This document shows positions 1 to 64,000 of a stretch of DNA of 64,000 nt, in pieces. The number at the start of each line of letters is the position of its first letter. Within the stretch, counting starts at the first letter, position 1. The notes under the pieces are model-generated. The model saw only the letters and a program-made list of their open reading frames with translations. It was not told the origin of the DNA and did no database searches. A program made the position numbers and the translations under genes. Source of the DNA: an uncultured Lachnospiraceae bacterium (GTDB taxonomy: Bacteria > Bacillota > Clostridia > Lachnospirales > Lachnospiraceae); contig CACZBW010000012.1 in assembly GCA_902779575.1 (NCBI GenBank), positions 62,001 through 126,000 on the forward strand, given 5' to 3'.

Positions 1-600
1 GGCGATGACGGGGCAGGAAACAAGGCCGCCGATCACACTGGCAAGCGCCCCTTCCATCCCCGCTACCGCTATGATCACGGTGGCGCTCATCAGATCATCC
101 AGATGATCCAGAAGCCTGTGCAGGCCGCTGACGCCCACGTCATAGAGACGCAGGACTTTATTCCCGAGGGCCTCCGCCGTAAGGGCCGCCTCCTCCGAGA
201 CCGGGATGTCGCTGGTTCCTCCGGTGGCGACCACAATCTGCCCCATCCCGTCCGCTTCCGGCATCTTCCCGATAATGGCGGTCCGGGAAATCTCTTCATA
301 GCGGTATGGCTCAAAACGGCCCCTGAGAAGGAGTTCCTTTTCCGGGGAAATCCGGGTGATCAGGATACAGGGAACCCCCCTCTCCTTCATGGTCATGGAA
401 ATACCGAGAATCTGCTCCGCGGTTTTTCCCGCGCCGTAGATCACCTCCGCGCAGCCCTGGCGCAGGGCTCTGTGATTGTCGATCCGGGCGTAGCCGATAT
501 CCGTATAGGGCGCTTCCCTGACCTTCAGGCAGGCCTCGTCCACAGACATGTTTCCATCCTTTACATTCTCCAGAATCTGTTTCAGCTGCTTCTGATCCAC
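1..600 (-). CDS. larB: LarB-like pyridinium-3,5-biscarboxylate mononucleotide synthase (3' end outside window)
   Basis: The 200 codons present match the LarB/NCAIR-mutase-like family, which carboxylates and hydrolyses nicotinate adenine dinucleotide as the first step toward the nickel-pincer cofactor of lactate racemase. Visible family signatures are the N-terminal stretch with ARIDNHRALRQG, the motif VVATGGTSDIPVSEEA, and VAGMEGALASVIGGL near the window edge. The start is a GTG at 598-600, preceded by GGAGG eight bases upstream. The family is usually about 250 residues, so roughly 50 C-terminal residues lie beyond position 1. larC/larE would be expected next, outside the window. The family call is confident; the pathway in this organism is inferred from homology. 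Confidence 0.85.
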   Translation of the reverse strand, partial: MDQKQLKQILENVKDGNMSVDEACLKVREAPYTDIGYARIDNHRALRQGCAEVIYGAGKTAEQILGISMTMKERGVPCILITRISPEKELLLRGRFEPYRYEEISRTAIIGKMPEADGMGQIVVATGGTSDIPVSEEAALTAEALGNKVLRLYDVGVSGLHRLLDHLDDLMSATVIIAVAGMEGALASVIGGLVSCPVIA

Positions 601-665
601 TTTTCCGATCCTCCGTAAATCGCTTTCGCAGTCAGCGGCAACGCACTGCCGCAGATATTTCAGTC

Positions 666-694
666 ATCATAACACAGAGGATTCCCAAAGTAAA
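666..694 (-). promoter_or_regulatory. Probable promoter of larB
   Basis: On the minus strand there is a TTTACT box at 689-694, a 17-base spacer, and a TATGAT box at 666-671. It lies about 65 bases upstream of the larB GTG start. It is a sigma-A-type match by eye only. Confidence 0.5.
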
Positions 695-717
695 ATAATG
701 TCCTGCAGGCAAACAGA

Positions 718-746
718 TTGACGAAGTACTCTGAAAATGATAGCTT
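718..746 (+). promoter_or_regulatory. Possible promoter upstream of the structured exporter leader
   Basis: A TTGACG box (718-723) is followed, after 17 bases, by a poor -10 match TAGCTT (741-746). If used, the transcript would start near 753 and carry the whole branched element 762-948 as its 5' untranslated region. The weak -10 makes this tentative. Confidence 0.3.
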
Positions 747-761
747 GGAAAAAATACGTTA

Positions 762-948
762 CTATTCACGGCCAGGTTGAAATCAGGTTCTGGTTCGTCG
801 TGCCTGCACGAAAGAAACAGGTTCTGATTTCAAACAAGGCCTGTGAAGCAGGAACTCCACACACAGCCTCAGACAAAAGCATCAAAGATGCGGCATACGT
901 GCAAAGCACGGATGGTCTGAGGCCTGATGTGTGGAGAGCCGTGAATAG
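762..948 (+). promoter_or_regulatory. Branched inverted-repeat element in the exporter leader (candidate structured RNA or mobile repeat)
   Basis: A perfect 11-base closing stem (CTATTCACGGC at 762-772 with GCCGTGAATAG at 938-948) encloses two arms. Arm 1 pairs 777-786 with 824-833 and continues through 790-796 with 814-820 to an inner TCGTG/CACGA hairpin. Arm 2 pairs CTCCACACA (855-863) with TGTGTGGAG (928-936) and GCCTCAGAC (866-874) with GTCTGAGGC (915-923). It ends in two small hairpins, GCATC-AAA-GATGC (879-891) and CGTGC-AAA-GCACG (898-910). The element sits directly before the Shine-Dalgarno of the ABC exporter. Arm 1 recurs, about 85 percent identical over about 40 bases, at 5891-5932. 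It does not resemble a riboswitch class I know. Confidence 0.6.
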
Positions 949-984
949 CAACAAGAATAATCGATTGAAATCAGGAGTTCTATC

Positions 985-2805
985 ATGTCCCGCAGCAGAA
1001 AACGCCCGGAAGGCGCGGCAGTCAGTAACAGGACCGGTCTGGTCCTTCATTTTGTGAGAGGCAGTGCCTTTCTTTTTCTGCTGTCCATTTTCTGTTCCAT
1101 GATGGTGACGCTTCTCCAGCTGTATATCCCGCGCGTCATCGAGGAAGCGGTCGACTCCCTCGAAAGCGGCGGCAATCTGGTCGCTTCTGCCCTTCTGATC
1201 GTCGTCCTCGCCCTGGGAGCGGTACTGTTCCGCTACGGAAGGATCAGCTTCAATGAACAGGCTGCGCAGACCATGATGAAGGCCATGCGCGACGAGCTTC
1301 ACGCCCGGATCCTGCACCTGCCCCTGAGCTGGCACCAGCAGAACGCGACAGGCGATATCATGCAGCGCTGTACCAACGATACAGACCGCATCAACGAATT
1401 CGTATCGCACCAGCTGACGGATGTTTTCCGGATTGCGATCCTGATCGCGGTCTCCTTCTTCCATATGTTTCAGATGAACCTCAGGCTCTCCTTCATCGCC
1501 GCTGCCGCGATCCCCGTCGTAGTCGGCTATTCTCTTTTCTTTCATGTCCGGATCGGAAAACGTTTCCTTGTCTGCGACGAGGAAGAAGGGCTTCTTTCCA
1601 CGATCGCCCAGGAGAACCTTACCGGAATCCGGGTCGTCCACGCCTTCGGGCGGGAGCGTTACGAACAGGAACGTTTTGGCAGGCAGAACGAGCGCTATAC
1701 AGATTCCTGGATTGATCTGATGAAACTGCTCGCCCTCTTCTGGGGCTGCGGGGACCTTCTGAGCGGAATCCAGGTCATGCTGATCATCGTGTTCGGCAGC
1801 GTATTCTGCGTAAACGGAACGCTGACGCCGGGACAGTTTATCGCCTTCCTTTCCTATAATTCCATGATGGTCTGGCCGGTCCGTTCCCTCGGCCGCATTA
1901 TCTCCGAGATGAGCAAAGCCGGCGTCTCTATCGACAGAATCGGATATATCCTGAACGCGCCGGATGAAGAGGCTGCATTTGCAAAGGAAAGCCGCGCGGC
2001 AGCCAAACCGGATTCTGCCCTCACGGAAGAAGAAATTGCAGAACTCATGCGTGGTGACATCAGATTTGAACATGTCAGCTTCCGATTCGATGATACGCCT
2101 GTTCTCAGCGATGTCTCATTTACAATCCCGGGCGGCTCCACCTTTGGTATCCTGGGCGCCACCGGAAGCGGAAAATCAACGCTCATGCTTCTGCTTGACC
2201 GGCTCTATGAGCTTTCGGAGGAAAGCGGGAGCATACGGATCAGCGGGAAGGATATCCGGGATATACCCCTCCCTGCCCTGAGAAAGCAGATCGGCATCGT
2301 CCTCCAGGAGCCTTTCCTTTTCTCCAGAACAATCGGAGAAAATATATCCATCACCCGGAGCAGTCTGACTTCTGAGGAGATCCGCAGAGCTTCCGATATC
2401 GCTGCGCTGGAAGATACCATTGACAGCTTTTCCTCAGGTTATGATACCGTAGTCGGCGAGCGCGGCGTTACTCTTTCCGGCGGACAGAAGCAGCGGACGG
2501 CGATCGCGCGCATGCTCACGCAGAACGCTCCGCTTATGGTTTTTGACGATTCCCTGTCCGCTGTGGACGCCGAGACAGACGTCCGGATCCGGGAAGCTCT
2601 GAAATCCAGGCTCTCAGACGCAACGGTGATCCTGATCTCCCACCGGGTCACGACGCTGATGGAGGCTGACCAAATCCTTGTCATGGAGCAGGGCCGCGTC
2701 GCGGAGCTGGGAAGTCCCGCGCAGCTGTACAGGAAAAACGGAATCTACAGGAGAGTCTGCGATCTGCAGCTCTCAGCCGGGGAGGTGGATCATGAATCAG
2801 AATAA
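985..2805 (+). CDS. Heterodimeric ABC exporter, subunit with degenerate catalytic site
   Basis: This is a 606-residue half-transporter: six membrane helices in about residues 20-330, then a nucleotide-binding domain. Walker A (GATGSGKST) lies near residue 391 and the canonical signature LSGGQKQ near 497. Walker B is VFDD, with Asp in place of the catalytic Glu. That substitution is typical of the degenerate partner in BmrC/D- or TM287/288-like heterodimers. The start has AGGAG ten bases upstream. The gene overlaps its partner by 14 bases, so the two are surely co-translated. Substrate is unknown; such exporters move drugs, lipids or peptides. A long structured leader precedes it. Confidence 0.9.
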   Translation: MSRSRKRPEGAAVSNRTGLVLHFVRGSAFLFLLSIFCSMMVTLLQLYIPRVIEEAVDSLESGGNLVASALLIVVLALGAVLFRYGRISFNEQAAQTMMKAMRDELHARILHLPLSWHQQNATGDIMQRCTNDTDRINEFVSHQLTDVFRIAILIAVSFFHMFQMNLRLSFIAAAAIPVVVGYSLFFHVRIGKRFLVCDEEEGLLSTIAQENLTGIRVVHAFGRERYEQERFGRQNERYTDSWIDLMKLLALFWGCGDLLSGIQVMLIIVFGSVFCVNGTLTPGQFIAFLSYNSMMVWPVRSLGRIISEMSKAGVSIDRIGYILNAPDEEAAFAKESRAAAKPDSALTEEEIAELMRGDIRFEHVSFRFDDTPVLSDVSFTIPGGSTFGILGATGSGKSTLMLLLDRLYELSEESGSIRISGKDIRDIPLPALRKQIGIVLQEPFLFSRTIGENISITRSSLTSEEIRRASDIAALEDTIDSFSSGYDTVVGERGVTLSGGQKQRTAIARMLTQNAPLMVFDDSLSAVDAETDVRIREALKSRLSDATVILISHRVTTLMEADQILVMEQGRVAELGSPAQLYRKNGIYRRVCDLQLSAGEVDHESE

Positions 2806-4675
2806 TTCTGCCTCCTCACAGAAAAAGACAGGATCCGAAACGGTGCATCTGCCCTTCTTCGGTCTTCCAAGGCTGGCAGTCTACATCAGGCCTCACAGAA
2901 GAATCTTTGTGTCGATGATCCTGACTAACATGGCTGTAGGCCTTTTCGATATATTCCTGCCGCTCTTCCAGAGCTACGCGATCAACCATTTTGTCGCGGA
3001 AAAGAGCACAGACGGGATAGGCCGTTTTGCGGGGCTGTATCTTGCCTTCCTTCTGGTACAGGTCATCGTGAATACGATTTCCGCCTACCGCTGCGGCCAG
3101 ATGGAGATGGTTCTGGGACGGGACATGAAGAAGGCCTCCTTTGACCACCTGCAGACGCTTTCCCTTTCCTATTTCAGCGAAAACTCTGTGGGTTACATAC
3201 ACGCGAGGGTAATCAGCGATACGGACCGCATCGCCGCCGTCATGAGCTGGTATCTTTCCGACGGTCTGTGGAATCTCTGCTTCGTTACGGGAGCGGTTGT
3301 CATGATGGTCATTCTCAATCCGCGCCTTTCCCTCACCGTCATCTTCCTGCTTCCCGTGATCATAGCTGCTTCTGCTTTTTTCCAGAAAAAGCTGGTGCGT
3401 CTGAACCGGCTGATCCGGGACGCCAATTCCCGGATCTCTGCAGCCTACAACGAGAGTATTACCGGCGCGCTGACCATCAAAACGCTTGTCATCGAAGACC
3501 GCATGCAGAAAGAATTTTCATCCGTAAGCCGGGAAATGCGGCAGTATTCGGTCCGGGCCGGACGGGTCAAGGCACTCTTCGTCAATCTGATTTCCTTCAG
3601 CGGATGGTTGGCCCTGGCCCTTGTCCTGATGCAGGGCGGCGTTCTCAGCCGTCAGGGTCTGATCACGCTCGGAACGCTCTCCGTCTTTATGACTTACGCT
3701 CTGAAGATGATGGATCCGATCGAGCGCCTGGTGGAAGTTCTGTCCAGCATGATCCAGATGCAGGTCAACATCGAGCGTTTTACCCGCCTCTGCAGTACAC
3801 AGCCGCGGGTACTGGACCGGCCGGACGTTCTGGAAAAGTATGGGGACAGTTTTCACCCGAAAAAAGAAAACTGGGAGCCCCTGTACGGAGATATCGAATT
3901 CCGTGATGTATCCTTTCATTATGACGACAGCGACGAGCTCGTTCTGAGCCATTTCAGCCTGAAGGTGCCCCAGGGAACGGCAGTCGCCATCGTCGGGGAG
4001 ACAGGCGCTGGCAAATCAACCCTGGTCAATCTCCTCTGCCGCTTTTACGAACCTACAGAGGGACAGATCCTCGTAGACGGGATCGACGAACGGGAACGGT
4101 CCCAGCTCTGGCTGCATTCCAAGATCGGCTATGTCCTGCAGACGCCGCATCTCTTCTCAGGAAGCATCCGTGAAAATATGCTCTACGGCTGCGAAACCGC
4201 GTCCGACGATGACATTCTGGACGCCATCCATGCGGCGGGCGCCGACGGAATCCTGGAACGGATCGGAGCGCAGAACCAGAATCTTAAGGATCCTTTGGGC
4301 CGCCGTTCCCTGCTCCTCTCCGCCCTGGACGGTCAGGTCGGCGAAGGAGGCGACCGGCTCTCCACGGGAGAGAAACAGCTCCTGTCCATTGCCAGGGCCA
4401 TACTGGTGCGCCCGCGTATTTTCGTCCTGGACGAAGCGACAAGTTCCGTGGATACCGAGACGGAAAAGCTGATTCAGAAAGCGATATCCCATATAATGAA
4501 AGGAAAGACCTCTTTCCTGATCGCCCACCGTCTTTCGACCATCCGAGAAGCCGATCTGATCCTTGCCGTGCAGGACGGAAGGATCATCGAACAGGGCTCG
4601 CACAGTGAACTTATGAAGAAAAAAGGATATTATTACAGGCTGTATACCCGGCAGTTTTCTGGAAATACACTGTAA
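2792..4675 (+). CDS. Heterodimeric ABC exporter, catalytic subunit
   Basis: This 627-residue half-transporter is the partner of the preceding gene. The start at 2792 was chosen because GGGGAGG lies just upstream and the product then begins MNQNNSASSQ; an earlier in-frame start would overlap the partner by 128 bases. The nucleotide-binding domain has Walker A GETGAGKST near residue 403, a non-canonical signature LSTGEKQ near 522, and an intact Walker B ending in LDEATSSVD. The atypical signature here and atypical Walker B in the partner complement each other to form one degenerate and one consensus ATP site, as in TM287/288. The protein acts in the cytoplasmic membrane. Its substrate cannot be told from sequence. 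Confidence 0.9.
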   Translation: MNQNNSASSQKKTGSETVHLPFFGLPRLAVYIRPHRRIFVSMILTNMAVGLFDIFLPLFQSYAINHFVAEKSTDGIGRFAGLYLAFLLVQVIVNTISAYRCGQMEMVLGRDMKKASFDHLQTLSLSYFSENSVGYIHARVISDTDRIAAVMSWYLSDGLWNLCFVTGAVVMMVILNPRLSLTVIFLLPVIIAASAFFQKKLVRLNRLIRDANSRISAAYNESITGALTIKTLVIEDRMQKEFSSVSREMRQYSVRAGRVKALFVNLISFSGWLALALVLMQGGVLSRQGLITLGTLSVFMTYALKMMDPIERLVEVLSSMIQMQVNIERFTRLCSTQPRVLDRPDVLEKYGDSFHPKKENWEPLYGDIEFRDVSFHYDDSDELVLSHFSLKVPQGTAVAIVGETGAGKSTLVNLLCRFYEPTEGQILVDGIDERERSQLWLHSKIGYVLQTPHLFSGSIRENMLYGCETASDDDILDAIHAAGADGILERIGAQNQNLKDPLGRRSLLLSALDGQVGEGGDRLSTGEKQLLSIARAILVRPRIFVLDEATSSVDTETEKLIQKAISHIMKGKTSFLIAHRLSTIREADLILAVQDGRIIEQGSHSELMKKKGYYYRLYTRQFSGNTL

Positions 4676-4727
4676 AAAACGCTTGTCATAAAGCTTTGAA
4701 ACCAGTATATTTGTAAAGAAGTACCTG

Positions 4728-4772
4728 TTCACGGCCGGATTTATCATCAGCTTATGATCTGAAATCCGTGAA
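4728..4772. repeat. Short hairpin element sharing the TTCACGG arm
   Basis: TTCACGG at 4728-4734 pairs with CCGTGAA at 4766-4772. Inside, GGATTT and AAATCC, then ATCAT and ATGAT, continue the stem. The right end reads CCGTGAATAG, identical to the right end of the 762-948 element. It lies in the 196-base spacer between the exporter operon and ddh. It looks like a reduced member of the same family. The rest of the spacer shows nothing else. Confidence 0.5.
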
Positions 4773-4871
4773 TAGTTAAAATTTCCGCATTTCCTGATCT
4801 TGGTAAGCGCCGGCCTCAGCCGCGCGCTTCTTAATCAGAATGGTTTCATGCATGAGCAGGAGGAAAGGAAC

Positions 4872-5849
4872 ATGAGTATTCGAATTGGCATCCTTGGTTA
4901 CGGCAACCTTGGCAAAGGGGTCGAGAAGGCAGTTAATATGAATCCCGACCAGGAACTTGCCGCTGTATTTACAAGACGTGACCCGAAGACTGTCCGGATC
5001 GCCAGTGAAGGTGTTGAAGTCCGTCATACGGACGATCTTGAGAAGATGACAGACCAGATTGACGTTCTGGTGATCTGCGGCGGAAGCGCCACGGATCTTC
5101 CTGAGATGACGCCGAAGTACGCGGCTCTGTACAATGTAGTGGACAGCTTCGACACACATGCCAATATCCCGGCTCATTTCTGCCATGTCAACCAGGCCGC
5201 TCTTTCAGCCGGCAAGGTCGGCATCATTTCCTGCGGATGGGATCCGGGCATGTTTTCACTGAGCAGACTTTACGCCCATTCTGTTCTCCCGGACGGACAT
5301 GATTACACATTCTGGGGACGCGGGGTGTCACAGGGACATTCTGACGCGATCCGCCGCATCGACGGAGTAAAGGACGCGCGCCAGTATACCGTTCCCGTGG
5401 AAGACGCCCTGCAGGCCGTACGCGACGGCCTGAACCCGCAGCTGACGGTGCGCCAGAAGCACACCCGCGAGTGCTGGGTTGTTGCCGAGGACGGCGCCGA
5501 CACTGCCCGCATCGAAAAAGAGATCAAGGAGATGCCGAATTACTTCTCTGATTATGACACGACCGTACACTTTATTTCGGAGGAAGAACTCCTGCGTGAT
5601 CACAGGGGACTTCCCCACGGCGGTTCTGTCATCTATTCCGGCCAGACCGGCGATCAAAAGCATGTGATTGAGTTCAGCCTGAAACTGGATTCCAACCCGG
5701 AATTTACGGGTTCTGTCCTGGCAGCAGCCGCGCGTGCCGCGTGGCGCATGAACCTGGACGGCCAGAGCGGGGCGAAAACCATGTTTGACATTGCTCCGAA
5801 GTATCTCTCTCCCTGCTCGGATGAATGGCTCAGAGCCCATTATCTGTAA
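4872..5849 (+). CDS. ddh: meso-Diaminopimelate D-dehydrogenase
   Basis: The 325-residue product matches Ddh, which makes meso-2,6-diaminopimelate from tetrahydrodipicolinate, ammonia and NADPH in one step for lysine and cell-wall synthesis. The N-terminal Rossmann motif is GILGYGNLGKG. Family stretches such as VVDSFDTHANIPAH, SCGWDPGMFS and WGRGVSQGHSDA are present. The start at 4872 is preceded by AGGAGG; an upstream in-frame start has no ribosome-binding site and would add 24 unconserved residues. The length fits the family (about 320-326). It stands alone between two hairpin-bearing spacers. Confidence 0.93.
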   Translation: MSIRIGILGYGNLGKGVEKAVNMNPDQELAAVFTRRDPKTVRIASEGVEVRHTDDLEKMTDQIDVLVICGGSATDLPEMTPKYAALYNVVDSFDTHANIPAHFCHVNQAALSAGKVGIISCGWDPGMFSLSRLYAHSVLPDGHDYTFWGRGVSQGHSDAIRRIDGVKDARQYTVPVEDALQAVRDGLNPQLTVRQKHTRECWVVAEDGADTARIEKEIKEMPNYFSDYDTTVHFISEEELLRDHRGLPHGGSVIYSGQTGDQKHVIEFSLKLDSNPEFTGSVLAAAARAAWRMNLDGQSGAKTMFDIAPKYLSPCSDEWLRAHYL

Positions 5850-5856
5850 GGCAGGG

Positions 5857-5950
5857 CTGTGGTTCACGGCTGTTCTGAATTCAGCTGCCGCTTCATCCTG
5901 CCTGCATGGAAGAAACAGCTTCTGATTTCAGATAAAGTGAATCATAACAG
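5857..5950. repeat. Second full-length relative of the leader hairpin element
   Basis: CTGT-TGGTTCAC (5857-5867) pairs with GTGAATCA-ACAG (5937-5950), with one wobble and a short bulge. Inside, CTGAATTCAG (5875-5884) pairs with CTGATTTCAG (5922-5931). The inner right part (about 5891-5932) is about 85 percent identical to arm 1 of the element at 762-948. It occupies most of the spacer between ddh and the NYN-domain gene, so again it would lie in a leader. Confidence 0.55.
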
Positions 5951-6034
5951 CTTGATATGTCTTGCCGGAATTCCTTCAGAAGATTCAGACAGCGCTCATA
6001 TCTGAGCTGATCCGGAAAGGAAAAAGGCAAACAA

Positions 6035-7813
6035 ATGACTATTTACTATGTTGACTACGAGAATGTCAACAGCCAGGGACTCAAGGGCGTTGAGCATCTG
6101 ACTGAGAACGACGAGGTGAACATTCTCTACAGCAAGAAGGCAGACAATGTCAAGATCGATATCCTGACCGCCCTTATGGCGTCGAAAGCTTCGATCCGAT
6201 TTATCCCGGTTCACGTCGGAACCCCGAACGCGCTGGATTTCCAGCTGATTACACTGCTCTTCCTGCATTACACAAAAGAAAACCGTTACTTTATCATCAG
6301 CAAGGACTGCGGTTACGACTGCTGCATCAAGACGGCCCTGGAGCTCGGCGCCGATACCATCGCAAGATGTGAGAACATCGAGATCTCCCTGGCCGCGCCG
6401 TCCGAATACAGGTCCCGCAGGCGTTCCCGCCGCAGAGGCCAGGACAGCGCTTACGCAGATTTTACGGGCCGGTCTTTCCAGAATCCGCAGCAGCAGGCGT
6501 CTTCCGCATCGGATAATCCGCGTACGGAGCCTGTAATTACGGGCAGCAGCCAGAGCGCTGCAGACCAGTGGATCCGCACTGCAATGCCTGGCGGAGCCAT
6601 GCAGCTGGTCCGGAACGAGGAAGAACTGAACAGCTATTCCTCCGAACCGCTTCCGCCTTCCGTTGCGGCCCTTGCATCCGCTTACAGTCAGCAGGAAGAT
6701 ATGCAGAATACCACTAATTCTTCCGAGAGCGCTGCCGGAGAACTGCCTTCCAAAAACTTAAGAGAAGCTTTTGCTGAGGAGCTTCAGTCCGCTTTCCCGG
6801 AGGATGCAGCCGCGGAGATGAATCTGCAGGCAGCATCTGAAGAGAAGACTCCGGATGAACTCCCGCAGGAGCAGATTTCTGAGAAGAACACAGACTTTGC
6901 TTTTTCGGAAGAAAGCGCAGGCTTTGCTGCTCCGGAAGAAAGCGCAGGCTTTGCCGCACCGGAAGAAAGCGCGGGCTTTACCGCTCTTACTGAAGACAGC
7001 GCAGACTCAGCTCCTGCTGAAGAAAAAACGGATTTCATTTCCGCTGAAAGCGGCACAGCTATTACTCCGGCCGAAGAAAAAGAAGGGTTCGCTGCTTTCT
7101 CTGAAGACAGCCTTCCGGAAAAGCTTCCGGGATCCGATTTTATAATCGATGCTCCGGCTGAGGATGATTTTGCATCCGCCATGCCAATGCCCACTTTCAG
7201 TCCGGATCTGACTGAGGAAGAAGCGGAGATCTTCCCTGAAGACAGTACGGCTTCCGCTCAGGCTTCCGATTCCGGAAACACGGAAGGAAGGTCCGGCAGA
7301 CGTTCCAGACGCGGCAGACAGAACCGGAAGCAGGCAGCTGACAGCAGCCAGAGCCAGCAGAATCAGAAATCCGAAAGACAGAATAACGCCCAGAACCGGC
7401 AGAATCAGAAATCCGAAAGGAATAACAGCGGTCAGGGGCGTCAGAACCAGAAGGCTGACAGGCAGGACAATTCCCAGGGACGCCAGAACCAGAAAACGGA
7501 CAGGCAGGACAATTCCCAGGGACGCCAGAATCAGAAAGCCCAGAAGCAGACCGGCAGTCAGAACCAGCAGAACCAGAAAGCTGATAATAAAAACCCTGTC
7601 GGGGCAGTTTCTGATATCATCCGGAAAAAGAGTGACGTCGCTCTGACGCAGGAGCAGGCGGAACTGGTACTTGCTTCGATCAGGAATTCCGCGACGAAGC
7701 AGCAGTTCTACAACTATTTCGCCAAGAAGCTCGGCCAGAAAAACGGCCTTGAACTTTATCACTCCATCAAGAGTTCCTATAATGACCTGATTGCTGCAGG
7801 TCTGAAGGAGTAA
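6035..7813 (+). CDS. NYN/PIN-domain putative ribonuclease with long disordered repeat region
   Basis: The 592-residue product starts with a NYN-type PIN-like nuclease fold of about 120 residues. Candidate metal-binding acids are D7 (in YVDYENVN), D68 (in NALDFQL), D91 and D95 (in SKDCGYD). A short basic run (RSRRRSRRRG) follows. Residues about 140-415 are acidic and low in complexity, with EESAGF-type repeats. Residues about 425-525 are rich in Gln, Asn and Arg, with QNQKADRQDNSQGR-type repeats. A conserved-looking folded tail of about 65 residues closes the protein. The domain order suggests an RNA-processing enzyme with a condensate-prone linker, but its substrate is unknown. The start has GGAAAAAGG upstream. 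Confidence 0.75.
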   Translation: MTIYYVDYENVNSQGLKGVEHLTENDEVNILYSKKADNVKIDILTALMASKASIRFIPVHVGTPNALDFQLITLLFLHYTKENRYFIISKDCGYDCCIKTALELGADTIARCENIEISLAAPSEYRSRRRSRRRGQDSAYADFTGRSFQNPQQQASSASDNPRTEPVITGSSQSAADQWIRTAMPGGAMQLVRNEEELNSYSSEPLPPSVAALASAYSQQEDMQNTTNSSESAAGELPSKNLREAFAEELQSAFPEDAAAEMNLQAASEEKTPDELPQEQISEKNTDFAFSEESAGFAAPEESAGFAAPEESAGFTALTEDSADSAPAEEKTDFISAESGTAITPAEEKEGFAAFSEDSLPEKLPGSDFIIDAPAEDDFASAMPMPTFSPDLTEEEAEIFPEDSTASAQASDSGNTEGRSGRRSRRGRQNRKQAADSSQSQQNQKSERQNNAQNRQNQKSERNNSGQGRQNQKADRQDNSQGRQNQKTDRQDNSQGRQNQKAQKQTGSQNQQNQKADNKNPVGAVSDIIRKKSDVALTQEQAELVLASIRNSATKQQFYNYFAKKLGQKNGLELYHSIKSSYNDLIAAGLKE

Positions 7814-7875
7814 TCAAAAGCTGATTCAGGAAAGCCCTGCTGCTCCTGCCGCAGCATAACACTTATTTCAAACGG

Positions 7876-7919
7876 AAAAGGCCATGTGTGACAGATCGCT
7901 CTACCGCGCATGGCCTTTT
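7876..7919. terminator. Bidirectional intrinsic terminator
   Basis: AAAAGGCCATG (7876-7886) pairs perfectly with CATGGCCTTTT (7909-7919). The A and T runs at both ends make it a terminator in both directions, separating the plus-strand NYN gene from the minus-strand gene ending at 8005. Confidence 0.85.
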
Positions 7920-8004
7920 CTCTGCTATTCTTCGAATCTAACAGTGAAGGGATATAATTTCAGAGGTTCCGCGGCGCGATGCCGCCGGACCTTCAACAAC
8001 ATAT

Positions 8005-8619
8005 TCATTCCTTATCATAGGAGTTTTCAAAATTCTGCACGGCCCTGGGGTACCCGTCGTTCAGAATCAGATTCATCTTCTTGTTCATCCTGCCGACTTT
8101 CCATTCCCCTCCGGTTTTTGTCAGGGACAGGCTGACTGTCTCTGACCGGACCGGTATGTTCACCAGCTGCGCGTAGGTTTTGATATACTTTCCGAACTTG
8201 CGCACTGCCTTCTCCGTCTTAACTTCCGGCTTCGACATGGAGTAAAGAAAAAGCTGATCCATCGCCTTCTGGAAAATATCACAGGCGTTCGGATACCGGA
8301 TCTCCAGCACAACAGCCGCCTTCTCTCCGTTCACGGAAAGTTCCCTGACCGTATAACGGAACATCTGCTTATTATTCTCCCTGATGAAACGGTTTACATA
8401 GGGAGCGTTTTCCTCACTCACATAAGTAAGACTTGAAGGATTCTTCAGGCAGCTGCTGATCTGCTGCGCGTCATAGTTCTGTATCCCGCTGCAGAGCTTT
8501 TCCACCGTATCTCTTACTTTCTCCTCTTCCCCGGGCGACTCTGCCATGGCAGCCGCGGAAAACAGCATCGTTAAAATCAGAATCACCAGAGCGGGAATCC
8601 ATCTGAAGCCTTTTTTCAT
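8005..8619 (-). CDS. Secreted protein of unknown function
   Basis: The 204-residue product begins with a signal peptide: KKGFR, a hydrophobic core, and a likely cut after AMA. The mature part has a helix-rich start (EEEKVRDTVEKLCSGI) followed by strand-like segments ending in GGEWKVGRMN. This pattern resembles NTF2-like or DUF4878-type lipid-free exported domains, but I do not recognise the family with certainty. The start is preceded by AAGGGG. It is a single gene flanked by terminators, so it is probably transcribed alone. Confidence 0.7.
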   Translation of the reverse strand: MKKGFRWIPALVILILTMLFSAAAMAESPGEEEKVRDTVEKLCSGIQNYDAQQISSCLKNPSSLTYVSEENAPYVNRFIRENNKQMFRYTVRELSVNGEKAAVVLEIRYPNACDIFQKAMDQLFLYSMSKPEVKTEKAVRKFGKYIKTYAQLVNIPVRSETVSLSLTKTGGEWKVGRMNKKMNLILNDGYPRAVQNFENSYDKE

Positions 8620-8727
8620 GCCGTATCCCCTTTACAGAAGAATTTAACAACCTTCTAAAGAGTATCACCTCCGGGGAATAAGTGCATGAAGCAAACCTGT
8701 CAGAACTATTAAGAAAAACGAAAGAAA

Positions 8728-8766
8728 GGACCGGCTGCGGCAGAATTGCCTGCTGCAGCACGGTCC
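8728..8766 (-). terminator. Intrinsic terminator of glgA
   Basis: On the minus strand GGACCG and CGGTCC (outer) and CTGC/GCAG (inner) form a stem nine bases after the glgA stop. A TTTCTTTCG tract follows. Confidence 0.7.
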
Positions 8767-8775
8767 ATTAGCTCC

Positions 8776-10221
8776 TTATCCGATCAGCCAGTCGTACATC
8801 TCCTGATACTTTTCCGCACTGTGATGCCAGGAGAAATCAGCTGCCATGGCTCGGTCCACCATCTTGTTCCACTCTCTCTTGCGGTCATAGAAAATCTTCT
8901 CCGCATAACGGACGGTGGCGAGCATCTCATGCGCGTTATAATTGCTGAAGGAGAATCCCGTTCCGGTCTTCTCATACTCGTTGTAGGGTTCTACCGTATC
9001 CTTCAGACCGCCTGTCTCGCGGACGATCGGCAAAGTCCCATAGCGCAGGCTCATCAGCTGGGACAGGCCGCAGGGCTCGAACTGGGACGGCATCAGGAAA
9101 GCGTCCGAAGCCGCGTAGATCTTATGGGAAAGGGGATCCGAATAATAAATGTTCGCGGAAACTTTTCCCGGATACTTCCAGGCGAAATGGCGGAACATAT
9201 TCTCATACTGGTCGGTTCCGGTTCCGAGAACAACCAGCTGGACCGCATCCTGACAGAGCTCGTCCATCACACAGGCGATCAGATCGAAGCCTTTCTGGTC
9301 GGTAAGTCTCGATACGATACCGATCATCATAGCCTTCTCGTTCACTTCAAGGCCGAGTTCCTGCTGAAGGGCTGTCTTATTCTTTGATTTCTCCACACGG
9401 AAAGTACGGGCACTGTAGGGCGCCGGAATCTTGTCATCCGTCTCGGGATTGAAGGTATCATAGTCGATTCCGTTGATGATTCCCCGAAGATCGCCGGATC
9501 TTGCCTGCATCAGGCCTTCCAGTCCTTCTCCGTAATACTCGGTCTTAATCTCTTCCGCGTAGGTCGGGCTGACTGTGGTAATGGCGTCCGCGTAGACCAG
9601 TCCGCCCTTGAGAAGATCCGCGTCCTTCTTGTACTCCAGCTTGTCCGGCGTGAAGAAATAGGGCGAAAGACCGGTAATGCTCTCAACCTGCTCGATGCTC
9701 CATTTCCCCTGGAAGCGGAGGTTGTGGATCGTCATAACCGTCTTGATTCCCTGGAAGAAAGGATTGTCCTGGAAACGCTCCTTCAGATACACCGGAACCA
9801 GACCGGTCTGCCAGTCATGACAGTGAATCAGATCCGGACGGAAATTCAGAACCGGCAGAGCAGACAGCGCTGCTTTGGAGAAATAACCGTATCGCTCGAT
9901 CTCCCAGAGAGGATCGTCCGTGTATACCGACCCGTTGGTGAAATAATGTTCATTGTCAATGAAATAATAGGTAATGCCATCCACGACGGCCCTGAAGAGA
10001 CCGACGTAACGGCTTTCCCAGTTGTAATCCATATAGAAATTCGTCAGATACTCCATCCTGTCCTTCATCTCCTGCTTCATGCAGGAATACCTGGGCAGGA
10101 TCACGCGCACGTCATAGTACTCCTTATCCAGTTCCTTGGGAAGAGATCCTACGACATCCGCAAGTCCTCCGGTCTTGATAAAAGGTACGCCTTCTGACGC
10201 GACAAACAAGATATTTCTCAT
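8776..10221 (-). CDS. glgA: Glycogen synthase (ADP-glucose type, GT5)
   Basis: The 481-residue product matches bacterial GlgA, which extends alpha-1,4-glucan from ADP-glucose. The N-terminal ADP-glucose-binding loop is KTGGLADVVGSLP. The family stretch FLMPSQFEPCGLSQL and the following RYGTLPIVRETGGL mark the C-terminal GT-B half. The length is normal. The start has AGAGGAGGAAGG upstream. It is a single gene here; the branching enzyme glgB is at the other end of the window, so glycogen genes are not in one cluster. Confidence 0.95.
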   Translation of the reverse strand: MRNILFVASEGVPFIKTGGLADVVGSLPKELDKEYYDVRVILPRYSCMKQEMKDRMEYLTNFYMDYNWESRYVGLFRAVVDGITYYFIDNEHYFTNGSVYTDDPLWEIERYGYFSKAALSALPVLNFRPDLIHCHDWQTGLVPVYLKERFQDNPFFQGIKTVMTIHNLRFQGKWSIEQVESITGLSPYFFTPDKLEYKKDADLLKGGLVYADAITTVSPTYAEEIKTEYYGEGLEGLMQARSGDLRGIINGIDYDTFNPETDDKIPAPYSARTFRVEKSKNKTALQQELGLEVNEKAMMIGIVSRLTDQKGFDLIACVMDELCQDAVQLVVLGTGTDQYENMFRHFAWKYPGKVSANIYYSDPLSHKIYAASDAFLMPSQFEPCGLSQLMSLRYGTLPIVRETGGLKDTVEPYNEYEKTGTGFSFSNYNAHEMLATVRYAEKIFYDRKREWNKMVDRAMAADFSWHHSAEKYQEMYDWLIG

Positions 10222-10365
10222 ACCGCCTTCCTCCTCTTTCCGGACCGCTTATGGTCCTTCCGCCTGCTCTGCGGCAGTTCCGCATCCGTATATGCTCCTG
10301 CCGGAATGATAATTTTCTAGCTGCACCGCCGCATCAAAGCCCCTGACGCGGGTAATACTGATTTT

Positions 10366-10371
10366 ATTATA
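10366..10371 (-). promoter_or_regulatory. Possible -10 box for glgA
   Basis: TATAAT on the minus strand at 10366-10371 lies about 145 bases before the glgA start. No good -35 is seen at the right distance because a T-rich tract is there. The spacer 10222-10458 otherwise holds only the terminator of the gene relic to its right. Confidence 0.35.
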
Positions 10372-10407
10372 GCAGAAGAAAAAAAAACATAAAGCCAAAA
10401 AACAAAG

Positions 10408-10438
10408 AAAACACCGATCATTTCCGACCGATGTTTTC
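10408..10438 (-). terminator. Hairpin terminator after the Fic/HTH relic
   Basis: ACATCGGTC and GATCGGTGT pair with two wobbles around a GGAAAT loop on the minus strand. TTTTCTTTG follows the stem. Confidence 0.55.
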
Positions 10439-10458
10439 ATCTTATAAACTGTCATAGT

Positions 10459-10785
10459 TCATCCATCCCAGAACAGCTCATCCAGTGTTTTATCCAGCGC
10501 CTTACATATTGCGATGCAGAGATTATTTGTCCCGGCATTTACCCCGACATTTGGCCGGACATCGCGGTGGCTATCCTGGTTTGCAATGATCTCAGCGAGG
10601 GTATCCCTTATGATCTGCAGCATAGATGTCACAAATATCGTGGACTCACCCTTGCTGTTGGACGCATTCAATGCCTCATAATAACCTTCCTGCTGCTCAT
10701 GGATCAGCGTTTCCACCGGAAGCCGGGCAAAAAACGATTTCCACTTCTGTAATATCAGCGGCTGCCACAGACTTCCGGTCCGGCC
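10459..10785 (-). pseudogene. Relic of a Fic-family protein joined to an Xre-type HTH tail
   Basis: One open minus-strand frame reads GRTGSLWQPL, then WKSFFARLPVETLIHEQQEG and YYEALNASNSKGEST. This is the region after the Fic motif (GNGRxGRLWQ) and the following helices of Fic/DOC AMP-transferases. The same frame then passes into CKALDKTLDELFWDG, the usual end of a Cro/CI-type regulator. There is no catalytic HPFxxGN, and the only start inside, GTG at 10714-10716, has no ribosome-binding site. The first 31 bases overlap, in another frame, the 3' end of the neighbouring permease. This is best read as debris of a deleted Fic plus regulator locus. Confidence 0.65.
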
Positions 10786-12695
10786 CCGGTCTCCTGCTCT
10801 CCCTCAGTTTGAGCTTCTTTTTCCGTTTCTGCCGAATCTTCGCTCCGGATGTTTTTATTTTCCAGGAGCCTGCGCGTTTCAGGAAAGTCTTTCGTCAGCG
10901 GCAGAAGGCCATTCAACCAGCGGCCGTCTCTTATCACGGTAATGTGGATCGGGTCTCCCCGGTAGGAGCTTTCATCTGTCAGGATCCTGAACCATTCCTG
11001 CGGCGTCTTCTCTGAGAGTTCCTTTCCGTAGACTTCATAGACATCGTGCATCTCCCATCCGTATAAATCCGCGCCATAGGGATATCCTGTATAGATATTC
11101 TGCAGTTCAGTCCAGTCCGGGAGCTTCAGCATTTCACCGCTGATCCGGGAAAGCGCCGCCTCCCAGACAGCCCGGATGTCTTCCCGGGTGAAGAAGATCC
11201 CTCTGTAGATCTCTTTCCCGTTCCGGAAACGGATCCGGCAGTCCATCCGCCAGCATTCAGGCTCACTCAGATATGCAGCTTCCTCCTTTCCGGAATCAGC
11301 CTTCGCTTCTGTCCCGCTGTCATCCGGGATCTTAATTTCTTCCCGGATTCCGTTATAGAGGACAGTCTGTTCATGGCGGCGGGCAGCCATCTGCAGGATC
11401 TTTTCATCCGTGACCGGCACCTGCCGGAGTAAGCTTCCCCAATAGCTCTGGTAGTATCCTTCCCCGCCGTCGAAGACCACGCCTGCCGGATAGCTGTCAT
11501 CCTCGCAGAAAGTGACGGATTCAATCTGTTCCGCATCAATCCGTTCGCCGGAATAGAATTTTGCCGCCAGCGAACCTGCACTGATCCAGAAAGCGTCCAG
11601 CAGAAGAATCGTCAGGATCCCTCCCGCCAGCTGCTTTACGGACAGCAGCCTGCGGGCGCTCAGATATTCATAGACAAACATCGCGGCGAAAGCGGCCAGA
11701 AAAATAGCCAGAAGCACGGCGAGATCTGTCGCCGCCATCCCGCCGTTAACGGATCCGATGGCAGACGCGGCAGGAACCGAGATCAGAAAGCCTATCCCGA
11801 TCCGGATGGCGCACTGAAGTCCCGATCCCAGCGCCGGTTTTCCGGCGGTCTCTGACGGACGCCGCACGAACAGCATGACTCCGGCCAGTCCGTATAAAGC
11901 TGCCAGAAGAAAAGTGTAGAGAACAGAAGGCAGATAATAGAGGACGCCCCCGTTTCCCCTGCTGAACATACCCTGCAAGAGATATTCAAAAACAAAGCCT
12001 GTCACAATATTCAGCCTGCCTGTGAAAAACAGGGACAGATGTTCCATGCTCAGCATGGGGATCCGGTCCGTCAGCATCTCCGCTGCCATCAGGATCAGAA
12101 AGCGGGGAAGAAAGATCAGTCCCAGCGCCGTCACGATATTCGAAAGCAGTGTGCCGGTCACAGTCATGGCCAGAAATACACTCATTTCCACCAGAACAGA
12201 AGCTGCCAGCAGTTGAAGGAAGCAGAGTCCGAAACGCGATCTGTCCAGGAGAATGGCGCTGCTCCTGAGTCCACAGACCGCCACGCTGATCAGCATGCTC
12301 CCCGCAATCAGAAGGGCAAGCCAGAGTGAAACCGCCGTCAGGAACCCTGCCGCGATACTGCGCCGTTTTACCGGCCAGGAATGAAACAGGTCGCTGCCCG
12401 CCCTGCTGTTCAGAAAATCAAATGCATTCAGTGTAAGAAATGGCGCGCAGACCATAAAGGACAGGGCCAGCAGCGGATTGATCTGCAAAGGACCGTAAAG
12501 GATCGGGCCGTTCGGTCCTGCCTCTCTCATGAACGGAACCAGCACCGCGCCGGTCCACATGATGATCCCCATAATCACGGAAAGTGTCATGGTCCGGCGC
12601 AGTCCTTCCCGGATCACTGCGCCGTCAAAGAGTTTTCTTTCCTTTCTGACACGCGCTCCCGCACCATCCCTTCCAAGGGTCATATCTGCGTTCAT
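10755..12695 (-). CDS. ABC-2-type transporter permease with large extracytoplasmic/C-terminal domain
   Basis: The 646-residue product has about 8-9 predicted membrane segments in residues 35-400, starting RTMTLSVIMGIIMW. A soluble domain of about 220 residues follows, with strand-like segments and paired aromatic motifs. It resembles permeases encoded beside YtrA-type regulators. The start has AAGGAGGAG upstream and lies 12 bases after the ATP-binding gene, so they form one operon. The last 30 residues are low in complexity (SAETEKEAQTEGEQETG) and run into a Fic relic in another frame, so the C-terminus may have been altered by a deletion junction. Confidence 0.75.
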   Translation of the reverse strand: MNADMTLGRDGAGARVRKERKLFDGAVIREGLRRTMTLSVIMGIIMWTGAVLVPFMREAGPNGPILYGPLQINPLLALSFMVCAPFLTLNAFDFLNSRAGSDLFHSWPVKRRSIAAGFLTAVSLWLALLIAGSMLISVAVCGLRSSAILLDRSRFGLCFLQLLAASVLVEMSVFLAMTVTGTLLSNIVTALGLIFLPRFLILMAAEMLTDRIPMLSMEHLSLFFTGRLNIVTGFVFEYLLQGMFSRGNGGVLYYLPSVLYTFLLAALYGLAGVMLFVRRPSETAGKPALGSGLQCAIRIGIGFLISVPAASAIGSVNGGMAATDLAVLLAIFLAAFAAMFVYEYLSARRLLSVKQLAGGILTILLLDAFWISAGSLAAKFYSGERIDAEQIESVTFCEDDSYPAGVVFDGGEGYYQSYWGSLLRQVPVTDEKILQMAARRHEQTVLYNGIREEIKIPDDSGTEAKADSGKEEAAYLSEPECWRMDCRIRFRNGKEIYRGIFFTREDIRAVWEAALSRISGEMLKLPDWTELQNIYTGYPYGADLYGWEMHDVYEVYGKELSEKTPQEWFRILTDESSYRGDPIHITVIRDGRWLNGLLPLTKDFPETRRLLENKNIRSEDSAETEKEAQTEGEQETGAGPEVCGSR

Positions 12696-12707
12696 CTTAT
12701 CTCCTCC

Positions 12708-13631
12708 TTATATAACTCCCTGATCCACAAACTGCAGTCCCTCTGCCGTAAAGCTGTATCCCAGAGATTCCATCTCATAGCTGAACACTTCCTCCAGGCT
12801 CAGAGGAAGAACATCCAGCAGAAGCGGATTCATCGCCCTGATCAGCGAGACCGCACAGCTGCTGTCTCCTCTTCCGATCAGGGTTGCAACCGAACCGCTT
12901 TTTCTGAAACTCATCAGATTAAGGCCGGAGAACTTTTTCTCATCAAAATCCTGAGAAAAGGCAACCTGAATCTTATACAGGGTCGTTTTCAGCGTTCCGA
13001 TGTCACTTTCCAGAACCAGTCCGCCCTTATGCATCAGCGCCAGCATGTCGCAGGTATCTTCCAGTTCCCGCAGGGAGTGGGAAGTAATCACCGCCGTCAT
13101 CTGCCGGTCCAGGATCTCTTCCGCAAAAAGTCCCCGCACCAGACGGCGCATTACCGGATCCAGCCCGTCAAACGCTTCATCCAGCAGCAGGTATTTCGGT
13201 CTGCGGCTCAGGGCCAGCGCGATCGCCGCCTGTCTCTTCATCCCTTTCGAAAAGCTTCCAAGCTGCGCCTTCGGATCAAGCTGAAACAGCCCCATCAGGT
13301 AGTTCAGCCTTGCCATGTCAAATGCCGGGTCCATGGAAGCAGTCAGCTGCGCCATCCTTTCCGCGGTCGCGCCGGCAGGAAAATAGACTTCATCCGCAAC
13401 AAATGCGATCTGTCCCTTGGCTTCAGCGTTCTCCCAGACCTCCCCTTCATCGACCAGAACGTTTCCTTCATCCGGCCTGTAGACCCCCGAAAGAACCCGC
13501 AGCAGCGTGGATTTTCCGGCACCGTTCGAACCCACAAGGCCATATATGCTCCCATCCGGGATACAGCAGGAAATGCCGCCCAGCGCTTCTTTTACTCCAA
13601 ATCGTTTCCGAATCTTTTCCGCCTTAATCAT
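12708..13631 (-). CDS. ABC transporter ATP-binding protein (YtrB-like)
   Basis: The 307-residue product is a complete ATPase subunit: Walker A GSNGAGKST at residues 34-42, a divergent signature FSKGMKRQ at 127-134, and Walker B YLLLDEAFDGLD with D151/E152. It has a C-terminal extension of about 100 residues, as in ABC-2 exporters. It lies between the GntR-type regulator (33 bases upstream) and the permease (12 bases downstream). By analogy with ytrABCDEF, the system may respond to cell-wall-active compounds, but the substrate is unknown. Confidence 0.88.
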   Translation of the reverse strand: MIKAEKIRKRFGVKEALGGISCCIPDGSIYGLVGSNGAGKSTLLRVLSGVYRPDEGNVLVDEGEVWENAEAKGQIAFVADEVYFPAGATAERMAQLTASMDPAFDMARLNYLMGLFQLDPKAQLGSFSKGMKRQAAIALALSRRPKYLLLDEAFDGLDPVMRRLVRGLFAEEILDRQMTAVITSHSLRELEDTCDMLALMHKGGLVLESDIGTLKTTLYKIQVAFSQDFDEKKFSGLNLMSFRKSGSVATLIGRGDSSCAVSLIRAMNPLLLDVLPLSLEEVFSYEMESLGYSFTAEGLQFVDQGVI

Positions 13632-13664
13632 CTCATATCCCGTTTCTGCCGGTCCGGCCTTTCA

Positions 13665-14048
13665 TCAGCTTTCAGGCAGATATTCCTTTCCATAAACATA
13701 ATCAAGACATTCCTCGATCTCAGCCCGGGTGATGCCCGCCATGGAGAACTCCTTCAGCTTCTCCCGGAGAAGATCCAGCTGTTCTCTTCTCTGACTGCCG
13801 ATTATTTCTTTTGCCTTTTCCGTGACAAAGCGGCCCTTTCCGGGCACCGACTGCAGAATGCCCGATGCCTCCAGCTGACTGTACGCTTTCTGAATGGTGT
13901 TCGGATTTACTCCGAGTTCCACCGAAAGCGCGCGTACGGAAGGAACCTGTTCCAACGGCCGGAAAACGCCGGTCAGCACGAGGCGCTCCGTCTGCCGGAT
14001 CAGCTGCTCGTATACCGGTGTTCTGTTTAACGGATCAATCTGAAACAT
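13665..14048 (-). CDS. GntR-family regulator, YtrA subfamily
   Basis: The 127-residue product is the short YtrA type: a winged helix-turn-helix (residues 10-75, with VPSVRALSVELGVNPNTIQ and GKGRFVTEK) and only a small dimerisation tail. It has no large effector domain. It is the first gene of the ABC operon and has AAAGGAG upstream. Its promoter carries an inverted repeat of the YtrA operator type, so it very likely represses its own operon until a signal arrives. Confidence 0.88.
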   Translation of the reverse strand: MFQIDPLNRTPVYEQLIRQTERLVLTGVFRPLEQVPSVRALSVELGVNPNTIQKAYSQLEASGILQSVPGKGRFVTEKAKEIIGSQRREQLDLLREKLKEFSMAGITRAEIEECLDYVYGKEYLPES

Positions 14049-14067
14049 ACTGATCTCCTTTGTATTA

Positions 14068-14092
14068 TGTGTACTACCATTACTAGTACACT
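14068..14092 (-). promoter_or_regulatory. YtrA-type operator
   Basis: On the minus strand AGTGTA, a 13-base spacer and TACACA form an inverted repeat; the wider palindrome is GTGTACTA/TAGTACAC. YtrA of Bacillus binds AGTGTA-N13-TACACT. The site lies just downstream of the -10 box, where a repressor would block the start of transcription. Confidence 0.75.
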
Positions 14093-14095
14093 TAG

Positions 14096-14124
14096 AAAAT
14101 AACCTTCTTTCCCCATTCTGTCAA
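14096..14124 (-). promoter_or_regulatory. Promoter of the ytrA-like/ABC operon
   Basis: TTGACA (14119-14124), a 17-base spacer and TATTTT (14096-14101) on the minus strand precede the operator and the regulator start. Confidence 0.7.
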
Positions 14125-14140
14125 GCACTTTTTTCATCCG

Positions 14141-14224
14141 GAGATCAATCTTTAATACGGAGTTCCATGATATCCCTGAGATTCATGTTTTTCCAGAGAT
14201 CCATACTTTCGCCGGGAGATCCAT
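14141..14224. repeat. Five degenerate GAGATCCAT repeats
   Basis: GAG(A/T)T(C/T)(A/C)AT occurs at 14141, 14160, 14178, 14196 and 14216, that is every 18-20 bases. It fills the spacer between comEC and the regulator promoter. No function is evident. Confidence 0.4.
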
Positions 14225-14238
14225 GAAGGAATCAGGCT

Positions 14239-16782
14239 CTATAAACTGACCGTTACCGCGCCGTCCAGATCTGTACGTTTCCAGGGAATTCCATGCGCGC
14301 ACAGCCGGTCCAGAACTTCCTCTGCAGGATGGCCATAGCGGTTGTTTTTCCCGCAGGATATCAGGACAAGATCCGGATCGACCAGCTTCAGAAGGTCTTC
14401 AGAGCTTGCAAATCTGCTTCCGTGATGGCCGGCGAGAAGGATCGTATAGTCCCCTTCCTCATGGGGAAAGAGGTGGTCGCTGCGGTATTCTCTGATAAAG
14501 GACACTTCCCCTTCTTTCTCCAGATCTCCTGTAAACAGAATACCGAGATGTCCATAGGTCAGCCTCAGAACGATGCAGTCCTGATTGGCGTCCCCAGTCA
14601 GCTTTTCCCCGGAAGGCCATAATACGTCCATACGAAGTCCATTTCCTGATAAACGGGCGCCCCGGGACAGAAAACTGACCGGAATCTGTCTGCTCCCGGC
14701 CAGTTCCAGCAGCAGGGAGAATTTCTGCATACATTCAGAAGCTGCCTCCGCCCTGAGGTCCGGAATGAAGATCTGGCCGATCCTGACAGATCCAGCGTAA
14801 GAATCCTGAGGCAGGTCTCCCTCTGTTTTCTTTTTCAAACTGCCCGGACTGTCTTCCCTGCGGTTATAATGGTCTTTTGCCTTCCCATCCGAATCCTCAG
14901 GAGATTTTTCTTTCTCCCGCAGATCATTTCTGTCAGGCCGGTTTTTCTGCCCGTCCTGCTTTTCCTGTGAAAGCAGCTGCTCAATCCCGTTGATATGGTC
15001 TTCATCCGCATGGGACAGAAAGACCATATCCACCTTTGAAATACCGTAATACTTCAGCGTACTTTCGATCCGGTAATCCCATACATTAGAGACGGAACTG
15101 GATCCTGCATCGAAAAGGCACACAAAACTATCCTTCTCGATCAGGTTGCAGGATCCCTGCCCAACGTCAAGGCAGGTATAGCGGAAAGAAGGCCGGATCC
15201 GGAATCTGAGAAGCAGAAATAAAAAAAGACAAACAGCTGCGGCTGCCGAGCGTATTTTCCGAAGGAGCCTCAGCCGGATCTTCCTCTGCTTCCAGGCGCG
15301 TGTATTCTTCAGGCTCCATAAACCGATAAAGCCCGCAGCCAGAACGGCATAATACAGCAGAATCCGGCAGACGGAAGGCCTGCCGGTAATCAGAACAGAA
15401 CCCGGAAGCTTCTGCTGGATCCGGCAGAGAAGGCCAAAGAATTTCAGAAGAAAATGACAGGGTCCTGACAGGATCGCCCCAATCGCGGAAAGCAGAGCGG
15501 ATATTATAACGCCTCCGCCTCTCAGTAAAGAGCTTCCCGGCCGCAGAAAGAGAGCCTGACAGGCATAAAGCAGCAGGCCTACCATGCTTCCCAGGACTGC
15601 GAATACCATAAAAAGGCCCATGAACGGGAGTACGAAAAGCTGAAATAATATCGAGTATGGCGTGATCTGGTAGAAAAACCAGCAGATGACAGGCATGGTC
15701 CCTGTCTGAATGGCAAGAGATGACAGAAAAAGTTTTCCGCTCTCTGTATGAAGCGGGAGAAGCATCCGGAAAAGCGGAGCGAGAAGTTCAAGAGAAAGGA
15801 TACAGGAAAATGAGAGGAGAAAGGAAGAATCCTGCAGCGCACCCGGCTGCCTGATCAGAATTACGGCCGCGGCCGCGGAAAGAGATGTCAGCCGGTCTTC
15901 CGTTCGTCCGGCGATCTGGCTCCCAAGCCAGAGAAAAAACATGATGGAAGCTCTCTGGGCGGATATGGAATTGCCTGTCAGGATACAATAACTTAGAACA
16001 AGAAAGCCAGATCCGGCTGAAGAAAACAGAAAAGATCTTCGCCGTTTCCTTAAAAAACGGTAAAATCCCCGGCCGAAAAAACCGATATGAAGGCCTGAAA
16101 CTGCAAGAATATGGATGAGACCGCCCTCTCTGAAAAGCCGCTTCTTTACAGGGGAAAGGCCGCTCCTGTCTCCCAGAAGCACGGCGTCGATCAGCGCGGC
16201 GTCTTCTTTGCCGAAAACCGTTTCGGAAGAACGCCTGAGCATAAGGCGGATCCCCGAGAGCGTGTCCAGATAAGCGTACCAGAGGCGCATGAGCGGCGAA
16301 AGCTTCTGCATCCCGGGCTTTTTAACCGAACAAAGCTCTGCCTCCCGAAGCAGGAAATATACGCCGCGCGCGCTGTAATAGGCCCTGCTGTCAAACTGGC
16401 CCGGGTTTGTCGCCTTCTCCGGGAGCATGCATTTCCCCCGGCAGATTACCCGTTCGCCGATCACCGGATTCCTCCAGGAAGCGTCGGGAAATACGATCAT
16501 GCCGTCTGACGGCTTCAAAGGGACCGGAAGAATCTCTTCCGCCAGAGCGGATGATTCCCGGATGCCGCTTTTCAGACACAGATGATCCAGGCGGACCCGG
16601 ATACCGTCTCCGGCAGGCTCCCAGGCAGCGACCCTTCCCTCCGCAGTCAGGAAATGACCGTCGGCAGCTTCGAAGGACCGGTCTGCCGCACCGAGACCCG
16701 CAAGACGCAAAGCTGAAAGAAAAACCGTAAAGATCAGGGTCCCCAGGCAGACCGGCCGCCTGATATGAAATTGAAATCGAAT
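14239..16782 (-). CDS. comEC: ComEC/Rec2 DNA-uptake channel
   Basis: ComEC carries single-stranded DNA across the membrane in competence. The competence domain has the hallmark REGGLIHILAVSGLHIGF and many membrane helices. The C-terminal metallo-beta-lactamase-like domain has YTCLDVGQG and SHADEDH (near residue 591), with a charged insert of about 60 residues after it. No ATG, GTG or TTG start gives a complete N-terminus. An in-frame stop lies ten codons above an ATT at 16780-16782, which has AAAGGAGG five bases upstream. Starting there restores the expected first helix (RRPVCLGTLIFTVFLSA), giving 847 residues. The nearest conventional start, TTG at 16708-16710, has no ribosome-binding site and cuts off that helix. 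Confidence 0.85.
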   Translation of the reverse strand: MRFQFHIRRPVCLGTLIFTVFLSALRLAGLGAADRSFEAADGHFLTAEGRVAAWEPAGDGIRVRLDHLCLKSGIRESSALAEEILPVPLKPSDGMIVFPDASWRNPVIGERVICRGKCMLPEKATNPGQFDSRAYYSARGVYFLLREAELCSVKKPGMQKLSPLMRLWYAYLDTLSGIRLMLRRSSETVFGKEDAALIDAVLLGDRSGLSPVKKRLFREGGLIHILAVSGLHIGFFGRGFYRFLRKRRRSFLFSSAGSGFLVLSYCILTGNSISAQRASIMFFLWLGSQIAGRTEDRLTSLSAAAAVILIRQPGALQDSSFLLSFSCILSLELLAPLFRMLLPLHTESGKLFLSSLAIQTGTMPVICWFFYQITPYSILFQLFVLPFMGLFMVFAVLGSMVGLLLYACQALFLRPGSSLLRGGGVIISALLSAIGAILSGPCHFLLKFFGLLCRIQQKLPGSVLITGRPSVCRILLYYAVLAAGFIGLWSLKNTRAWKQRKIRLRLLRKIRSAAAAVCLFLFLLLRFRIRPSFRYTCLDVGQGSCNLIEKDSFVCLFDAGSSSVSNVWDYRIESTLKYYGISKVDMVFLSHADEDHINGIEQLLSQEKQDGQKNRPDRNDLREKEKSPEDSDGKAKDHYNRREDSPGSLKKKTEGDLPQDSYAGSVRIGQIFIPDLRAEAASECMQKFSLLLELAGSRQIPVSFLSRGARLSGNGLRMDVLWPSGEKLTGDANQDCIVLRLTYGHLGILFTGDLEKEGEVSFIREYRSDHLFPHEEGDYTILLAGHHGSRFASSEDLLKLVDPDLVLISCGKNNRYGHPAEEVLDRLCAHGIPWKRTDLDGAVTVSL

Positions 16783-16838
16783 GAATTCCTCCTTTCCGAA
16801 TGCAGATTATCTGCATTTCACTGAAATTTTCACAAAAA

Positions 16839-18203
16839 TCACTGAGACAGGACTGCGCCGTCTTCCGGGGCAGCTGCCTGAGCCTGCGCGTCAGCGGCAG
16901 CCTGATCCGGGGATACGTCCGCAGACGGCTGTTCCTGCGCATTCTCCGCTGCGGCCGCCTGCTGTTCTTCAGGAACAGGATTCACCATCTCTTCCGGGAG
17001 CGTCTCCCCGCTCTGGACCTCCTGCCCGGAAGCATCCGCAGTCTGCGGCGCATCCGTGCTCTGCGGTACATTCTCCCCTGTCTGTCCTTCTCCTTCGGGG
17101 ACAGCCGCAGCCTCCTGCTCCGCAGCCGGAACGACAGATGCCGCAGTACTCTCCGCTTCTCCGACCGCCTGCAAATCTTCCGCCGGGAGATCTTCTGGCA
17201 CTTCATTTTCCACAACGACATTTGACAAAGCTGCGGCGCTGACCGGTTCTCCGATCACTTCCGCATTCCGCGTGAAGATCTGGTCCAGATTCACCTGCCC
17301 GCGGAATCTTCCGCCGCTCTTTCCGTCAATCAGAATGCGGACACCTGTAACGCCCTGGTCTTCGCAGGCATCACAGACTGCATTGACAAACGCGTAGATC
17401 GTCGTCTCCGGCTGTACCGGACTGTCCGGGGACGGAAGGTCCTCGATGGATGCCGAGAAATCAACCGTACATACGCCGTCCGCGATATCCACGCTCCGGA
17501 CAAAGACGTCCGTATCGGTTACCGGCAGCAAGCCCTCACTCTGCGGGCCGCGGATAATCTGTTCCATCACCAGACGCTCTGTGATCAGATTGCTGGAATA
17601 ATAGGCATTTCTGAGCTCTTTCAGAACTTTGGTCCCGTCGGGGCTGGAGAAATAAAGCGGAATCACGAGATAACGGTAGGAATTGATGGCGCCCGCGGTC
17701 GGAACAATAAAGGTATCCTCATTCATGGGACCGATTTCCGTCCCTCCGACAGAAAGCGCCTGCCCGTCCACAGTAAAGCGGATGGAATCGACTCCCGGAA
17801 GCTGCAGAAGAGTTTTGACCAGACCTGCTCTCAGAAGTACCTCGGGTACTGTTCCGAGACTTAGATACTCGGAACTGAAATCCACGATAATCTCGCTGAT
17901 TCCCATCGCTGTTTGATTGATCCGGATGCCGGAGGGCAGCGCCGTCTGCACATCTTCCGTGTCCGGCGTGCAGAAAGCCTCCAGAAGTTCCCTCAGAATG
18001 CCGTCAAAATTCTCGCTGACCGCCGTATGCTTATGCCGGACCAGCTGGGTCCCTTCTGTATTCGTATAAAAAATAGTATAGATCCCGTCGGTCGGTTTTG
18101 CGTCCTCCTCCGGTTCCGCCTGCTGCCTGCAGCCGGAGACTGTCAGCAGGACAAGGAGAAGAAACAGTCCCGAAAGGATTCTGAAACGAAATAATCTGCG
18201 CAT
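16839..18203 (-). CDS. Lipoprotein with two GerMN domains
   Basis: The 454-residue product has a lipoprotein signal ending LTVSGC, with lipidated Cys at 25. Two GerMN-type domains follow (about residues 40-165 and 180-310), each with the pattern of a strand, ALPSGIRI or VTDTDVFVRSV, and VDFS. The last 130 residues are a low-complexity Ala/Glu/Gln/Pro-rich tail. GerMN domains are found in spore-germination and envelope proteins; the precise role is unknown. It lies between a histidine kinase and comEC in the same direction and may be part of their operon. Confidence 0.8.
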   Translation of the reverse strand: MRRLFRFRILSGLFLLLVLLTVSGCRQQAEPEEDAKPTDGIYTIFYTNTEGTQLVRHKHTAVSENFDGILRELLEAFCTPDTEDVQTALPSGIRINQTAMGISEIIVDFSSEYLSLGTVPEVLLRAGLVKTLLQLPGVDSIRFTVDGQALSVGGTEIGPMNEDTFIVPTAGAINSYRYLVIPLYFSSPDGTKVLKELRNAYYSSNLITERLVMEQIIRGPQSEGLLPVTDTDVFVRSVDIADGVCTVDFSASIEDLPSPDSPVQPETTIYAFVNAVCDACEDQGVTGVRILIDGKSGGRFRGQVNLDQIFTRNAEVIGEPVSAAALSNVVVENEVPEDLPAEDLQAVGEAESTAASVVPAAEQEAAAVPEGEGQTGENVPQSTDAPQTADASGQEVQSGETLPEEMVNPVPEEQQAAAAENAQEQPSADVSPDQAAADAQAQAAAPEDGAVLSQ

Positions 18204-18296
18204 AGACTCATGTCTCTTTTCTGATTATTACAATCTGACCGGGGAAGGACTGTAAATCGCAGCCTTTCCGGAAAGGCCCTGCAGCAGCTCCTCTGC

Positions 18297-19745
18297 TCAT
18301 GCTTCCTGTCTGTCCTTCGGCACATAACGCAGCGGAATACGGACAGTGAAAGTCGTTCCCTCGCCTTCCCTGGAGTAAACGCGGATCGCGCCGTTGTGCA
18401 TCAGGATCGCCGAGCGCGTGATGGCAAGTCCGAGCCCCGTTCCGCCGATCTCTCTGGAATGAGACTTATCGACACGGTAGAAACGCTCAAAGATCTGATC
18501 CTGATCCTTCTGCGGGATTCCGATGCCGGAGTCCTCTACCTTAATAAAGAAGAAGGTACTGTCGACATTCAGGGATACATGCACCCAGCCGTTGTCCTTG
18601 TTGTACTTGATGCCGTTTTCCACCAGATTGGAAATGGCAAGGGTCAGCTTCGTACGGTCAACCTCGGCTATGATCGGCTTATAGCTCTCCAGGGCGATCT
18701 CAATCCCGCGCCTTGCGGCGATCGGACGAAGACGCTTCAGAATCAGTGCGATCAGGTCGTTAATGTTGGTCTCCTCGATATGGATATCCGCGGAAGTCCG
18801 GTCCATCTTGACCAGCTCGAGCAGATCGGTGATGATCTTGTTCTCCCGGTCGATCTCCTCGCTGATATCCTTCATGAATTCCTCGTACATCTCATTCGGA
18901 ACTTCTCCGAACTGCGCCTGCTGGATCAGGGAATCCGAGAGGACCTTCATGGAAGTCATGGGCGTTTTCAGTTCATGGGAGACGTTCGAGACGAATTCCT
19001 GACGGGATTCCTCCTGGGCCTGCAGCCTGCGGCGCATCTGATTGTAAGCGTCCGAGAGAAGCTCCGTCTCCGTATAATCCGGCATGGAAATATCATCCCC
19101 CATGAATTCCGAACCGGAATTCAGATATGCCGTCACCTTCCCGAAGGGGCGGATCAGAATGCTGGATGCATAGAAAGAAGCCGCGATAATCACCAGTGTC
19201 AGAATCAGCTGGAGCACCGCGACCGTACTGGCCAGCGCCGCTTTTCCTTCAACTATATCCGCGGTCGGTACAGAAAGGATAAAAGCTCCGAGAATCCCTT
19301 TCGTTACTTCGTCCACAATCGGACAGACCACTTCTATGAAATCGCCCGTCCCGTTATAATAATCCGAATCATTCCCCTGAAAACAGCTGATCAGCTCCTT
19401 CGCTACAACCGTTTTATCCTCGTCAAGTCCGTAGGTATCACGGATGATGCGGAAAAAGCTGTTTACAACAATCACACGCCCGCGGTAGAGGTTGCCCAGC
19501 TGTTTCAGCTCGGACTCAATGACATCCGAAGGCTCGCCGTCCAGGTAATGGGCGGCAGCCAGCTCCCGCCCGATCATCCCGCACTGGCTGCGGATCATGG
19601 ACGCGCGCTGTGATACGGTCTGTACCTCATAATTTTCCAGGATCAGGTTCTTGATCAGTACAATCGGCACAAGACCGATCAGGAGAAGAAGAACCAGGGC
19701 CCGGAAACGCATGCTCCCTGTGACTCTCTTGATTTTGCCTCTCAT
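18297..19745 (-). CDS. Sensor histidine kinase
   Basis: The 482-residue product has two membrane helices (about residues 14-32 and 170-200) flanking an extracellular sensor, then a HAMP-like linker. The kinase core shows the H-box SHELKTP (His near 257), N-box NLVENGIKYN, G1 box EDSGIGIP and G2 box GGTGLGL. It is encoded after its response regulator with a 101-base spacer containing a GC hairpin. The signal is unknown. The arrangement resembles WalK/ResE-like kinases without a PAS domain. Confidence 0.9.
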   Translation of the reverse strand: MRGKIKRVTGSMRFRALVLLLLIGLVPIVLIKNLILENYEVQTVSQRASMIRSQCGMIGRELAAAHYLDGEPSDVIESELKQLGNLYRGRVIVVNSFFRIIRDTYGLDEDKTVVAKELISCFQGNDSDYYNGTGDFIEVVCPIVDEVTKGILGAFILSVPTADIVEGKAALASTVAVLQLILTLVIIAASFYASSILIRPFGKVTAYLNSGSEFMGDDISMPDYTETELLSDAYNQMRRRLQAQEESRQEFVSNVSHELKTPMTSMKVLSDSLIQQAQFGEVPNEMYEEFMKDISEEIDRENKIITDLLELVKMDRTSADIHIEETNINDLIALILKRLRPIAARRGIEIALESYKPIIAEVDRTKLTLAISNLVENGIKYNKDNGWVHVSLNVDSTFFFIKVEDSGIGIPQKDQDQIFERFYRVDKSHSREIGGTGLGLAITRSAILMHNGAIRVYSREGEGTTFTVRIPLRYVPKDRQEA

Positions 19746-19846
19746 CGATTCTCTTTTTCCGGCAGAATGCTCAGATGATCCTGCCTGCTTATGAAATGCA
19801 CCCCGGCCGCACGGCGGTCAGGGTGCCCTGATTGATCAGAATAATG

Positions 19847-20536
19847 TCAGTGCTGGAAATAATATCCGACGCCCCACTTTGTATGCACATACTTGGGGTC
19901 GCTCGGATTCTCCTCGATCTTCTCGCGGAGTCTCCGGATATGCACGTCCACGGTGCGGACGTCGCCGGGATATTCATAGCCCCAGACAAGGTTCAGCAGA
20001 TTCTCCCTGCTGTAAACCTTGTTCGGATTCAGTACCAGAAGCTCCAGCACGTCGAATTCCTTTGCCGTCAGATTCACCTCGTGGCCGGCGATGGAAACCC
20101 GCCTTGCGTCGCAGTCCAGTACCAGATCGCCGACTTCAACGATACGGCTTTTTGTCTCCTGGGGCGAACGAGCGGTGGTCCGGCGCATGATTGCCTTGAT
20201 TCTCGCCTTAACCTCGAGAATATTGAAGGGTTTGGTGATATAATCGTCGGCCCCGTATTCCAGGCCCATGATCTTATCCATATCCTCGCCCTTGGCGGTC
20301 AGCATGACGATCGGTACATCGGAGAATTCCCGGATCTGCTGGCAGGCCGACAATCCGTCCAGCTTCGGAAGCATCAGATCCAGAAGGATAATGTCATAAG
20401 AATTATCCCTCGCCTTCTGAACAGCCTCCTCGCCGTCATACGCGGTATCCACTTCCATGTCATCCTGCTCAAGGCTGAAACGCAGCCCCTTCACGATCAG
20501 TTTCTCATCATCGACTACCAGTACCTTTTTCGCCAT
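19847..20536 (-). CDS. OmpR/PhoB-family response regulator
   Basis: The 229-residue product has a receiver domain (acidic pocket VVDDE, phospho-acceptor D53 in LLDLMLP, conserved KP at about 102) and a winged-helix DNA-binding domain (EFDVLELLVLNPNKVYSREN, then RTVDVHIRRLREKI). It lies 27 bases after comEA and before the histidine kinase. It is probably the kinase's partner; which genes it controls is not shown by the sequence. Confidence 0.92.
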   Translation of the reverse strand: MAKKVLVVDDEKLIVKGLRFSLEQDDMEVDTAYDGEEAVQKARDNSYDIILLDLMLPKLDGLSACQQIREFSDVPIVMLTAKGEDMDKIMGLEYGADDYITKPFNILEVKARIKAIMRRTTARSPQETKSRIVEVGDLVLDCDARRVSIAGHEVNLTAKEFDVLELLVLNPNKVYSRENLLNLVWGYEYPGDVRTVDVHIRRLREKIEENPSDPKYVHTKWGVGYYFQH

Positions 20537-20563
20537 CTTCTCTCATTCTCTCTTTCGGATCTT

Positions 20564-21235
20564 CTAAACTGTAATCAGTTCCTTTATCTTTCCATACACG
20601 GCATCCTTGATGCCGCTGATATTCATCACATCTTCAGGCGAAAGAAAACAACCTTTCTCTTTTCTGTAACGGATAATCGCATCCGCCTTTGATTCCCCGA
20701 TCCCGGGGAGTGTCATCAGTTCCTCCCTGGAGGCGGTGTTCAGGTTCACTCTGCTTCCGGACGAAGGAAGACCCGGTCCGCTTTCAGATCCGGACGTTCC
20801 GGTCCCCGACGGATAAGAAGCGTCAATTCCGGCCCTGCCGGCTTCCGAAGAACCTGTCCGCTCCTGTTTTGAAGCGATCACGACCATCTGTCCGTCCGTC
20901 AGCGGCTGGGCCAGGTTCACCCGTTCCGGATCCGCGTCCGCCGTAAAACCGCCGGAGGCGTCCACTGCCTCGTAAATCCGGGCTCCCTCCCTGAGTTCAA
21001 CCACTCCGGGATGAATCACTTCACCGCAGACATATACTGTCAGGCCGCTCTCTGCTTCAGCTGGCGGAGTATCCCCGGTCTTGGGAAGATTCTCCTTTGG
21101 CCCGGCAGCCTGAACAACTGCAGAGGAAACCGGTTCGGCACCGCTGATCCGGATCTCCTTCCTGCCGCCGCAGCCGGACAGCGCCAGACAGAACAGCAGG
21201 CCGGACAGAACCCATAGTCTTTTTAAACTGTGCAA
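20564..21235 (-). CDS. comEA: ComEA-like DNA receptor (SLBB plus helix-hairpin-helix)
   Basis: The 223-residue product has a lipobox-like signal (LALSGC, Cys22), where classical ComEA has a plain membrane anchor. An SLBB domain follows (LTVYVCGEVIHPGVVELREG, about residues 65-118), then a Gly/Ser linker and a ComEA-type helix-hairpin-helix (VNLNTASREELMTLPGIGES). ComEA binds incoming double-stranded DNA for ComEC, which is four genes downstream. The start is TTG at 21233-21235 with AGGAG eight bases upstream. A promoter overlaps the end of glpK. Confidence 0.88.
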   Translation of the reverse strand: MHSLKRLWVLSGLLFCLALSGCGGRKEIRISGAEPVSSAVVQAAGPKENLPKTGDTPPAEAESGLTVYVCGEVIHPGVVELREGARIYEAVDASGGFTADADPERVNLAQPLTDGQMVVIASKQERTGSSEAGRAGIDASYPSGTGTSGSESGPGLPSSGSRVNLNTASREELMTLPGIGESKADAIIRYRKEKGCFLSPEDVMNISGIKDAVYGKIKELITV

Positions 21236-21288
21236 ATGTATAACTCCTGACTTCCGCAGTCAGAATTTCCCCGCTATACACCAGTTAA

Positions 21289-21317
21289 ATTTTAACAAGT
21301 CCGTAACACAATTTCAA
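21289..21317 (-). promoter_or_regulatory. Promoter of the comEA-RR-HK-GerMN-comEC run
   Basis: TTGAAA (21312-21317), 17 bases, TAAAAT (21289-21294) on the minus strand. The -35 box overlaps the TGA stop of glpK. The box is about 55 bases before the comEA start. Confidence 0.65.
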
Positions 21318-22837
21318 GACTTTATTACGCTTTCGTCTTCGTCCGCCCACAGCTGCGCACAGCGGACGGCTCTCTTCCAGCCCTTCAGATGGCTGAGCCT
21401 CTCCTCCTCCGGCATCTGTGCTTCAAAAGTATGTCCCAGAGCCCAGTTTTCCCGAAGTTCATCCGGATTCTTCCAGTAGCCGACCGCAAGTCCTGCCAGG
21501 AAAGCCGCTCCCATGGCTGTGGTTTCAACGCACTGGGGACGGACAACCCGGGTACCCAGTATGTCGGCCTGGAACTGCATCAGGAAATTGTTGGAGCTGG
21601 CGCCGCCGTCGACCTTCAGCGAACTGATCTTCAGGCCGCAGTCCTTTTCCATGGAATGCAGCACGTCGGAGGTCTGATAGGCCAGGGATTCCACGGTCGC
21701 CCGGATCACATGCTCCTTTCCGGATCCGCGGGTCAGTCCCACGATCATACCCCTGGCGTAGGGATTCCAGTACGGAGCGCCGAGACCGGTAAAGGCCGGC
21801 ACCACATAGACTCCGTCCGTATCGCTGACTGCAGTGCAGTACCCTTCGGATTCCGGCGCGGTCCGGATCATGCGCATCTCGTCGCGCAGCCACTGAATGG
21901 CGGCGCCCGCCACAAAGACGGAACCTTCCAGGGCATAGCTGACTTTCCCCGGTTCCAGGCCGACCGCAATCGTCGTCAGCAGCCCGTTTTCCGACTCGAC
22001 GGCGTCCGGGCCGGTATTCATGAGCATGAAGCAGCCGGTTCCATAAGTGTTCTTGACTTCGCCGGCTTCGAAGCAGCACTGCCCGAACAGGGCGGCCTGC
22101 TGGTCTCCCGCCGCTCCGCTGATCGGTATTCCGTCGCCGATCAGGCAGTCTTTCGTGCGGCCGTACACGGCGCTGGAAGGCATCACCTGCGGCAGCATAC
22201 ATTCCGGAATATCCAGCTTTTTCAGGATATCCCTGTCCCAGCACAGATTATGGATATCGTACATCATGGTACGGGAAGCATTCGTATAGTCCGTCACATG
22301 AACCTGGTGGGCCGTCATGTTCCAGATCAGCCAGCTATCGACCGTACCGAAGAGCAGATCTCCTCTCTCTGCCCTCTCCCTGGCTCCCTCCACGTGATCC
22401 AGGATCCATTTCAGCTTCGTCGCGGAAAAATACGGGTCCGGAATCAGGCCGGTTCTTTTGCGGATCAGATCGCCGAAACCGTCTCTGATCAGCTCATCCA
22501 CGATCGGGGCCGTCCTGCGGCACTGCCAGACAATGGCGTTGCAGACAGGCCTTCCGGTATATTTATCCCACACAATCGTTGTCTCACGCTGATTGGTGAT
22601 CCCGACAGCGGCGATATTCTCAGGCCCGACCCCAAGCTTGCCCATGGCTTCCGCTGCCACGCCGATCTGGGAAGACCAGATGTCCATCGGATTGTGCTCG
22701 ACCCATCCCGGATGCGGATAGATCTGTTCAAATTCTCTCTGCGACACAGAACAGATCTGCCCTGACCTGTCAAACAGGATACATCTGGAACTGGTAGTTC
22801 CGGCATCCAGCGCCATTACATACTGATTTACTTCCAT
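21314..22837 (-). CDS. glpK: Glycerol kinase
   Basis: The 507-residue product phosphorylates glycerol with ATP to sn-glycerol-3-phosphate. The N-terminal FGGY-kinase phosphate loop is [15 protein letters not shown]. The signature [11 protein letters not shown] region and [18 protein letters not shown] follow. The start at 22837 has AAGGAGATGAGGAG upstream and gives a normal length; a longer open frame runs into the next gene and has no support. No glpF or glpO lies beside it. It is flanked by the S41 gene's terminator and the comEA promoter, so it is probably transcribed alone. Confidence 0.95.
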
Positions 22838-22953
22838 CTCCTCATCTCCTTCTGTGTTAAACTGGCCCTCAGACAAAAGAAATAATGATTGATCAGCAGC
22901 TCCCCGTATTCTGAGATCCGGCGGGAACTGCGCCGATGTACGGGCTGCGGAAC

Positions 22954-22976
22954 AAAAAACAGCTTCATGCAGCTGT
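22954..22976 (-). terminator. Intrinsic terminator overlapping a stop codon
   Basis: ACAGCT and AGCTGT form the stem, and the loop GCATGA contains the TGA stop of the S41-like gene. A run of T follows directly. Confidence 0.65.
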
Positions 22977-24806
22977 AACAGCCTCTTCCTCCGTCCGGAA
23001 ATATTCATTCATCAGTTCCGACAGATATGCGTCGTCAAAATATTTCCCGTAGTAAGGGAGCCCTTCCTTCACGCCCAATGCTTTGAGGATAGCGTCAGCC
23101 AGTCTGTTTGTCGGCGCATTTACCGGCAGGTCAATGCTGCATCCCCCTTCCACATCTTTACCGGAGGAATCTGTCAGCTGCCACTGCGCGCTGGACATCA
23201 TATAGCTGAAGCCTTCGGCATCTGTTCCGACCTGGACACAGCAGGACCCTCCGCTGCTTGGTTCCCCGATCAGCACTGCGCTGGCTTCCTGAATGATGAA
23301 CGGAAACAGATTGCCGCAGGAAAAAGCGTGCCGCGTGACCAGGACGCCGTAGTTGAAATCATATTTCAATTCCTTGTCCTTCTCATCGAAAATCCCGTCG
23401 AAATTCGTATCCGCCTCAAAGGTGAAGGTCATCCCTCTGCCCGTAAGCTTATGAATGCCATACAGCTGTGTCTGTCCCGTAGTAACAGCAAGGATCGCCA
23501 TCATCACATCCGGGCTTCCGCCGCTGTTGCAGCTTAAATCGAAGATCACATTCTCAATATCCGGATTATCCGACGCCTTCCTGAGCCCGCTGAGCACAGT
23601 CCCAAGACAATCCTCAGGAAATTCGCCCTCCCCGCTGTAATAAAGATCCCAGGCCTTCTCGTCCGGCATAAAGGAATCCAGACGGATGATCGCTGTATTG
23701 CCGGATTCCCGGTAATTGTCGCTGCCCCAGAAAATCTTTCGCTGAAGCGTGATCCCTTCATGCAGAAGCTGCGCCATGTAGATGGGGCTCTTCATAAGAT
23801 CCGAGGAGATCTCCATCCCGAGCCTGCGCATTCCGGACAAATTGTCAGATGTATCCATATTATCCAGGATCAGTGACTGCACACTGCTGAAGAGTGTGTG
23901 CCCGTCCCCCAGGTAATCCATCAGCAGCTTATTCACGCCGGACAGGTATTCCGGCAGTTTTGGGGACTGCAGTTTTCTGATCAGCACTTCTCCCTCATCT
24001 CCAAGGCTCTTCAGCGCCCCTTCCAGTCCCGATTCTGCCACCGCCTGATCCAGCGGAGCCTTCCCCGGATGTCCGAAGAAATAATCGATGTTGAAGCACA
24101 GATCCGCGTAGCTCTGCTTCACAATATCCGCAGGCCGCTCCTGTCCCTGCAGTTCGGCTTTCATCCTTTCAGTCTGATACAGCCCCTCAGGGGAGGTGCC
24201 GTCAAGACTGATTCTCTGCACATACAGCTTTTCTCCATTGAATATCATATGATTTGTCGCGATATCCGTCATGATATTGGAAAGGGTGGAAACAGGCAGA
24301 TAGATATCGTTTTCATCTGTATGAACCGGGATCCCGTATCTGCCGAAATCAAGGCAGACCGGAACCGCCTCCCCCTCAAACGCAACGTCTGTGATCCGGA
24401 TAAAGCGGGTCGCCGTATCCTTCCATCCCTTCGCTTCGGCTTCCAGCGGCAGGGGAAGATCGAAAAAGCGGTTCCAGTCACTGACAGTTATGCTTCCGGT
24501 TTCAGGGTCGAAAACCAGCTCTTCCCCAATCCTGTTTTCCAGCACAGCCGTGCCGTCCTCTTTTTCCTTCCGTGTCAGCGGCTGCTGATACAAATAATCG
24601 GAATATGCTCCGATCCCCAGATACGGAACATTCGGCGTCTCCTCATAGAAACGCAGAGTAAGTTCTCCTTCCTCCTGTCCGTCGTGAACGACCCGGACTG
24701 CCTTCTCCGTATACGCTGTATCGTCCGCGGACGCCTCTTCCGCGTATGCACAGATGCCGGAAACGATCATGCAAAATCCCATCAGTGCAGCGATTCTCTT
24801 TTTCAA
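22965..24806 (-). CDS. Secreted S41-family (C-terminal processing-like) peptidase
   Basis: The 613-residue product has a signal peptide with a likely cut after CAYA. The first 250 residues have no recognised family. The C-terminal half has the S41 fold: [15 protein letters not shown], then [16 protein letters not shown] with the candidate nucleophile Ser near residue 495, then [11 protein letters not shown]. No PDZ domain is obvious. The start is TTG with AAAGGGG upstream. It should act outside the membrane; its substrate is unknown. The stop codon lies inside the loop of its terminator. Confidence 0.8.
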
Positions 24807-24952
24807 TTGAATTCCCCTTTCTCAGATAAAAGTAATTGTTATCATTTTACTCTATAAACTTCTGAAAGAAAAGACAAGACTGATCAGAACAAAGGAATCT
24901 TCAACTCCAAAAACTCAGATAATTGAAAAACGGATCAGTCAGCATTCCGCTG

Positions 24953-24977
24953 AAAAAAAGGGGAGCCGAAGCTCCCC
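24953..24977 (-). terminator. Intrinsic terminator of pnp
   Basis: GGGGAGC and GCTCCCC (24960-24977) enclose a TTCG tetraloop on the minus strand and are followed by seven T. It closes the rimP-to-pnp gene block. Confidence 0.92.
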
Positions 24978-25016
24978 CCTTCCATTTTAGTATCTTGTTT
25001 TATTACAGGCTCAGAG

Positions 25017-27128
25017 TCAGGCTGACTGGTAAGGACCCTGCTTGACATCCTTCATGGAGAAGGACAGTCTTCCCATCTTATCCTTGCCCAGGCAGACGAC
25101 GGTGACGCGGTCGCCCAGCGTCAGGACGTCTTCCACATGATTGATCCGGTTCTTCGCGATCTTGGAGATATGCACCATGCCTTCTTTGCCCGGCGCAAAC
25201 TCGATGAAGGCGCCGAATTCCTTGATGGAAACGACGGTACCGGAAAGGATCATGCCTTCCTCGAAATCGGTCGTGATGATGCGGATCATCTCGATGGCCT
25301 TGTTGATCGCGTTTAGATCCGTACCGCATACGCTGACGGAACCGTCATCCTCGATATCGATGGTAGCGCCGGTGCGGGCGATGATCTCATTGATCGTCTT
25401 GCCTCTCTGACCGACTACATCGCCGATCTTCATAGGATCAATGGTGATCTGGACAATCTTCGGCGCGTACTCGGAGACTTCCGCTCTCGGCTCCGCGATG
25501 CACGGAAGCATCACTTCGTTCAGGATATACTCACGGGCTTCCTTCGTGCGGGCGATCGCTTCCTCAACGATCGGACGGGTCAGGCCGTGAATCTTGATAT
25601 CCATCTGGATCGCGGTGATGCCGTCATGCGTGCCGGCGACCTTGAAATCCATATCGCCGAAGAAATCCTCCAGGCCCTGGATATCGGTCAGTACAAGGTA
25701 ATCGTCATCCGTATCCCCGGTCACAAGACCGCAGGAGATACCGGCAACCGGCTTCTTAATCGGCACGCCCGCAGCCATCAGAGACATGGTGGAAGCGCAG
25801 ATCGAAGCCTGCGAAGTCGATCCGTTGGACTCGAAGGTCTCGGAAACGCAGCGGATCGCATAGGGGAACTCTTCCTTTGAAGGAATCATCGGGCGCAGCG
25901 CGCGCTCTGCCAGAGCTCCGTGTCCGATCTCACGGCGTCCCGGTCCTCTGGACGGCTTGGTCTCACCGACCGAATAGGACGGGAAATTATACTGATGAAG
26001 ATAACGCTTCTCTGTAATATTCGGATCAAGTCCTTCAACCTTCTGTGCCTCGGAGAGCGGAGCAAGGGTCGTAACGGTGCAGATCTGGGTCTGGCCGCGG
26101 GTGAACATGGCGCTGCCGTGAACACGCGGAATCAGGTCTACTTCCGCCGCGAGCGGACGGATCTGGTTGATCGCGCGTCCATCCGGTCTCTTGTGATCCT
26201 TCAGGATCATCTTGCGGACGGTCTTCTTCTGATACTGGTACATGGCGTCCGGAATCCAGCTCAGCCATTCTTCCTTGTCTGCCCATGCTTCTTCCAGGCG
26301 GGCGCTGAGAACACGGATATTCTCCTCTCTCACCTGCTTCTGGTCGGTAAAGACGGCTTCTTCCATCTCTTCCTGCGGAATCAGGGTGTGCAGGGCTTCC
26401 ACCAGGTCAGCCGGAACCGCAAAGCTGTCATAGCTGTGCTTTTCTTTGCCGCACTCTGCGACGATCTCATTGATAAACGCGATAATCGTCTGGTTGATGT
26501 CGTGCGCCTTATAGATGGCCTCAATCATAGTCGCTTCCGGAATCTCCTTCGCGCCGGCTTCGATCATGATCACCTTGGTGGAAGTGGATGCAACCGTCAG
26601 CTGCAGATCTCCCTCATCCCATTCCTTCTGGGAAGGATTGAAGATAAAAGCTCCGTCGATCATGCCGACCTGTGTCATCGCGCAGGGGCCGTCAAAGGGG
26701 ATATCGGAAATGCTGGCCGCAATCGCGGACCCGAGCATGGCAACCAGCTCCGGACGGCACTGCGGATCAACGCTCATAACCAGGTTGTTGAGGGTCACAT
26801 CGTTCCTGTAATCCTTCGGGAACAGGGGACGCATGGGACGGTCAATGACGCGTGCGGTAAGAACCGCGTTCTCGCTGGCCTTTCCCTCTCTCTTGTTGAA
26901 TCCGCCCGGAATCTTTCCGACGGAATACATCTTCTCTTCAAATTCGACAGACAGCGGGAAGAAATCGATCCCCTCGCGCGGCTTGTCGGAAGCCGTGGCG
27001 GTTGAAAGAACCGTCGTGTCACCATAGTGCATAAATGCCGCACCGTTTGCCTGAGCTGCAACTCTTCCGACATCAACGCTCAGCGTTCTGCCAGCCAGCT
27101 CCATAGAGAAAGTTTTGCCCTTCTGCAT
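25017..27128 (-). CDS. pnp: Polyribonucleotide nucleotidyltransferase (PNPase)
   Basis: The 703-residue product is a complete PNPase, which degrades RNA 3' to 5' using phosphate and can add tails in reverse. It has two RNase PH-like cores (the second with TRGQTQ and GPGRREIGHGALAERAL), a KH domain (GDVVGQRGKTINEI, about residue 575) and a C-terminal S1 domain (GMILSGTVVSIKEFGAFIEF). AAAGGAG precedes the start. It follows rpsO, as in many bacteria, across a 205-base spacer with strong secondary structure that probably controls it. Confidence 0.97.
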   Translation of the reverse strand: MQKGKTFSMELAGRTLSVDVGRVAAQANGAAFMHYGDTTVLSTATASDKPREGIDFFPLSVEFEEKMYSVGKIPGGFNKREGKASENAVLTARVIDRPMRPLFPKDYRNDVTLNNLVMSVDPQCRPELVAMLGSAIAASISDIPFDGPCAMTQVGMIDGAFIFNPSQKEWDEGDLQLTVASTSTKVIMIEAGAKEIPEATMIEAIYKAHDINQTIIAFINEIVAECGKEKHSYDSFAVPADLVEALHTLIPQEEMEEAVFTDQKQVREENIRVLSARLEEAWADKEEWLSWIPDAMYQYQKKTVRKMILKDHKRPDGRAINQIRPLAAEVDLIPRVHGSAMFTRGQTQICTVTTLAPLSEAQKVEGLDPNITEKRYLHQYNFPSYSVGETKPSRGPGRREIGHGALAERALRPMIPSKEEFPYAIRCVSETFESNGSTSQASICASTMSLMAAGVPIKKPVAGISCGLVTGDTDDDYLVLTDIQGLEDFFGDMDFKVAGTHDGITAIQMDIKIHGLTRPIVEEAIARTKEAREYILNEVMLPCIAEPRAEVSEYAPKIVQITIDPMKIGDVVGQRGKTINEIIARTGATIDIEDDGSVSVCGTDLNAINKAIEMIRIITTDFEEGMILSGTVVSIKEFGAFIEFAPGKEGMVHISKIAKNRINHVEDVLTLGDRVTVVCLGKDKMGRLSFSMKDVKQGPYQSA

Positions 27129-27240
27129 ACAGATTCTCCTTTCATACTGATTAAACTCTTCTGTATTCTCTCCTCAGGCGAAACCCATCTCCGAATCAAC
27201 TGGAAAAATGACCTGTCATTCATAACAGATCAGCTTTACA

Positions 27241-27325
27241 GTTGCCTCGGCACGATGCGTCCCGCCGGCAACAGGTTCCTAAGCACAGCACGGGCACCCG
27301 GAACCTGTCAGATACCGGGTGCCCG
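27241..27325 (-). promoter_or_regulatory. Interlocked hairpins between rpsO and pnp
   Basis: Read along the transcript, CGGGCACCCGG (27325-27315) pairs with CCGGGTGCCCG (27301-27291). ACAGGTTCC (27308-27300), inside that loop, can pair with GGAACCTGT (27279-27271) downstream. The order A-B-A'-B' allows either two exclusive hairpins or an H-type pseudoknot. A third stem, GTTGCC/GGCAAC (27272-27241), follows. No T run follows the first stem, so it is more likely an mRNA-processing or PNPase-control site than a simple terminator. The first stem begins nine bases after the rpsO stop. Confidence 0.6.
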
Positions 27326-27333
27326 CAGTTTGA

Positions 27334-27600
27334 TTATTTACGAATTCCAAGCTTGGCAATCAGTTCACGATAGCCTTCGATGTCATTCTTCTTCAGATAA
27401 GCAAGAAGTCCTCTTCTCTTACCGACCATCTTCAGAAGTCCTCTTCTGGAATGATGATCCTTCGGGTTTGCCTTCAGATGCTCGGTGAGCTCCTGGATGC
27501 GTTCGGTCAGGACAGCAACCTGAACCTCCGGTGAACCTGTGTCGCCCGGTTTTCTTGCGTACTGATTGATGATCTCAGTCTTTTTTTCCTTGGTAATCAT
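27334..27600 (-). CDS. rpsO: 30S ribosomal protein S15
   Basis: The 88-residue product is typical S15, which binds the central 16S rRNA domain early in 30S assembly. Diagnostic stretches are [17 protein letters not shown] and [17 protein letters not shown]. The start has CAGGAGG upstream. It has its own promoter just after ribF and a folded leader that may be a self-control site. Confidence 0.98.
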
Positions 27601-27630
27601 GTTCTTTCCTCCTGTGTTTTAAAATCGCCT

Positions 27631-27671
27631 GATACCCGGAGACGGTCGGAGATGCCTGATCTCTGAGTATC
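27631..27671 (-). promoter_or_regulatory. Folded rpsO leader (candidate S15 autoregulatory site)
   Basis: GATACTC (27671-27665) pairs with GGGTATC (27637-27631) with one mismatch. Inside it GAGAT and ATCTC enclose a CAGGC loop. It ends about 25 bases before the rpsO start. Several phyla use unrelated leader folds for S15 self-control, so this is a candidate by position only. Confidence 0.4.
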
Positions 27672-27691
27672 GGCTGAAACCATACCCATGC

Positions 27692-27720
27692 ACTATACCA
27701 TTAAAGAGAACAAGCGTCAA
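27692..27720 (-). promoter_or_regulatory. Promoter of rpsO
   Basis: TTGACG (27715-27720), 17 bases, TATAGT (27692-27697) on the minus strand, seven bases after the ribF stop. Confidence 0.75.
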
Positions 27721-27727
27721 GAAGGAA

Positions 27728-28648
27728 TCAGGAAATAGACAAGTATTCCTTCGCGGTCCTGATATCCTTCTCTACCTGTTCCGCCAGATCCTGAAGGGAA
27801 GCAAATTTAGTCTCGGGCCTGATAAAATGCTCGAAGCCGGTCCGGACCATGCTGCCGTACAGGTCTTCATGAAAATCAAACAGGTTTGTCTCCGCGCTGA
27901 TCATGCTGCTCCCGACGGTCGGCTTGTATCCGAGATTTGTAACCCCGGCGATGACTCTTCCGTCCTCCAGAACTGTGCGGGAGGCGTAAACTCCCCTCGG
28001 AGGCAGGAGCTTGTTCTCTTCCGGGATCAGGTTGATCGTCGGCATGCCGAGTCCTGTTCCGATATGGTTCCCGTGCATGACGCGGCCGGCAACCGGATAG
28101 GATCTTCCCAGCAGCTGCTCCGCCAGTTCCATATCCCCTTTCAGAAGAGCCTCCCTGACCCTGGTTGAACTGATCTCGAGTCCGGCGTAGCGCTCCTTCG
28201 GCACGATCTCTGTCCGGTATCCGTACTTTCCGGCCAGAGAAGCAAGAAGCTGCGCGTCCCCAATCCGTTTGTGACCGAAGCGGAAATCGGTCCCCACAGC
28301 GATATATTCCGCGTGCAGGATCCCGATCAGGATCCTTTCGATAAATTCAAGCGGAGTAAGATTCATAAACTCCTTTGAGAAGGGACATTCTGTCAGGACA
28401 TCCATTCCTGCCTGCTTCAGAAAAGCGGCCCTCTCCCGGTGCGACAGGATCCCCTCCTGCCTTACGTCGATCGCGAAGACGACGGCGGACAGTCCGCTGC
28501 CGGAAGCTTCCTTAACCCTCTTTAAAAGCGCCTGATGTCCGAGATGAACCCCGTCAAATTTACCCAGGGTCACAGCGGAAGCCCGAAAGGGCAGTTCCCC
28601 TCTCCCGGCCGCTTCCTCATATTCATTCAGTGTGTGATAAATTTTCAT
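27728..28648 (-). CDS. ribF: Bifunctional riboflavin kinase / FAD synthetase
   Basis: The 306-residue product makes FMN then FAD from riboflavin. The N-terminal adenylyltransferase domain has LGKFDGVHLGHQALL, the FAD synthetase HxGH-type motif, and later GTDFRFGHKRIGD and EISSTRVREAL. The C-terminal kinase domain has GMPTINLIPEENKLLPPRGVY-like motifs in residues about 190-220. The start at ATG 28646-28648 is preferred over an upstream TTG; neither has a strong ribosome-binding site. It follows truB by 88 bases in the infB gene block. Confidence 0.95.
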   Translation of the reverse strand: MKIYHTLNEYEEAAGRGELPFRASAVTLGKFDGVHLGHQALLKRVKEASGSGLSAVVFAIDVRQEGILSHRERAAFLKQAGMDVLTECPFSKEFMNLTPLEFIERILIGILHAEYIAVGTDFRFGHKRIGDAQLLASLAGKYGYRTEIVPKERYAGLEISSTRVREALLKGDMELAEQLLGRSYPVAGRVMHGNHIGTGLGMPTINLIPEENKLLPPRGVYASRTVLEDGRVIAGVTNLGYKPTVGSSMISAETNLFDFHEDLYGSMVRTGFEHFIRPETKFASLQDLAEQVEKDIRTAKEYLSIS

Positions 28649-28736
28649 GTTCAATTCGCCAATCAGATGATGGAAAGGTCAGGCCGCCGCTGCCGGGTGC
28701 AGACAGCTGTTATGCAGCTTGCCCGGCTGCGGGATC

Positions 28737-29690
28737 TTACAAAAACATCAGATCCGGCCGGTAACTTCCCCCGGACGGGTCATAACGGTAGATCGCCAGA
28801 AAATTCCCGGAAGAATCGCAGACCCGCAGTCTCTCAGGTAAATATTCCTCCGGGATTCGAACGACGGAAAGATTTTCCGCCTGCCGCGTCCTGTTCTCTC
28901 CGGGGCTCTGCAGACCAAGCTCAGAAGGAATCAGGGCGTTCCCGTTCCGCAGTTTTTTATCCGCGCCGCTGCCGGTCCGGACCCTCAGCAGGTCCAGGAA
29001 CATTTCCTCAACCGGTATGATCTTCTCCCCGATCCTGCCTTCCTCAGTCAGGCGTTCAATCTCAGAGAGGGAAATGCTGTCCTCAAGATACAGTCCCCCG
29101 GAGCGGATCCGTTCCAGCTTTTCCATACAGCCGCCGCAGCCAAGCTTTTCGCCGATATCAGAGCAGAGTGTCCGGACGTAGGTCCCTTTGGAGCAGCTGA
29201 CGTTCAGAATCATCCGCGGCAGGTCCGTCTTCTCAATCTGAATGGAAAAGATTTCAACGGGAACGCTTTTCCGCTCAACCGTGATCCCCTGCCTCGCCAG
29301 CTCGTAAAGTTTTCTGCCGTCCACTTTCTTTGCCGAATACATGGGAGGCGTCTGCTCATAGGCTCCCAGGAAAGAAAAGACTGCTTTCTCCGCTTCCTCC
29401 TCCGTCAGCCCGTCCGTACCACATTCTGACAGTACAGTTCCTGAAATATCCTGGGTGTCTGTACTTTTCCCGAGAAGCAGCGTGCAGCGGTAAGCCTTGG
29501 TCTGGTCCGTCAGGCGCCCGGACAGCCTGGTCGCATTCCCCAGCAGGACCGGGAGGACGCCTGTCGCGTCCGGATCCAGCGTGCCGGCGTGTCCGATCTT
29601 TCTCTGCCGCAGGATGCCCCGGAGCTTTGCCACCACGTCATTGCTGGTAAATCCGGCATCTTTGCGGACATTCAGGATTCCGGAGAACAT
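28737..29690 (-). CDS. truB: tRNA pseudouridine-55 synthase
   Basis: The 317-residue product isomerises U55 in the T loop of tRNAs. The catalytic Asp is D39 in HAGTLDPDATGVLP. Family stretches YEQTPPMYSAKKVDGRKLYE and SCSKGTYVRTLCSDIG are present. The start has GGGGAGGAG upstream and overlaps the end of nrnA by 19 bases, a sign of coupled translation. Confidence 0.96.
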   Translation of the reverse strand: MFSGILNVRKDAGFTSNDVVAKLRGILRQRKIGHAGTLDPDATGVLPVLLGNATRLSGRLTDQTKAYRCTLLLGKSTDTQDISGTVLSECGTDGLTEEEAEKAVFSFLGAYEQTPPMYSAKKVDGRKLYELARQGITVERKSVPVEIFSIQIEKTDLPRMILNVSCSKGTYVRTLCSDIGEKLGCGGCMEKLERIRSGGLYLEDSISLSEIERLTEEGRIGEKIIPVEEMFLDLLRVRTGSGADKKLRNGNALIPSELGLQSPGENRTRQAENLSVVRIPEEYLPERLRVCDSSGNFLAIYRYDPSGGSYRPDLMFL

Positions 29691-30733
29691 ATCGGCTCCT
29701 CCCCTGAATGCAGATCCGGCTTTCGCCCGGAAGGAGCGGAACCGGCAGAAACAGGATCCTCCCCCGCGCGGGCGTTCAGCTCCCTGAGCTGTTCATCCAT
29801 CTTTCTTATTATATTGTTCATCACGTCATGCTCTGTCCCCTGCATGGTGCAGCCGGCTGCCAGCCTGTGCCCGCCGCCGCCGAAATAACCGGCGATCGCG
29901 GCTACGTCCAGCCGCCCGTTGGACCGCATGCTCACCTTATATTCCTGGTTTCCGGACTCATACAAAAAAAGCGCCGCCTCGACGCCTTCCGTGACGCGCA
30001 GCTGCTGGATGATCCCGCTCAGATCTTTCGGTGTGACCTGATAGAAATCCATCTGCTTTCTGCGGACCGTGCTGACGATCACCCTGCGGTCCAGGACCAG
30101 GATGCTTTCCAGCAGAGCCCTTCCCAGAATCTGGTTTTCATGGTAGCTTACGCGGAAGAAGGTATCATCCGTGATCTTTGTGAAATCGATCCCGGTATCC
30201 ATCAGCCAGCCGGCGACCATCATGGTCCTGCTGGAAGTGCAGCTGAAACGGAAAATGCCGGTATCATGGACGATCCCCATATAGAGCGCTTCCGCAATCT
30301 CCTTCGTCAGCCGCTCCTTCCCGATCATCAGGGCGATCAGCTCACTGGTGGAACTCGCCGCCGGCTGGATTTCATTGATCATGCCGAAAGCGGGGTTGCT
30401 GATATGGTGATCAACGACTACGGTAACTTTTGCGTTATCAAAATATGTGAGCGCATTTCCGAGCCGCTCCCTGTCGGAGCAGTCCAGGGAAAAGAAGACG
30501 TCCGTCTCTTCCCGCTCCGGATAATCGCTGATTACCTCGTCAGAGCAGGAAATAAAGCGGAAAGAATCCGGATAGGACGCCTCCAGAAAAAACTCTGTCC
30601 GGATCCCGGGATAAAAACGCTTCAGAAACAGGTAAAGTCCCATGCAGCTTCCGTACGCGTCTCCGTCAGGCCGGATATGCCCGGCAATCCCGACGGTCCT
30701 GACTCCCTCCAGAATCCTGTCAAGATTTATCAT
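29672..30733 (-). CDS. nrnA: DHH-family nanoRNase / pAp phosphatase
   Basis: The 353-residue product matches NrnA, which removes very short RNAs and can dephosphorylate pAp. Metal-binding motifs are GHIRPDGDAYGS (H19, D23, D25), LDCSD, VVDHHISN and, in the DHHA1 domain, YFGGGGHRLAAG. The start at 30733 (ATG) has GAGG upstream; a GTG four codons earlier has none. The last 35 residues are Pro/Ser/Glu-rich and appear disordered. It sits between rbfA and truB as in many Firmicutes. Confidence 0.93.
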   Translation of the reverse strand: MINLDRILEGVRTVGIAGHIRPDGDAYGSCMGLYLFLKRFYPGIRTEFFLEASYPDSFRFISCSDEVISDYPEREETDVFFSLDCSDRERLGNALTYFDNAKVTVVVDHHISNPAFGMINEIQPAASSTSELIALMIGKERLTKEIAEALYMGIVHDTGIFRFSCTSSRTMMVAGWLMDTGIDFTKITDDTFFRVSYHENQILGRALLESILVLDRRVIVSTVRRKQMDFYQVTPKDLSGIIQQLRVTEGVEAALFLYESGNQEYKVSMRSNGRLDVAAIAGYFGGGGHRLAAGCTMQGTEHDVMNNIIRKMDEQLRELNARAGEDPVSAGSAPSGRKPDLHSGEEPICSPES

Positions 30734-30794
30734 AATTTTCCTCACAAGTTGCTTTTATAAGGACAGGAACAGCTTTTTCAGCCTGCTGAAGCTG

Positions 30795-31253
30795 TCAGGC
30801 CTCATCATCCGGCTCCGGAACGCTGTCTGCCGTATCATCTTCGTCCGGCCCCTGAGCGCTCTCTGCAATCCCGTCTTCGTCCGGAACATGGCGCGCGTTA
30901 TCGGAGGCGATCACCTCGTCGATCTTCTTTGCCATGTTGACGCCGTATGCGATGGACACATCCCCGACAAAGGTCAGCTGGGGCGTATTCCTGAGATTCA
31001 CCGTCCTTGCCAGTTCATGACGGATAAAACCTTCCGCTGCCCTGAGGCCGCGGATTGTCGTCTGAAGCGCCTCCTCATTGCCCAGAACCGATACATGGAC
31101 ACGGCAGGTCTTCAGATCCGGCGCAACTTCCGCCCTCGTAATGCTGGTCATGGGATGAATGCGCGGATCCTTGATCTCGCGCATGACGATCTCCTGCAGT
31201 TCCTTCCGGACTTCTTCATTGATTCTGATATTTTTAATACTGTTTTTTCTCAA
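30795..31253 (-). CDS. rbfA: Ribosome-binding factor A
   Basis: RbfA matures the 5' end of 16S rRNA and aids cold adaptation. The family fold (KH-like) runs from NSIKNIRINEEVRKELQEI to VSIAYGVNMAKKIDEVI. The start chosen is TTG at 31251-31253 with AAAGGA upstream, giving 152 residues; a longer frame adds 15 unconserved residues. The last 40 residues are an acidic tail (DEDDTADSVPEPDDEA). Confidence 0.92.
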   Translation of the reverse strand: MRKNSIKNIRINEEVRKELQEIVMREIKDPRIHPMTSITRAEVAPDLKTCRVHVSVLGNEEALQTTIRGLRAAEGFIRHELARTVNLRNTPQLTFVGDVSIAYGVNMAKKIDEVIASDNARHVPDEDGIAESAQGPDEDDTADSVPEPDDEA

Positions 31254-31300
31254 TCTGTTTATTCCTTTCAGATGTCCCCGCAGAACGAAACGCCGCAAGA

Positions 31301-31360
31301 TGCCCCCGCTCTCGCAGGGGCACCCCGGTCTTTCTGTTGTTCCGGACCGCTCCGCGGTCC
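31301..31360. repeat. Two GC-rich hairpins between infB and rbfA
   Basis: TGCCCC/GGGGCA (31301-31322) and GGACCGC/GCGGTCC (31344-31360) lie in the 168-base infB-rbfA spacer. There is no T run, so they are not clear terminators; they may stabilise or process the mRNA. Confidence 0.5.
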
Positions 31361-31421
31361 GCCTCTCTGTTCTTCCTTAATGTGAATCACGCGGAAGAAG
31401 ACAGACAGATTTAAATCATGA

Positions 31422-34400
31422 TCAGCGCGGCACCTCAACCATCACATAGACTTCAACCTGGTCGCCCTCACGGATATCATTGAATCCGTCGAAGACAAGA
31501 CCGCATTCATAGCCGGCGCGCACTTCCTTCACGTCGTCCTTGAATCTCTTCAGGGACGCGATCTGGCCGTCGAAGATCTGCTGGGAATCTCTTGTGATGC
31601 GGGCTTTGCTGCCTCTCTGTACAATACCGTCCAGTACGTAGGATCCGGCGATGGATCCGATGCCGGAAGCCTTGAAGATCTGGCGGACCTCCACATGGCC
31701 GGTTACCTTCTCTTCATAGATCGGATCCAACATGCCCTTCATGGCATTTTCCACATCGTTGATCGCGTCATAGATCACTCTGTACAGGCGGATATCCACG
31801 CCTTCGTGCTCGGCGGTGGACTTGGCCTGGACATCAGGCCTTACGTTGAATCCGATGATAATCGCGTTCGAAGCGCCGGCAAGGGATACGTCAGACTCAT
31901 TGATCGCGCCGACCGCGCTGTGAATCACCTTGACGACTACCTCATCGTTGGACAGCTTGAGCAGGCTCTGCTTCACAGCTTCCACGGAGCCCTGCACGTC
32001 CGCCTTTACAATCAGGTTCAGCTCCTTCAGAGTGCCTTCCTTAATCTGGCTGAAGAGGTCATCCAGAGACATCCTGCTTCTGGTCTCTTCAAGCATCTTT
32101 TCTCTGCCGACCATATAGAAGGTCTCGGCAAAGGTCTTGGCTTCCTTCTCCGTCTCCGGGGAAGTGAAGATCTCTCCGGCTCCCGGAACATCCGAGAATC
32201 CGATCACCTCTACCGGCATGGACGGTCCTGCTTCCTTCACCCTGCGTCCCTTGTCGTCTGTCATGGCACGGACCTTGCCGTAGCAGGGTCCCGCACAGAT
32301 CGGATCGCCGACATGAAGGGTACCCTTCTGAACAAGGACGGAGGCAACCGGGCCGCGTCCCTTATCCAGCTTTGCCTCGATCACAAGGCCGCGCGCGCGT
32401 CTGTCCGGATTGGACTTCAGTTCCATGACGTCCGCAGTAAGGAGAATCATCTCAAGCAGATCGTCGATTCCTTCGTGAGTCTTGGCGGATACCGGAACCA
32501 TAACGGTACTTCCGCCCCAGTCCTCGGCAACAAGTTCATACTCCGTCAGTTCCTGTTTGACGCGGTCGACATTGGCACTGGGTTTGTCGATCTTGTTGAT
32601 GGCCACGATAATCTCGATCCCGGCCGCCTTCGCATGATTGATCGCCTCGATGGTCTGCGGCATGACGCCGTCATCCGCCGCGACAACAAGCACTGCGATA
32701 TCCGTGGAGTTTGCGCCGCGCATACGCATGGCGGTAAATGCCTCGTGTCCGGGCGTATCCAGGAAGGTGATGGTGCGGTCATTGTAGTTAATCACAGAAG
32801 CACCGATGTGCTGGGTGATTCCGCCTGCCTCGCGGTCAATCACATGGGTATCGCGGATCGCATCCAGCAGGGATGTCTTACCGTGATCGACGTGACCCAT
32901 CACGCATACGACCGGCGGTCTGGAGACAAGCTTCTCCTCCGCTTCATCGTCTTCTTTCAGCAGATCGGCAATCAGATCCTTCTTCTCTTCCTGTTCGCAG
33001 AGAATCTCATATTCCAGAGCAATGGCTTCCGCTTCCTCATAGGAGAGCTCCTGGTTTACCGTAACCATCTTTCCTTCCAGGAAAAGCTTCTTGATGATCT
33101 GGGAAGCCTGGATCTTCATCTTCTCAGCCAGTTCCTTGACTGTAATCGATTCCGGAAGAACGATGGTGCGGATCTTCTCTTCTTCCTTCACTGCGACCGG
33201 TTCCGGTTTATGGAAAGCGCCTGCCCTGTTCGGATCCTTCTTCCTGCGGGGCGCCGGTGTCCTTCCATCCTGCTCGAAGCGGTCGAATTTCTCTTTCTCT
33301 TTATCATTGCGGCGCGTATTCCTGTTCCGGTTCTTATCGCCGCTCTTACCGGGCATGGCGTCAGCGAAGCCGGCCTTGGAAGCTCCCTGCTTGCCCTGGG
33401 CAAAGCGTCCTTCCGGACGGCTCTGGCCGGAGGAAGCCCTGCGGTCCGTACTGCCTGCGCCCTGATAGCGGTCTCCCGATCCCTGCCTGCGGTCGGAGCC
33501 GGAACCCTGGGAGCGGTCTCTGCGGTCGGAGCCTGCGCCCTGATAGCGGTCCCCCGATCCCTGCCTGCGGTCGGAGCCGGAACCCTGGTAACGGTCTCCC
33601 GATCCCTGTCTGCGGTCGGAACCGGAACCCTGAGTACGGTCCCCTGATCCCTGTCTGCGGTCGGAGCCGGAACCCTGGTAACGGTCTCCCGATCCCTGTC
33701 TGCGGTCGGAAGCGGAACCCTGGTAACGGTCTCCCGATCCCTGTCTGCGGTCAGAGCCGGAACCCTGAGAACGGTCTCTGCGATCGGAGCCTGCACCGCT
33801 TCTGGAGCGGTCTCCGCCCTGTCTGCGGTCATCCTTTCCGGAATTCTGGCTGCGGTCCTGGCTGCCCTGCCTGCGGTCGGAGCCTGTGTTCTGGGCGCTG
33901 CCGCGCTCCTCCCCTTCCGCCGTCTTGGAACGGCTTCCGGACGAAGATTTCTTTTCCGGAGCGGGAGTTTCTTTTCCTTCTGCCTGTGCAGCCGAAGCGG
34001 AATCTTTGTCCTTCAGGCCGGACTTTCCATCCTGTGTTCTGCTCTCAGCCTCCTGGCTCTCTTCTTTCTCAGCAGCTTTTTCTACGGAGTCCGCCTTCTT
34101 TCCGGAAACGGGCTCTTCCTGACCGGCCGTCTTCTCTTCCGGAGTATCCTTCCGGGCAGCGGCAGCAGAAGAAGCCTCAGCGGCTGTATCTTTCACAGCT
34201 GCGTCCTTTGTCTCTTCCTTCTTCACTTCCACAGTCTTCTCTGCGGCGGGCGCTGTTGTCTCCGGAGCAGCCTGAACCGCTGCCTTCTCTTCTGCCGGGA
34301 CCGCGGAAACAGTTTCCGCAGCAGGAGCCGCAGCCTGGCTGCTTTCCGCAGCCTTTGCCTCAAGGACTTTTCCTGCCTGCGCCTGATTCAGGACTGCCTG

Positions 34401-34922
34401 GGCGGATACGGTCTTTGCCTCCTCTGCCGGGGCGGTCTGAGCGGGAGCCGGGGCAGCGGTCCCGGTCTTCACGGCTTCTGTATCTGTTCCCTCAGCCGGT
34501 CTTGGAACCGGTCTGCGGAGCGGTCTTCCATTCGCGTCCACAGGACGGCGTCTGAGCGGTCTTCCATTGGCATCAACCGGATGCGGGCGTTCCGGCCTGG
34601 GCGGTCTTTTTGCGATCACCCCGCTCCTGGCATTCTGAGGACGGAAGACAGCGACCAGTCTCTTCTTCTTCGGAGCCTGCCCGTTTTCACCGTTCTCTCC
34701 CGGACCCTGGGATACGCTCTGGGACTCCTGCGCAGCGGCGGAAGGCTTCTTTGCCTGGGCTTCTGTCTGCCCGCTCAGCTTTCTGCGAACCTTTTCGCAG
34801 TCTGCCTCCTCTACCCCGCTTGCCGCAGTCGCCTTAATGCCCATCCCGGCCAGTACGCCGATTACATCTGCAGTATCTTTGCCAAGTTCCTTAGCAAGTT
34901 CATGTACTCTCATCTTTCCCAT
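31422..34922 (-). CDS. infB: Translation initiation factor IF-2 with expanded repetitive linker
   Basis: IF-2 brings initiator tRNA to the 30S subunit and promotes subunit joining. The 1166-residue product has a first IF2N domain (residues 4-50), an Ala/Pro/Glu-rich linker, a Gly/Ser/Asp/Arg/Gln repeat block (about 365-500), a second IF2N domain (about 600-650), the GTPase domain (GHVDHGKT near 671-678, DTPGHE, NKID), and the C-terminal domains that bind initiator tRNA. Common IF-2s have 700-950 residues; the excess is the linker. The start has GGAGG upstream. It lies three bases from ylxQ in the rimP-nusA-infB operon. Confidence 0.97.
33440..33830 (-). repeat. 45-base tandem repeats inside infB
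   Basis: The coding sequence repeats a 15-residue unit, [15 protein letters not shown] with small changes, about seven times. Variant units with DRSQGSG and AGSDRRD lie at both ends. Each unit is 45 bases, so changes in copy number keep the frame. Confidence 0.85.
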
Positions 34923-34925
34923 TCA

Positions 34926-35258
34926 CTACCTCCGCTCCTGATTTATATCTTCCATTCCGAGAGCCTTCCGGATGGCTCCGGCAAACCCCGGATCCAAGAC
35001 CGCCAGAGAAGAGCGGTTCCGGCAGCCTATACTGCGTCCGAGATTCTCCTTATCCGAAATACAGATAATCGGAACTTTATACCATTCACACATGTTACGA
35101 AATTTCTTTTTTGTATTATCCGAAGCATCTCCGGAGACAAATACCAGCGCCGCCTTACCGGACTTTACCGCCTTTTCGGTGGAAAACTCTCCGGAAGCCA
35201 CCCTGCCTGCCTTCTTCGCGAGAGAGAGCAGGTTCAGAATTCTTCGTTCCTGTTCCAT
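34926..35258 (-). CDS. ylxQ: L7Ae-family RNA-binding protein (YlxQ)
   Basis: The 110-residue product has the L7Ae/L30e fold: NLLSLAKKAGRVASGEFSTE at the start, KAALVFVSGDASDNTKKKF in the centre, and the closing NRSSLAVLDPGFA. The family binds kink-turn RNAs; the role of YlxQ in Firmicutes is not settled. It lies between ylxR and infB, with AAGGAGAGG overlapping the end of ylxR. Confidence 0.92.
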   Translation of the reverse strand: MEQERRILNLLSLAKKAGRVASGEFSTEKAVKSGKAALVFVSGDASDNTKKKFRNMCEWYKVPIICISDKENLGRSIGCRNRSSLAVLDPGFAGAIRKALGMEDINQERR

Positions 35259-35271
35259 TCCGCCTCTCCTT

Positions 35272-35543
35272 TCAGCTTTCCGTTTCCTTCAGCTCTTCTG
35301 AAAGGGCCTGATAGATACCGCTGTCAATTCTGCACTTCAGGGAACGTTCCAGTCCCCGGTTTTTCACTGCCATCGCAAGGCATGTTTTCTGCACAGATAA
35401 GCTCCGCGGCCGTTCTTCCGGCCTGTCGGATCCAGCGTAATCCGGTTCTCATCTTCCTTCAGAATGCGGATCAGATCGCGTTTCTCCTTCATCTCCCCGC
35501 AGCCGACACAGCGTCTGAGAGGCACTTTTCTGTTCTGTACCAT
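35272..35543 (-). pseudogene. ylxR: ylxR (DUF448) with a one-base frameshift
   Basis: Frame one from ATG 35541-35543 reads VPLRRCVGCGEMKEKRDLIR, then DPTGRKNGRGAYLCR, all typical YlxR, and stops at 35364-35366 after 59 residues. The rest of the family sequence, CLAMAVKNRGLERSLKCRID to the stop at 35272-35274, is in the -1 frame. The break is at an AAAA run (35385-35388); a fifth A would restore a 90-residue protein of normal length. Three explanations remain: a recent mutation, a base-calling error in a homopolymer, or -1 slippage on AAAA. All other genes of the operon are intact. Confidence 0.85.
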
Positions 35544-35600
35544 CTCCGTGCTTCCTATCCGTCTCCTCTTTCCTGAGTGTTTCTGTTTTTCTCTCAGCCT

Positions 35601-36806
35601 TTACTCCAGAACGGGATCTGTCTCCGGATCTTCTCCCGGATCAGCCTCATAATATTCGTCCTCCGGATAATCTTCATAATATTCATCCGGATAGGGCTCG
35701 CCGTTCTCGTCATACTCGTCTTCGTAGTCATAGTACTCATCCTGGAACTCCTGGAGTTCTCCGGATTCAATGGCCTGGGTCTCAGACTTGATATCGATCT
35801 TATAGCCGGTCAGTCTGGCGGTCAGCCTGGCGTTCTGTCCTTCCTTGCCGATCGCGAGAGACAGCTGGTAATCGGGAACGACCACTCTGGCGGTGCGCTC
35901 ATCCGGATCGACGATAACCGTAATCACCTTCGCGGGACTCAGGGCGTTCTCTATGAAGTAAGCCGGATTCTCATCCCAGCTGACGATATCGATCTTCTCT
36001 CCGTCCAGCTCGTCCACAACAGCGGCAACACGGTTTCCGTTCTGTCCGACGCAGGCGCCGACCGCGTCCACATTCGGGATATTGGACCAGACAGCCATCT
36101 TTGACCTGGACCCCGCCTCTCTGGCGATCGCCTTGATCTCAACCGTGCCGTCGGCCACTTCCGCGACTTCCTGCTCAAAGAGGCAGCGCACCAGATTGGG
36201 ATGCTTTCTGGAAACCACGATCCTCGGTCCCTTCGGCGCGTTGTCAACGCGCAGCACGTAGACCTTGACTCTCTGGTTCGGATAGAAGGTCTCGCCCTTG
36301 ATCATCTCGCTCTCGCTGAGGATCGCGTCAACCTTGCCCAGATTGATGGCGACGTTCCGGTTGACATAGCGCTGAACCACGCCGGTGACAACCTTATTCT
36401 CTTTATCATAATAGTCCGCGAACAGGCTCTTTCTCTCGGCCTCGCGGATCTGCTGCAGAATAACGTTCTTCGCGTTCTGGACCGCGATGCGGCCGAACGC
36501 CCTGGAGTTGATATCGACATTCACGACATCGCCGACTTCATACTTGCTGCTGATCATTCTGGCGTCGGCAAGGCTGATCTGCTTCAGTTTATCCTCTACG
36601 TTCTCAACAACTTCCTTGGCGAGGAAGATGCCGAAAGTTCTCTTTTCCTGATTCAGATCGACTACGATATTGTCCAGCTCAGGCCGGTTGTAATTGTTCC
36701 TGCAGGCCTGCTCCAGTGACTTTGCGATCGCTTCAAGAAGCACTTCGCTCTTGATATTCTTCTCTTTTTCAAGAATCACGAGCGCGTCAAATAATTCATC
36801 ATTCAT
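35601..36806 (-). CDS. nusA: Transcription termination/antitermination factor NusA
   Basis: The 401-residue product has the NusA N-terminal polymerase-binding domain, an S1 domain (VVTGVVQRYVNRNVAINLGKV, about residues 135-200), and two KH domains (VGACVGQNGNRV and LAIGKEGQNARLTARL). Residues about 355-401 are an acidic, Tyr-rich tail (DEYYDYEDEYDENGE). NusA controls pausing and termination and can control its own operon. It follows rimP by 74 bases. Confidence 0.97.
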   Translation of the reverse strand: MNDELFDALVILEKEKNIKSEVLLEAIAKSLEQACRNNYNRPELDNIVVDLNQEKRTFGIFLAKEVVENVEDKLKQISLADARMISSKYEVGDVVNVDINSRAFGRIAVQNAKNVILQQIREAERKSLFADYYDKENKVVTGVVQRYVNRNVAINLGKVDAILSESEMIKGETFYPNQRVKVYVLRVDNAPKGPRIVVSRKHPNLVRCLFEQEVAEVADGTVEIKAIAREAGSRSKMAVWSNIPNVDAVGACVGQNGNRVAAVVDELDGEKIDIVSWDENPAYFIENALSPAKVITVIVDPDERTARVVVPDYQLSLAIGKEGQNARLTARLTGYKIDIKSETQAIESGELQEFQDEYYDYEDEYDENGEPYPDEYYEDYPEDEYYEADPGEDPETDPVLE

Positions 36807-36880
36807 AATTTTTCCATTTTCCCCCTGTAAACCAGTCTGTTTTACTGCTATCTATGATAATCTGCCTTATCCAGGCTTTG

Positions 36881-37345
36881 TCAGAAGTCAAACGCCTCCC
36901 GGATCAGAGCCAGTTCCTTCCTGCTGAATGTCAGCTCTCTTCCCTCCTCTGTCCGGATCCTGACGCTGCCGCTGTCCCATGCTGTCAGAATTCCCTGCCA
37001 CTGCTTTTCGTGCTCGAAGGGCCTGAACAGATGGATCTCCACCTCTTTCCCTTCATTCCGGGCATAATCCTTGTCCTTTTTCAGCGGTCTTCCCAGTCCG
37101 GGGGAAGAAACCTCCAGAATGTAGGAATCCTCTATATAATCCTCCCGGTCCAGTTCTGCCTCGAGATCCCGGGAGACCAGTTCGCAGTCATCCACGGTAA
37201 TCCCTCCCGGCTTGTCGATATAAGCTCTCAGATACCAGTTCCCGCCTTCTTTCACATATTCCACATCGACCAGTTCAAAGTTCCTGCCCGACAGGATCGG
37301 TTTCAGAAGCGCTTCCGTCCTGGATTCGTATTCACTGCGGCTCAT
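36881..37345 (-). CDS. rimP: Ribosome maturation factor RimP
   Basis: The 154-residue product matches RimP, which helps assemble the 30S subunit. Diagnostic stretches are GGITVDDCELVSRDLEAELD and LEVSSPGLGRPLKKDKD. AGGAAGGGAG precedes the start. It is the first gene of the operon through infB and probably beyond, behind a promoter and a leader terminator. Confidence 0.96.
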   Translation of the reverse strand: MSRSEYESRTEALLKPILSGRNFELVDVEYVKEGGNWYLRAYIDKPGGITVDDCELVSRDLEAELDREDYIEDSYILEVSSPGLGRPLKKDKDYARNEGKEVEIHLFRPFEHEKQWQGILTAWDSGSVRIRTEEGRELTFSRKELALIREAFDF

Positions 37346-37369
37346 CCGGCTCCCTTCCTGTATACGCGT

Positions 37370-37398
37370 AAAAAGAACGGGTTTTCCAACCCGTTCTT
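37370..37398 (-). terminator. Leader terminator upstream of rimP (likely attenuator)
   Basis: AAGAACGGGTT and AACCCGTTCTT enclose GGAA on the minus strand and are followed by TTTTT. It lies between the operon promoter and rimP, so it can also stop parC readthrough. In Bacillus the equivalent operon is self-controlled by NusA at a leader terminator; the same is inferred here. Confidence 0.85.
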
Positions 37399-37424
37399 CG
37401 TCGACAGTTATTTAATTCATGCTT

Positions 37425-37453
37425 AATTTAGCACCAGGCAGGCGGAAATTCAA
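37425..37453 (-). promoter_or_regulatory. Promoter of the rimP-nusA-infB operon
   Basis: TTGAAT (37448-37453), 17 bases, TAAATT (37425-37430) on the minus strand, about 30 bases before the leader terminator. Confidence 0.65.
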
Positions 37454-37498
37454 GGGTTTTTCAAGAAAAAGTTAAGGTTTTCACCAGATTTCTCTTAC

Positions 37499-39739
37499 TC
37501 AGCGGCGTATCTTGCTGCCCTTGGAGCCCCTCGCCGAAACATGGAGGCGGTTCAGAGACATTTTCTTTTCTCCGATCATGACTTCGCTCTCGCTTCCTTC
37601 TTCCAGGTAGAAGACCGTCTCCACCTTCTCTCCGGAACCGAGCTTGATGCCGTGCACGCCCCTTGCGCTTTTTTTCTGCACCGGAATATCCTCCTCGCTC
37701 AGCCTCAGCAGGTAATTGCCGGAGGTATGCAGGACGATGCTTGCCTGGAAACGGGCCGGATGAACGCTGATCACCCGGTCGTCATCCGCCAGATGGGTCG
37801 AAGCGATGGTGCGTTTCGACACGTCGAACTCTGTCCCTGCAACCTGCTTGATATAGCCCTGCTGCGTCACGAAGATGAGGAAGGAGCTGACGATCTCTTT
37901 CAGATCCATGACCGTAAGGATGCTTTCTTTCGAAGAATCATAATTGCAGAGATTGTCTGCCGGCGTCCCCTTGTCGCGGAATTTTCCGTGCGGAATATCT
38001 TCCATCTTCAGCAGATGCTGTTTCCCGCTGTCGGTGAACAGGCAGAGTCTTGCGTCGCTCATACAGTGAATGACAAAGCGGTTTTCCGCGTCGGCAGCTT
38101 CCCTGTTTTTCTCGTAGACAGACTCTTCTATCGTCCGCACATAACCGAAGCGGTCCATCAGAAGGACGGCCGGATAGGCTTCCGCCTTTTTCTCCTCCAG
38201 TACAATCGCCTCCGCGTTCTCGATCTGCGTAAGGCGCGGATGCGCGTACTGCTTTTTATATGCCTTAAGCTGCCGCACGATCACCCCGGCCATGGAGGAA
38301 TAGTTATTGAGAATATCCGTGTAAGTTTCGATATTCTTCATGGTCTCATTGTATTCCGCGGTGAGGGCGTCGATTTCAAGACCGATCAGTTTGTAGAGCC
38401 GCATCTCCAGAATAGCGGTCGCCTGGGCGTCCGTAAAACGGAGTCTGGAAGCTGCGGTTCTTGACTTCGCCGTTTTGAAATGAATCCCCTCCGTATTCCC
38501 GCTGACCAGGCAGTCTTTCGCCATCTTCCGGTCCCTGGACCCGCGGAGGATCTCGATGATCAGGTCGATTACATCAACCGCGCGGATAAGGCCTTCCTGG
38601 ATCTCTTTCTTCTCAAGCTCACTGTCCAGCATATGCTGGTATTTCCTGGTGGCGATCTCAAACTGGAAATCAATATGCGCTTCCAGGATTCCCCTCATCG
38701 AGAAGGTCTCGGGGCGGCCTCCGGATACGGCGAGCATATTCACGCTGAAGGTATCCTCCAGCTTGGTTTTTTTGTACAGAAGGTTCCGGATATAGTCCGG
38801 GTCCGCGCCTTTGCGCAGTTCGATCACGATCCGGATGCCTTCCTTCGAGGACTGGTTGGAAATGTCGCTGATCTCACCGCCGGCTTTGCTGTCCGCGAGG
38901 GCCGCCACATCATTCAGGAACTTTCCGATTCCCGCACCGATCATGGTGTAGGGGATCTCGGTAATGACAAGCCTGAGCCGGTCCGTGCGGGGGATCTTTT
39001 CAACCTCAACCTTTCCGCGGATCCGGATCCTGCCGCTGCCCGTCCGGTAAATCTCCGGGAGCTCATCCCGGTTCACGACGATGCCCCCGGTGGGGAAATC
39101 CGGTCCCTGCACATATTTCATCAGCCCGTCATCGGTCAGGGAATTGTCCTGGATCAGCGCGATGACGGCGTCGATCACCTCCCCGAGGTTATGGGGCGGA
39201 ATACTGGTCGCCATACCGACCGCAATCCCCTCCGACCCGTTTACCAGCAGGTTCGGGATCCGTGCGGGAAGAACCAGAGGTTCCTTCTCGTTCTCGTCAA
39301 AATTCGGGCCGAACTCGACGACCCCTTTATCCAGATCCGACAGGAAGGCTTCCTGGGTGATCTTCTCCAGGCGGGCTTCCGTGTAGCGCATGGCCGCGGC
39401 CCCGTCCCCCTCGATGGAACCGAAGTTTCCGTGTCCGTCCACGAGAGGAAGGCCCATCTTGAAGTCCTGCGCCATGACGACCAGGGCTCCGTAGATGGAA
39501 GAATCACCGTGCGGATGATATTTACCCATGGTATCGCCCACGATGCGCGCGCTTTTGCGGTAGGGCTTATCATAGCGGATCCCGAGTTCGTACATGTCAT
39601 ACAGGGTGCGCCGCTGGACCGGCTTCAGCCCGTCTCTCACATCTGGAAGGGCTCTCGCCACGATTACGCTCATCGCATAATCAATGTAGGACTTCTGCAT
39701 GATCTCGGAATATTCTGTCTGGATTACTTCGTTTGCCAT
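37499..39739 (-). CDS. parC: Type IIA topoisomerase subunit A (topoisomerase IV-like)
   Basis: The 746-residue product cuts and rejoins DNA with the partner encoded just upstream. The catalytic Tyr is Y119 in [10 protein letters not shown]; the quinolone-resistance region reads HPHGDSSIY (residues 76-83). The C-terminal beta-pinwheel lacks a GyrA-box (QRRGGKG), which argues for topoisomerase IV or a second gyrase-like enzyme and not the main gyrase. AGGAGAAG precedes the start. It follows parE by 71 bases and probably shares its transcript. Confidence 0.85.
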
Positions 39740-39810
39740 CTGTCTTTCTTCTCCTGCACGCAGGACCGCCGTCTCAGTCCGGCCATTCTGCCAATTGTCT
39801 CCCCGTATCG

Positions 39811-41736
39811 TCAGACATCCAGTGCCGCGTCACGGGCATGCTCATAGATGAATTCCTTGCGGGGCGGAACGTCATTGCCCATCAGAAGCTCCGTCACGTC
39901 GCTGGCCATGCGGCCGTCCTCGATCCCGACCTGGCGCATGGTGCGCGTCTCGGGATTCAGCGTCGTCTCCCAGAGCTGGTCCGGATCCATCTCGCCCAGC
40001 CCCTTGTAGCGCTGCAGCGTAAAAGGCGCCTTATGCTTTTTGCGGTAGCGGGCAAGCGCCTCGTCGTCATAGAGATATTCCTCACTGCCTCTGGAGGGAA
40101 TCGCTTTATAAAGAGGCGGCATGGCGATATAGACATGTCCCTCATAGATCAGGTCCGGCATAAAGCGGTAGAACAGGGTCAGGAGCAGGGTACAGATATG
40201 CGCCCCGTCCACGTCCGCATCCGCCATGATAATAATCTTGTCATAGCGCAGCCGGCTGATATCGAAATCATTCCCGTATCCTTCCGAAAAACCGCATCCG
40301 AAGGAGTTGATCATGGTCTTGATCTCCGCGTTGGCGAGGATCTTGTCGATCGAGGCCTTCTCCACGTTCAGAATCTTGCCACGGATGGGAAGAATCGCCT
40401 GGAAGGACCTGTCGCGCGCCGTCTTGGCGCTGCCGCCCGCGGAGTCTCCCTCCACGATGAAGATCTCGCACTTCTTCGGATCTTTCGATTCGCAGTTCGC
40501 CAGCTTCCCGTTGGAGTCAAAGGAATATTTCTGCTTCGACAGCAGGTTGGTCCTGGCCTTTTCCTCCGTACGCCGGATCTTCGCCGCTTTCTCGGCGCAG
40601 CCCAGCACTTCCTTCAGCTGGGTGAGATTCCGGTCAAAATAGCGGGTGATCTCGTCGCCCGTGACCTTTGCCACCGCCCTGGCCGCATCCGCGTTGTCCA
40701 GCTTGGTCTTCGTCTGCCCTTCAAAACTGGGATCCGGATGCCGGATCGAAATCACCGCCGTCATGCCGTTGCGGATATCCGCGCCGGTGAAGTTGCTGTC
40801 CTTCTCCTTCAGGATCCCAAGCTCTCTGGCGTAGCTGTTCATGACGCTCGTGAAAGCTGTCTTGAATCCGGTCAGGTGGGTGCCGCCCTCCGCATTGAAG
40901 ATATTATTGCAGAAGCCAAGGACGTCCTCATGAAATTCATTTACATACTGGATCGCCAGTTCCACCGTAATATTGTCGCTTACGCCTTTCACATAGATCG
41001 GGTCGCAGACCGTCTCCTTGCTCTTGTTGATATCCCGGATAAAACCGAGTATGCCGTCAGGCTCATGGAAGGTGACCTCCTCCTGCCTGCCGTCGCGCAG
41101 GTCCCGGAATATAATCGTAAGCTCCGGATTCAGATAAGCCGTCTCATGCAGGCGGTTTTTAACGTCGGCTGAGGAAAAGCGGGTCGTCTGGGTGAAGATT
41201 TCCGGGTCCGGCAGGAAGGAAATAACTGTCCCCGTTTCCCGGGACTTCCCGATCACCGGAAGCAGGCCGCCTTCCAGTTCCAGATCCGGCTGTCCCTGCC
41301 TGTAATGATCATGGTAGACCTTCCCGTCCCTTGAAACTTTCACGTCCAGCCATACGGAAAGGGCATTGACAACGGAGGAGCCGACGCCGTGAAGACCTCC
41401 GCTGGTCTTATAGGAACTGTCGTCAAACTTGCCCCCCGCATGCAGCGTCGTAAAAACCACGCGCTCCGCGCTGACGCCTTTCGCGTGCAGATCGATGGGG
41501 ATCCCGCGCCCGTTGTCCGAGATGGAAGCGCTCCCGTCATCGTTCAGCGTTACGGTGATCTCGCTGCAGTATCCGGCCAGATGCTCGTCCACGGAATTGT
41601 CGACGATCTCATAGATCAGGTGGTTGAGTCCTTTCCTGGAGGTACTGCCGATATACATGCCGGGTCTGCGCCTGACTGCCTCCAGCCCTTCCAGCACTGT
41701 GATAGATTCCGCATTGTATCCCTTTGTCTTTGCCAT
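39811..41736 (-). CDS. parE: Type IIA topoisomerase subunit B (topoisomerase IV-like)
   Basis: The 641-residue product has the GHKL ATPase domain (EIVDNSVDEHLAG, DNGRGIP, GGLHGVGSSVVNAL), the transducer domain, and the TOPRIM domain (IVEGDSAGGSA, and MADADVDGAHI with the metal-binding Asp pair). The length is that of ParE/GyrB without large inserts. GyrB and ParE are hard to tell apart; the symbol follows the neighbouring subunit A, which lacks a GyrA-box. GAAGGACGGAG precedes the start. Confidence 0.85.
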   Translation of the reverse strand: MAKTKGYNAESITVLEGLEAVRRRPGMYIGSTSRKGLNHLIYEIVDNSVDEHLAGYCSEITVTLNDDGSASISDNGRGIPIDLHAKGVSAERVVFTTLHAGGKFDDSSYKTSGGLHGVGSSVVNALSVWLDVKVSRDGKVYHDHYRQGQPDLELEGGLLPVIGKSRETGTVISFLPDPEIFTQTTRFSSADVKNRLHETAYLNPELTIIFRDLRDGRQEEVTFHEPDGILGFIRDINKSKETVCDPIYVKGVSDNITVELAIQYVNEFHEDVLGFCNNIFNAEGGTHLTGFKTAFTSVMNSYARELGILKEKDSNFTGADIRNGMTAVISIRHPDPSFEGQTKTKLDNADAARAVAKVTGDEITRYFDRNLTQLKEVLGCAEKAAKIRRTEEKARTNLLSKQKYSFDSNGKLANCESKDPKKCEIFIVEGDSAGGSAKTARDRSFQAILPIRGKILNVEKASIDKILANAEIKTMINSFGCGFSEGYGNDFDISRLRYDKIIIMADADVDGAHICTLLLTLFYRFMPDLIYEGHVYIAMPPLYKAIPSRGSEEYLYDDEALARYRKKHKAPFTLQRYKGLGEMDPDQLWETTLNPETRTMRQVGIEDGRMASDVTELLMGNDVPPRKEFIYEHARDAALDV

Positions 41737-41787
41737 TCTCCGTCCTTCTTCAGATCAGCACGCGGAAGTATTCCGCCTGCTCCGGTA

Positions 41788-43944
41788 TCAGTCTTCTGTT
41801 TCTGCCGTTTTCTGCCTTCTCTTTCCGGCCGCGCCTGCAGCCCTGCCCCGCCGGCTTTTCCCAGCCGCCTGCCCGGAGACAGTGCGGGCTTTATAAAAGC
41901 GGGCGGCGTTCTGATAACAGGGCAGAAGCTGGCTCTGGTTGCCGGCCTGTCTGACGCCGTTGGTCCACCTGTTTATAAAAGCGCTGAGCTTTTCCATATA
42001 TTCCGCCGATGTAATGGACCCCTCCGCCACGTAATTGAGACCCTTCTCCCAGCTGGCTGTCAGCTCGGGATTCAGAAGGGAGCGGATGGACCTGAGCACC
42101 ACATCGTAAATCATCTCCCCCATCAGGGTCGGGGTCAGAATCTGTGTCCTGCTGTTCAGCTGGATATAGCGGTTCGCGACCAGTTTTTTCAGGATCTCCG
42201 CCCGGGTCGCGCTGGTTCCGATCCCGCAGGACTTGATCTGCTCGCGCAGCTCCTCGTCCTCGATCAGCTGTCCGGCGTTCTCCATGGCCAGAATCATGGA
42301 ACCGGAATTGTAACGCTTGGGCGGGGAGGTTTTCCCTTCCCGGATCTCAAATCCGCTGACCGGAAGAACCGCTCCTTTTCTCAGCTTTTCCAGGGCTGAG
42401 AGAAGTTCCGGATTCCATTCCCCTGCCCCGCTCTGCTCCTGCGGCCCGTCCGGAAGCTCAGCCTGTTCCCGGGGAACACCGGCGGTCTCCTCCCGGGAAA
42501 CCTCCTCACCGTCCTCTTTCTTTTTCCCGCTCTCTTTCATGACACTGAGGTAGCCTTCCTCCTCCAGAATGCGGAAAGAGGCGAAAAACTTTTCTCCGGA
42601 GGAATCAAGAACCAGGCTGATTCTGCGGTATACGGCCGGCGGATAGAAAATGCCGAGAAACCGTTTTACGATCGTACAGTAGACGCCGAAGGCCGTGGAG
42701 CTGAGCCCTTTCAGGGCGCCGAGGCCCTGGCCGGTCGGGATCAGCGCGTAGTGATCCGTGATCTGCTTATCATCCACATAGCGGGTCTTCGCGATCGTCT
42801 TCCAGCTGCCTGACTGCAGCGCTTCCTCCGCAAAGGCTGATGCAGGTCCGAAATTCTTCAGGCCGGACAGATTCTGCCCGATCACCTTCGCGATGGCGGA
42901 TGAGAGAACCCTGGCGTCCGTTCTGGGATAGGTGACCAGCTTCTTCTCGTAGAGATCCTGGACAATATTCAGGGTCTGATCCGGACTGATCCGGAAGAGA
43001 CGGCTGCAGTCGTTCTGAAGCTCCGCCAGATTGTAAAGCAGAGGCGGATTCTTCTTCTCCTTCTTTTTTTCGATGGAGACAAGGTCGGCCTGAAGAGGCT
43101 CTTTCTCAGTGAGCGTACGGATCAGCTGCTCCGCGTCCTCTCTGCTGCGGAAGCCGTTCTCCTTATAAAGCTTCGGGCTCTGATAATACCTGGACCCTTC
43201 AACCGAACGCCATTCCGCCTGGAATGGAATCCCGCCCGTGCTGACCCGGGCGAGGACACGGTAAAAGGGGGTCTCCTTAAAATCACGGATCTCCCTCTCC
43301 CTGCGGACCACCATGCCCAGGACACAGGTCATGACCCTGCCCACGGAGATCACGCAGTAGCGTTCCCCGAGAAAGGAAGCCATCGAACTGCCGTACTTCA
43401 GGGTAAGGGCCCTGGAAAAATTAATCCCCATCAGATAGTCTTCCTTCGCGCGCAGATAGGCTGCCGCGCTCAGGTTATCATAGGCGCTCAGATCCTTCGC
43501 TTCCCGGATCCCGCGCCGGATCTCCTCCTCTGTCTGGGAATCGATCCAGACACGCTTCTCTTTCTTTCCCTTTACGCCGGCCTCCTGCCGCACCAGGCGG
43601 TAGATATACTCGCCCTCCCGCCCGGAGTCCGTACAGACGTAAATCGTCTCCACATCCGGCCTGTTCAGGAGATGCTTCACAATCCCGAACTGCTTTCTGG
43701 AGGACGGGATCGTCTCATACAGGAAATGATCCGGAAGAAACGGGAGCGTATCAAGACTCCATTTTTTATAGCGTTCATCGTAGGCATCCGGATAGCTCAT
43801 GGTGATCAGGTGCCCGACGCACCAGGTCACGAGCAGGTTCTCCGATTCCTGGTAGCCGTCATGCCTTGTCATAGATTCACCGAGCGCCTTCGCAAATTCC
43901 TGCGCGACGCTCGGCTTCTCTGCAATAAATAATGATTTGCCCAT
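41788..43944 (-). CDS. topB: Type IA DNA topoisomerase III
   Basis: The 718-residue product relaxes and decatenates DNA by single-strand passage. It starts with a TOPRIM domain (LFIAEKPSVAQEFAKALG, TDSGREGEYIYR). The catalytic Tyr is in LVTYPRTDAR, near residue 339. GIGTSATRAEILKKL marks the later conserved region. The C-terminus is basic (SRRGRAAGAAGKRRQK). The start at 43944 fits the conserved N-terminus but has a poor ribosome-binding site; an in-frame extension of 32 residues is not conserved. It lies 51 bases upstream of parE. Confidence 0.93.
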   Translation of the reverse strand: MGKSLFIAEKPSVAQEFAKALGESMTRHDGYQESENLLVTWCVGHLITMSYPDAYDERYKKWSLDTLPFLPDHFLYETIPSSRKQFGIVKHLLNRPDVETIYVCTDSGREGEYIYRLVRQEAGVKGKKEKRVWIDSQTEEEIRRGIREAKDLSAYDNLSAAAYLRAKEDYLMGINFSRALTLKYGSSMASFLGERYCVISVGRVMTCVLGMVVRREREIRDFKETPFYRVLARVSTGGIPFQAEWRSVEGSRYYQSPKLYKENGFRSREDAEQLIRTLTEKEPLQADLVSIEKKKEKKNPPLLYNLAELQNDCSRLFRISPDQTLNIVQDLYEKKLVTYPRTDARVLSSAIAKVIGQNLSGLKNFGPASAFAEEALQSGSWKTIAKTRYVDDKQITDHYALIPTGQGLGALKGLSSTAFGVYCTIVKRFLGIFYPPAVYRRISLVLDSSGEKFFASFRILEEEGYLSVMKESGKKKEDGEEVSREETAGVPREQAELPDGPQEQSGAGEWNPELLSALEKLRKGAVLPVSGFEIREGKTSPPKRYNSGSMILAMENAGQLIEDEELREQIKSCGIGTSATRAEILKKLVANRYIQLNSRTQILTPTLMGEMIYDVVLRSIRSLLNPELTASWEKGLNYVAEGSITSAEYMEKLSAFINRWTNGVRQAGNQSQLLPCYQNAARFYKARTVSGQAAGKSRRGRAAGAAGKRRQKTAETED

Positions 43945-44060
43945 ACCTGTCTGCCGGTACTCTCTCCATCTGTATAAAGTGCCGCGAACCTGAAAGATCT
44001 CTCCTGACACGAAAAAGATCCGCGCCGGGAGAGACATCATCCTGCATCAGCTGAAAGACC

Positions 44061-44161
44061 GTTCACGGATCCCTGTACAGAAGGCGGGGAAACCGTGACC
44101 TGCAATCATTATGATTCACCCGCCGGAAGCATGGTCTGCATCTCCAGCCCGGCTTCCGGCG
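44061..44161. repeat. Hairpins between topB and asd
   Basis: CGCCGGAAGC (44121-44130) pairs with GCTTCCGGCG (44152-44161), 13 bases after the asd stop, without a T run. Next to it GTTCACGG (44061-44068) pairs with CCGTGACC (44093-44100) with one mismatch. The TTCACGG arm recalls the leader elements at 0.7-6 kb. AATCATTATGATT at 44104-44116 is a 13-base palindrome. Confidence 0.4.
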
Positions 44162-44173
44162 TGTCAATCATCT

Positions 44174-45259
44174 TTATTTCTTCGTAATATATCCCATGGA
44201 CACAAGTGTCTCCGCGCAGAGGACAGCGCCTCCCGCGGCGCCGCGCAGCGTATTATGCGCCATGCCTATGAACTTCCAGTCATAGACCGTATCCTCTCTC
44301 AGGCGGCCGATCGATACGCCCATGCCTCTCTCGTAATCCACGTCGATCGTGATCTGCGGGCGATTCTCTTCTTCACAGTACTGGATAAACTGCTTCGGGG
44401 CGCTGGGAAGCGCATGCTCCTGGGGATAGCCCCGGAAACTGACCAGCTTTTCGATCAGCTCTTCCTTCGAGGGTTTCTCCCTGAAGCGCACAAAGGCGGC
44501 CGCAGTATGTCCGTTGAGGACGGGGATCCGCACGCACTGGCAGGTAATAACCGGCTCCTTTGCCGGAACGATGACGCCGTTCTCGATCTGTCCGAAGATG
44601 CGCAGCGGCTCCTTCTCGCTCTTCTCTTCCTCGCCGGAAATAAAGGGAATCACGTTCCCCACCATCTCCGGCCAGTCGCGGAAGGTCTTGCCCGCTCCGG
44701 AAATCGCCTGGTAAGTGGCCGCGACCAGTTCTGTCGGGCCGAACTCCTTCCATGCCGCAAGAGCCGGCGTATAAGCCTGAATCGAACAGTTGGGCTTCAC
44801 GGCGATAAATCCGCGTTCCGTTCCCAGTCTTTTCTTCTGGAAAGGAATCACGTCGAAATGCTCCACGTTAATCTCCGGTACGACCATGGGGACGTCCGGC
44901 GTCCAGCGGTGCGCGCTGTTGTTGGATACGACAGGAGTTTCCGTCTTCGCGTAAGCTTCCTCGATCCGGCGGATCTCATCCTTGCTCATATCGACTGCGG
45001 AGAAGACCATGTCAACCTGAGAAGCTACCTTCTCCACTTCCGTGACGTTCATTACTGTCATCCGGGCAACCTTCTCCGGCATCGGCGTTTCCATCTTCCA
45101 GCGGCCGCCGACCGCCTCCTCATAGGTTTTTCCGGCGCTGCGCGGACTCGCCGCCAGGGCGGCGATCTCAAAATACGGATGATCCGCAAGCAGCGAGATA
45201 AAACGCTGGCCTACCATGCCGGTTGCTCCGAGAATTCCTGCTTTCAGTTTCTGTTCCAT
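44174..45259 (-). CDS. asd: Aspartate-semialdehyde dehydrogenase (archaeal/fungal-type)
   Basis: The 361-residue product reduces aspartyl phosphate to the semialdehyde for lysine, threonine and methionine. GILGATGMVGQRFISLL is the NADP-binding loop and C158 in AVKPNCSIQAY is the catalytic thiol. HRWTPDVPMVVPEIN and the length of about 360 fit the archaeal-like branch, which is common in Clostridia. The start at 45259 has AGGAGG upstream. Together with ddh in this window it supplies meso-diaminopimelate. Confidence 0.94.
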   Translation of the reverse strand: MEQKLKAGILGATGMVGQRFISLLADHPYFEIAALAASPRSAGKTYEEAVGGRWKMETPMPEKVARMTVMNVTEVEKVASQVDMVFSAVDMSKDEIRRIEEAYAKTETPVVSNNSAHRWTPDVPMVVPEINVEHFDVIPFQKKRLGTERGFIAVKPNCSIQAYTPALAAWKEFGPTELVAATYQAISGAGKTFRDWPEMVGNVIPFISGEEEKSEKEPLRIFGQIENGVIVPAKEPVITCQCVRIPVLNGHTAAAFVRFREKPSKEELIEKLVSFRGYPQEHALPSAPKQFIQYCEEENRPQITIDVDYERGMGVSIGRLREDTVYDWKFIGMAHNTLRGAAGGAVLCAETLVSMGYITKK

Positions 45260-45274
45260 GGTTTTTCCTCCTGT

Positions 45275-45303
45275 AGTATAACACAGATTTCTGATCCGAA
45301 CAA
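45275..45303 (-). promoter_or_regulatory. Possible promoter of asd overlapping its Shine-Dalgarno
   Basis: TTGTTC (45298-45303), 17 bases, TATACT (45275-45280) on the minus strand. The AGGAGG of asd starts only two bases after the -10 box, so a normal start site would remove most of it. Either transcription begins closer to the -10 box, or this is a chance match. Confidence 0.35.
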
Positions 45304-45362
45304 GCGTTCGTTTTTTGTGGGAGTTTTGGCGGTACGAAGCTGTGATACGCACCCGTCCCGGA

Positions 45363-46775
45363 TTAATCCTCCGTCAGGCAGCTGTATTCAGCGCTCTGGC
45401 GGGTGCTGAGGTATTCCCTGGACGCTGCGATCGCCTTTTCCATGGAAGCCCTCCCGGGAGCGCCTTCCGTCAGGCGTTTCTCCACACAGGTCTTCAGGGA
45501 AATCGCCTCGTAGATATCCCCGTCAAAACAATCCGAAAACTGTCTGAATTCTTCAAGGCTCAGGTCATCCAGAGCTTTCCCCTTTTCGATGCAGTACAGC
45601 ACCAGCCTTCCGGTAATGGCATGCGCGTCCCGGAAGGGAACGCCTCTGGAAGCCAGATAATCCGCTGCGTCCGTAGCGTTTGTAAAACCGTTTTTCGCGG
45701 AAGCTTCCATCACTTCCCTGCGGAATTTCATGGTGGAAACCATGCCGTCGAAGAGACGGATGTTCATTTTGACCGTGTCAATCGCGTCAAAAGCGCTCTC
45801 CTTATCCTCCTGCATGTCCTTGTTATAGGCAAGCGGAATCCCTTTCATCACTGTCAGCAGGCCCATCAGGGCGCCGTAGACGCGCCCGGTCTTGCCCCTG
45901 ACCAGTTCCGCGATATCCGGATTCTTTTTCTGCGGCATAATGCTGGAGCCGGTTGAATAGGCGTCGTCCAGTTCCACGAACCGGTATTCATTGCTGTTCC
46001 AGATGATCACTTCCTCGGAGAAACGGCTCAGATGCATCTGGCAGGCCGCCAGAATACTGAGAAACTCGATCAGGTAATCCCTGTCGGAAACCCCGTCCAT
46101 GGAATTGGCGCAGGGACGGCTGAAGCCAAGCTCCCTGGCGGTAAAGCAGCGGTCCAACGGATAGGTCGTCCCGGCGAGGGCCCCGCTTCCGAGGGGGCAG
46201 GTGTCCATGCGCTCTGTCAGGGAACTTAAATGTTCCCTGTCCCTGCGGAACATCTCAAAATAAGCCCCGAAATGATGGGCGAGGGTGACCGGCTGCGCCT
46301 TCTGCAGGTGGGTGAAACCCGGCATGAAGGTATCCAGATTCTCCTCCATGACGCGCAGGATGGTCTCCAGAAAATGCTTCAGCAGGGCGTCCGTCTCGTG
46401 TATCTCGTCACGGATATACAGTTTCATATCCAGCGCGACCTGGTCATTGCGGCTGCGCCCGGTATGCAGCTTCTTTCCGGCGTCCCCGATCCTACTGATC
46501 AGATGTGCCTCCACAAAGCTGTGAATATCCTCATATTCATCCGTAAATGCAAGTTCCCCGCTCTCGATATCCCTGAGAATGGAGCCGAGTCCGCCGACAA
46601 TCTGCTCCACCTCCCCGTCTGACAGGATGCCCTGCTTGCCGAGCATCGCGGCGTGGGCCATGCTGCCCTGGATATCCTGCCGGTAAAGACGGCGGTCAAA
46701 GGGAAGCGAGTCGTTGAACCGCTTCACAAGTGCGTCTGTTTCTTTCGTAAATCTGCCGCCCCAAAGCTGCGCCAT
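45363..46775 (-). CDS. argH: Argininosuccinate lyase
   Basis: The 470-residue product splits argininosuccinate to arginine and fumarate. GGRFTKETDALVKRFNDSL is the typical start, HTGRSRNDQVALDMKLY is conserved, and GSSIMPQKKNPD is the fumarase/aspartase-superfamily signature loop with the catalytic Ser. AGAAGGAGG precedes the start. argG is not in the window. Tandem 90-base repeats fill the spacer upstream. Confidence 0.97.
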   Translation of the reverse strand: MAQLWGGRFTKETDALVKRFNDSLPFDRRLYRQDIQGSMAHAAMLGKQGILSDGEVEQIVGGLGSILRDIESGELAFTDEYEDIHSFVEAHLISRIGDAGKKLHTGRSRNDQVALDMKLYIRDEIHETDALLKHFLETILRVMEENLDTFMPGFTHLQKAQPVTLAHHFGAYFEMFRRDREHLSSLTERMDTCPLGSGALAGTTYPLDRCFTARELGFSRPCANSMDGVSDRDYLIEFLSILAACQMHLSRFSEEVIIWNSNEYRFVELDDAYSTGSSIMPQKKNPDIAELVRGKTGRVYGALMGLLTVMKGIPLAYNKDMQEDKESAFDAIDTVKMNIRLFDGMVSTMKFRREVMEASAKNGFTNATDAADYLASRGVPFRDAHAITGRLVLYCIEKGKALDDLSLEEFRQFSDCFDGDIYEAISLKTCVEKRLTEGAPGRASMEKAIAASREYLSTRQSAEYSCLTED

Positions 46776-46800
46776 ATCTGCGACCTCCTTCTGGAAACCG

Positions 46801-47111
46801 GCCGGCGGTTTCCATACTGTGCTGTCCTCATCTGCTCCCGGATCCCGGTATCTTCAGCTGCGAGGCTTTATCTGTGCGCCTACGGTATCCGCCGGAAACT
46901 TCCATGATCTGCTGTCCTCATCTGCTCCCGGATCCCGGTATCTTCAGCTGCCAGGCTTCATCTGTGCGCCCGCGGCATCCGCCGGAGACTTCCATGATCT
47001 GCAGTCCTGATCTGCTCCCGGATCCCGGTATCTTCAGCTGCCAGGCTTCATCTGTGCGCCCGCGGCATCCGCCGGAGACTTCCATGATCTGCTGTCCTGA
47101 TCTGCTCCCGG
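46801..47111. repeat. 90-base tandem repeats, about 3.5 copies
   Basis: Copies start at 46801, 46891 and 46981, with a partial copy at 47071 that loses identity near 47111. Copies 2 and 3 differ at only 3 of 90 positions; copy 1 differs from copy 2 at about 12. The unit starts GCCGGAGACTTCCATGATC and ends CCGCGGCATCC. The array lies between the queH stop and the argH start and accounts for nearly all of that 362-base spacer. The period of exactly 90 keeps reading frames open by chance, but no ribosome-binding site or family match supports a protein. Confidence 0.95.
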
Positions 47112-47137
47112 CAGCCGGAAGCCCGGGCTGGTATTCC

Positions 47138-47782
47138 TCACGCTTTCTTCTCCGTCTCCCGCTCTTTCTTTGAAAAAACGCAGCCGCAGTAATCCTGCCG
47201 GTAGAGATCATACTCCCGGCTCAGCTGTATGGAACGGAGATAGCCGTTTCGTTTCTTAAAATCCGAAGGGAGATGGCGGACCTGATAAGTCCCGGCCAGC
47301 TCCTCTCCGATCTCATTGATCTTCTGTGCGTTCTTGAGAGGGCTTATGGAAAGAGTCGTCGTGAAATAATCATACGCGCCTTCCGCCGCCAGCCTGGCTG
47401 CCTCCTCCATCCTGAGCCGGTAGCAGGCAAAGCAGCGCTCCCCGCCCTCCCGGATCTGTTCCAGGCCTTTTACCGCGCGGTAGTATTCCCCCGGATCATA
47501 GCGGCCGGCACAAAAGTGAACGGGATAACGCGGCTTCATCTCAGCGATCAGCCGCACAAGCTCTTCCTCCCTGCGCCGGTATTCCTCCGGCGGTTCAATA
47601 TTCGGATTATAGAAAAAATCCGTAATCTCGAAGTAATCGGAAAGATATTCCAGCACATAGCTGGAGCACGGAGCGCAGCAGCTGTGCAGGAACAGCCTCG
47701 GGACTTTTTCTCCCTGCTGCGTCTGTCTGCTGATCTCCTCCAGAAGAGCATCCAGTTTCTTCTGATAATTGATCTGATTCAT
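47138..47782 (-). CDS. queH: Epoxyqueuosine reductase QueH
   Basis: The 214-residue product matches QueH, the Fe-S enzyme that reduces epoxyqueuosine to queuosine in tRNA wobble position 34. The adjacent-Cys motif LHSCCAPCSSYV, the FYNPNI stretch and CFACYRLRM supply the metal-binding Cys residues. A further CGC near the end (YRQDYCGCVFSKKE) is also typical. The start at 47782 is inferred from the family; it has only a weak GTAAAG site. With queA in the window this supports a queuosine pathway. Confidence 0.93.
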   Translation of the reverse strand: MNQINYQKKLDALLEEISRQTQQGEKVPRLFLHSCCAPCSSYVLEYLSDYFEITDFFYNPNIEPPEEYRRREEELVRLIAEMKPRYPVHFCAGRYDPGEYYRAVKGLEQIREGGERCFACYRLRMEEAARLAAEGAYDYFTTTLSISPLKNAQKINEIGEELAGTYQVRHLPSDFKKRNGYLRSIQLSREYDLYRQDYCGCVFSKKERETEKKA

Positions 47783-47789
47783 AACTTTA

Positions 47790-47821
47790 CAATAAAGACC
47801 GGTATCAATAAAGACCGGTAT
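47790..47821. repeat. 16-base tandem duplication at the dut stop codon
   Basis: CAATAAAGACCGGTAT occurs twice in a row (47790-47805 and 47806-47821). On the coding strand the first copy ends dut with TGLY and stop; the second is the start of the dut-queH spacer. Confidence 0.8.
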
Positions 47822-48245
47822 GTCCGAATCCGCCTTCTCCGCGGTCCGTCCTGTCCAGACTTCCGCACTCCTCAAACTCAGCCTTCATGCAGGGAAGGAT
47901 CAGAAGCTGGGCGATCCGTTCCCCCTGCTCTATGATCCGCTCCGTTCCGGAATCGTTGTGCAGGGAAACGCAGATCTCCCCGCGGTAATCGGGATCAATC
48001 ACTCCGACACAGTTCGCCGGCCGCAGCCCCTGCTTCAGGGACAGGCCGCTCCTTGCGAAGATGCCTCCGAAATATCCTTCCGGAATCGCCGCGGCAAGCC
48101 CCGTCCCGATCAGCTTCGCCGAATGTGGGGGAATAACCGTTCTTTCTTCCTTCATACAGGCGCACAGATCATATCCCGCGCTGTGTCCGGTTCCCGCAGC
48201 CGGGACGACGGCCCGTTCATCCAGTTTCACAATCTTTATCTTCAT
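47805..48245 (-). CDS. dut: Deoxyuridine 5'-triphosphate nucleotidohydrolase
   Basis: The 146-residue product is a trimeric dUTPase. All five motifs are seen: AGYDL, ARSGLSLKQG, GVIDPDYRGE, ERIAQLLILP and GEGGFGHTG. It cleaves dUTP to dUMP and keeps uracil out of DNA. GGAAGACAGAG precedes the start. It is the first gene behind a promoter and is followed closely by queH. Confidence 0.96.
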   Translation of the reverse strand: MKIKIVKLDERAVVPAAGTGHSAGYDLCACMKEERTVIPPHSAKLIGTGLAAAIPEGYFGGIFARSGLSLKQGLRPANCVGVIDPDYRGEICVSLHNDSGTERIIEQGERIAQLLILPCMKAEFEECGSLDRTDRGEGGFGHTGLY

Positions 48246-48340
48246 TCTCTGTCTTCCGTTCCGGATCCGCTTCTGTCTTCTTTCCTGTGCCTCTCTTCTC
48301 CCCGCGGCTCAGCGCCGCAGAGAAAGGAATTGATCGGTCT

Positions 48341-48369
48341 ATTATCTCAAAAGTCAGTTCTGAGGTCAA
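48341..48369 (-). promoter_or_regulatory. Promoter of dut-queH
   Basis: TTGACC (48364-48369), 17 bases, GATAAT (48341-48346) on the minus strand. A GC hairpin (GCGGC/GCCGC, about 48303-48320) lies in the leader. Confidence 0.6.
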
Positions 48370-48446
48370 GAAGAGCTTTTCCGGCAATCCGGCGGATCCG
48401 GATCTGCTTTTTCACAGACAGTCCGGACAGAAAGGCCGGACGGATC

Positions 48447-50534
48447 TTATTTCCATTTGAAGTACAGTTCGTACCCGATCTCCCGGAGCTGTCCCGGAAT
48501 CTCCCTGACCTGCCGGCGAATGAAAGACCGGGTCGTCTCATTCAGCTGCTCGTATGGAACCAGTTCCGGCGTCTGCTTCAGGTCCGGATTCGCCGTTCCC
48601 ACCGTCCATCCCGCAGTCATGCGGTCCCGCATCCATCTTTCATGCTCAAGGGAAGCAAATTCTTCCAGCACCGGTCCGAAGAGTTCCGTTATGGCGTCCG
48701 GAGCGGCCGGAAGAAGAAGCGCTGTCTCTGTTTCTCCGGCCGGTTCATCCGGCCTGTCGGACGAGACGCTTCTCCCCGCGATCGGCCTGAGTCCGACCTG
48801 CATATCATAGTCCTGCAGTTTTTCCCCGAGAAAGCGGATATGCGAGCGGTAGCTTTCTTTATAGCATTCCTCCAGATCCTTCCATGGAGCGAGCTCATCC
48901 GGGCAGTGGGCAGTTTCGAAGGTCATACTGATCTCTCCGGCGCTCATCGAGGCTGCGGACAGCGCTTCCGGAAACGCAGCAGTCCCTGCCTCTTTATCAA
49001 ATGGCGGCTGACCGTCCGTCTCCCCGGCGCCGGGATGTTTTTTGAGAAGATTCATATGCGCGATTCTCGCGTACTGCTCCACGGCATCCCCCATCACCTG
49101 CTCGAAAGCCAGCTTGTTCCGGAAGTCCTTCACATCCAGGTGGAGATCCAGCTGCTCATCCATGGGGAGGCAGGAGGGCGTGAAACGGTTGACGTCGGAA
49201 AGCCTGCACATGGAGAGGATGAACTCAAGGGACCTTGCCCCGTGCCGGTACTCAGACACTCTGAGCAGGGCGGAAAGAAGGCCTCTGGAGATATTGATCA
49301 GCCCGCCGTCCGAATTGTAGATGCCGGGGATCCTGCGGATAATCTGCTCTCTGAGCAGGACAGCCCTCCGGATAATATGGCTGCGGTCCGTGAAGCTGAC
49401 CGGATTCAGGCCCTTGATATTCAGGATTCCTTTCAGCCTGCTGACGAAATCCGGACCCTTGACCCTGCGGAAGGCGTCGGACTGGGCAGTTGAATCCCCC
49501 TGGTCCGCGGGAAGAAACTGGCGGAAGGATTCCGCAGTTCCGCCCGCGAAGACAAATACGGCGTCGTCGATGGATCTTGTCCTGCCGCTCAGGGTATACT
49601 CCCCGTCCTGCATTGGGGCCAGGAAATATTTCAGCCAGCCCCTCGCCTCTGAATCCAGTTCCGAATCAAATTCATCAAAGAAAATGAGAGGAATGCTGCC
49701 TTTCGGACATTTCAGGGCTTCCTCCAGCGCTTCAAAAAGGGCGTCGGGACCCTTATACTGGGAAACATTCAGGGATGTGACAGCAAATCTTCCCGAGGTG
49801 GAGGCAATCTGCTTCACTCCGAAGGATTTCCCCGCACCCGGAGGGCCGAAAACCGCTATGGAAAGCGGCTGCAGCATATCGCCCGGCTGCATGCTGTCGC
49901 ACTGGAGAATGTAATCATCCAGCAGGGCGCGGATTGTCTGGTAGTTCTCGATCTCATCCCGGTCCACGGTCGCAAGGGCATTATAATGGCAGACCGGCAC
50001 ATGCCGGTACAGTTCCTCCGGACCCGCGAAAACGATCTGTTCCGCCGCGGCAAGGTATCCTCCCGGCTGGGACATGCAGTATTCATCAAGAATGCAGAAA
50101 GGATTCTTCCCGGATACCAGCGCCTTCATGCTCCGCTCAGGTACGCGGATCCTGCATACGGTTCCTTCCTTCTCCTTCTTCATAAGGGAGCGGAGGACCG
50201 GATAGAGCGGGGCGTCCTCGCTGAGGGAAGAACCTTCCGCGCACAGGGGGGTAAAGAGAAGGATCCATCTGCCGTCCTCGCGGATCAGCGCTCCTTCCTC
50301 GTTCAGCAGAATCACCAGGTCCCTGCGGACCTTCAATGCGTGCAGGGAATCATTCACCGCAAGCTGCAGGAGAAATTCATCCACAGTGCGCTCATAGGAT
50401 AAATGCCTGCTGATGGGGTAATCCAGATTTCTGAGATGCGCCATCTGCATCATCGGTATTTTATTGGTCTCAAAAGCCTCGGCAAAAGAACTGCCGGGCA
50501 CATATTCTTTATAATCGTTTCTGTTTTTCAACAT
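48447..50534 (-). CDS. AAA+ ATPase with C-terminal ryanodine-receptor (RyR) repeat
   Basis: The 695-residue product has three parts. Residues 1 to about 215 match no family I know. Residues about 225-440 are an AAA+ domain with Walker A FGPPGAGKSFG (Lys near 235) and Walker B LIFFDEFDSE (near 285). Residues about 620-690 look like an RyR repeat: SLEHERWMRDRMTAGWTVG, then LVPYEQLNETTRSFIRRQVR, ending in an LREIGYELYF helix. RyR repeats in bacteria are thought to bind small ligands, possibly nucleotides. No signal peptide is seen. It has its own promoter and no obvious partner enzyme nearby. Function is unknown; a ligand-gated remodelling or defence role is inference. Confidence 0.8.
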   Translation of the reverse strand: MLKNRNDYKEYVPGSSFAEAFETNKIPMMQMAHLRNLDYPISRHLSYERTVDEFLLQLAVNDSLHALKVRRDLVILLNEEGALIREDGRWILLFTPLCAEGSSLSEDAPLYPVLRSLMKKEKEGTVCRIRVPERSMKALVSGKNPFCILDEYCMSQPGGYLAAAEQIVFAGPEELYRHVPVCHYNALATVDRDEIENYQTIRALLDDYILQCDSMQPGDMLQPLSIAVFGPPGAGKSFGVKQIASTSGRFAVTSLNVSQYKGPDALFEALEEALKCPKGSIPLIFFDEFDSELDSEARGWLKYFLAPMQDGEYTLSGRTRSIDDAVFVFAGGTAESFRQFLPADQGDSTAQSDAFRRVKGPDFVSRLKGILNIKGLNPVSFTDRSHIIRRAVLLREQIIRRIPGIYNSDGGLINISRGLLSALLRVSEYRHGARSLEFILSMCRLSDVNRFTPSCLPMDEQLDLHLDVKDFRNKLAFEQVMGDAVEQYARIAHMNLLKKHPGAGETDGQPPFDKEAGTAAFPEALSAASMSAGEISMTFETAHCPDELAPWKDLEECYKESYRSHIRFLGEKLQDYDMQVGLRPIAGRSVSSDRPDEPAGETETALLLPAAPDAITELFGPVLEEFASLEHERWMRDRMTAGWTVGTANPDLKQTPELVPYEQLNETTRSFIRRQVREIPGQLREIGYELYFKWK

Positions 50535-50565
50535 ATTTATTCATCCCCTTTCGGTTTAAACGGGA

Positions 50566-50593
50566 ATTATAGCACGATCTGTAAAGAATGCAA
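50566..50593 (-). promoter_or_regulatory. Promoter of the AAA+/RyR gene
   Basis: TTGCAT (50588-50593), 16 bases, TATAAT (50566-50571) on the minus strand, about 32 bases before the start codon. Confidence 0.7.
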
Positions 50594-50722
50594 GTGCCCC
50601 TTTCTTTCCTTTTTCTTATTTCACAGTTCTTTCACAGGCGGACTCTCCGCAGGGCTGTCAGGCACAAAGCTGCTTTGCCCCGGAAGAGCCTCAAGCAGGC
50701 GGCAGCGCTCCAAAGAGGCGGT

Positions 50723-50938
50723 TCAGAGCGTATCCAGGATCTTCCGTACCTCCTCCTCTTCCATCCCGCACAGGTCGCTGACCATACCGATCATGGCGTC
50801 GCCTCCATGGGCGTTCATCTTCCGGTCCAGCTCCAGAAAACGCTGCGCAATCACCCTGCGCTCATTCCTGGCGCCCTCTTCCCTGCACTGTTCTCCGTAT
50901 TCACGGACCTGTTCAATCAGAATATCAAATCTGTTCAT
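50723..50938 (-). CDS. Small helical protein resembling the tail of Rpn/transposase-like nucleases
   Basis: The 71-residue product has AAGGAG seven bases before its ATG. It is charged and helical (QVREYGEQCREEGARNERRV, then DLCGMEEEEVRKIL). Such tails occur at the C-terminus of Rpn-family PD-(D/E)XK proteins, but here there is no nuclease domain upstream. It may be a stand-alone small protein or a remnant. It ends 188 bases before the AAA+/RyR gene. Confidence 0.55.
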   Translation of the reverse strand: MNRFDILIEQVREYGEQCREEGARNERRVIAQRFLELDRKMNAHGGDAMIGMVSDLCGMEEEEVRKILDTL

Positions 50939-50998
50939 GCTGTCACTCCTTCTGTCCGGCCGCCCTGGACAGGCAGTCTGTATAAAATATCATTTCGG

Positions 50999-51067
50999 GC
51001 TGCGCAGCGGAAGGCTTGCTCAGCAAGCCGCGCAGCACGCGGCTTTGATCGCATTTCGCGCTCAAAG
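50999..51067. repeat. Nested hairpins in the small-gene leader
   Basis: GCTGCGC (50999-51005) pairs with GCGCAGC (51030-51036). Inside it GGCTTGC pairs with GCAAGCC around a 3-base loop (51013-51029). A second stem, CTTTGA/TCAAAG (51043-51067), lies beside it. The block is upstream of the 71-residue gene and may be part of its leader. Confidence 0.5.
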
Positions 51068-51139
51068 AATATAAAGGGAAATGCTGTTTCCAAGGTATCA
51101 TCAGTTGTCAGTCAGAATAGATGCGTTTCCCTAAAAAAA

Positions 51140-51163
51140 GCTCTGCGCCGAAGGGCACAGAGC
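51140..51163 (-). terminator. Intrinsic terminator of the DUF6465-like gene
   Basis: GCTCTGTGCC pairs with GGCGCAGAGC, with one wobble, around a four-base loop. A TTTTTTT run follows on the minus strand. Confidence 0.9.
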
Positions 51164-51190
51164 CGCTTTAAAAACAGAAAACAAAGTTCA

Positions 51191-51580
51191 TCAGATATCT
51201 ATGGAACCATCCTCCGAACCGTTCACCAGGTAATAGGCTTTCTCATCTTCATGCTTCAGATAAACGCTGATCGAACGGATTCTCTTACCTCTTCCGCCGT
51301 AATTCTTCTTCCAGTCCTCTTTGCATTTTTCTGCAATCTCAGCTACATCCAGAGACTTTCCGGCGTACTGAAGGAAGGTTTTGACTTCGGGCAGTCCGGC
51401 CGCTTTGTCCGCGACTTTTTCGACTGCTTTTGAAGCTTTCTTTCTCGCTTTCTTTACGGGAGCGGCTTCCTCCACGGCTTCCGCGGCCTTCTCAAGATCG
51501 GCCTTCGCGGCTCCGACCGCTTTTTCAATCTTTTCCGTCAGTTTTGTCTCTGCTGAAGCTTCCGCTTTCTTTCTGGGCAT
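51191..51580 (-). CDS. DUF6465-like protein with histone-H1-like N-terminus
   Basis: The 129-residue product has an Ala/Lys/Glu-rich first half (KAEASAETKLTEKIEKAVGA, then KKARKKASKAVEKVADKAAG) that resembles bacterial H1-like proteins. The second half is folded: TFLQYAGKSLDVAEIAEKCK, SISVYLKHEDEKAYYLVN, GSIDI. That half looks like the DUF6465 family found in Lachnospiraceae; function is unknown. AGGAGG precedes the start. Its promoter carries a 10-base inverted repeat. A strong terminator follows, so it is transcribed alone. Confidence 0.8.
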   Translation of the reverse strand: MPRKKAEASAETKLTEKIEKAVGAAKADLEKAAEAVEEAAPVKKARKKASKAVEKVADKAAGLPEVKTFLQYAGKSLDVAEIAEKCKEDWKKNYGGRGKRIRSISVYLKHEDEKAYYLVNGSEDGSIDI

Positions 51581-51646
51581 AACGATCCTCCTGTTTCACA
51601 TTTTCTGCTGTTCTCTTTGTGTCTGTAAGCCTGATTGCTTTATATC

Positions 51647-51690
51647 ACACATTGTAAAACCTTTTCCCGAATCTGTCATGTACAATGTGT
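51647..51690 (-). promoter_or_regulatory. Promoter flanked by a 10-base inverted repeat (candidate operator)
   Basis: On the minus strand ATGACA (51674-51679), 17 bases and TACAAT (51651-51656) form a promoter for the DUF6465-like gene. ACACATTGTA (51647-51656), read on the plus strand, covers the -10 box. Its perfect inverse TACAATGTGT (51681-51690) lies just upstream of the -35 box. The two halves are 24 bases apart. The rest of the spacer to 51817 holds only a small GCAGCC/GGCTGC hairpin. Confidence 0.5.
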
Positions 51691-51817
51691 AACTATTCAG
51701 TTTATTATTCAGCAGCCAGAAATAAAGGCTGCAAAAAATGTATAAGCAATTCTGACGGCATGACTTCATGCAGGTGAACCAAACTATGATTCACAGCATT
51801 AAGTTTTTTCAAGTATC

Positions 51818-53155
51818 TCAGTGCGGCACTTCTTCTCCCATATGAAAACCTCTCTCCCTCCCAAAGAGGAAGGGTGCGGACAGCAGCAGGGCTTTTGTGA
51901 CATTGTCGGCGATCATACAGTACCAGACCTCGAGAAGACCCAGCTTCCATATCTTTACACAGAGAAAGGTAAAGAAAATCCGCACGCCCCAGATACTGAC
52001 CGCTTCCACCCAGAAGGGATAGCGGGTCCGTCCCATGCCGTAATAGATCCCCTCCATGACCACATAAAGACCGAAGAAGGGTTCGGAAAAAGCCACGAGC
52101 CGCAGCATCTGCGCTCCAAGTTCGACTACTCTCTCAGAAGGCGTAAACAGGCTCATCAGCCAGTGCGCGCAGAAATACAGAATAATTCCGCTCAGAACCA
52201 TCATTCCCACGGTCAGGAATGTGGCAATTCTGCAGTAACTGGAAAATTTTTCCCCGTTCCGCTCTCCGATCGCCGCTCCTGTCAGTGCCGTAGCGGCCGT
52301 CCTCAGTCCGTAGCCGGGTATATAGAAAATCGTCTCCGCCGTAACCGCAATGGAATGAGCCGCAAAGATGGTTGTTCCCATACCGGAAACCATGCCCGCG
52401 AATACCACATATCCCATACAGGTCACGCAGCTGATCCCCATGACCGGGAAGGCAATCTCCATGCTTTCCCACACCAGACGCCGGTCGGGCATCCGCCAGC
52501 CTTTCTGCCTGAGAAAGGGTGTTCTCCGCATCAGGATCAGATTCAGGATTCCGGAAACGGTAAAACACACGGCTGTTGCAGCCGCCGCCCCCGTAACGCC
52601 GTATCCGCAGGGATAGATCAGGATATAGTCGAGCACCACATTCAGAAGGCTGACCGTCAGGCTGATCAGCATCGGCCGCCTGGTATCCTGCGCTCCCCGG
52701 ACCGCGCTCCCGCAGAGGGCTGTGAGGGCGCGGAAGAACATGGGAAGGCTGATAATCGTAAAGTAGCGGCTGGCTTCGCCCCGGATCTTTACATCCGCCC
52801 CCATCCAGACCGGAATATGGGGACTTAACAAAATGCTGATCCCCCCGATCAGGATCCCGAATACCAGCGCCAGAATCAGGCTCAGGGAAGAAAGCATCTC
52901 CCCCTTCTCTTTATCCTTCGCTCCGTAAGCCCTGGCCGTCAGGGTCAGGATGGCTGCGCCTCCGCCGTAGATGACGCTGCCGACCAGCCACCCGATTGTC
53001 GATGTAACGCTTACCGACGCGGTTGCCTCCTCCCCCAGCCTTCCGACCATGGCAGTGTCCACATACTGAAACAGGGTGGACAGAATCTGCTCTGTAACCG
53101 TCGGAAGGGAGAGAAGCAGGAATGTCTTCAGAAGCGGACGGATTTCCCTCTTCAT
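51818..53155 (-). CDS. MATE-family multidrug exporter
   Basis: The 445-residue product has about 12 predicted membrane helices in two related halves, with MATE features: the start PLLKTFLLLSLPTVTEQIL, VDTAMVGRLGEEATASVSV, and RGAQDTRRPM. MATE proteins export cationic drugs or metabolites in exchange for Na+ or H+. The start ATG shares its A with the TGA stop of the GH13 gene (TGATG), so translation is coupled. Substrate is unknown. Confidence 0.92.
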   Translation of the reverse strand: MKREIRPLLKTFLLLSLPTVTEQILSTLFQYVDTAMVGRLGEEATASVSVTSTIGWLVGSVIYGGGAAILTLTARAYGAKDKEKGEMLSSLSLILALVFGILIGGISILLSPHIPVWMGADVKIRGEASRYFTIISLPMFFRALTALCGSAVRGAQDTRRPMLISLTVSLLNVVLDYILIYPCGYGVTGAAAATAVCFTVSGILNLILMRRTPFLRQKGWRMPDRRLVWESMEIAFPVMGISCVTCMGYVVFAGMVSGMGTTIFAAHSIAVTAETIFYIPGYGLRTAATALTGAAIGERNGEKFSSYCRIATFLTVGMMVLSGIILYFCAHWLMSLFTPSERVVELGAQMLRLVAFSEPFFGLYVVMEGIYYGMGRTRYPFWVEAVSIWGVRIFFTFLCVKIWKLGLLEVWYCMIADNVTKALLLSAPFLFGRERGFHMGEEVPH

Positions 53156-54756
53156 CAGAAGACAAGGAAGGACTGCGGCCCTGCTTTCAGTATTCCGTCT
53201 TTCAGGCAGCCTTCCCCGACGCTGAAAATGAGATCACGGTCCTCCGCATCCAGCCTGACGCTCACTTCCGCCGATCCCGGATTGACGGCGAGGATCCTCG
53301 CGCCTCTGCGGTAGACAAAGGGAAGTCTTCCCGCCTCTGCGTAAAGAACTTCAAGTTCCGCGTCCGCCTGAAGATCCGGATCACTGTGTCTGAGCTTAAG
53401 AAGCGCTTTCACCATATTCAGGAGAGAATCCGGGTCCTTCAGGGAATCCTCCGCGTTCGGCGCGTCGCCGGCAGGATCCACCGGCAGATAAAGCGCTTCC
53501 GCCTCAGCGTCTGAGAAGCCAAGGTTCTTTCCGCGCTTCCACTGCATCGGGGAGCGGGATCCCGTCCGGAAATAGCCTCCCTCTTTCGTGGGAAGGTTCA
53601 GATAGCGCATACCGATCTCATCCCCGTAATAGAGGAAGGGGACGCCCGGGAAGGTGAAGATCATGCCGTAAAATACCTTCAGCTCCCTGTCCGTAAGGTT
53701 GTAGGAAGGCCTGACCGTATCGTGATTGCAGGTCAGCATGCTGATATAACCCTTCCCCTTCGAAGCATTATAAAAGTTCAGATACTCCTCCAGGAAGAGG
53801 CAGATATCTCCGCCGCCGTCCTTCTTGAAAAAGCTGTGATCCTCATACTGTCCCTTCTCATCAATACCGGCCGCGCCGGTAAAGAAAGGATCCGACAGAA
53901 TATTGTGATCCGTGTTGTTCTGGTAATCACGGATCAGACGGCTGTAGCCGCCCCCGTGCACGTTGAGCAGGAAATCCATATGGAAGCCCGCTTTCAGGGC
54001 GATGTCCGGCTGGCTCCATTCCGACACCAGGGCGCATTCCGGATATTCCCGGTCCATCATGGCCCGGATGTCCTGCCAGAACAGGCTCGTGCCAGTTTTC
54101 TTTACGTCGTCGCACTTGACAAGGGAGCCGGCCATATCCACGCGGAATCCGTCGCAGCCCCGGTCCATCCAGAAACGCATGACGTCCTTCATGGCTTCCC
54201 TGGTGGCGACAGCTGCCTCGGAATCAATGGCGCATTTCCAGCTCTCGTCCGGATTCAGCCAGCCATAGTTCAGGGCCGGCTGGCATTTGAAGAAGCTGAG
54301 CAGGTAGGTCCCGCTCCGTTCGCTCTCACCGCCGATGTAAGGATAATCCCTGCTGCCGGAAAAACAGAAATCCGTCCAGATAAAACGGTCGGAATATTCA
54401 TTTTTCTCATTCTTTTTACTTTTGAGAAACCACTCGTGCTCTTCGCTGGTATGGCCGGGAACAAGGTCCAGAAGAACTTTGATGCCCTTTTTATGAGCCT
54501 CATCAAAAAGCCTGTACAGATCTTCATTGCTTCCGTAGCGCTCCGCCGTCTTCTTATAGTCTCTTACGTCGTAGCCGGCATCCTTGAAGGGGGAATCAAA
54601 GCAGGGATTGATCCACAGGGCGTTGCAGCCCAGATCCGCGATATAATCGAGTTTCTCGATGATACCGTTAAAATCGCCGATTCCGTCCGCGTTCGTATCC
54701 CTGAAGGACTGCGGGTAAATTTCATAAAATACAGCATCTTTCAACCAGGATGGCAT
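53155..54756 (-). CDS. GH13 alpha-glucosidase-type glycoside hydrolase
   Basis: The 533-residue product has the GH13 barrel. The predicted nucleophile is D207 (DGFRVDMAG), the acid/base E246 (LVSEWSQP) and the third acid D346 (CNHDTVR). FYEIYPQSFRDTNADGIGDF is the typical start of oligo-1,6-glucosidase and alpha-glucosidase relatives. There is no signal peptide, so it acts in the cytoplasm on imported oligosaccharides. Exact linkage cannot be told from sequence. AGGAGG precedes the start, and a LacI-type operator lies just upstream. Confidence 0.9.
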   Translation of the reverse strand: MPSWLKDAVFYEIYPQSFRDTNADGIGDFNGIIEKLDYIADLGCNALWINPCFDSPFKDAGYDVRDYKKTAERYGSNEDLYRLFDEAHKKGIKVLLDLVPGHTSEEHEWFLKSKKNEKNEYSDRFIWTDFCFSGSRDYPYIGGESERSGTYLLSFFKCQPALNYGWLNPDESWKCAIDSEAAVATREAMKDVMRFWMDRGCDGFRVDMAGSLVKCDDVKKTGTSLFWQDIRAMMDREYPECALVSEWSQPDIALKAGFHMDFLLNVHGGGYSRLIRDYQNNTDHNILSDPFFTGAAGIDEKGQYEDHSFFKKDGGGDICLFLEEYLNFYNASKGKGYISMLTCNHDTVRPSYNLTDRELKVFYGMIFTFPGVPFLYYGDEIGMRYLNLPTKEGGYFRTGSRSPMQWKRGKNLGFSDAEAEALYLPVDPAGDAPNAEDSLKDPDSLLNMVKALLKLRHSDPDLQADAELEVLYAEAGRLPFVYRRGARILAVNPGSAEVSVRLDAEDRDLIFSVGEGCLKDGILKAGPQSFLVF

Positions 54757-54781
54757 CTTTCTTTCCTCCTACGAATTGTTT

Positions 54782-54796
54782 GTAAACGGTTTTTAC
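54782..54796. promoter_or_regulatory. Possible LacI/CcpA-type operator of the GH13 gene
   Basis: GTAAACGGTTTTTAC has GTAAA and TTTAC half-sites around a five-base centre, as in LacI-family operators. It ends 26 bases before the GH13 start, a place fit for a repressor. Confidence 0.4.
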
Positions 54797-54858
54797 GGTA
54801 TCGGCCGGCAGGGCGCACAGTCCCTCCGGGTGTCATAGTCTGCGGCAGCATATCCGAT

Positions 54859-54884
54859 GCTCCTGTCTGAGGCTGTACAGGAGC
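54859..54884 (-). terminator. Hairpin after queA
   Basis: GCTCCTGT and ACAGGAGC pair perfectly around a ten-base loop, 23 bases after the queA stop. There is no T run, so termination may be weak. Confidence 0.4.
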
Positions 54885-54906
54885 TTCCATGAACAGGAAC
54901 CGTGCC

Positions 54907-55938
54907 TCAGCAGATCAGCATCGCGTCGCCGAAAGAGAAGAAGCGGTAGCGCTCCTTCACCGCCTCGGCGTAGGCATCCATAATCTGCTCTTTGCCCGCG
55001 AAAGCGGATACCAGCATGACCAGGGTGGATTCCGGAAGATGGAAATTCGTGATCAGTGCGTCCATCACCTTAAAGCGGTATCCCGGATAGATGAAAATCG
55101 AGGTATCCATCTCTCCGCTTCTCACGCCGCCGTCCTCAAGGGCCATGGATTCCAGGGTCCGGCAGCTTGTCGTTCCCACTGCGACCACACGGCCGCCCGC
55201 GCGTTTTGTCTCATTGATCATCTCCGCCGTCTGCGCATCGATCATGCAGTGCTCTGTATGCATGTGATGCTGCGCGACATCATCCACCTTCACGGGCCGG
55301 AAGGTCCCGAGTCCCACGTGGAGGGTCAGCTGCGCGATCTTCACGCCCTTCTCCCGGATCTGCTCAAGAAGCTCCCGGGTAAAATGGAGGCCTGCCGTAG
55401 GAGCAGCGGCGGAACCGTCATACTTTGCGTATACGGTCTGGTAGCGGTTCCTGTCCTGCAGCGCATGGGTGATATAAGGGGGCAGCGGCATCTGTCCCAG
55501 CCGGTCCAGTATCTCCTCAAAAACGCCGTCATACTCGAAACGGACATAACGGTTCCCGTCGTCGACGATCTCTGTAACTTCCCCGGTGAGAAGCCCGTCC
55601 CCGAAGGACAGTCGGGCCCCCGGCCTGCACTTTTTGCCGGGCTTTACCAGCGTCTCCCATTCGGATTCCCTGCCCGGAAGACGCTTCAGGAGAAGGACTT
55701 CCACAGCGGCGCCCGTATCCTCTTTCACGCCGATGAGCCTCGCGGGGATCACCTTCGTATTATTGATGACGAGGCAGTCCCCGGGATTCAGATAATCCAC
55801 AATCTCCCGGAACACATGATGCTCAACCTTCCCCGTCTGCCTGTCCAGAACCATCAGCCTGGAGGAAGCGCGGTCCTCCAGCGGATCCTGGGCAATCAGT
55901 TCTTTGGGAAGATCATACCAGAAATCACTTGTTTTCAT
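54907..55938 (-). CDS. queA: S-adenosylmethionine:tRNA ribosyltransferase-isomerase
   Basis: The 343-residue product transfers and isomerises the ribosyl part of AdoMet onto preQ1-tRNA to make epoxyqueuosine, the substrate of QueH. Family stretches are [40 protein letters not shown] and [12 protein letters not shown]-like [13 protein letters not shown]. The length is normal. The ribosome-binding site is weak. It is isolated from queH, 7 kb away. Confidence 0.96.
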
Positions 55939-55968
55939 TCCATTGTCTCACAATCTGTCAGATGAACG

Positions 55969-55997
55969 AAAAAGAGAGGACATACGAGTATGTCCTC
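55969..55997 (-). terminator. Intrinsic terminator of the 6S RNA gene
   Basis: GAGGACATA and TATGTCCTC form a nine-base stem with a four-base loop, followed by TCTTTTTCG on the minus strand. Confidence 0.85.
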
Positions 55998-56005
55998 CTG
56001 CGATG

Positions 56006-56178
56006 CCCGGAGTGCCGATGCCCTGTCTTTTGACTCCTAGCGTAAAGCCAGGTGGGTAACCGCAGCTGCGTCTCTGCCTTCCACTCCAAGGAGGCCTGAC
56101 ATCAATCACAGCAATAGTAGGAAACCCGTTCAAGTCGATGTAGGTTCAAAAATAAACAGAACTGTCGCACACCCCAGG
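56006..56178 (-). ncRNA. ssrS: Probable 6S RNA
   Basis: The transcript would run from 56178 to 56006. The closing stem is CCTGGGGTGT with GCACTCCGGG, with wobbles. Inside are GAACCTACATC with GATGTCAGG, a CTCC-TT-GGAG hairpin in GGCCTCCTTGGAGTGGAAGG, and CCTGGC-TTTAC-GCTAGG. These match my memory of Clostridial 6S RNAs, which mimic an open promoter and hold RNA polymerase. The size of about 170-190 bases, own promoter, own terminator and absence of any coding frame all fit a free-standing RNA gene. The identity rests on recognition by eye. Confidence 0.7.
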
Positions 56179-56209
56179 TTATTCGAATCGTAACTGAATT
56201 ACATGTTTA

Positions 56210-56238
56210 ATTATGACACTTCTTTCCCTTTAAGTCAA
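56210..56238 (-). promoter_or_regulatory. Promoter of the probable 6S RNA
   Basis: TTGACT (56233-56238), 17 bases, CATAAT (56210-56215) on the minus strand. The expected start is about 25 bases before the closing stem, so a precursor end would be trimmed. Confidence 0.7.
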
Positions 56239-56280
56239 CTTTAAGATGGGGAAAGTACTGCATTTGTTTAAACTTTTTCT

Positions 56281-58701
56281 TTAACTCCTGAGTTCAATAT
56301 CAAGCTCTTTTTTGAGATTCTTCAGAATCTTCTTTACAAAAGCATCCACGGCGGCATCCGTAAGCTCTTCCTCATCCGGGCTGAAAGTGATGGTGAAAGC
56401 CATACTCCGCTTGTCCGGCCGGATCTGGGCGCCCTCATAGATGTCAAACAGATTGATCCTGGAGACCTTCGGGCAGCTTAAGCGGATCAGCTCTTCCACC
56501 TGTCCGCAGCTGATGCCTTTGTCCATGACAAGGGCCAGGTCCCTCTTCTCATCCGGGTATTTGCTCAGCGGCCTGAACACGGGCTTTCTTCCGTAGAATT
56601 TCTCCAGGGCGCTCAGGTCAATCTCCATGATATAGGCGCTGGTCCGCAGGCTCAGCTGGGCCTCGATATCATAGGCAAGCTCGCCGAGATATCCGATCTT
56701 CTCTCCTTCGCAGAACAGCTCCGCCGTACGGTAGGGATGCAGGAAAGTTTTTTTCGCGCTTACGCAGCTGAATTCCAGCAGAAGGCAGTCCGCGACAGCC
56801 TGGGCGATTCCCTTCAGCGTATAGAAGCTCTCTTTACTGCCCCAGATTCCGACGCAGAGGGTCTGCTTTTCATCGGGATATTCCGTGAGCGGAAGCCCCT
56901 TCGGGACAAAGCGGCTGGCGACTTCAAACAGCCTTCCGGAGATGGTTCCGTTCTTCTGGTTGCGCTCGATCGCATGCAGCATGGAGGCCGCCAGAGTGGT
57001 CCGCATGATGGACAGCTCCTCGTTAATCGGGTTGAGAATGCGGATGGCATTGCGTTCCGGCGCGTCCTCCGGGAACCTGAGCAGATCCAGGTCCGACGGG
57101 CTGAAGAAGGAATAATGCATGGCTTCATACAGTCCATCCGCGCAGAGCCTGTTCTTGATGGCCAGCTCGGTGCGCTGCTTCAGGTTCAGGCCGCCCGCCG
57201 TAACCTGCGCGGTTTCGAGCAGGGTCGGACGGATATGCTCATATCCGTACATCCGGATCACTTCCTCGGAGATGTCCGGATAACTCTCGATATCCTCACG
57301 GTAAGCCGGGATCTGAAGGGTCAGCTCATCGCCGTCGATCGCGGGGGCAAAATCCAGATTCTTCATGATCCTCAGGATCTCTTCATCCGGTACGGTGATT
57401 CCGAGGACGGAATTCACTTTGGCGATCGAGACCTTCATCTCGCGGGGTTCAACGGAATTGCCGGTATTTACGTCAAGGTGCGTGGAGGCGACTTTTCCGC
57501 AGCCAAGCTCCTCCACCAGATGCAGGGCTCTCTTCATGGCCATGACGGTGCCGTACTCATCGATTCCCTTCTCGAACCTTGCGCTGGAATCTGTTCTCTT
57601 TCCGAGGGCGCGGGAGGTCTTGCGGATATTGTCGCGGGCAAACTTCGCGGATTCAAAGAGAACGCCCTTCGTCGTATCGCGGATCTCCGAGTTGAGCCCG
57701 CCCATCACGCCGGCGAGCGCCACCGGCCCGACTCCGTCGCAGATGCACAGGTTATTGGAATTCATCTCATATTCCTGCTCATCCAGGGTGACAATCTTCT
57801 CCCCTTCCTCAGCCCGGCGGACCAGAATCTTGTTGCCGCGGATGAAATCCTCGTCGAAGGCGTGCATCGGCTGGCCGAGCTCCATGAGGATGTAATTGGT
57901 GATGTCGACGATATTGGAAATGGAATTCATGCCGACCAGGGCCAGCCTTCTCTTCATCCAGGCCGGGGACTCGCCGATCGTCACATCGGTTACATAATGG
58001 GAAATATAGCGCGGGCACAGATCCGGCGCCTCCACTTCCACGGTAAAGCCTTCTTTTTCAATCCCGGACTCATGGTAACCGAGCGCGGGCATCTTCAGTT
58101 CTTTGCCCAGGACCGCGGCCACTTCGCGGGCGATTCCGAAAATGGACTGGCAGTCCGGCCTGTTTGCCGTGATGGCGATGTCGAAAATCCAGTCGTCCAG
58201 CCCGAGGATCGGCTTCACATCCGCGCCCGGCTGCGCGTCGTCCGGAAGCAGAAGAAGGCCGTTATAGCCGGCTCCCGGGTACATATCCTCATTTACGCCC
58301 AGTTCCGTTCCGGAGCAGAGCATGCCGAAGGAATCATATCCGCGCAGTTTCCCTTTTTTGATCTTCATCACGCCCTCGACCGTGACGTGATCCTTTGCCG
58401 TCGCATAAACCGTTGCGCCGACCATGGCGAAGGGGAATTTCTTTCCGGCAGCCACATTGTCCGCGCCGCAGCAGACCTGGAAAGTTCCGTACTCTCCGGC
58501 ATTTACGGTAGTAAGATGCAGATGGGTCTCCGGAATCGGCTCACAGGTCTCGACCAGGCCGACCATGACTCCGCTGATCTCCTCTCCCACCTGATGGAGC
58601 TCCTCCACCTCGAAGCCGCAGGAGAACAGCTTATCCTGCAGTTCCTGCGCGCTAACGTCGATATCCACATATTCTTTCAGCCAGCTTAATGGTGCTAACA
58701 T
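56281..58701 (-). CDS. pheT: Phenylalanine--tRNA ligase beta subunit
   Basis: The 806-residue product is the full bacterial beta subunit: an EMAP-like tRNA-binding domain (residues about 40-150), B3/B4 editing domain, B5 domain, catalytic-like core, and a C-terminal ferredoxin-fold anticodon-binding domain (FRPLSKYPDEKRDLALVMDK and on). MLAPLSWLKEYVDIDVSAQE is the standard start. AGGAGGG precedes it. It follows pheS by 56 bases in one T-box-controlled operon. Confidence 0.97.
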   Translation of the reverse strand: MLAPLSWLKEYVDIDVSAQELQDKLFSCGFEVEELHQVGEEISGVMVGLVETCEPIPETHLHLTTVNAGEYGTFQVCCGADNVAAGKKFPFAMVGATVYATAKDHVTVEGVMKIKKGKLRGYDSFGMLCSGTELGVNEDMYPGAGYNGLLLLPDDAQPGADVKPILGLDDWIFDIAITANRPDCQSIFGIAREVAAVLGKELKMPALGYHESGIEKEGFTVEVEAPDLCPRYISHYVTDVTIGESPAWMKRRLALVGMNSISNIVDITNYILMELGQPMHAFDEDFIRGNKILVRRAEEGEKIVTLDEQEYEMNSNNLCICDGVGPVALAGVMGGLNSEIRDTTKGVLFESAKFARDNIRKTSRALGKRTDSSARFEKGIDEYGTVMAMKRALHLVEELGCGKVASTHLDVNTGNSVEPREMKVSIAKVNSVLGITVPDEEILRIMKNLDFAPAIDGDELTLQIPAYREDIESYPDISEEVIRMYGYEHIRPTLLETAQVTAGGLNLKQRTELAIKNRLCADGLYEAMHYSFFSPSDLDLLRFPEDAPERNAIRILNPINEELSIMRTTLAASMLHAIERNQKNGTISGRLFEVASRFVPKGLPLTEYPDEKQTLCVGIWGSKESFYTLKGIAQAVADCLLLEFSCVSAKKTFLHPYRTAELFCEGEKIGYLGELAYDIEAQLSLRTSAYIMEIDLSALEKFYGRKPVFRPLSKYPDEKRDLALVMDKGISCGQVEELIRLSCPKVSRINLFDIYEGAQIRPDKRSMAFTITFSPDEEELTDAAVDAFVKKILKNLKKELDIELRS

Positions 58702-58757
58702 TCTCTAATCCCTCCTGATTCTGTCTTCCCTGATATCCGGATCACGCGGTCCGGCGT

Positions 58758-59801
58758 TCAGTGATCGTTGATCTGGCTGAGCACGCGCAGATCCGATTCG
58801 AACAGCTGCTTGATGTTATTGATTCCGTACTTAAGCATGGCGATGCGCTCAAGGCCGATCCCAAAGGCGAGGCCGGAATACTCGTCCGGATCGATTCCGC
58901 AGTTTTCAAGAACCTTGCGGTTTACGATGCCTGCGCCGAGAACCTCGATCCAGCCGGTGTGCTTGCAGAGATTGCAGCCTTTGCCGCCGCATTCGAAGCA
59001 GCTTACGTCCACTTCCACGCTGGGTTCCGTGAAGGGGAAGAAGGACGGCCTGAGTCTGGTGCGGACGTCATCGCCGTAGATCTTTTTTACGAAAACATCA
59101 AGCATGCCCTGAAGGTCGCCCAGAGTAATGCTCCGGTCCACAACCAGTCCTTCCATCTGGGAGAACATGGGGCTGTGGGTCGCATCGTCATCGGAGCGGA
59201 AAACTTTGCCGGGGGACAGAATCTTGATCGGAGGCTTCCGGTTCTCCATGACGTGGATCTGCCCGGAAGAGGTCTGTGTTCTCAGCAGGAATTCCGGGGA
59301 CAGATAGAAGGTATCCTGCATATCTCTCGCGGGATGATCCTGCGGGGTATTCAGGGCGGTGAAGTTATAGTAATCATTTTCCACTTCACTGCCTTCGTAG
59401 ATCTCAAATCCCATTCCGGAGAAAATGTCAATCAGCTGATTGCGCATCTGTGTAACCGGGTGCAGGCATCCGACTTCGTGCGTTACGGCAGGCATGGTAA
59501 CGTCGATCTTCTCGCTCTCATAGCGCAGCTCCAGTTCCTTCTCCTTCATCTTCTCATCCATGGAGCTGAAGTAATTCTGGGCCCAGTTCTTGAGTTCATT
59601 AACCTTCTGGCCGAAGTCCGCCCTCTGGGAGGGATCGATCTCTCTCATAAACCTCATCATCTGGCCGATTCTGCCGTTCTTGTCGAGGAAGGTTTTCTTC
59701 ATCTCATAGACCATTTTAGAATCGGACAGGTCGCTGGTCTCAGACAGTATGCTCTGCCGGATCCCTGACATCTTCTCAATCAGTTCGTTTAAATCCTGCA
59801 T
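58758..59801 (-). CDS. pheS: Phenylalanine--tRNA ligase alpha subunit
   Basis: The 347-residue product is the catalytic alpha subunit. It has the N-terminal coiled coil, motif 1 ([19 protein letters not shown]), motif 2 ([14 protein letters not shown], then [10 protein letters not shown]), the Cys-rich [19 protein letters not shown], and motif 3 ([16 protein letters not shown]). AAGGAGAG precedes the start. Transcription is set by the T-box leader just upstream. Confidence 0.97.
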
Positions 59802-59890
59802 GTCTTAACTCTCCTTTATCTTCCGTTTTCCTGCATCCCCGGCGGCCGGCTTTCTCGTCGGACAGGCAGGCGTTTCTCTCCCCGTCCAAA

Positions 59891-60149
59891 ATAAAAAACC
59901 CGTCCCAGGATCTCCTTGGGACGGGTCTGACTAAACAATCCGCGGTACCACCCAAATTCAGGCTGTATCTGCAGCCTGCACTCTCTATGCTTTCATGCAG
60001 CATCTACATCCGCTTACTGCCGCCCGCGCGGCTTTTCGCGGAAGACTCCAGTGCTGAAATTCATACTCCCTTTATCCTGCTGTCCTTTCAGCCGGTGAAA
60101 CAGCTCTCTGTAAGGCATACACGGAGACTACTTACACACCTTCTCAGTC
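59891..60149 (-). promoter_or_regulatory. T-box leader specific for tRNA-Phe
   Basis: The T-box sequence GGGTGGTACCGCG is at 59953-59941 on the minus strand. The specifier codon TTC (Phe) lies at 60058-60056, in GAATTTCAGC. The terminator ACCCGTCCCA/TGGGACGGGT (59898-59926) is followed by a T run. Uncharged tRNA-Phe would favour the antiterminator and let pheST be transcribed. Confidence 0.95.
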
Positions 60150-60155
60150 CCCGCT

Positions 60156-60184
60156 ATTCTACCCTTGCGCAGAAAGAATGTCAA
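60156..60184 (-). promoter_or_regulatory. Promoter of pheST
   Basis: TTGACA (60179-60184), 17 bases, TAGAAT (60156-60161) on the minus strand, just before the T-box leader. Confidence 0.8.
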
Positions 60185-60261
60185 GTTCAACTGCTGCACG
60201 CTTTTTCCGGCAGATCTGTCTTCCGGCTTTTCCCGGGAACTGCTTCCGGAAATGTCCCGTT

Positions 60262-62850
60262 TCAGCTGCTTTTTGGACTTTTCCTGCTGTAGAAGGTATC
60301 CTCCAGAGGCAGGCTGGTCCGGAATTTTCCGTCCAGGGCGTAGTATGCTCCGGCGATGGCGGGCGCTGCCGGGATGGAGGTAATTTCCCCGATCCCCTTG
60401 GCCCCGCAGGCGACGTCGAGGTATTCCCCCTTCTTCGCCGTGATGGCATGGATCCGCGGGATCTGGGGCGCCCGCAGAAGACCGAGAGTGCCGAGTTTCG
60501 CCTTCGGCACACAGTCCTCCAGGTCAAAATGTTCCGTGAGCGCATATCCCATGGACATCAGGGCGCCGCCCTCAATCTGGCCCTCGAGGGCAATGGGATT
60601 GACCACCTGCCCGGCATCGTAGGCCGCATAGAGGTCCGTCAGCTTCCCGCTGTCGTCCAGGATCGCCAGGTTGGTCGCGTAGGCGTAGGCGATATGGCTC
60701 TTCGGGTTAGGCTTATCCGTTCCGAGCGGGTCGGTCGGCTCAAAATATTCATAGAAGAATTCCCGGCCGTTCAGGGCTTCCAGGTCCCGTCCGGCTTCTT
60801 CAAGGGCTTCTTTCAGTTTCGCCGCGGCTCCCCTGACTGCTTCCCCGGTCAGGAGGGTCTGCCTGGAACCGGAAGTGGTCCCGGAGTCGGGCGCATTTTC
60901 CGTATTCGACTTTCCGTTCCGGATCAGCTTCAGGGGCAGTCCGGTCGCCTGCGCGGCAATCTGGCAGAATACGGTACTGCATCCCTGACCGATATCGGAA
61001 GCGGCCGAATAGATGACACAGCTGCCGTTCTCAATTACAATCCGGGCCCGCCCCTTGTCCGGCAGGCCGACGCCCACGCCGGAATTCTTCATGGCACAGG
61101 CGATCCCCGCGTGCCCGGGATGCTGCTCATACGCTTCCTTCACGGCCAGCAGGGTCTCTTTCAGGGCTGTAGACCTGTCAGCGATCTGGCCGTTCGGGAG
61201 GACTCTGCCCGGCTCGATGGCGTTGCGCCAGCGGATCTCCCAGGGCGAAAGCGAAGCCTTTTCCGCCAGGGCGTTGATCACCATCTCCAGGGCAAATTCA
61301 CTCTGGCTGACGCCGAAGCCCCGGAAAGCGCCCGCAGGAGGATTGTTGGTATAATACCCGTAACCGCGGATATCGGTGTTCTGATAACAGTAGGGCCCCA
61401 CCGCATGGGTACAGGCCCGCTCCAGGACAGGTCCGCAGAGGGAAGCATAGGCGCCCGTGTCAAAGCGGATCTCACAGTCCAGGCCCGTAAAGATGCCGTT
61501 CTCATCGCAGCCCAGGGTAAAATCAGCCTTCATGGCGTGGCGTTTGGGATGGAAACAGATGGACTCATGCCGGGACAGCTTCACTTTCACCGGCCGTTTC
61601 ACATGCCAGGCCGCCAGGGCGGCCAGGTGCTGGACACTGACGTCCTCCTTGCCGCCGAAACCTCCTCCTACCAGCTGGTTCTCCACTACGATCTTCTCCG
61701 GATCCCAGCCGAACATGATCGCGATCTCCCGCCTGGTATCGTAAGCCCCCTGATCGGAGGAGAGAACCTTGATCCCTTCTCTGTAGGGGAAGGCGACAGC
61801 GCATTCCGGCTCCAGGAAAGCGTGCTCGGTAAAGGGGGTTTCGAAATGCGCGCTGACTTTGTATTTCGAACGGGCGAGCGCAGCTTCCGCGTCCCCCCTC
61901 TTCACATGCCTCTGCTGACAGAGATTGCCGCCCGAATGGACCCGGGGCGCATCCTCTGCCATGGCCTCGTCGATGTTCCGGACCGGCCTGAGCACCTCAT
62001 ATTCTACCCTGACCAGCTTTTTCGCTTCTTCCAGAATTTCCCGCTTTTCAGCGACCAGCAGGCAGATGGCGTCCCCCATCATCCGGGTCGTCCCTCCCTC
62101 CGGGATCATGACGTCCCAGTCCTGCTGTATATGGCCGACTTTATTGTTGGGAACGTCGCGGGCTGTCAGGACGGCAAGGACACCCGGCAGCTTCTCCGCT
62201 TCCGAACAGTCGAGCTTTTTCACGACCGCTCTGGGATAAGCCGAACGCAGGCAGGATCCGTAAACCATGCCCTCCATCTCGACATCGTCCGGATAGACGC
62301 CGCTTCCGAGAACCTTGTCCCTCACGTCCACCCGGAAGACATTTCTTCCGACCGCCCCTTCTCCTTCGGAAACAGGAGCCTGGATTTCCTCCTCGCCGCG
62401 CAGAATCCGGGCGGCGCAGAGGATCGCCTCAATGATCTTCTTGTATCCGGTGCAGCGGCACAGGTTCGGCCTGATTGCCGCCTTGATTTCATCCTCAGAC
62501 GGATCGGAATTGCTGTCTAGAAGGGCTTTCGCGCTCATCACCATGCCGGGCGTGCAGAAGCCGCACTGAACCGCGCCTCTGCTGCCGAACGCATAGACAT
62601 AGATCTCTTTTTCCCGGTCTGCAAGCCCTTCCACAGTCAGGATCTGTTTTCCTTCCGCCCGGGAAGTTTTCAGCACGCAGGCGCGGACCGGCTTTCCGTC
62701 GGCAAGGATCGTGCAGGCGCCGCACGCGCCTTCGGAACACCCGTCCTTGACCGAATGAAGATGCAGGTCATCACGCAAAAACCGCAGGAGGCTCTTGTCC
62801 TCCTGCGTCTGAACCAGTTTGCCGTTAACGGTCAGGCTATATGTACACAT
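60262..62850 (-). CDS. Fused Fe-S/molybdenum hydroxylase (selenium-dependent xanthine dehydrogenase type)
   Basis: The 862-residue product joins a two-cluster [2Fe-2S] domain (CSEGACGACTI, then CGFCTPGM and CRCTGY; residues 1-160) to the large molybdenum-binding domain. The latter has VGGGFGGKEDVSVQHL, PPAGAFRGFGVSQSEFALE and the C-terminal CGAKGIGE with the likely catalytic Glu. This fusion without an FAD domain is typical of XdhD-like, selenium-dependent hydroxylases of purine fermentation. No selenocysteine is coded; selenium is a labile cofactor in this group. The start at 62850 fits the family; an upstream extension of 29 residues is unconserved. No FAD subunit or cofactor genes are in the window. 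Confidence 0.85.
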   Translation of the reverse strand: MCTYSLTVNGKLVQTQEDKSLLRFLRDDLHLHSVKDGCSEGACGACTILADGKPVRACVLKTSRAEGKQILTVEGLADREKEIYVYAFGSRGAVQCGFCTPGMVMSAKALLDSNSDPSEDEIKAAIRPNLCRCTGYKKIIEAILCAARILRGEEEIQAPVSEGEGAVGRNVFRVDVRDKVLGSGVYPDDVEMEGMVYGSCLRSAYPRAVVKKLDCSEAEKLPGVLAVLTARDVPNNKVGHIQQDWDVMIPEGGTTRMMGDAICLLVAEKREILEEAKKLVRVEYEVLRPVRNIDEAMAEDAPRVHSGGNLCQQRHVKRGDAEAALARSKYKVSAHFETPFTEHAFLEPECAVAFPYREGIKVLSSDQGAYDTRREIAIMFGWDPEKIVVENQLVGGGFGGKEDVSVQHLAALAAWHVKRPVKVKLSRHESICFHPKRHAMKADFTLGCDENGIFTGLDCEIRFDTGAYASLCGPVLERACTHAVGPYCYQNTDIRGYGYYTNNPPAGAFRGFGVSQSEFALEMVINALAEKASLSPWEIRWRNAIEPGRVLPNGQIADRSTALKETLLAVKEAYEQHPGHAGIACAMKNSGVGVGLPDKGRARIVIENGSCVIYSAASDIGQGCSTVFCQIAAQATGLPLKLIRNGKSNTENAPDSGTTSGSRQTLLTGEAVRGAAAKLKEALEEAGRDLEALNGREFFYEYFEPTDPLGTDKPNPKSHIAYAYATNLAILDDSGKLTDLYAAYDAGQVVNPIALEGQIEGGALMSMGYALTEHFDLEDCVPKAKLGTLGLLRAPQIPRIHAITAKKGEYLDVACGAKGIGEITSIPAAPAIAGAYYALDGKFRTSLPLEDTFYSRKSPKSS

Positions 62851-62903
62851 TCCTGTCACCCGCCTTTTCTCCGGTCCGGAGGAAGACCCGGGCAGGCAGA
62901 GCC

Positions 62904-62927
62904 TTCTCCCGGCCGCGGCCGGGAGAA
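62904..62927. repeat. Perfect 24-base palindrome between glgB and the hydroxylase gene
   Basis: TTCTCCCGGCCG and its exact complement CGGCCGGGAGAA abut, 22 bases after the glgB stop. There is no T run; it may act as a weak terminator or cruciform. Confidence 0.55.
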
Positions 62928-62948
62928 ACGCTCTCATGATTTCCCGTC

Positions 62949-64000
62949 TTATTCCTCCGTCTTTTCTGCAGTTCCGCTGATGGAAGCAGCGGCCTTTCCC
63001 GCTGTCTCCGCTATCTTTGCCGCAGCCTTCTCGGCCGTTTTCGCGGCGCTCCTGGCAGCTGTCTTTGCCTTGTTTCCGGCCGATTTTGCCGTCTTTGCCG
63101 CACTCTCGGCGGCGGCTCTCACGGCAGTCTTCTTCGCCGCGCTTTTCTTTTCTCCTTCAGCTGCTTTTTTCGCCGTGCTTTTCTTTGCCGCTGTCTTCAC
63201 GGGAGCTTTTTCAGCCTCCTCCAGCCTGCTGCAGGAGAAAACGCTGATCCCCATGGGCGGCACCAGAACGCGGATGGAGTTCGGAAGCTCGTCGCATTCA
63301 TCGGCTTTAGAGCTCTTCACTCTCGGATTCACATTCCCTTCTCCGCCAAAGGCTGCGGCGTCGGAATTGAAAATCTCCTTATATTTTCCGCGGAAAGGAA
63401 CGCCGATCTTGTGATCCGCGTAGGCAAGCGCCGAGAAATTCACCACAACAAGCAGCATCTGTTCTTCGATCGAGCTCTTCCGCAGGAATACCAGCATATT
63501 TTCGTTGGCGGAAATATTATTGATCCATTCAAAACCGTCCGGGTCATAATCCAGGGCGTAGAGGGCCGGATTCTCCCGGTAGAACTTCATCAGAGCGGCC
63601 ATATAATTCCGGAACTGAACGTTCTCTTCCTCCTCCAGGCAGCTCCAGTCCACGCCGCTCACCGGACTCATGCCGCTCTTCTGGGCAATGTCGCAGCCCA
63701 TGGAAAGAAGCTTCTTGCCCGGGTGCAGGAAGAGGTATCCGTATGCCGCCCTGAGATTGGCCAGTTTATTCTTTTTCTTTCCCGGGACCTTGGCATACAT
63801 GGAGCCGAAAGCTTCCGTCATGTCCTGCCAGGGCAGGGCGAGCATGAAATTCTCGGAATAGTTGTAGACCATGCTGAAAATCAGCTCCGCATGGTGGGAC
63901 CCGCGGAAAATGGGATCGAGCTGCATATATTCGATCAGGGCGTTTTTGAAGCCTTTGTTCCATTTGAAATCAAAGCCGAGCCCGTCGTCCTCCACGCTTC
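62949..64000 (-). CDS. glgB: 1,4-alpha-glucan branching enzyme, C-terminal part, with H1-like tail (5' end outside window)
   Basis: The open frame runs off the right edge. It starts in the GH13 barrel of GlgB (GLGFDFKWNKGFKNALIEYM) and passes YNYSENFMLALPWQD (usually YSENFVLPLSHDEV) and HPGKKLLSMGCDIAQ. A C-terminal beta domain ends at VFSCSRL. GlgB usually stops there. Here about 85 further residues follow, nearly all Ala, Lys, Ser, Thr and Glu (KTAAKKSTAKKAAEGEKKSA and so on), like a histone H1 tail. The enzyme adds alpha-1,6 branches to glycogen. glgA lies 53 kb away in the window. Confidence 0.9.
   Translation of the reverse strand, partial: SVEDDGLGFDFKWNKGFKNALIEYMQLDPIFRGSHHAELIFSMVYNYSENFMLALPWQDMTEAFGSMYAKVPGKKKNKLANLRAAYGYLFLHPGKKLLSMGCDIAQKSGMSPVSGVDWSCLEEEENVQFRNYMAALMKFYRENPALYALDYDPDGFEWINNISANENMLVFLRKSSIEEQMLLVVVNFSALAYADHKIGVPFRGKYKEIFNSDAAAFGGEGNVNPRVKSSKADECDELPNSIRVLVPPMGISVFSCSRLEEAEKAPVKTAAKKSTAKKAAEGEKKSAAKKTAVRAAAESAAKTAKSAGNKAKTAARSAAKTAEKAAAKIAETAGKAAASISGTAEKTEE

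What the first reader, a model, noticed from the sequence alone, without database searches (positions are those of the whole stretch)
48447..50534. AAA+ ATPase fused to a ryanodine-receptor repeat
Seen: Walker A and B of an AAA+ domain in the middle and an RyR-like repeat at the C-terminus, behind an uncharacterised N-terminal domain. Known: RyR repeats are best studied in animal calcium channels, and bacterial ones are thought to sense small ligands. Inference: this may be a ligand-gated ATPase, possibly part of a nucleotide-signal or defence pathway, standing alone under its own promoter next to two small genes of unknown function. It is the strongest candidate here for an undescribed system.
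Basis: partly seen in the sequence, partly recalled or inferred. Interest (0 to 1): 0.75.

Follow-up and report, generated by a model that had tools for sequence, protein, structure and literature searches.

The report
Orphan AAA+ ATPase with RyR nucleotide-sensor
A gut-type Clostridia genome carries a solitary ATPase that ends in the nucleotide-pocket domain known from animal ryanodine receptors; its closest relative outside its own clade sits next to a TIR immune-signal gene, so it looks like an immune-signal receptor that left its system and probably changed its ligand.

Summary
In detail: the minus-strand ORF 50534..48447 (695 aa) has AAA+ and C-terminal RyR domains (PF02026 E 2.4e-12) and is under purifying selection (dN/dS 0.08). 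The RyR part is a two-repeat module like animal R12 and like phage RyDEP, which binds and cleaves TIR-made cyclic ADP-riboses (PMC13232231). RyR genes are tied to TIR genes: 16 of 42 Lachnospiraceae RyR genes lie within 5 kb of one (0.27 expected; restriction-subunit control 0 of 72). The closest AAA-RyR outside the window's clade (L051) lies behind a membrane-RyR gene and a TIR gene. The window's clade differs: no such partner found, no TIR hit in this genome. It keeps the His and Trp equivalent to RyDEP H75 and W78 (22 of 22), lost D117 (Ile, 22 of 22) and nearly always H100 (21 of 22). Best reading: a soluble adenine-nucleotide-gated AAA+ ATPase descended from a TIR-linked receptor, now alone, with altered ligand and unknown target. 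No local system was found. Structure prediction was off and two likely prior sources could not be read.

The parts
48447..50534 (-). Whole gene: solitary AAA+ ATPase with C-terminal RyR (R12-type) module, 695 aa
   Evidence: dN/dS 0.08 against L007
49980..50534 (-). N-terminal piece, residues 1-185: aligns with the later part of a longer N-terminal region of long-form relatives (possibly ribokinase/PfkB-like; weak)
   Evidence: alignment A1; PfkB only weak:
49095..49979 (-). AAA+ ATPase core, about residues 186-480
   Evidence: PF00004 at 228-313; conserved core in A1
49824..49847 (-). Walker A GPPGAGKS, residues 230-237
   Evidence: invariant residues
49665..49682 (-). Walker B FFDEFD, residues 285-290
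   Evidence: invariant D287/E288
48780..49082 (-). RyR repeat 1 (degenerate first half of the module, about residues 485-585, bounds approximate, with an insert shared with L007)
   Evidence: repeat found by the home-made RyR model as best stretch in relatives L009, L017, L024; H493 and W551 nearly invariant
48465..48674 (-). RyR repeat 2, PF02026, residues 621-690
   Evidence: E 2.4e-12; PDB RyR chains E 3.1e-12
48633..48644 (-). H631-x-x-W634, equivalent to H75 and W78 of phage RyDEP; T655 and I672 stand where RyDEP has H100 and D117

Best explanation
The gene encodes a soluble AAA+ ATPase whose C-terminal two-repeat RyR module is a pocket for an adenine nucleotide. Shown: the domains, the intact ATPase motifs, conservation of the His and Trp equivalent to RyDEP H75 and W78, selection on the protein, and lack of the usual partners in the flanks held. 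Inferred: ligand binding closes the RyR clamshell and switches an AAA+ ring, which then remodels an unidentified target. Its ancestors worked beside a TIR enzyme and a membrane-RyR protein and read a TIR-made ADP-ribose signal. The window's clade left that gene row, has a shorter N-terminal region, and has Thr and Ile where RyDEP has H100 (phosphates) and D117 (terminal ribose, catalytic acid). It therefore probably reads a different adenine nucleotide and does not cleave it.
For: RyR and AAA domains over curated cut-offs; match to animal RyR chains. RyDEP contacts its ligand with H75, W78, H100 and D117 (PMC13232231); these letters are confirmed in the fetched gene. In 22 short-form sequences H75 is 22/22, W78 22/22, H100 1/22, D117 0/22, all Ile. 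In the tree L051, whose TIR and membrane-RyR genes lie next to it, groups with the short clade at 98/89, and the short clade is 100/100. RyR-TIR clustering 16 of 42 against 0.27 expected; control 0 of 72. dN/dS 0.08, 0.064 and 0.125 in three pairs. No strong hydrophobic segment.
Against: No ligand, ATPase activity or target was measured, and structure prediction was off. RyR could be a protein-binding module. Two other genomes with the short form (G230, G293) hold TIR genes and a second RyR gene elsewhere, so TIR signals are not absent from every host of this clade. H75, which also touches the terminal ribose in RyDEP, is kept, which fits an unchanged ligand too. D117 loss marks about two lineages, so its link with solitude rests on few events; two long forms without found partners (L034, L065) keep Asp. 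The relation to the TIR gene row rests on a single L051 sequence, in a tree rooted at the midpoint with several long branches.
Confidence: 0.5

Rival explanations
1. It is still a receptor for TIR-made cyclic ADP-ribose and acts in defence, using a TIR enzyme encoded elsewhere or an incoming signal.
For: H75 and W78 equivalents kept in 22 of 22; closest outside relative in a TIR gene row; G230 and G293 hold TIR genes. Six of eight phage RyDEP homologues bound the signals without cleaving them (PMC13232231).
Against: No TIR_2 or TIR hit in the window's genome; the residues at H100 and D117 are changed; of ten flanking proteins tested, three match PADLOC models, and Pfam reads these as an alpha-amylase, a response regulator and an ABC transporter.
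Confidence: 0.17
2. The RyR module no longer binds a small molecule and serves to dock a protein partner or to assemble the ring.
For: Change of two pocket residues; the largest amino-acid divergence between window and L007 lies in the RyR part (dN 0.136 against 0.028 in the AAA part, though dS is higher there too).
Against: The Trp and His of the pocket are invariant in 22 short forms.
Confidence: 0.2
3. The RyR part is a glycosidase that degrades ADP-ribose signals, as RyDEP does.
For: Same domain family; H75 equivalent present.
Against: D117 of the catalytic dyad is Ile in 22 of 22 short forms; the eight phage homologues tested did not cleave (PMC13232231).
Confidence: 0.03
4. A decaying remnant of a lost immune operon with no present function.
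For: Shorter N-terminal region than in long forms; no partners found; one relative, L027, is split between two frames.
Against: Purifying selection in three pairs; 20 short-form loci besides the window hold one ORF of 640 aa or more.
Confidence: 0.05

Closest known systems
Phage RyDEP (mycobacteriophage DyoEdafos gp78) and phage RyR-domain sponges (PMC13232231)
   Same: RyR module with H-x-x-W; by eye RyDEP also carries a preceding PW-containing stretch like that of the bacterial proteins.
   Different: RyDEP is a 138-aa stand-alone anti-defence enzyme with H100 and D117; the window protein is fused to an AAA+ ATPase, has Thr and Ile there, and is a cellular gene.
Animal ryanodine receptor Repeat12 (R12) domain
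   Same: Sequence match E 3.1e-12; R12 binds AMP-PCP or ADP in a cleft, with adenine stacked on Trp880 in RyR3 (PMC12627627, abstract and passages).
   Different: No strong hydrophobic segment, so no channel; fused to an ATPase.
TIR-linked bacterial RyR genes, e.g. L051: membrane-RyR, TIR, AAA-RyR in a row
   Same: Same AAA core plus RyR; groups with the window's clade.
   Different: The window gene has no TIR or membrane-RyR neighbour and differs at H100 and D117.
Thoeris (TIR enzyme plus nucleotide-gated effector)
   Same: Works-like: a receptor domain reading an NAD-derived signal (inference).
   Different: No TIR in the locus or detected in the genome; I saw no paper that names AAA-RyR as a Thoeris effector, but the main TIR survey was not held.
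Bacteroides thetaiotaomicron putative ryanodine receptor (3nrt, 4n05; organism named in PMC13232231 and recalled)
   Same: Bacterial RyR domain, E 1.9e-5 for 3nrt against the window protein.
   Different: A single domain of about 100 aa.

Membership tests
RyR domain family PF02026 | Profile score over Pfam's gathering cut-off | tested here: met
   47.4 bits against 27.4
AAA+ ATPase PF00004 | Profile score over cut-off, Walker A and B | tested here: met
   25.6 bits against 21.2; motifs invariant in A1
AAA+ ATPase PF00004 | ATP hydrolysis and oligomeric ring | not testable with these tools
   structure prediction switched off
RyDEP glycosidases | Catalytic dyad H75 and D117 | tested here: not met
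   H631 present, I672 in place of D117; 22 of 22 short forms have Ile
cADPR-binding RyR proteins (sponges or receptors) | Ligand contacts H75, W78, H100, D117 | tested here: inconclusive
   H75 and W78 kept, H100 and D117 equivalents are T655 and I672
Thoeris or other TIR signalling system | TIR gene in the operon or genome | tested here: not met
   no PF13676 or PF01582 hit in G000, 95.3% complete; other TIR models were not tried
Known anti-phage system (PADLOC) | Match to a defence protein model | tested here: not met
   only a 26-residue P-loop match to mad8, E 0.0083
PfkB/ribokinase (N-terminal domain of long forms) | Profile match and GxGD catalytic motif | tested here: inconclusive
   PfkB in 2 of 9 long-form N-termini, best E 0.0048, below cut-off; hhalign E 0.0027, probability 11%, against E 0.057, probability 1%, for an RCK-RyR control; no PDB match better than E 0.36. 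The GxGD region is absent from the short form.
Ryanodine receptor channel | Transmembrane pore | tested here: not met
   maximum 19-residue hydropathy 1.31 in the window protein

The most novel reading that the evidence does not exclude
Bacterial RyR modules are the receptor domains of a broad class of TIR immune operons, passing an ADP-ribose-type signal to two-TM RCK-like membrane proteins, HD-like hydrolases, RelA/SpoT-LSDAT proteins and AAA+ ATPases. The window's clade is a receptor ATPase that escaped from such an operon and was retuned to another adenine nucleotide. [quoted passage not shown]
Probability: 0.4. Interest if true: 0.85.

Novelty: new variant of a known kind. Interest (0 to 1): 0.57.

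Why it matters
Whether cyclic ADP-ribose acts directly on animal ryanodine receptors is a long-standing question (recalled; PMC13232231 also points to it). If the bacterial form of this domain is the receptor for TIR-made ADP-ribose signals, the question becomes testable with small soluble proteins, and phage RyR proteins become plausible copies of the host receptor used as decoys. The window's clade offers a natural mutant series in which two pocket residues changed, which should show what sets ligand specificity.

Tried and rejected
Partner genes: the 71-aa ORF and DUF6465 were found only in L007 among the loci held, so they are not recurrent partners. Clustering of neighbours: the largest shared family is a MatE transporter in 5 loci at differing distances (two members tested); a 292-319-aa family lies directly upstream in 3 loci (L010, L011, L030) and is a choline-binding-repeat protein in the two tested, which I do not read as a partner. 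An upstream ORF of 71-72 aa in L004 and L016 is unrelated to the window's.

PfkB as the N-terminal domain: attractive by eye (GD, PGG, GxGD in order), but weak statistically; kept as a possibility.

Phage or plasmid origin: the full-length query finds no phage record at E 1e-5 and two plasmid records with distant relatives, of which one has no RyR. One viral contig carries the AAA core without a RyR hit (L078).

Defence island: I gave Pfam and PADLOC ten flanking proteins from eight of the 25 short-form loci. Pfam over cut-off: amylase, response regulator, glycerate-kinase-type MOFRL, shikimate kinase, metallophosphatase, amidohydrolase, ABC transporter, DUF6612; one only a sub-cut-off HTH, one nothing. 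PADLOC matched three of the ten, all explained by those families.

Literature: the listings of searches showed no paper on bacterial AAA-RyR or TIR-RyR operons. Burroughs 2015 (gkv1267) and Yirmiya 2025 (bioRxiv 2025.12.03.692087) are not held, so prior description there cannot be excluded. Word look-ups in PMC9503650, PMC13142454 and PMC13174449 found no RyR.

Full report
What is there. The ORF lies on the minus strand, 50534..48447, 695 aa. Pfam places AAA (PF00004) at residues 228-313 and RyR (PF02026) at 621-690, both over the curated cut-offs. Against PDB sequences the best match is a RyR chain, E 3.1e-12. In a 24-row alignment the Walker A and B residues, R366 and R434 are invariant. The RyR part is a two-repeat module: in three relatives (L009, L017, L024) the RyR model's longest stretch was the first repeat and a later stretch the second; in the window protein H493 and W551 mark the first. 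The gene is under selection: dN/dS is 0.08 against L007 (0.063 in residues 1-185, 0.049 in the AAA part, 0.101 in the rest) and 0.064 and 0.125 in two other pairs.

Relatives. In the window's genome the gene is single copy. In 299 genomes of its family, window included, 4 match: the window, two further short forms (G230, G293) and a divergent long form (G050). I take the family as Lachnospiraceae because G293 and G230 loci coincide with loci of named Lachnospiraceae records. A scan of one genome per species gave 34 loci. Twenty-five are short forms, by their titles mostly Clostridia from rumen or gut assemblies; 20 of these hold one ORF of 640 aa or more, the rest are cut by contig ends or, in L027, split. 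Others are longer proteins (843-853 aa where complete) from Euryarchaeota, Syntrophomonadaceae, Zixibacteria and others. In long forms the P-loop lies about 110 to 270 residues further in. That N-terminus looks ribokinase-like by eye, but statistics are weak: PfkB in 2 of 9 members at best E 0.0048, below cut-off; hhalign E 0.0027 with probability 11% against E 0.057 for an RCK-RyR control. I leave this open.

RyR genes and TIR genes. Several long forms sit beside other relevant genes: a TrkA_N-RyR protein and a RelA/SpoT-TPR-LSDAT-RyR protein in L033 (LSDAT just below cut-off), a TrkA_N-RyR protein in L031, and a TrkA_N protein plus a SLATT-like protein in L037 (SLATT below cut-off). In L051 a membrane-RyR gene, a TIR gene and an AAA-RyR gene follow one another on one strand with gaps of 66 and 41 bases. 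I therefore tested the link in general. PF02026 occurs in 38 of 299 family genomes (42 genes). TIR_2 was sought in these and four more genomes. Of the 42 RyR genes, 16 have a TIR_2 hit within 5 kb; 0.27 are expected for random places, and no run of 200,000 simulations passed 5. As defence genes cluster, I used the restriction subunit HsdS as control in the same 38 genomes: 0 of 72 hits, 43 of them in TIR-bearing genomes, lie within 5 kb of a TIR hit. The other 26 of 42 RyR genes, the window's among them, have no TIR_2 hit that near. Outside the family, read, 5 of 6 RyR genes in four genomes have such a neighbour. RyR carriers include two-TM RCK-like proteins, proteins with an HD motif that I read by eye in L053, L099, L107 and L108 (Pfam gives no HD family for them), and stand-alone domains of about 100 aa. 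Some labels rest on home-made models and weak scores; the RyR of the L107 HD protein is found by my model but not by Pfam at E 0.01.

Why this matters for ligand. A May 2026 preprint (PMC13232231; I read the abstract, results and first part of the methods, passages, and part of the references) shows that the mycobacteriophage protein RyDEP has this fold and binds and cleaves TIR-made 2'cADPR and 3'cADPR. H75 and D117 are the catalytic dyad and touch the terminal ribose, W78 braces the adenine, H100 the phosphates. Six of eight phage homologues tested bound the signals; the tested homologues did not cleave them. A 2025 paper (PMC12627627, abstract and passages) shows adenine nucleotides in the animal R12 cleft. 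I fetched RyDEP and confirmed the four letters.

The window's clade differs. With RyDEP numbering, 22 short-form sequences (window included; L008 left out as the same species as L009; L025, L028 and L030 lack this part) have H75 22/22, W78 22/22, H100 1/22 (Thr 9, Ser 8, Asn 3, Arg 1) and D117 0/22, Ile in all. Eleven long forms have H75 11, W78 9 (Phe 2), H100 7, D117 7; the four with Leu at 117 are one group (L090-L093). Seventeen membrane-RyR proteins have H75 17, W78 17, H100 14, D117 13 (three Asn, one gap). So the window protein keeps the adenine contact and one of the two ribose contacts, and has changed the phosphate contact and the catalytic acid.

Solitude and descent. None of 25 short-form loci holds a TIR, second RyR, membrane-RyR, SLATT or LSDAT gene, by my home-made models, in the flank available; only 8 of the 25 have 5 kb or more on both sides, and the window has more. 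Some loci come from the same species or assembly (L008 and L009; L011 and L025; L028 and L038). Ten flanking proteins from eight loci gave mostly metabolic, regulatory or transport families and no convincing defence match. Among the 11 long forms with RyR, 5 have such partners (L031, L032, L033, L037, L051) and in 6 I found none (L034, L065, L090-L093), though L034 and L065 have under 2 kb behind the gene. L065 is on a plasmid near a SIR2-family gene and a transposase. In a 41-row tree, rooted at the midpoint and with several long branches, L051 groups with the short clade at 98/89, the short clade is 100/100, and L090-L093 fall elsewhere. So D117 was lost about twice, each time in a gene without found partners. 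The genomes of the window and of L090-L093 have no TIR hit with two models, but G230 and G293, which carry the short form, have TIR genes and a second RyR gene elsewhere. The link between solitude and residue loss is suggestive, on few events.

Mechanism. The best-supported reading is a soluble AAA+ ATPase gated by an adenine nucleotide at the RyR module. Domains, motifs, selection, lack of partners and residue changes are shown; gating, ring formation and ligand change are inferred; the target is unknown. Defence by this gene is possible but not favoured by its context.

Novelty. The listings of the nine literature searches named under Tried and rejected showed no paper on bacterial AAA-RyR proteins or RyR-TIR operons. 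Two likely places of prior description could not be read; from memory only, Burroughs and colleagues (2015) discussed LSDAT domains in nucleotide-centred conflict systems. I therefore rate it a new variant of a known kind.

Noticed in passing
window 46820-47111: Tandem array of 3.2 copies of a 90-base unit (95% matches) between the ORF at 45363-46775 and the QueH ORF.
   Followed up: no
window 50723-50938 (-): 71-aa ORF upstream of the finding, no match over a cut-off, 84.5% identical in L007 and not found in the other loci held.
   Followed up: partly
   Followed up: partly
   Followed up: partly
MT836850.1 and MT837259.1 (human faecal phage records): Short contigs with a RyR domain 45-47% identical to the stand-alone RyR protein of L032; 155 phage records in all match that query at E 1e-3.
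   Followed up: no
L032:251-565: A 104-aa stand-alone bacterial RyR domain directly before an AAA-RyR gene matches animal RyR1 repeat 1 at E 4.3e-21; a small TIR-like gene (home-made model, E 9.1e-6) lies convergent behind.
   Followed up: partly
L027:6729-8744: Short-form gene split into two reading frames, a broken gene or an assembly error.
   Followed up: no
L078 (IMGVR_UViG_3300048597_000653): A viral contig of 117 kb with a 964-aa protein holding this AAA core and no RyR hit.
   Followed up: no
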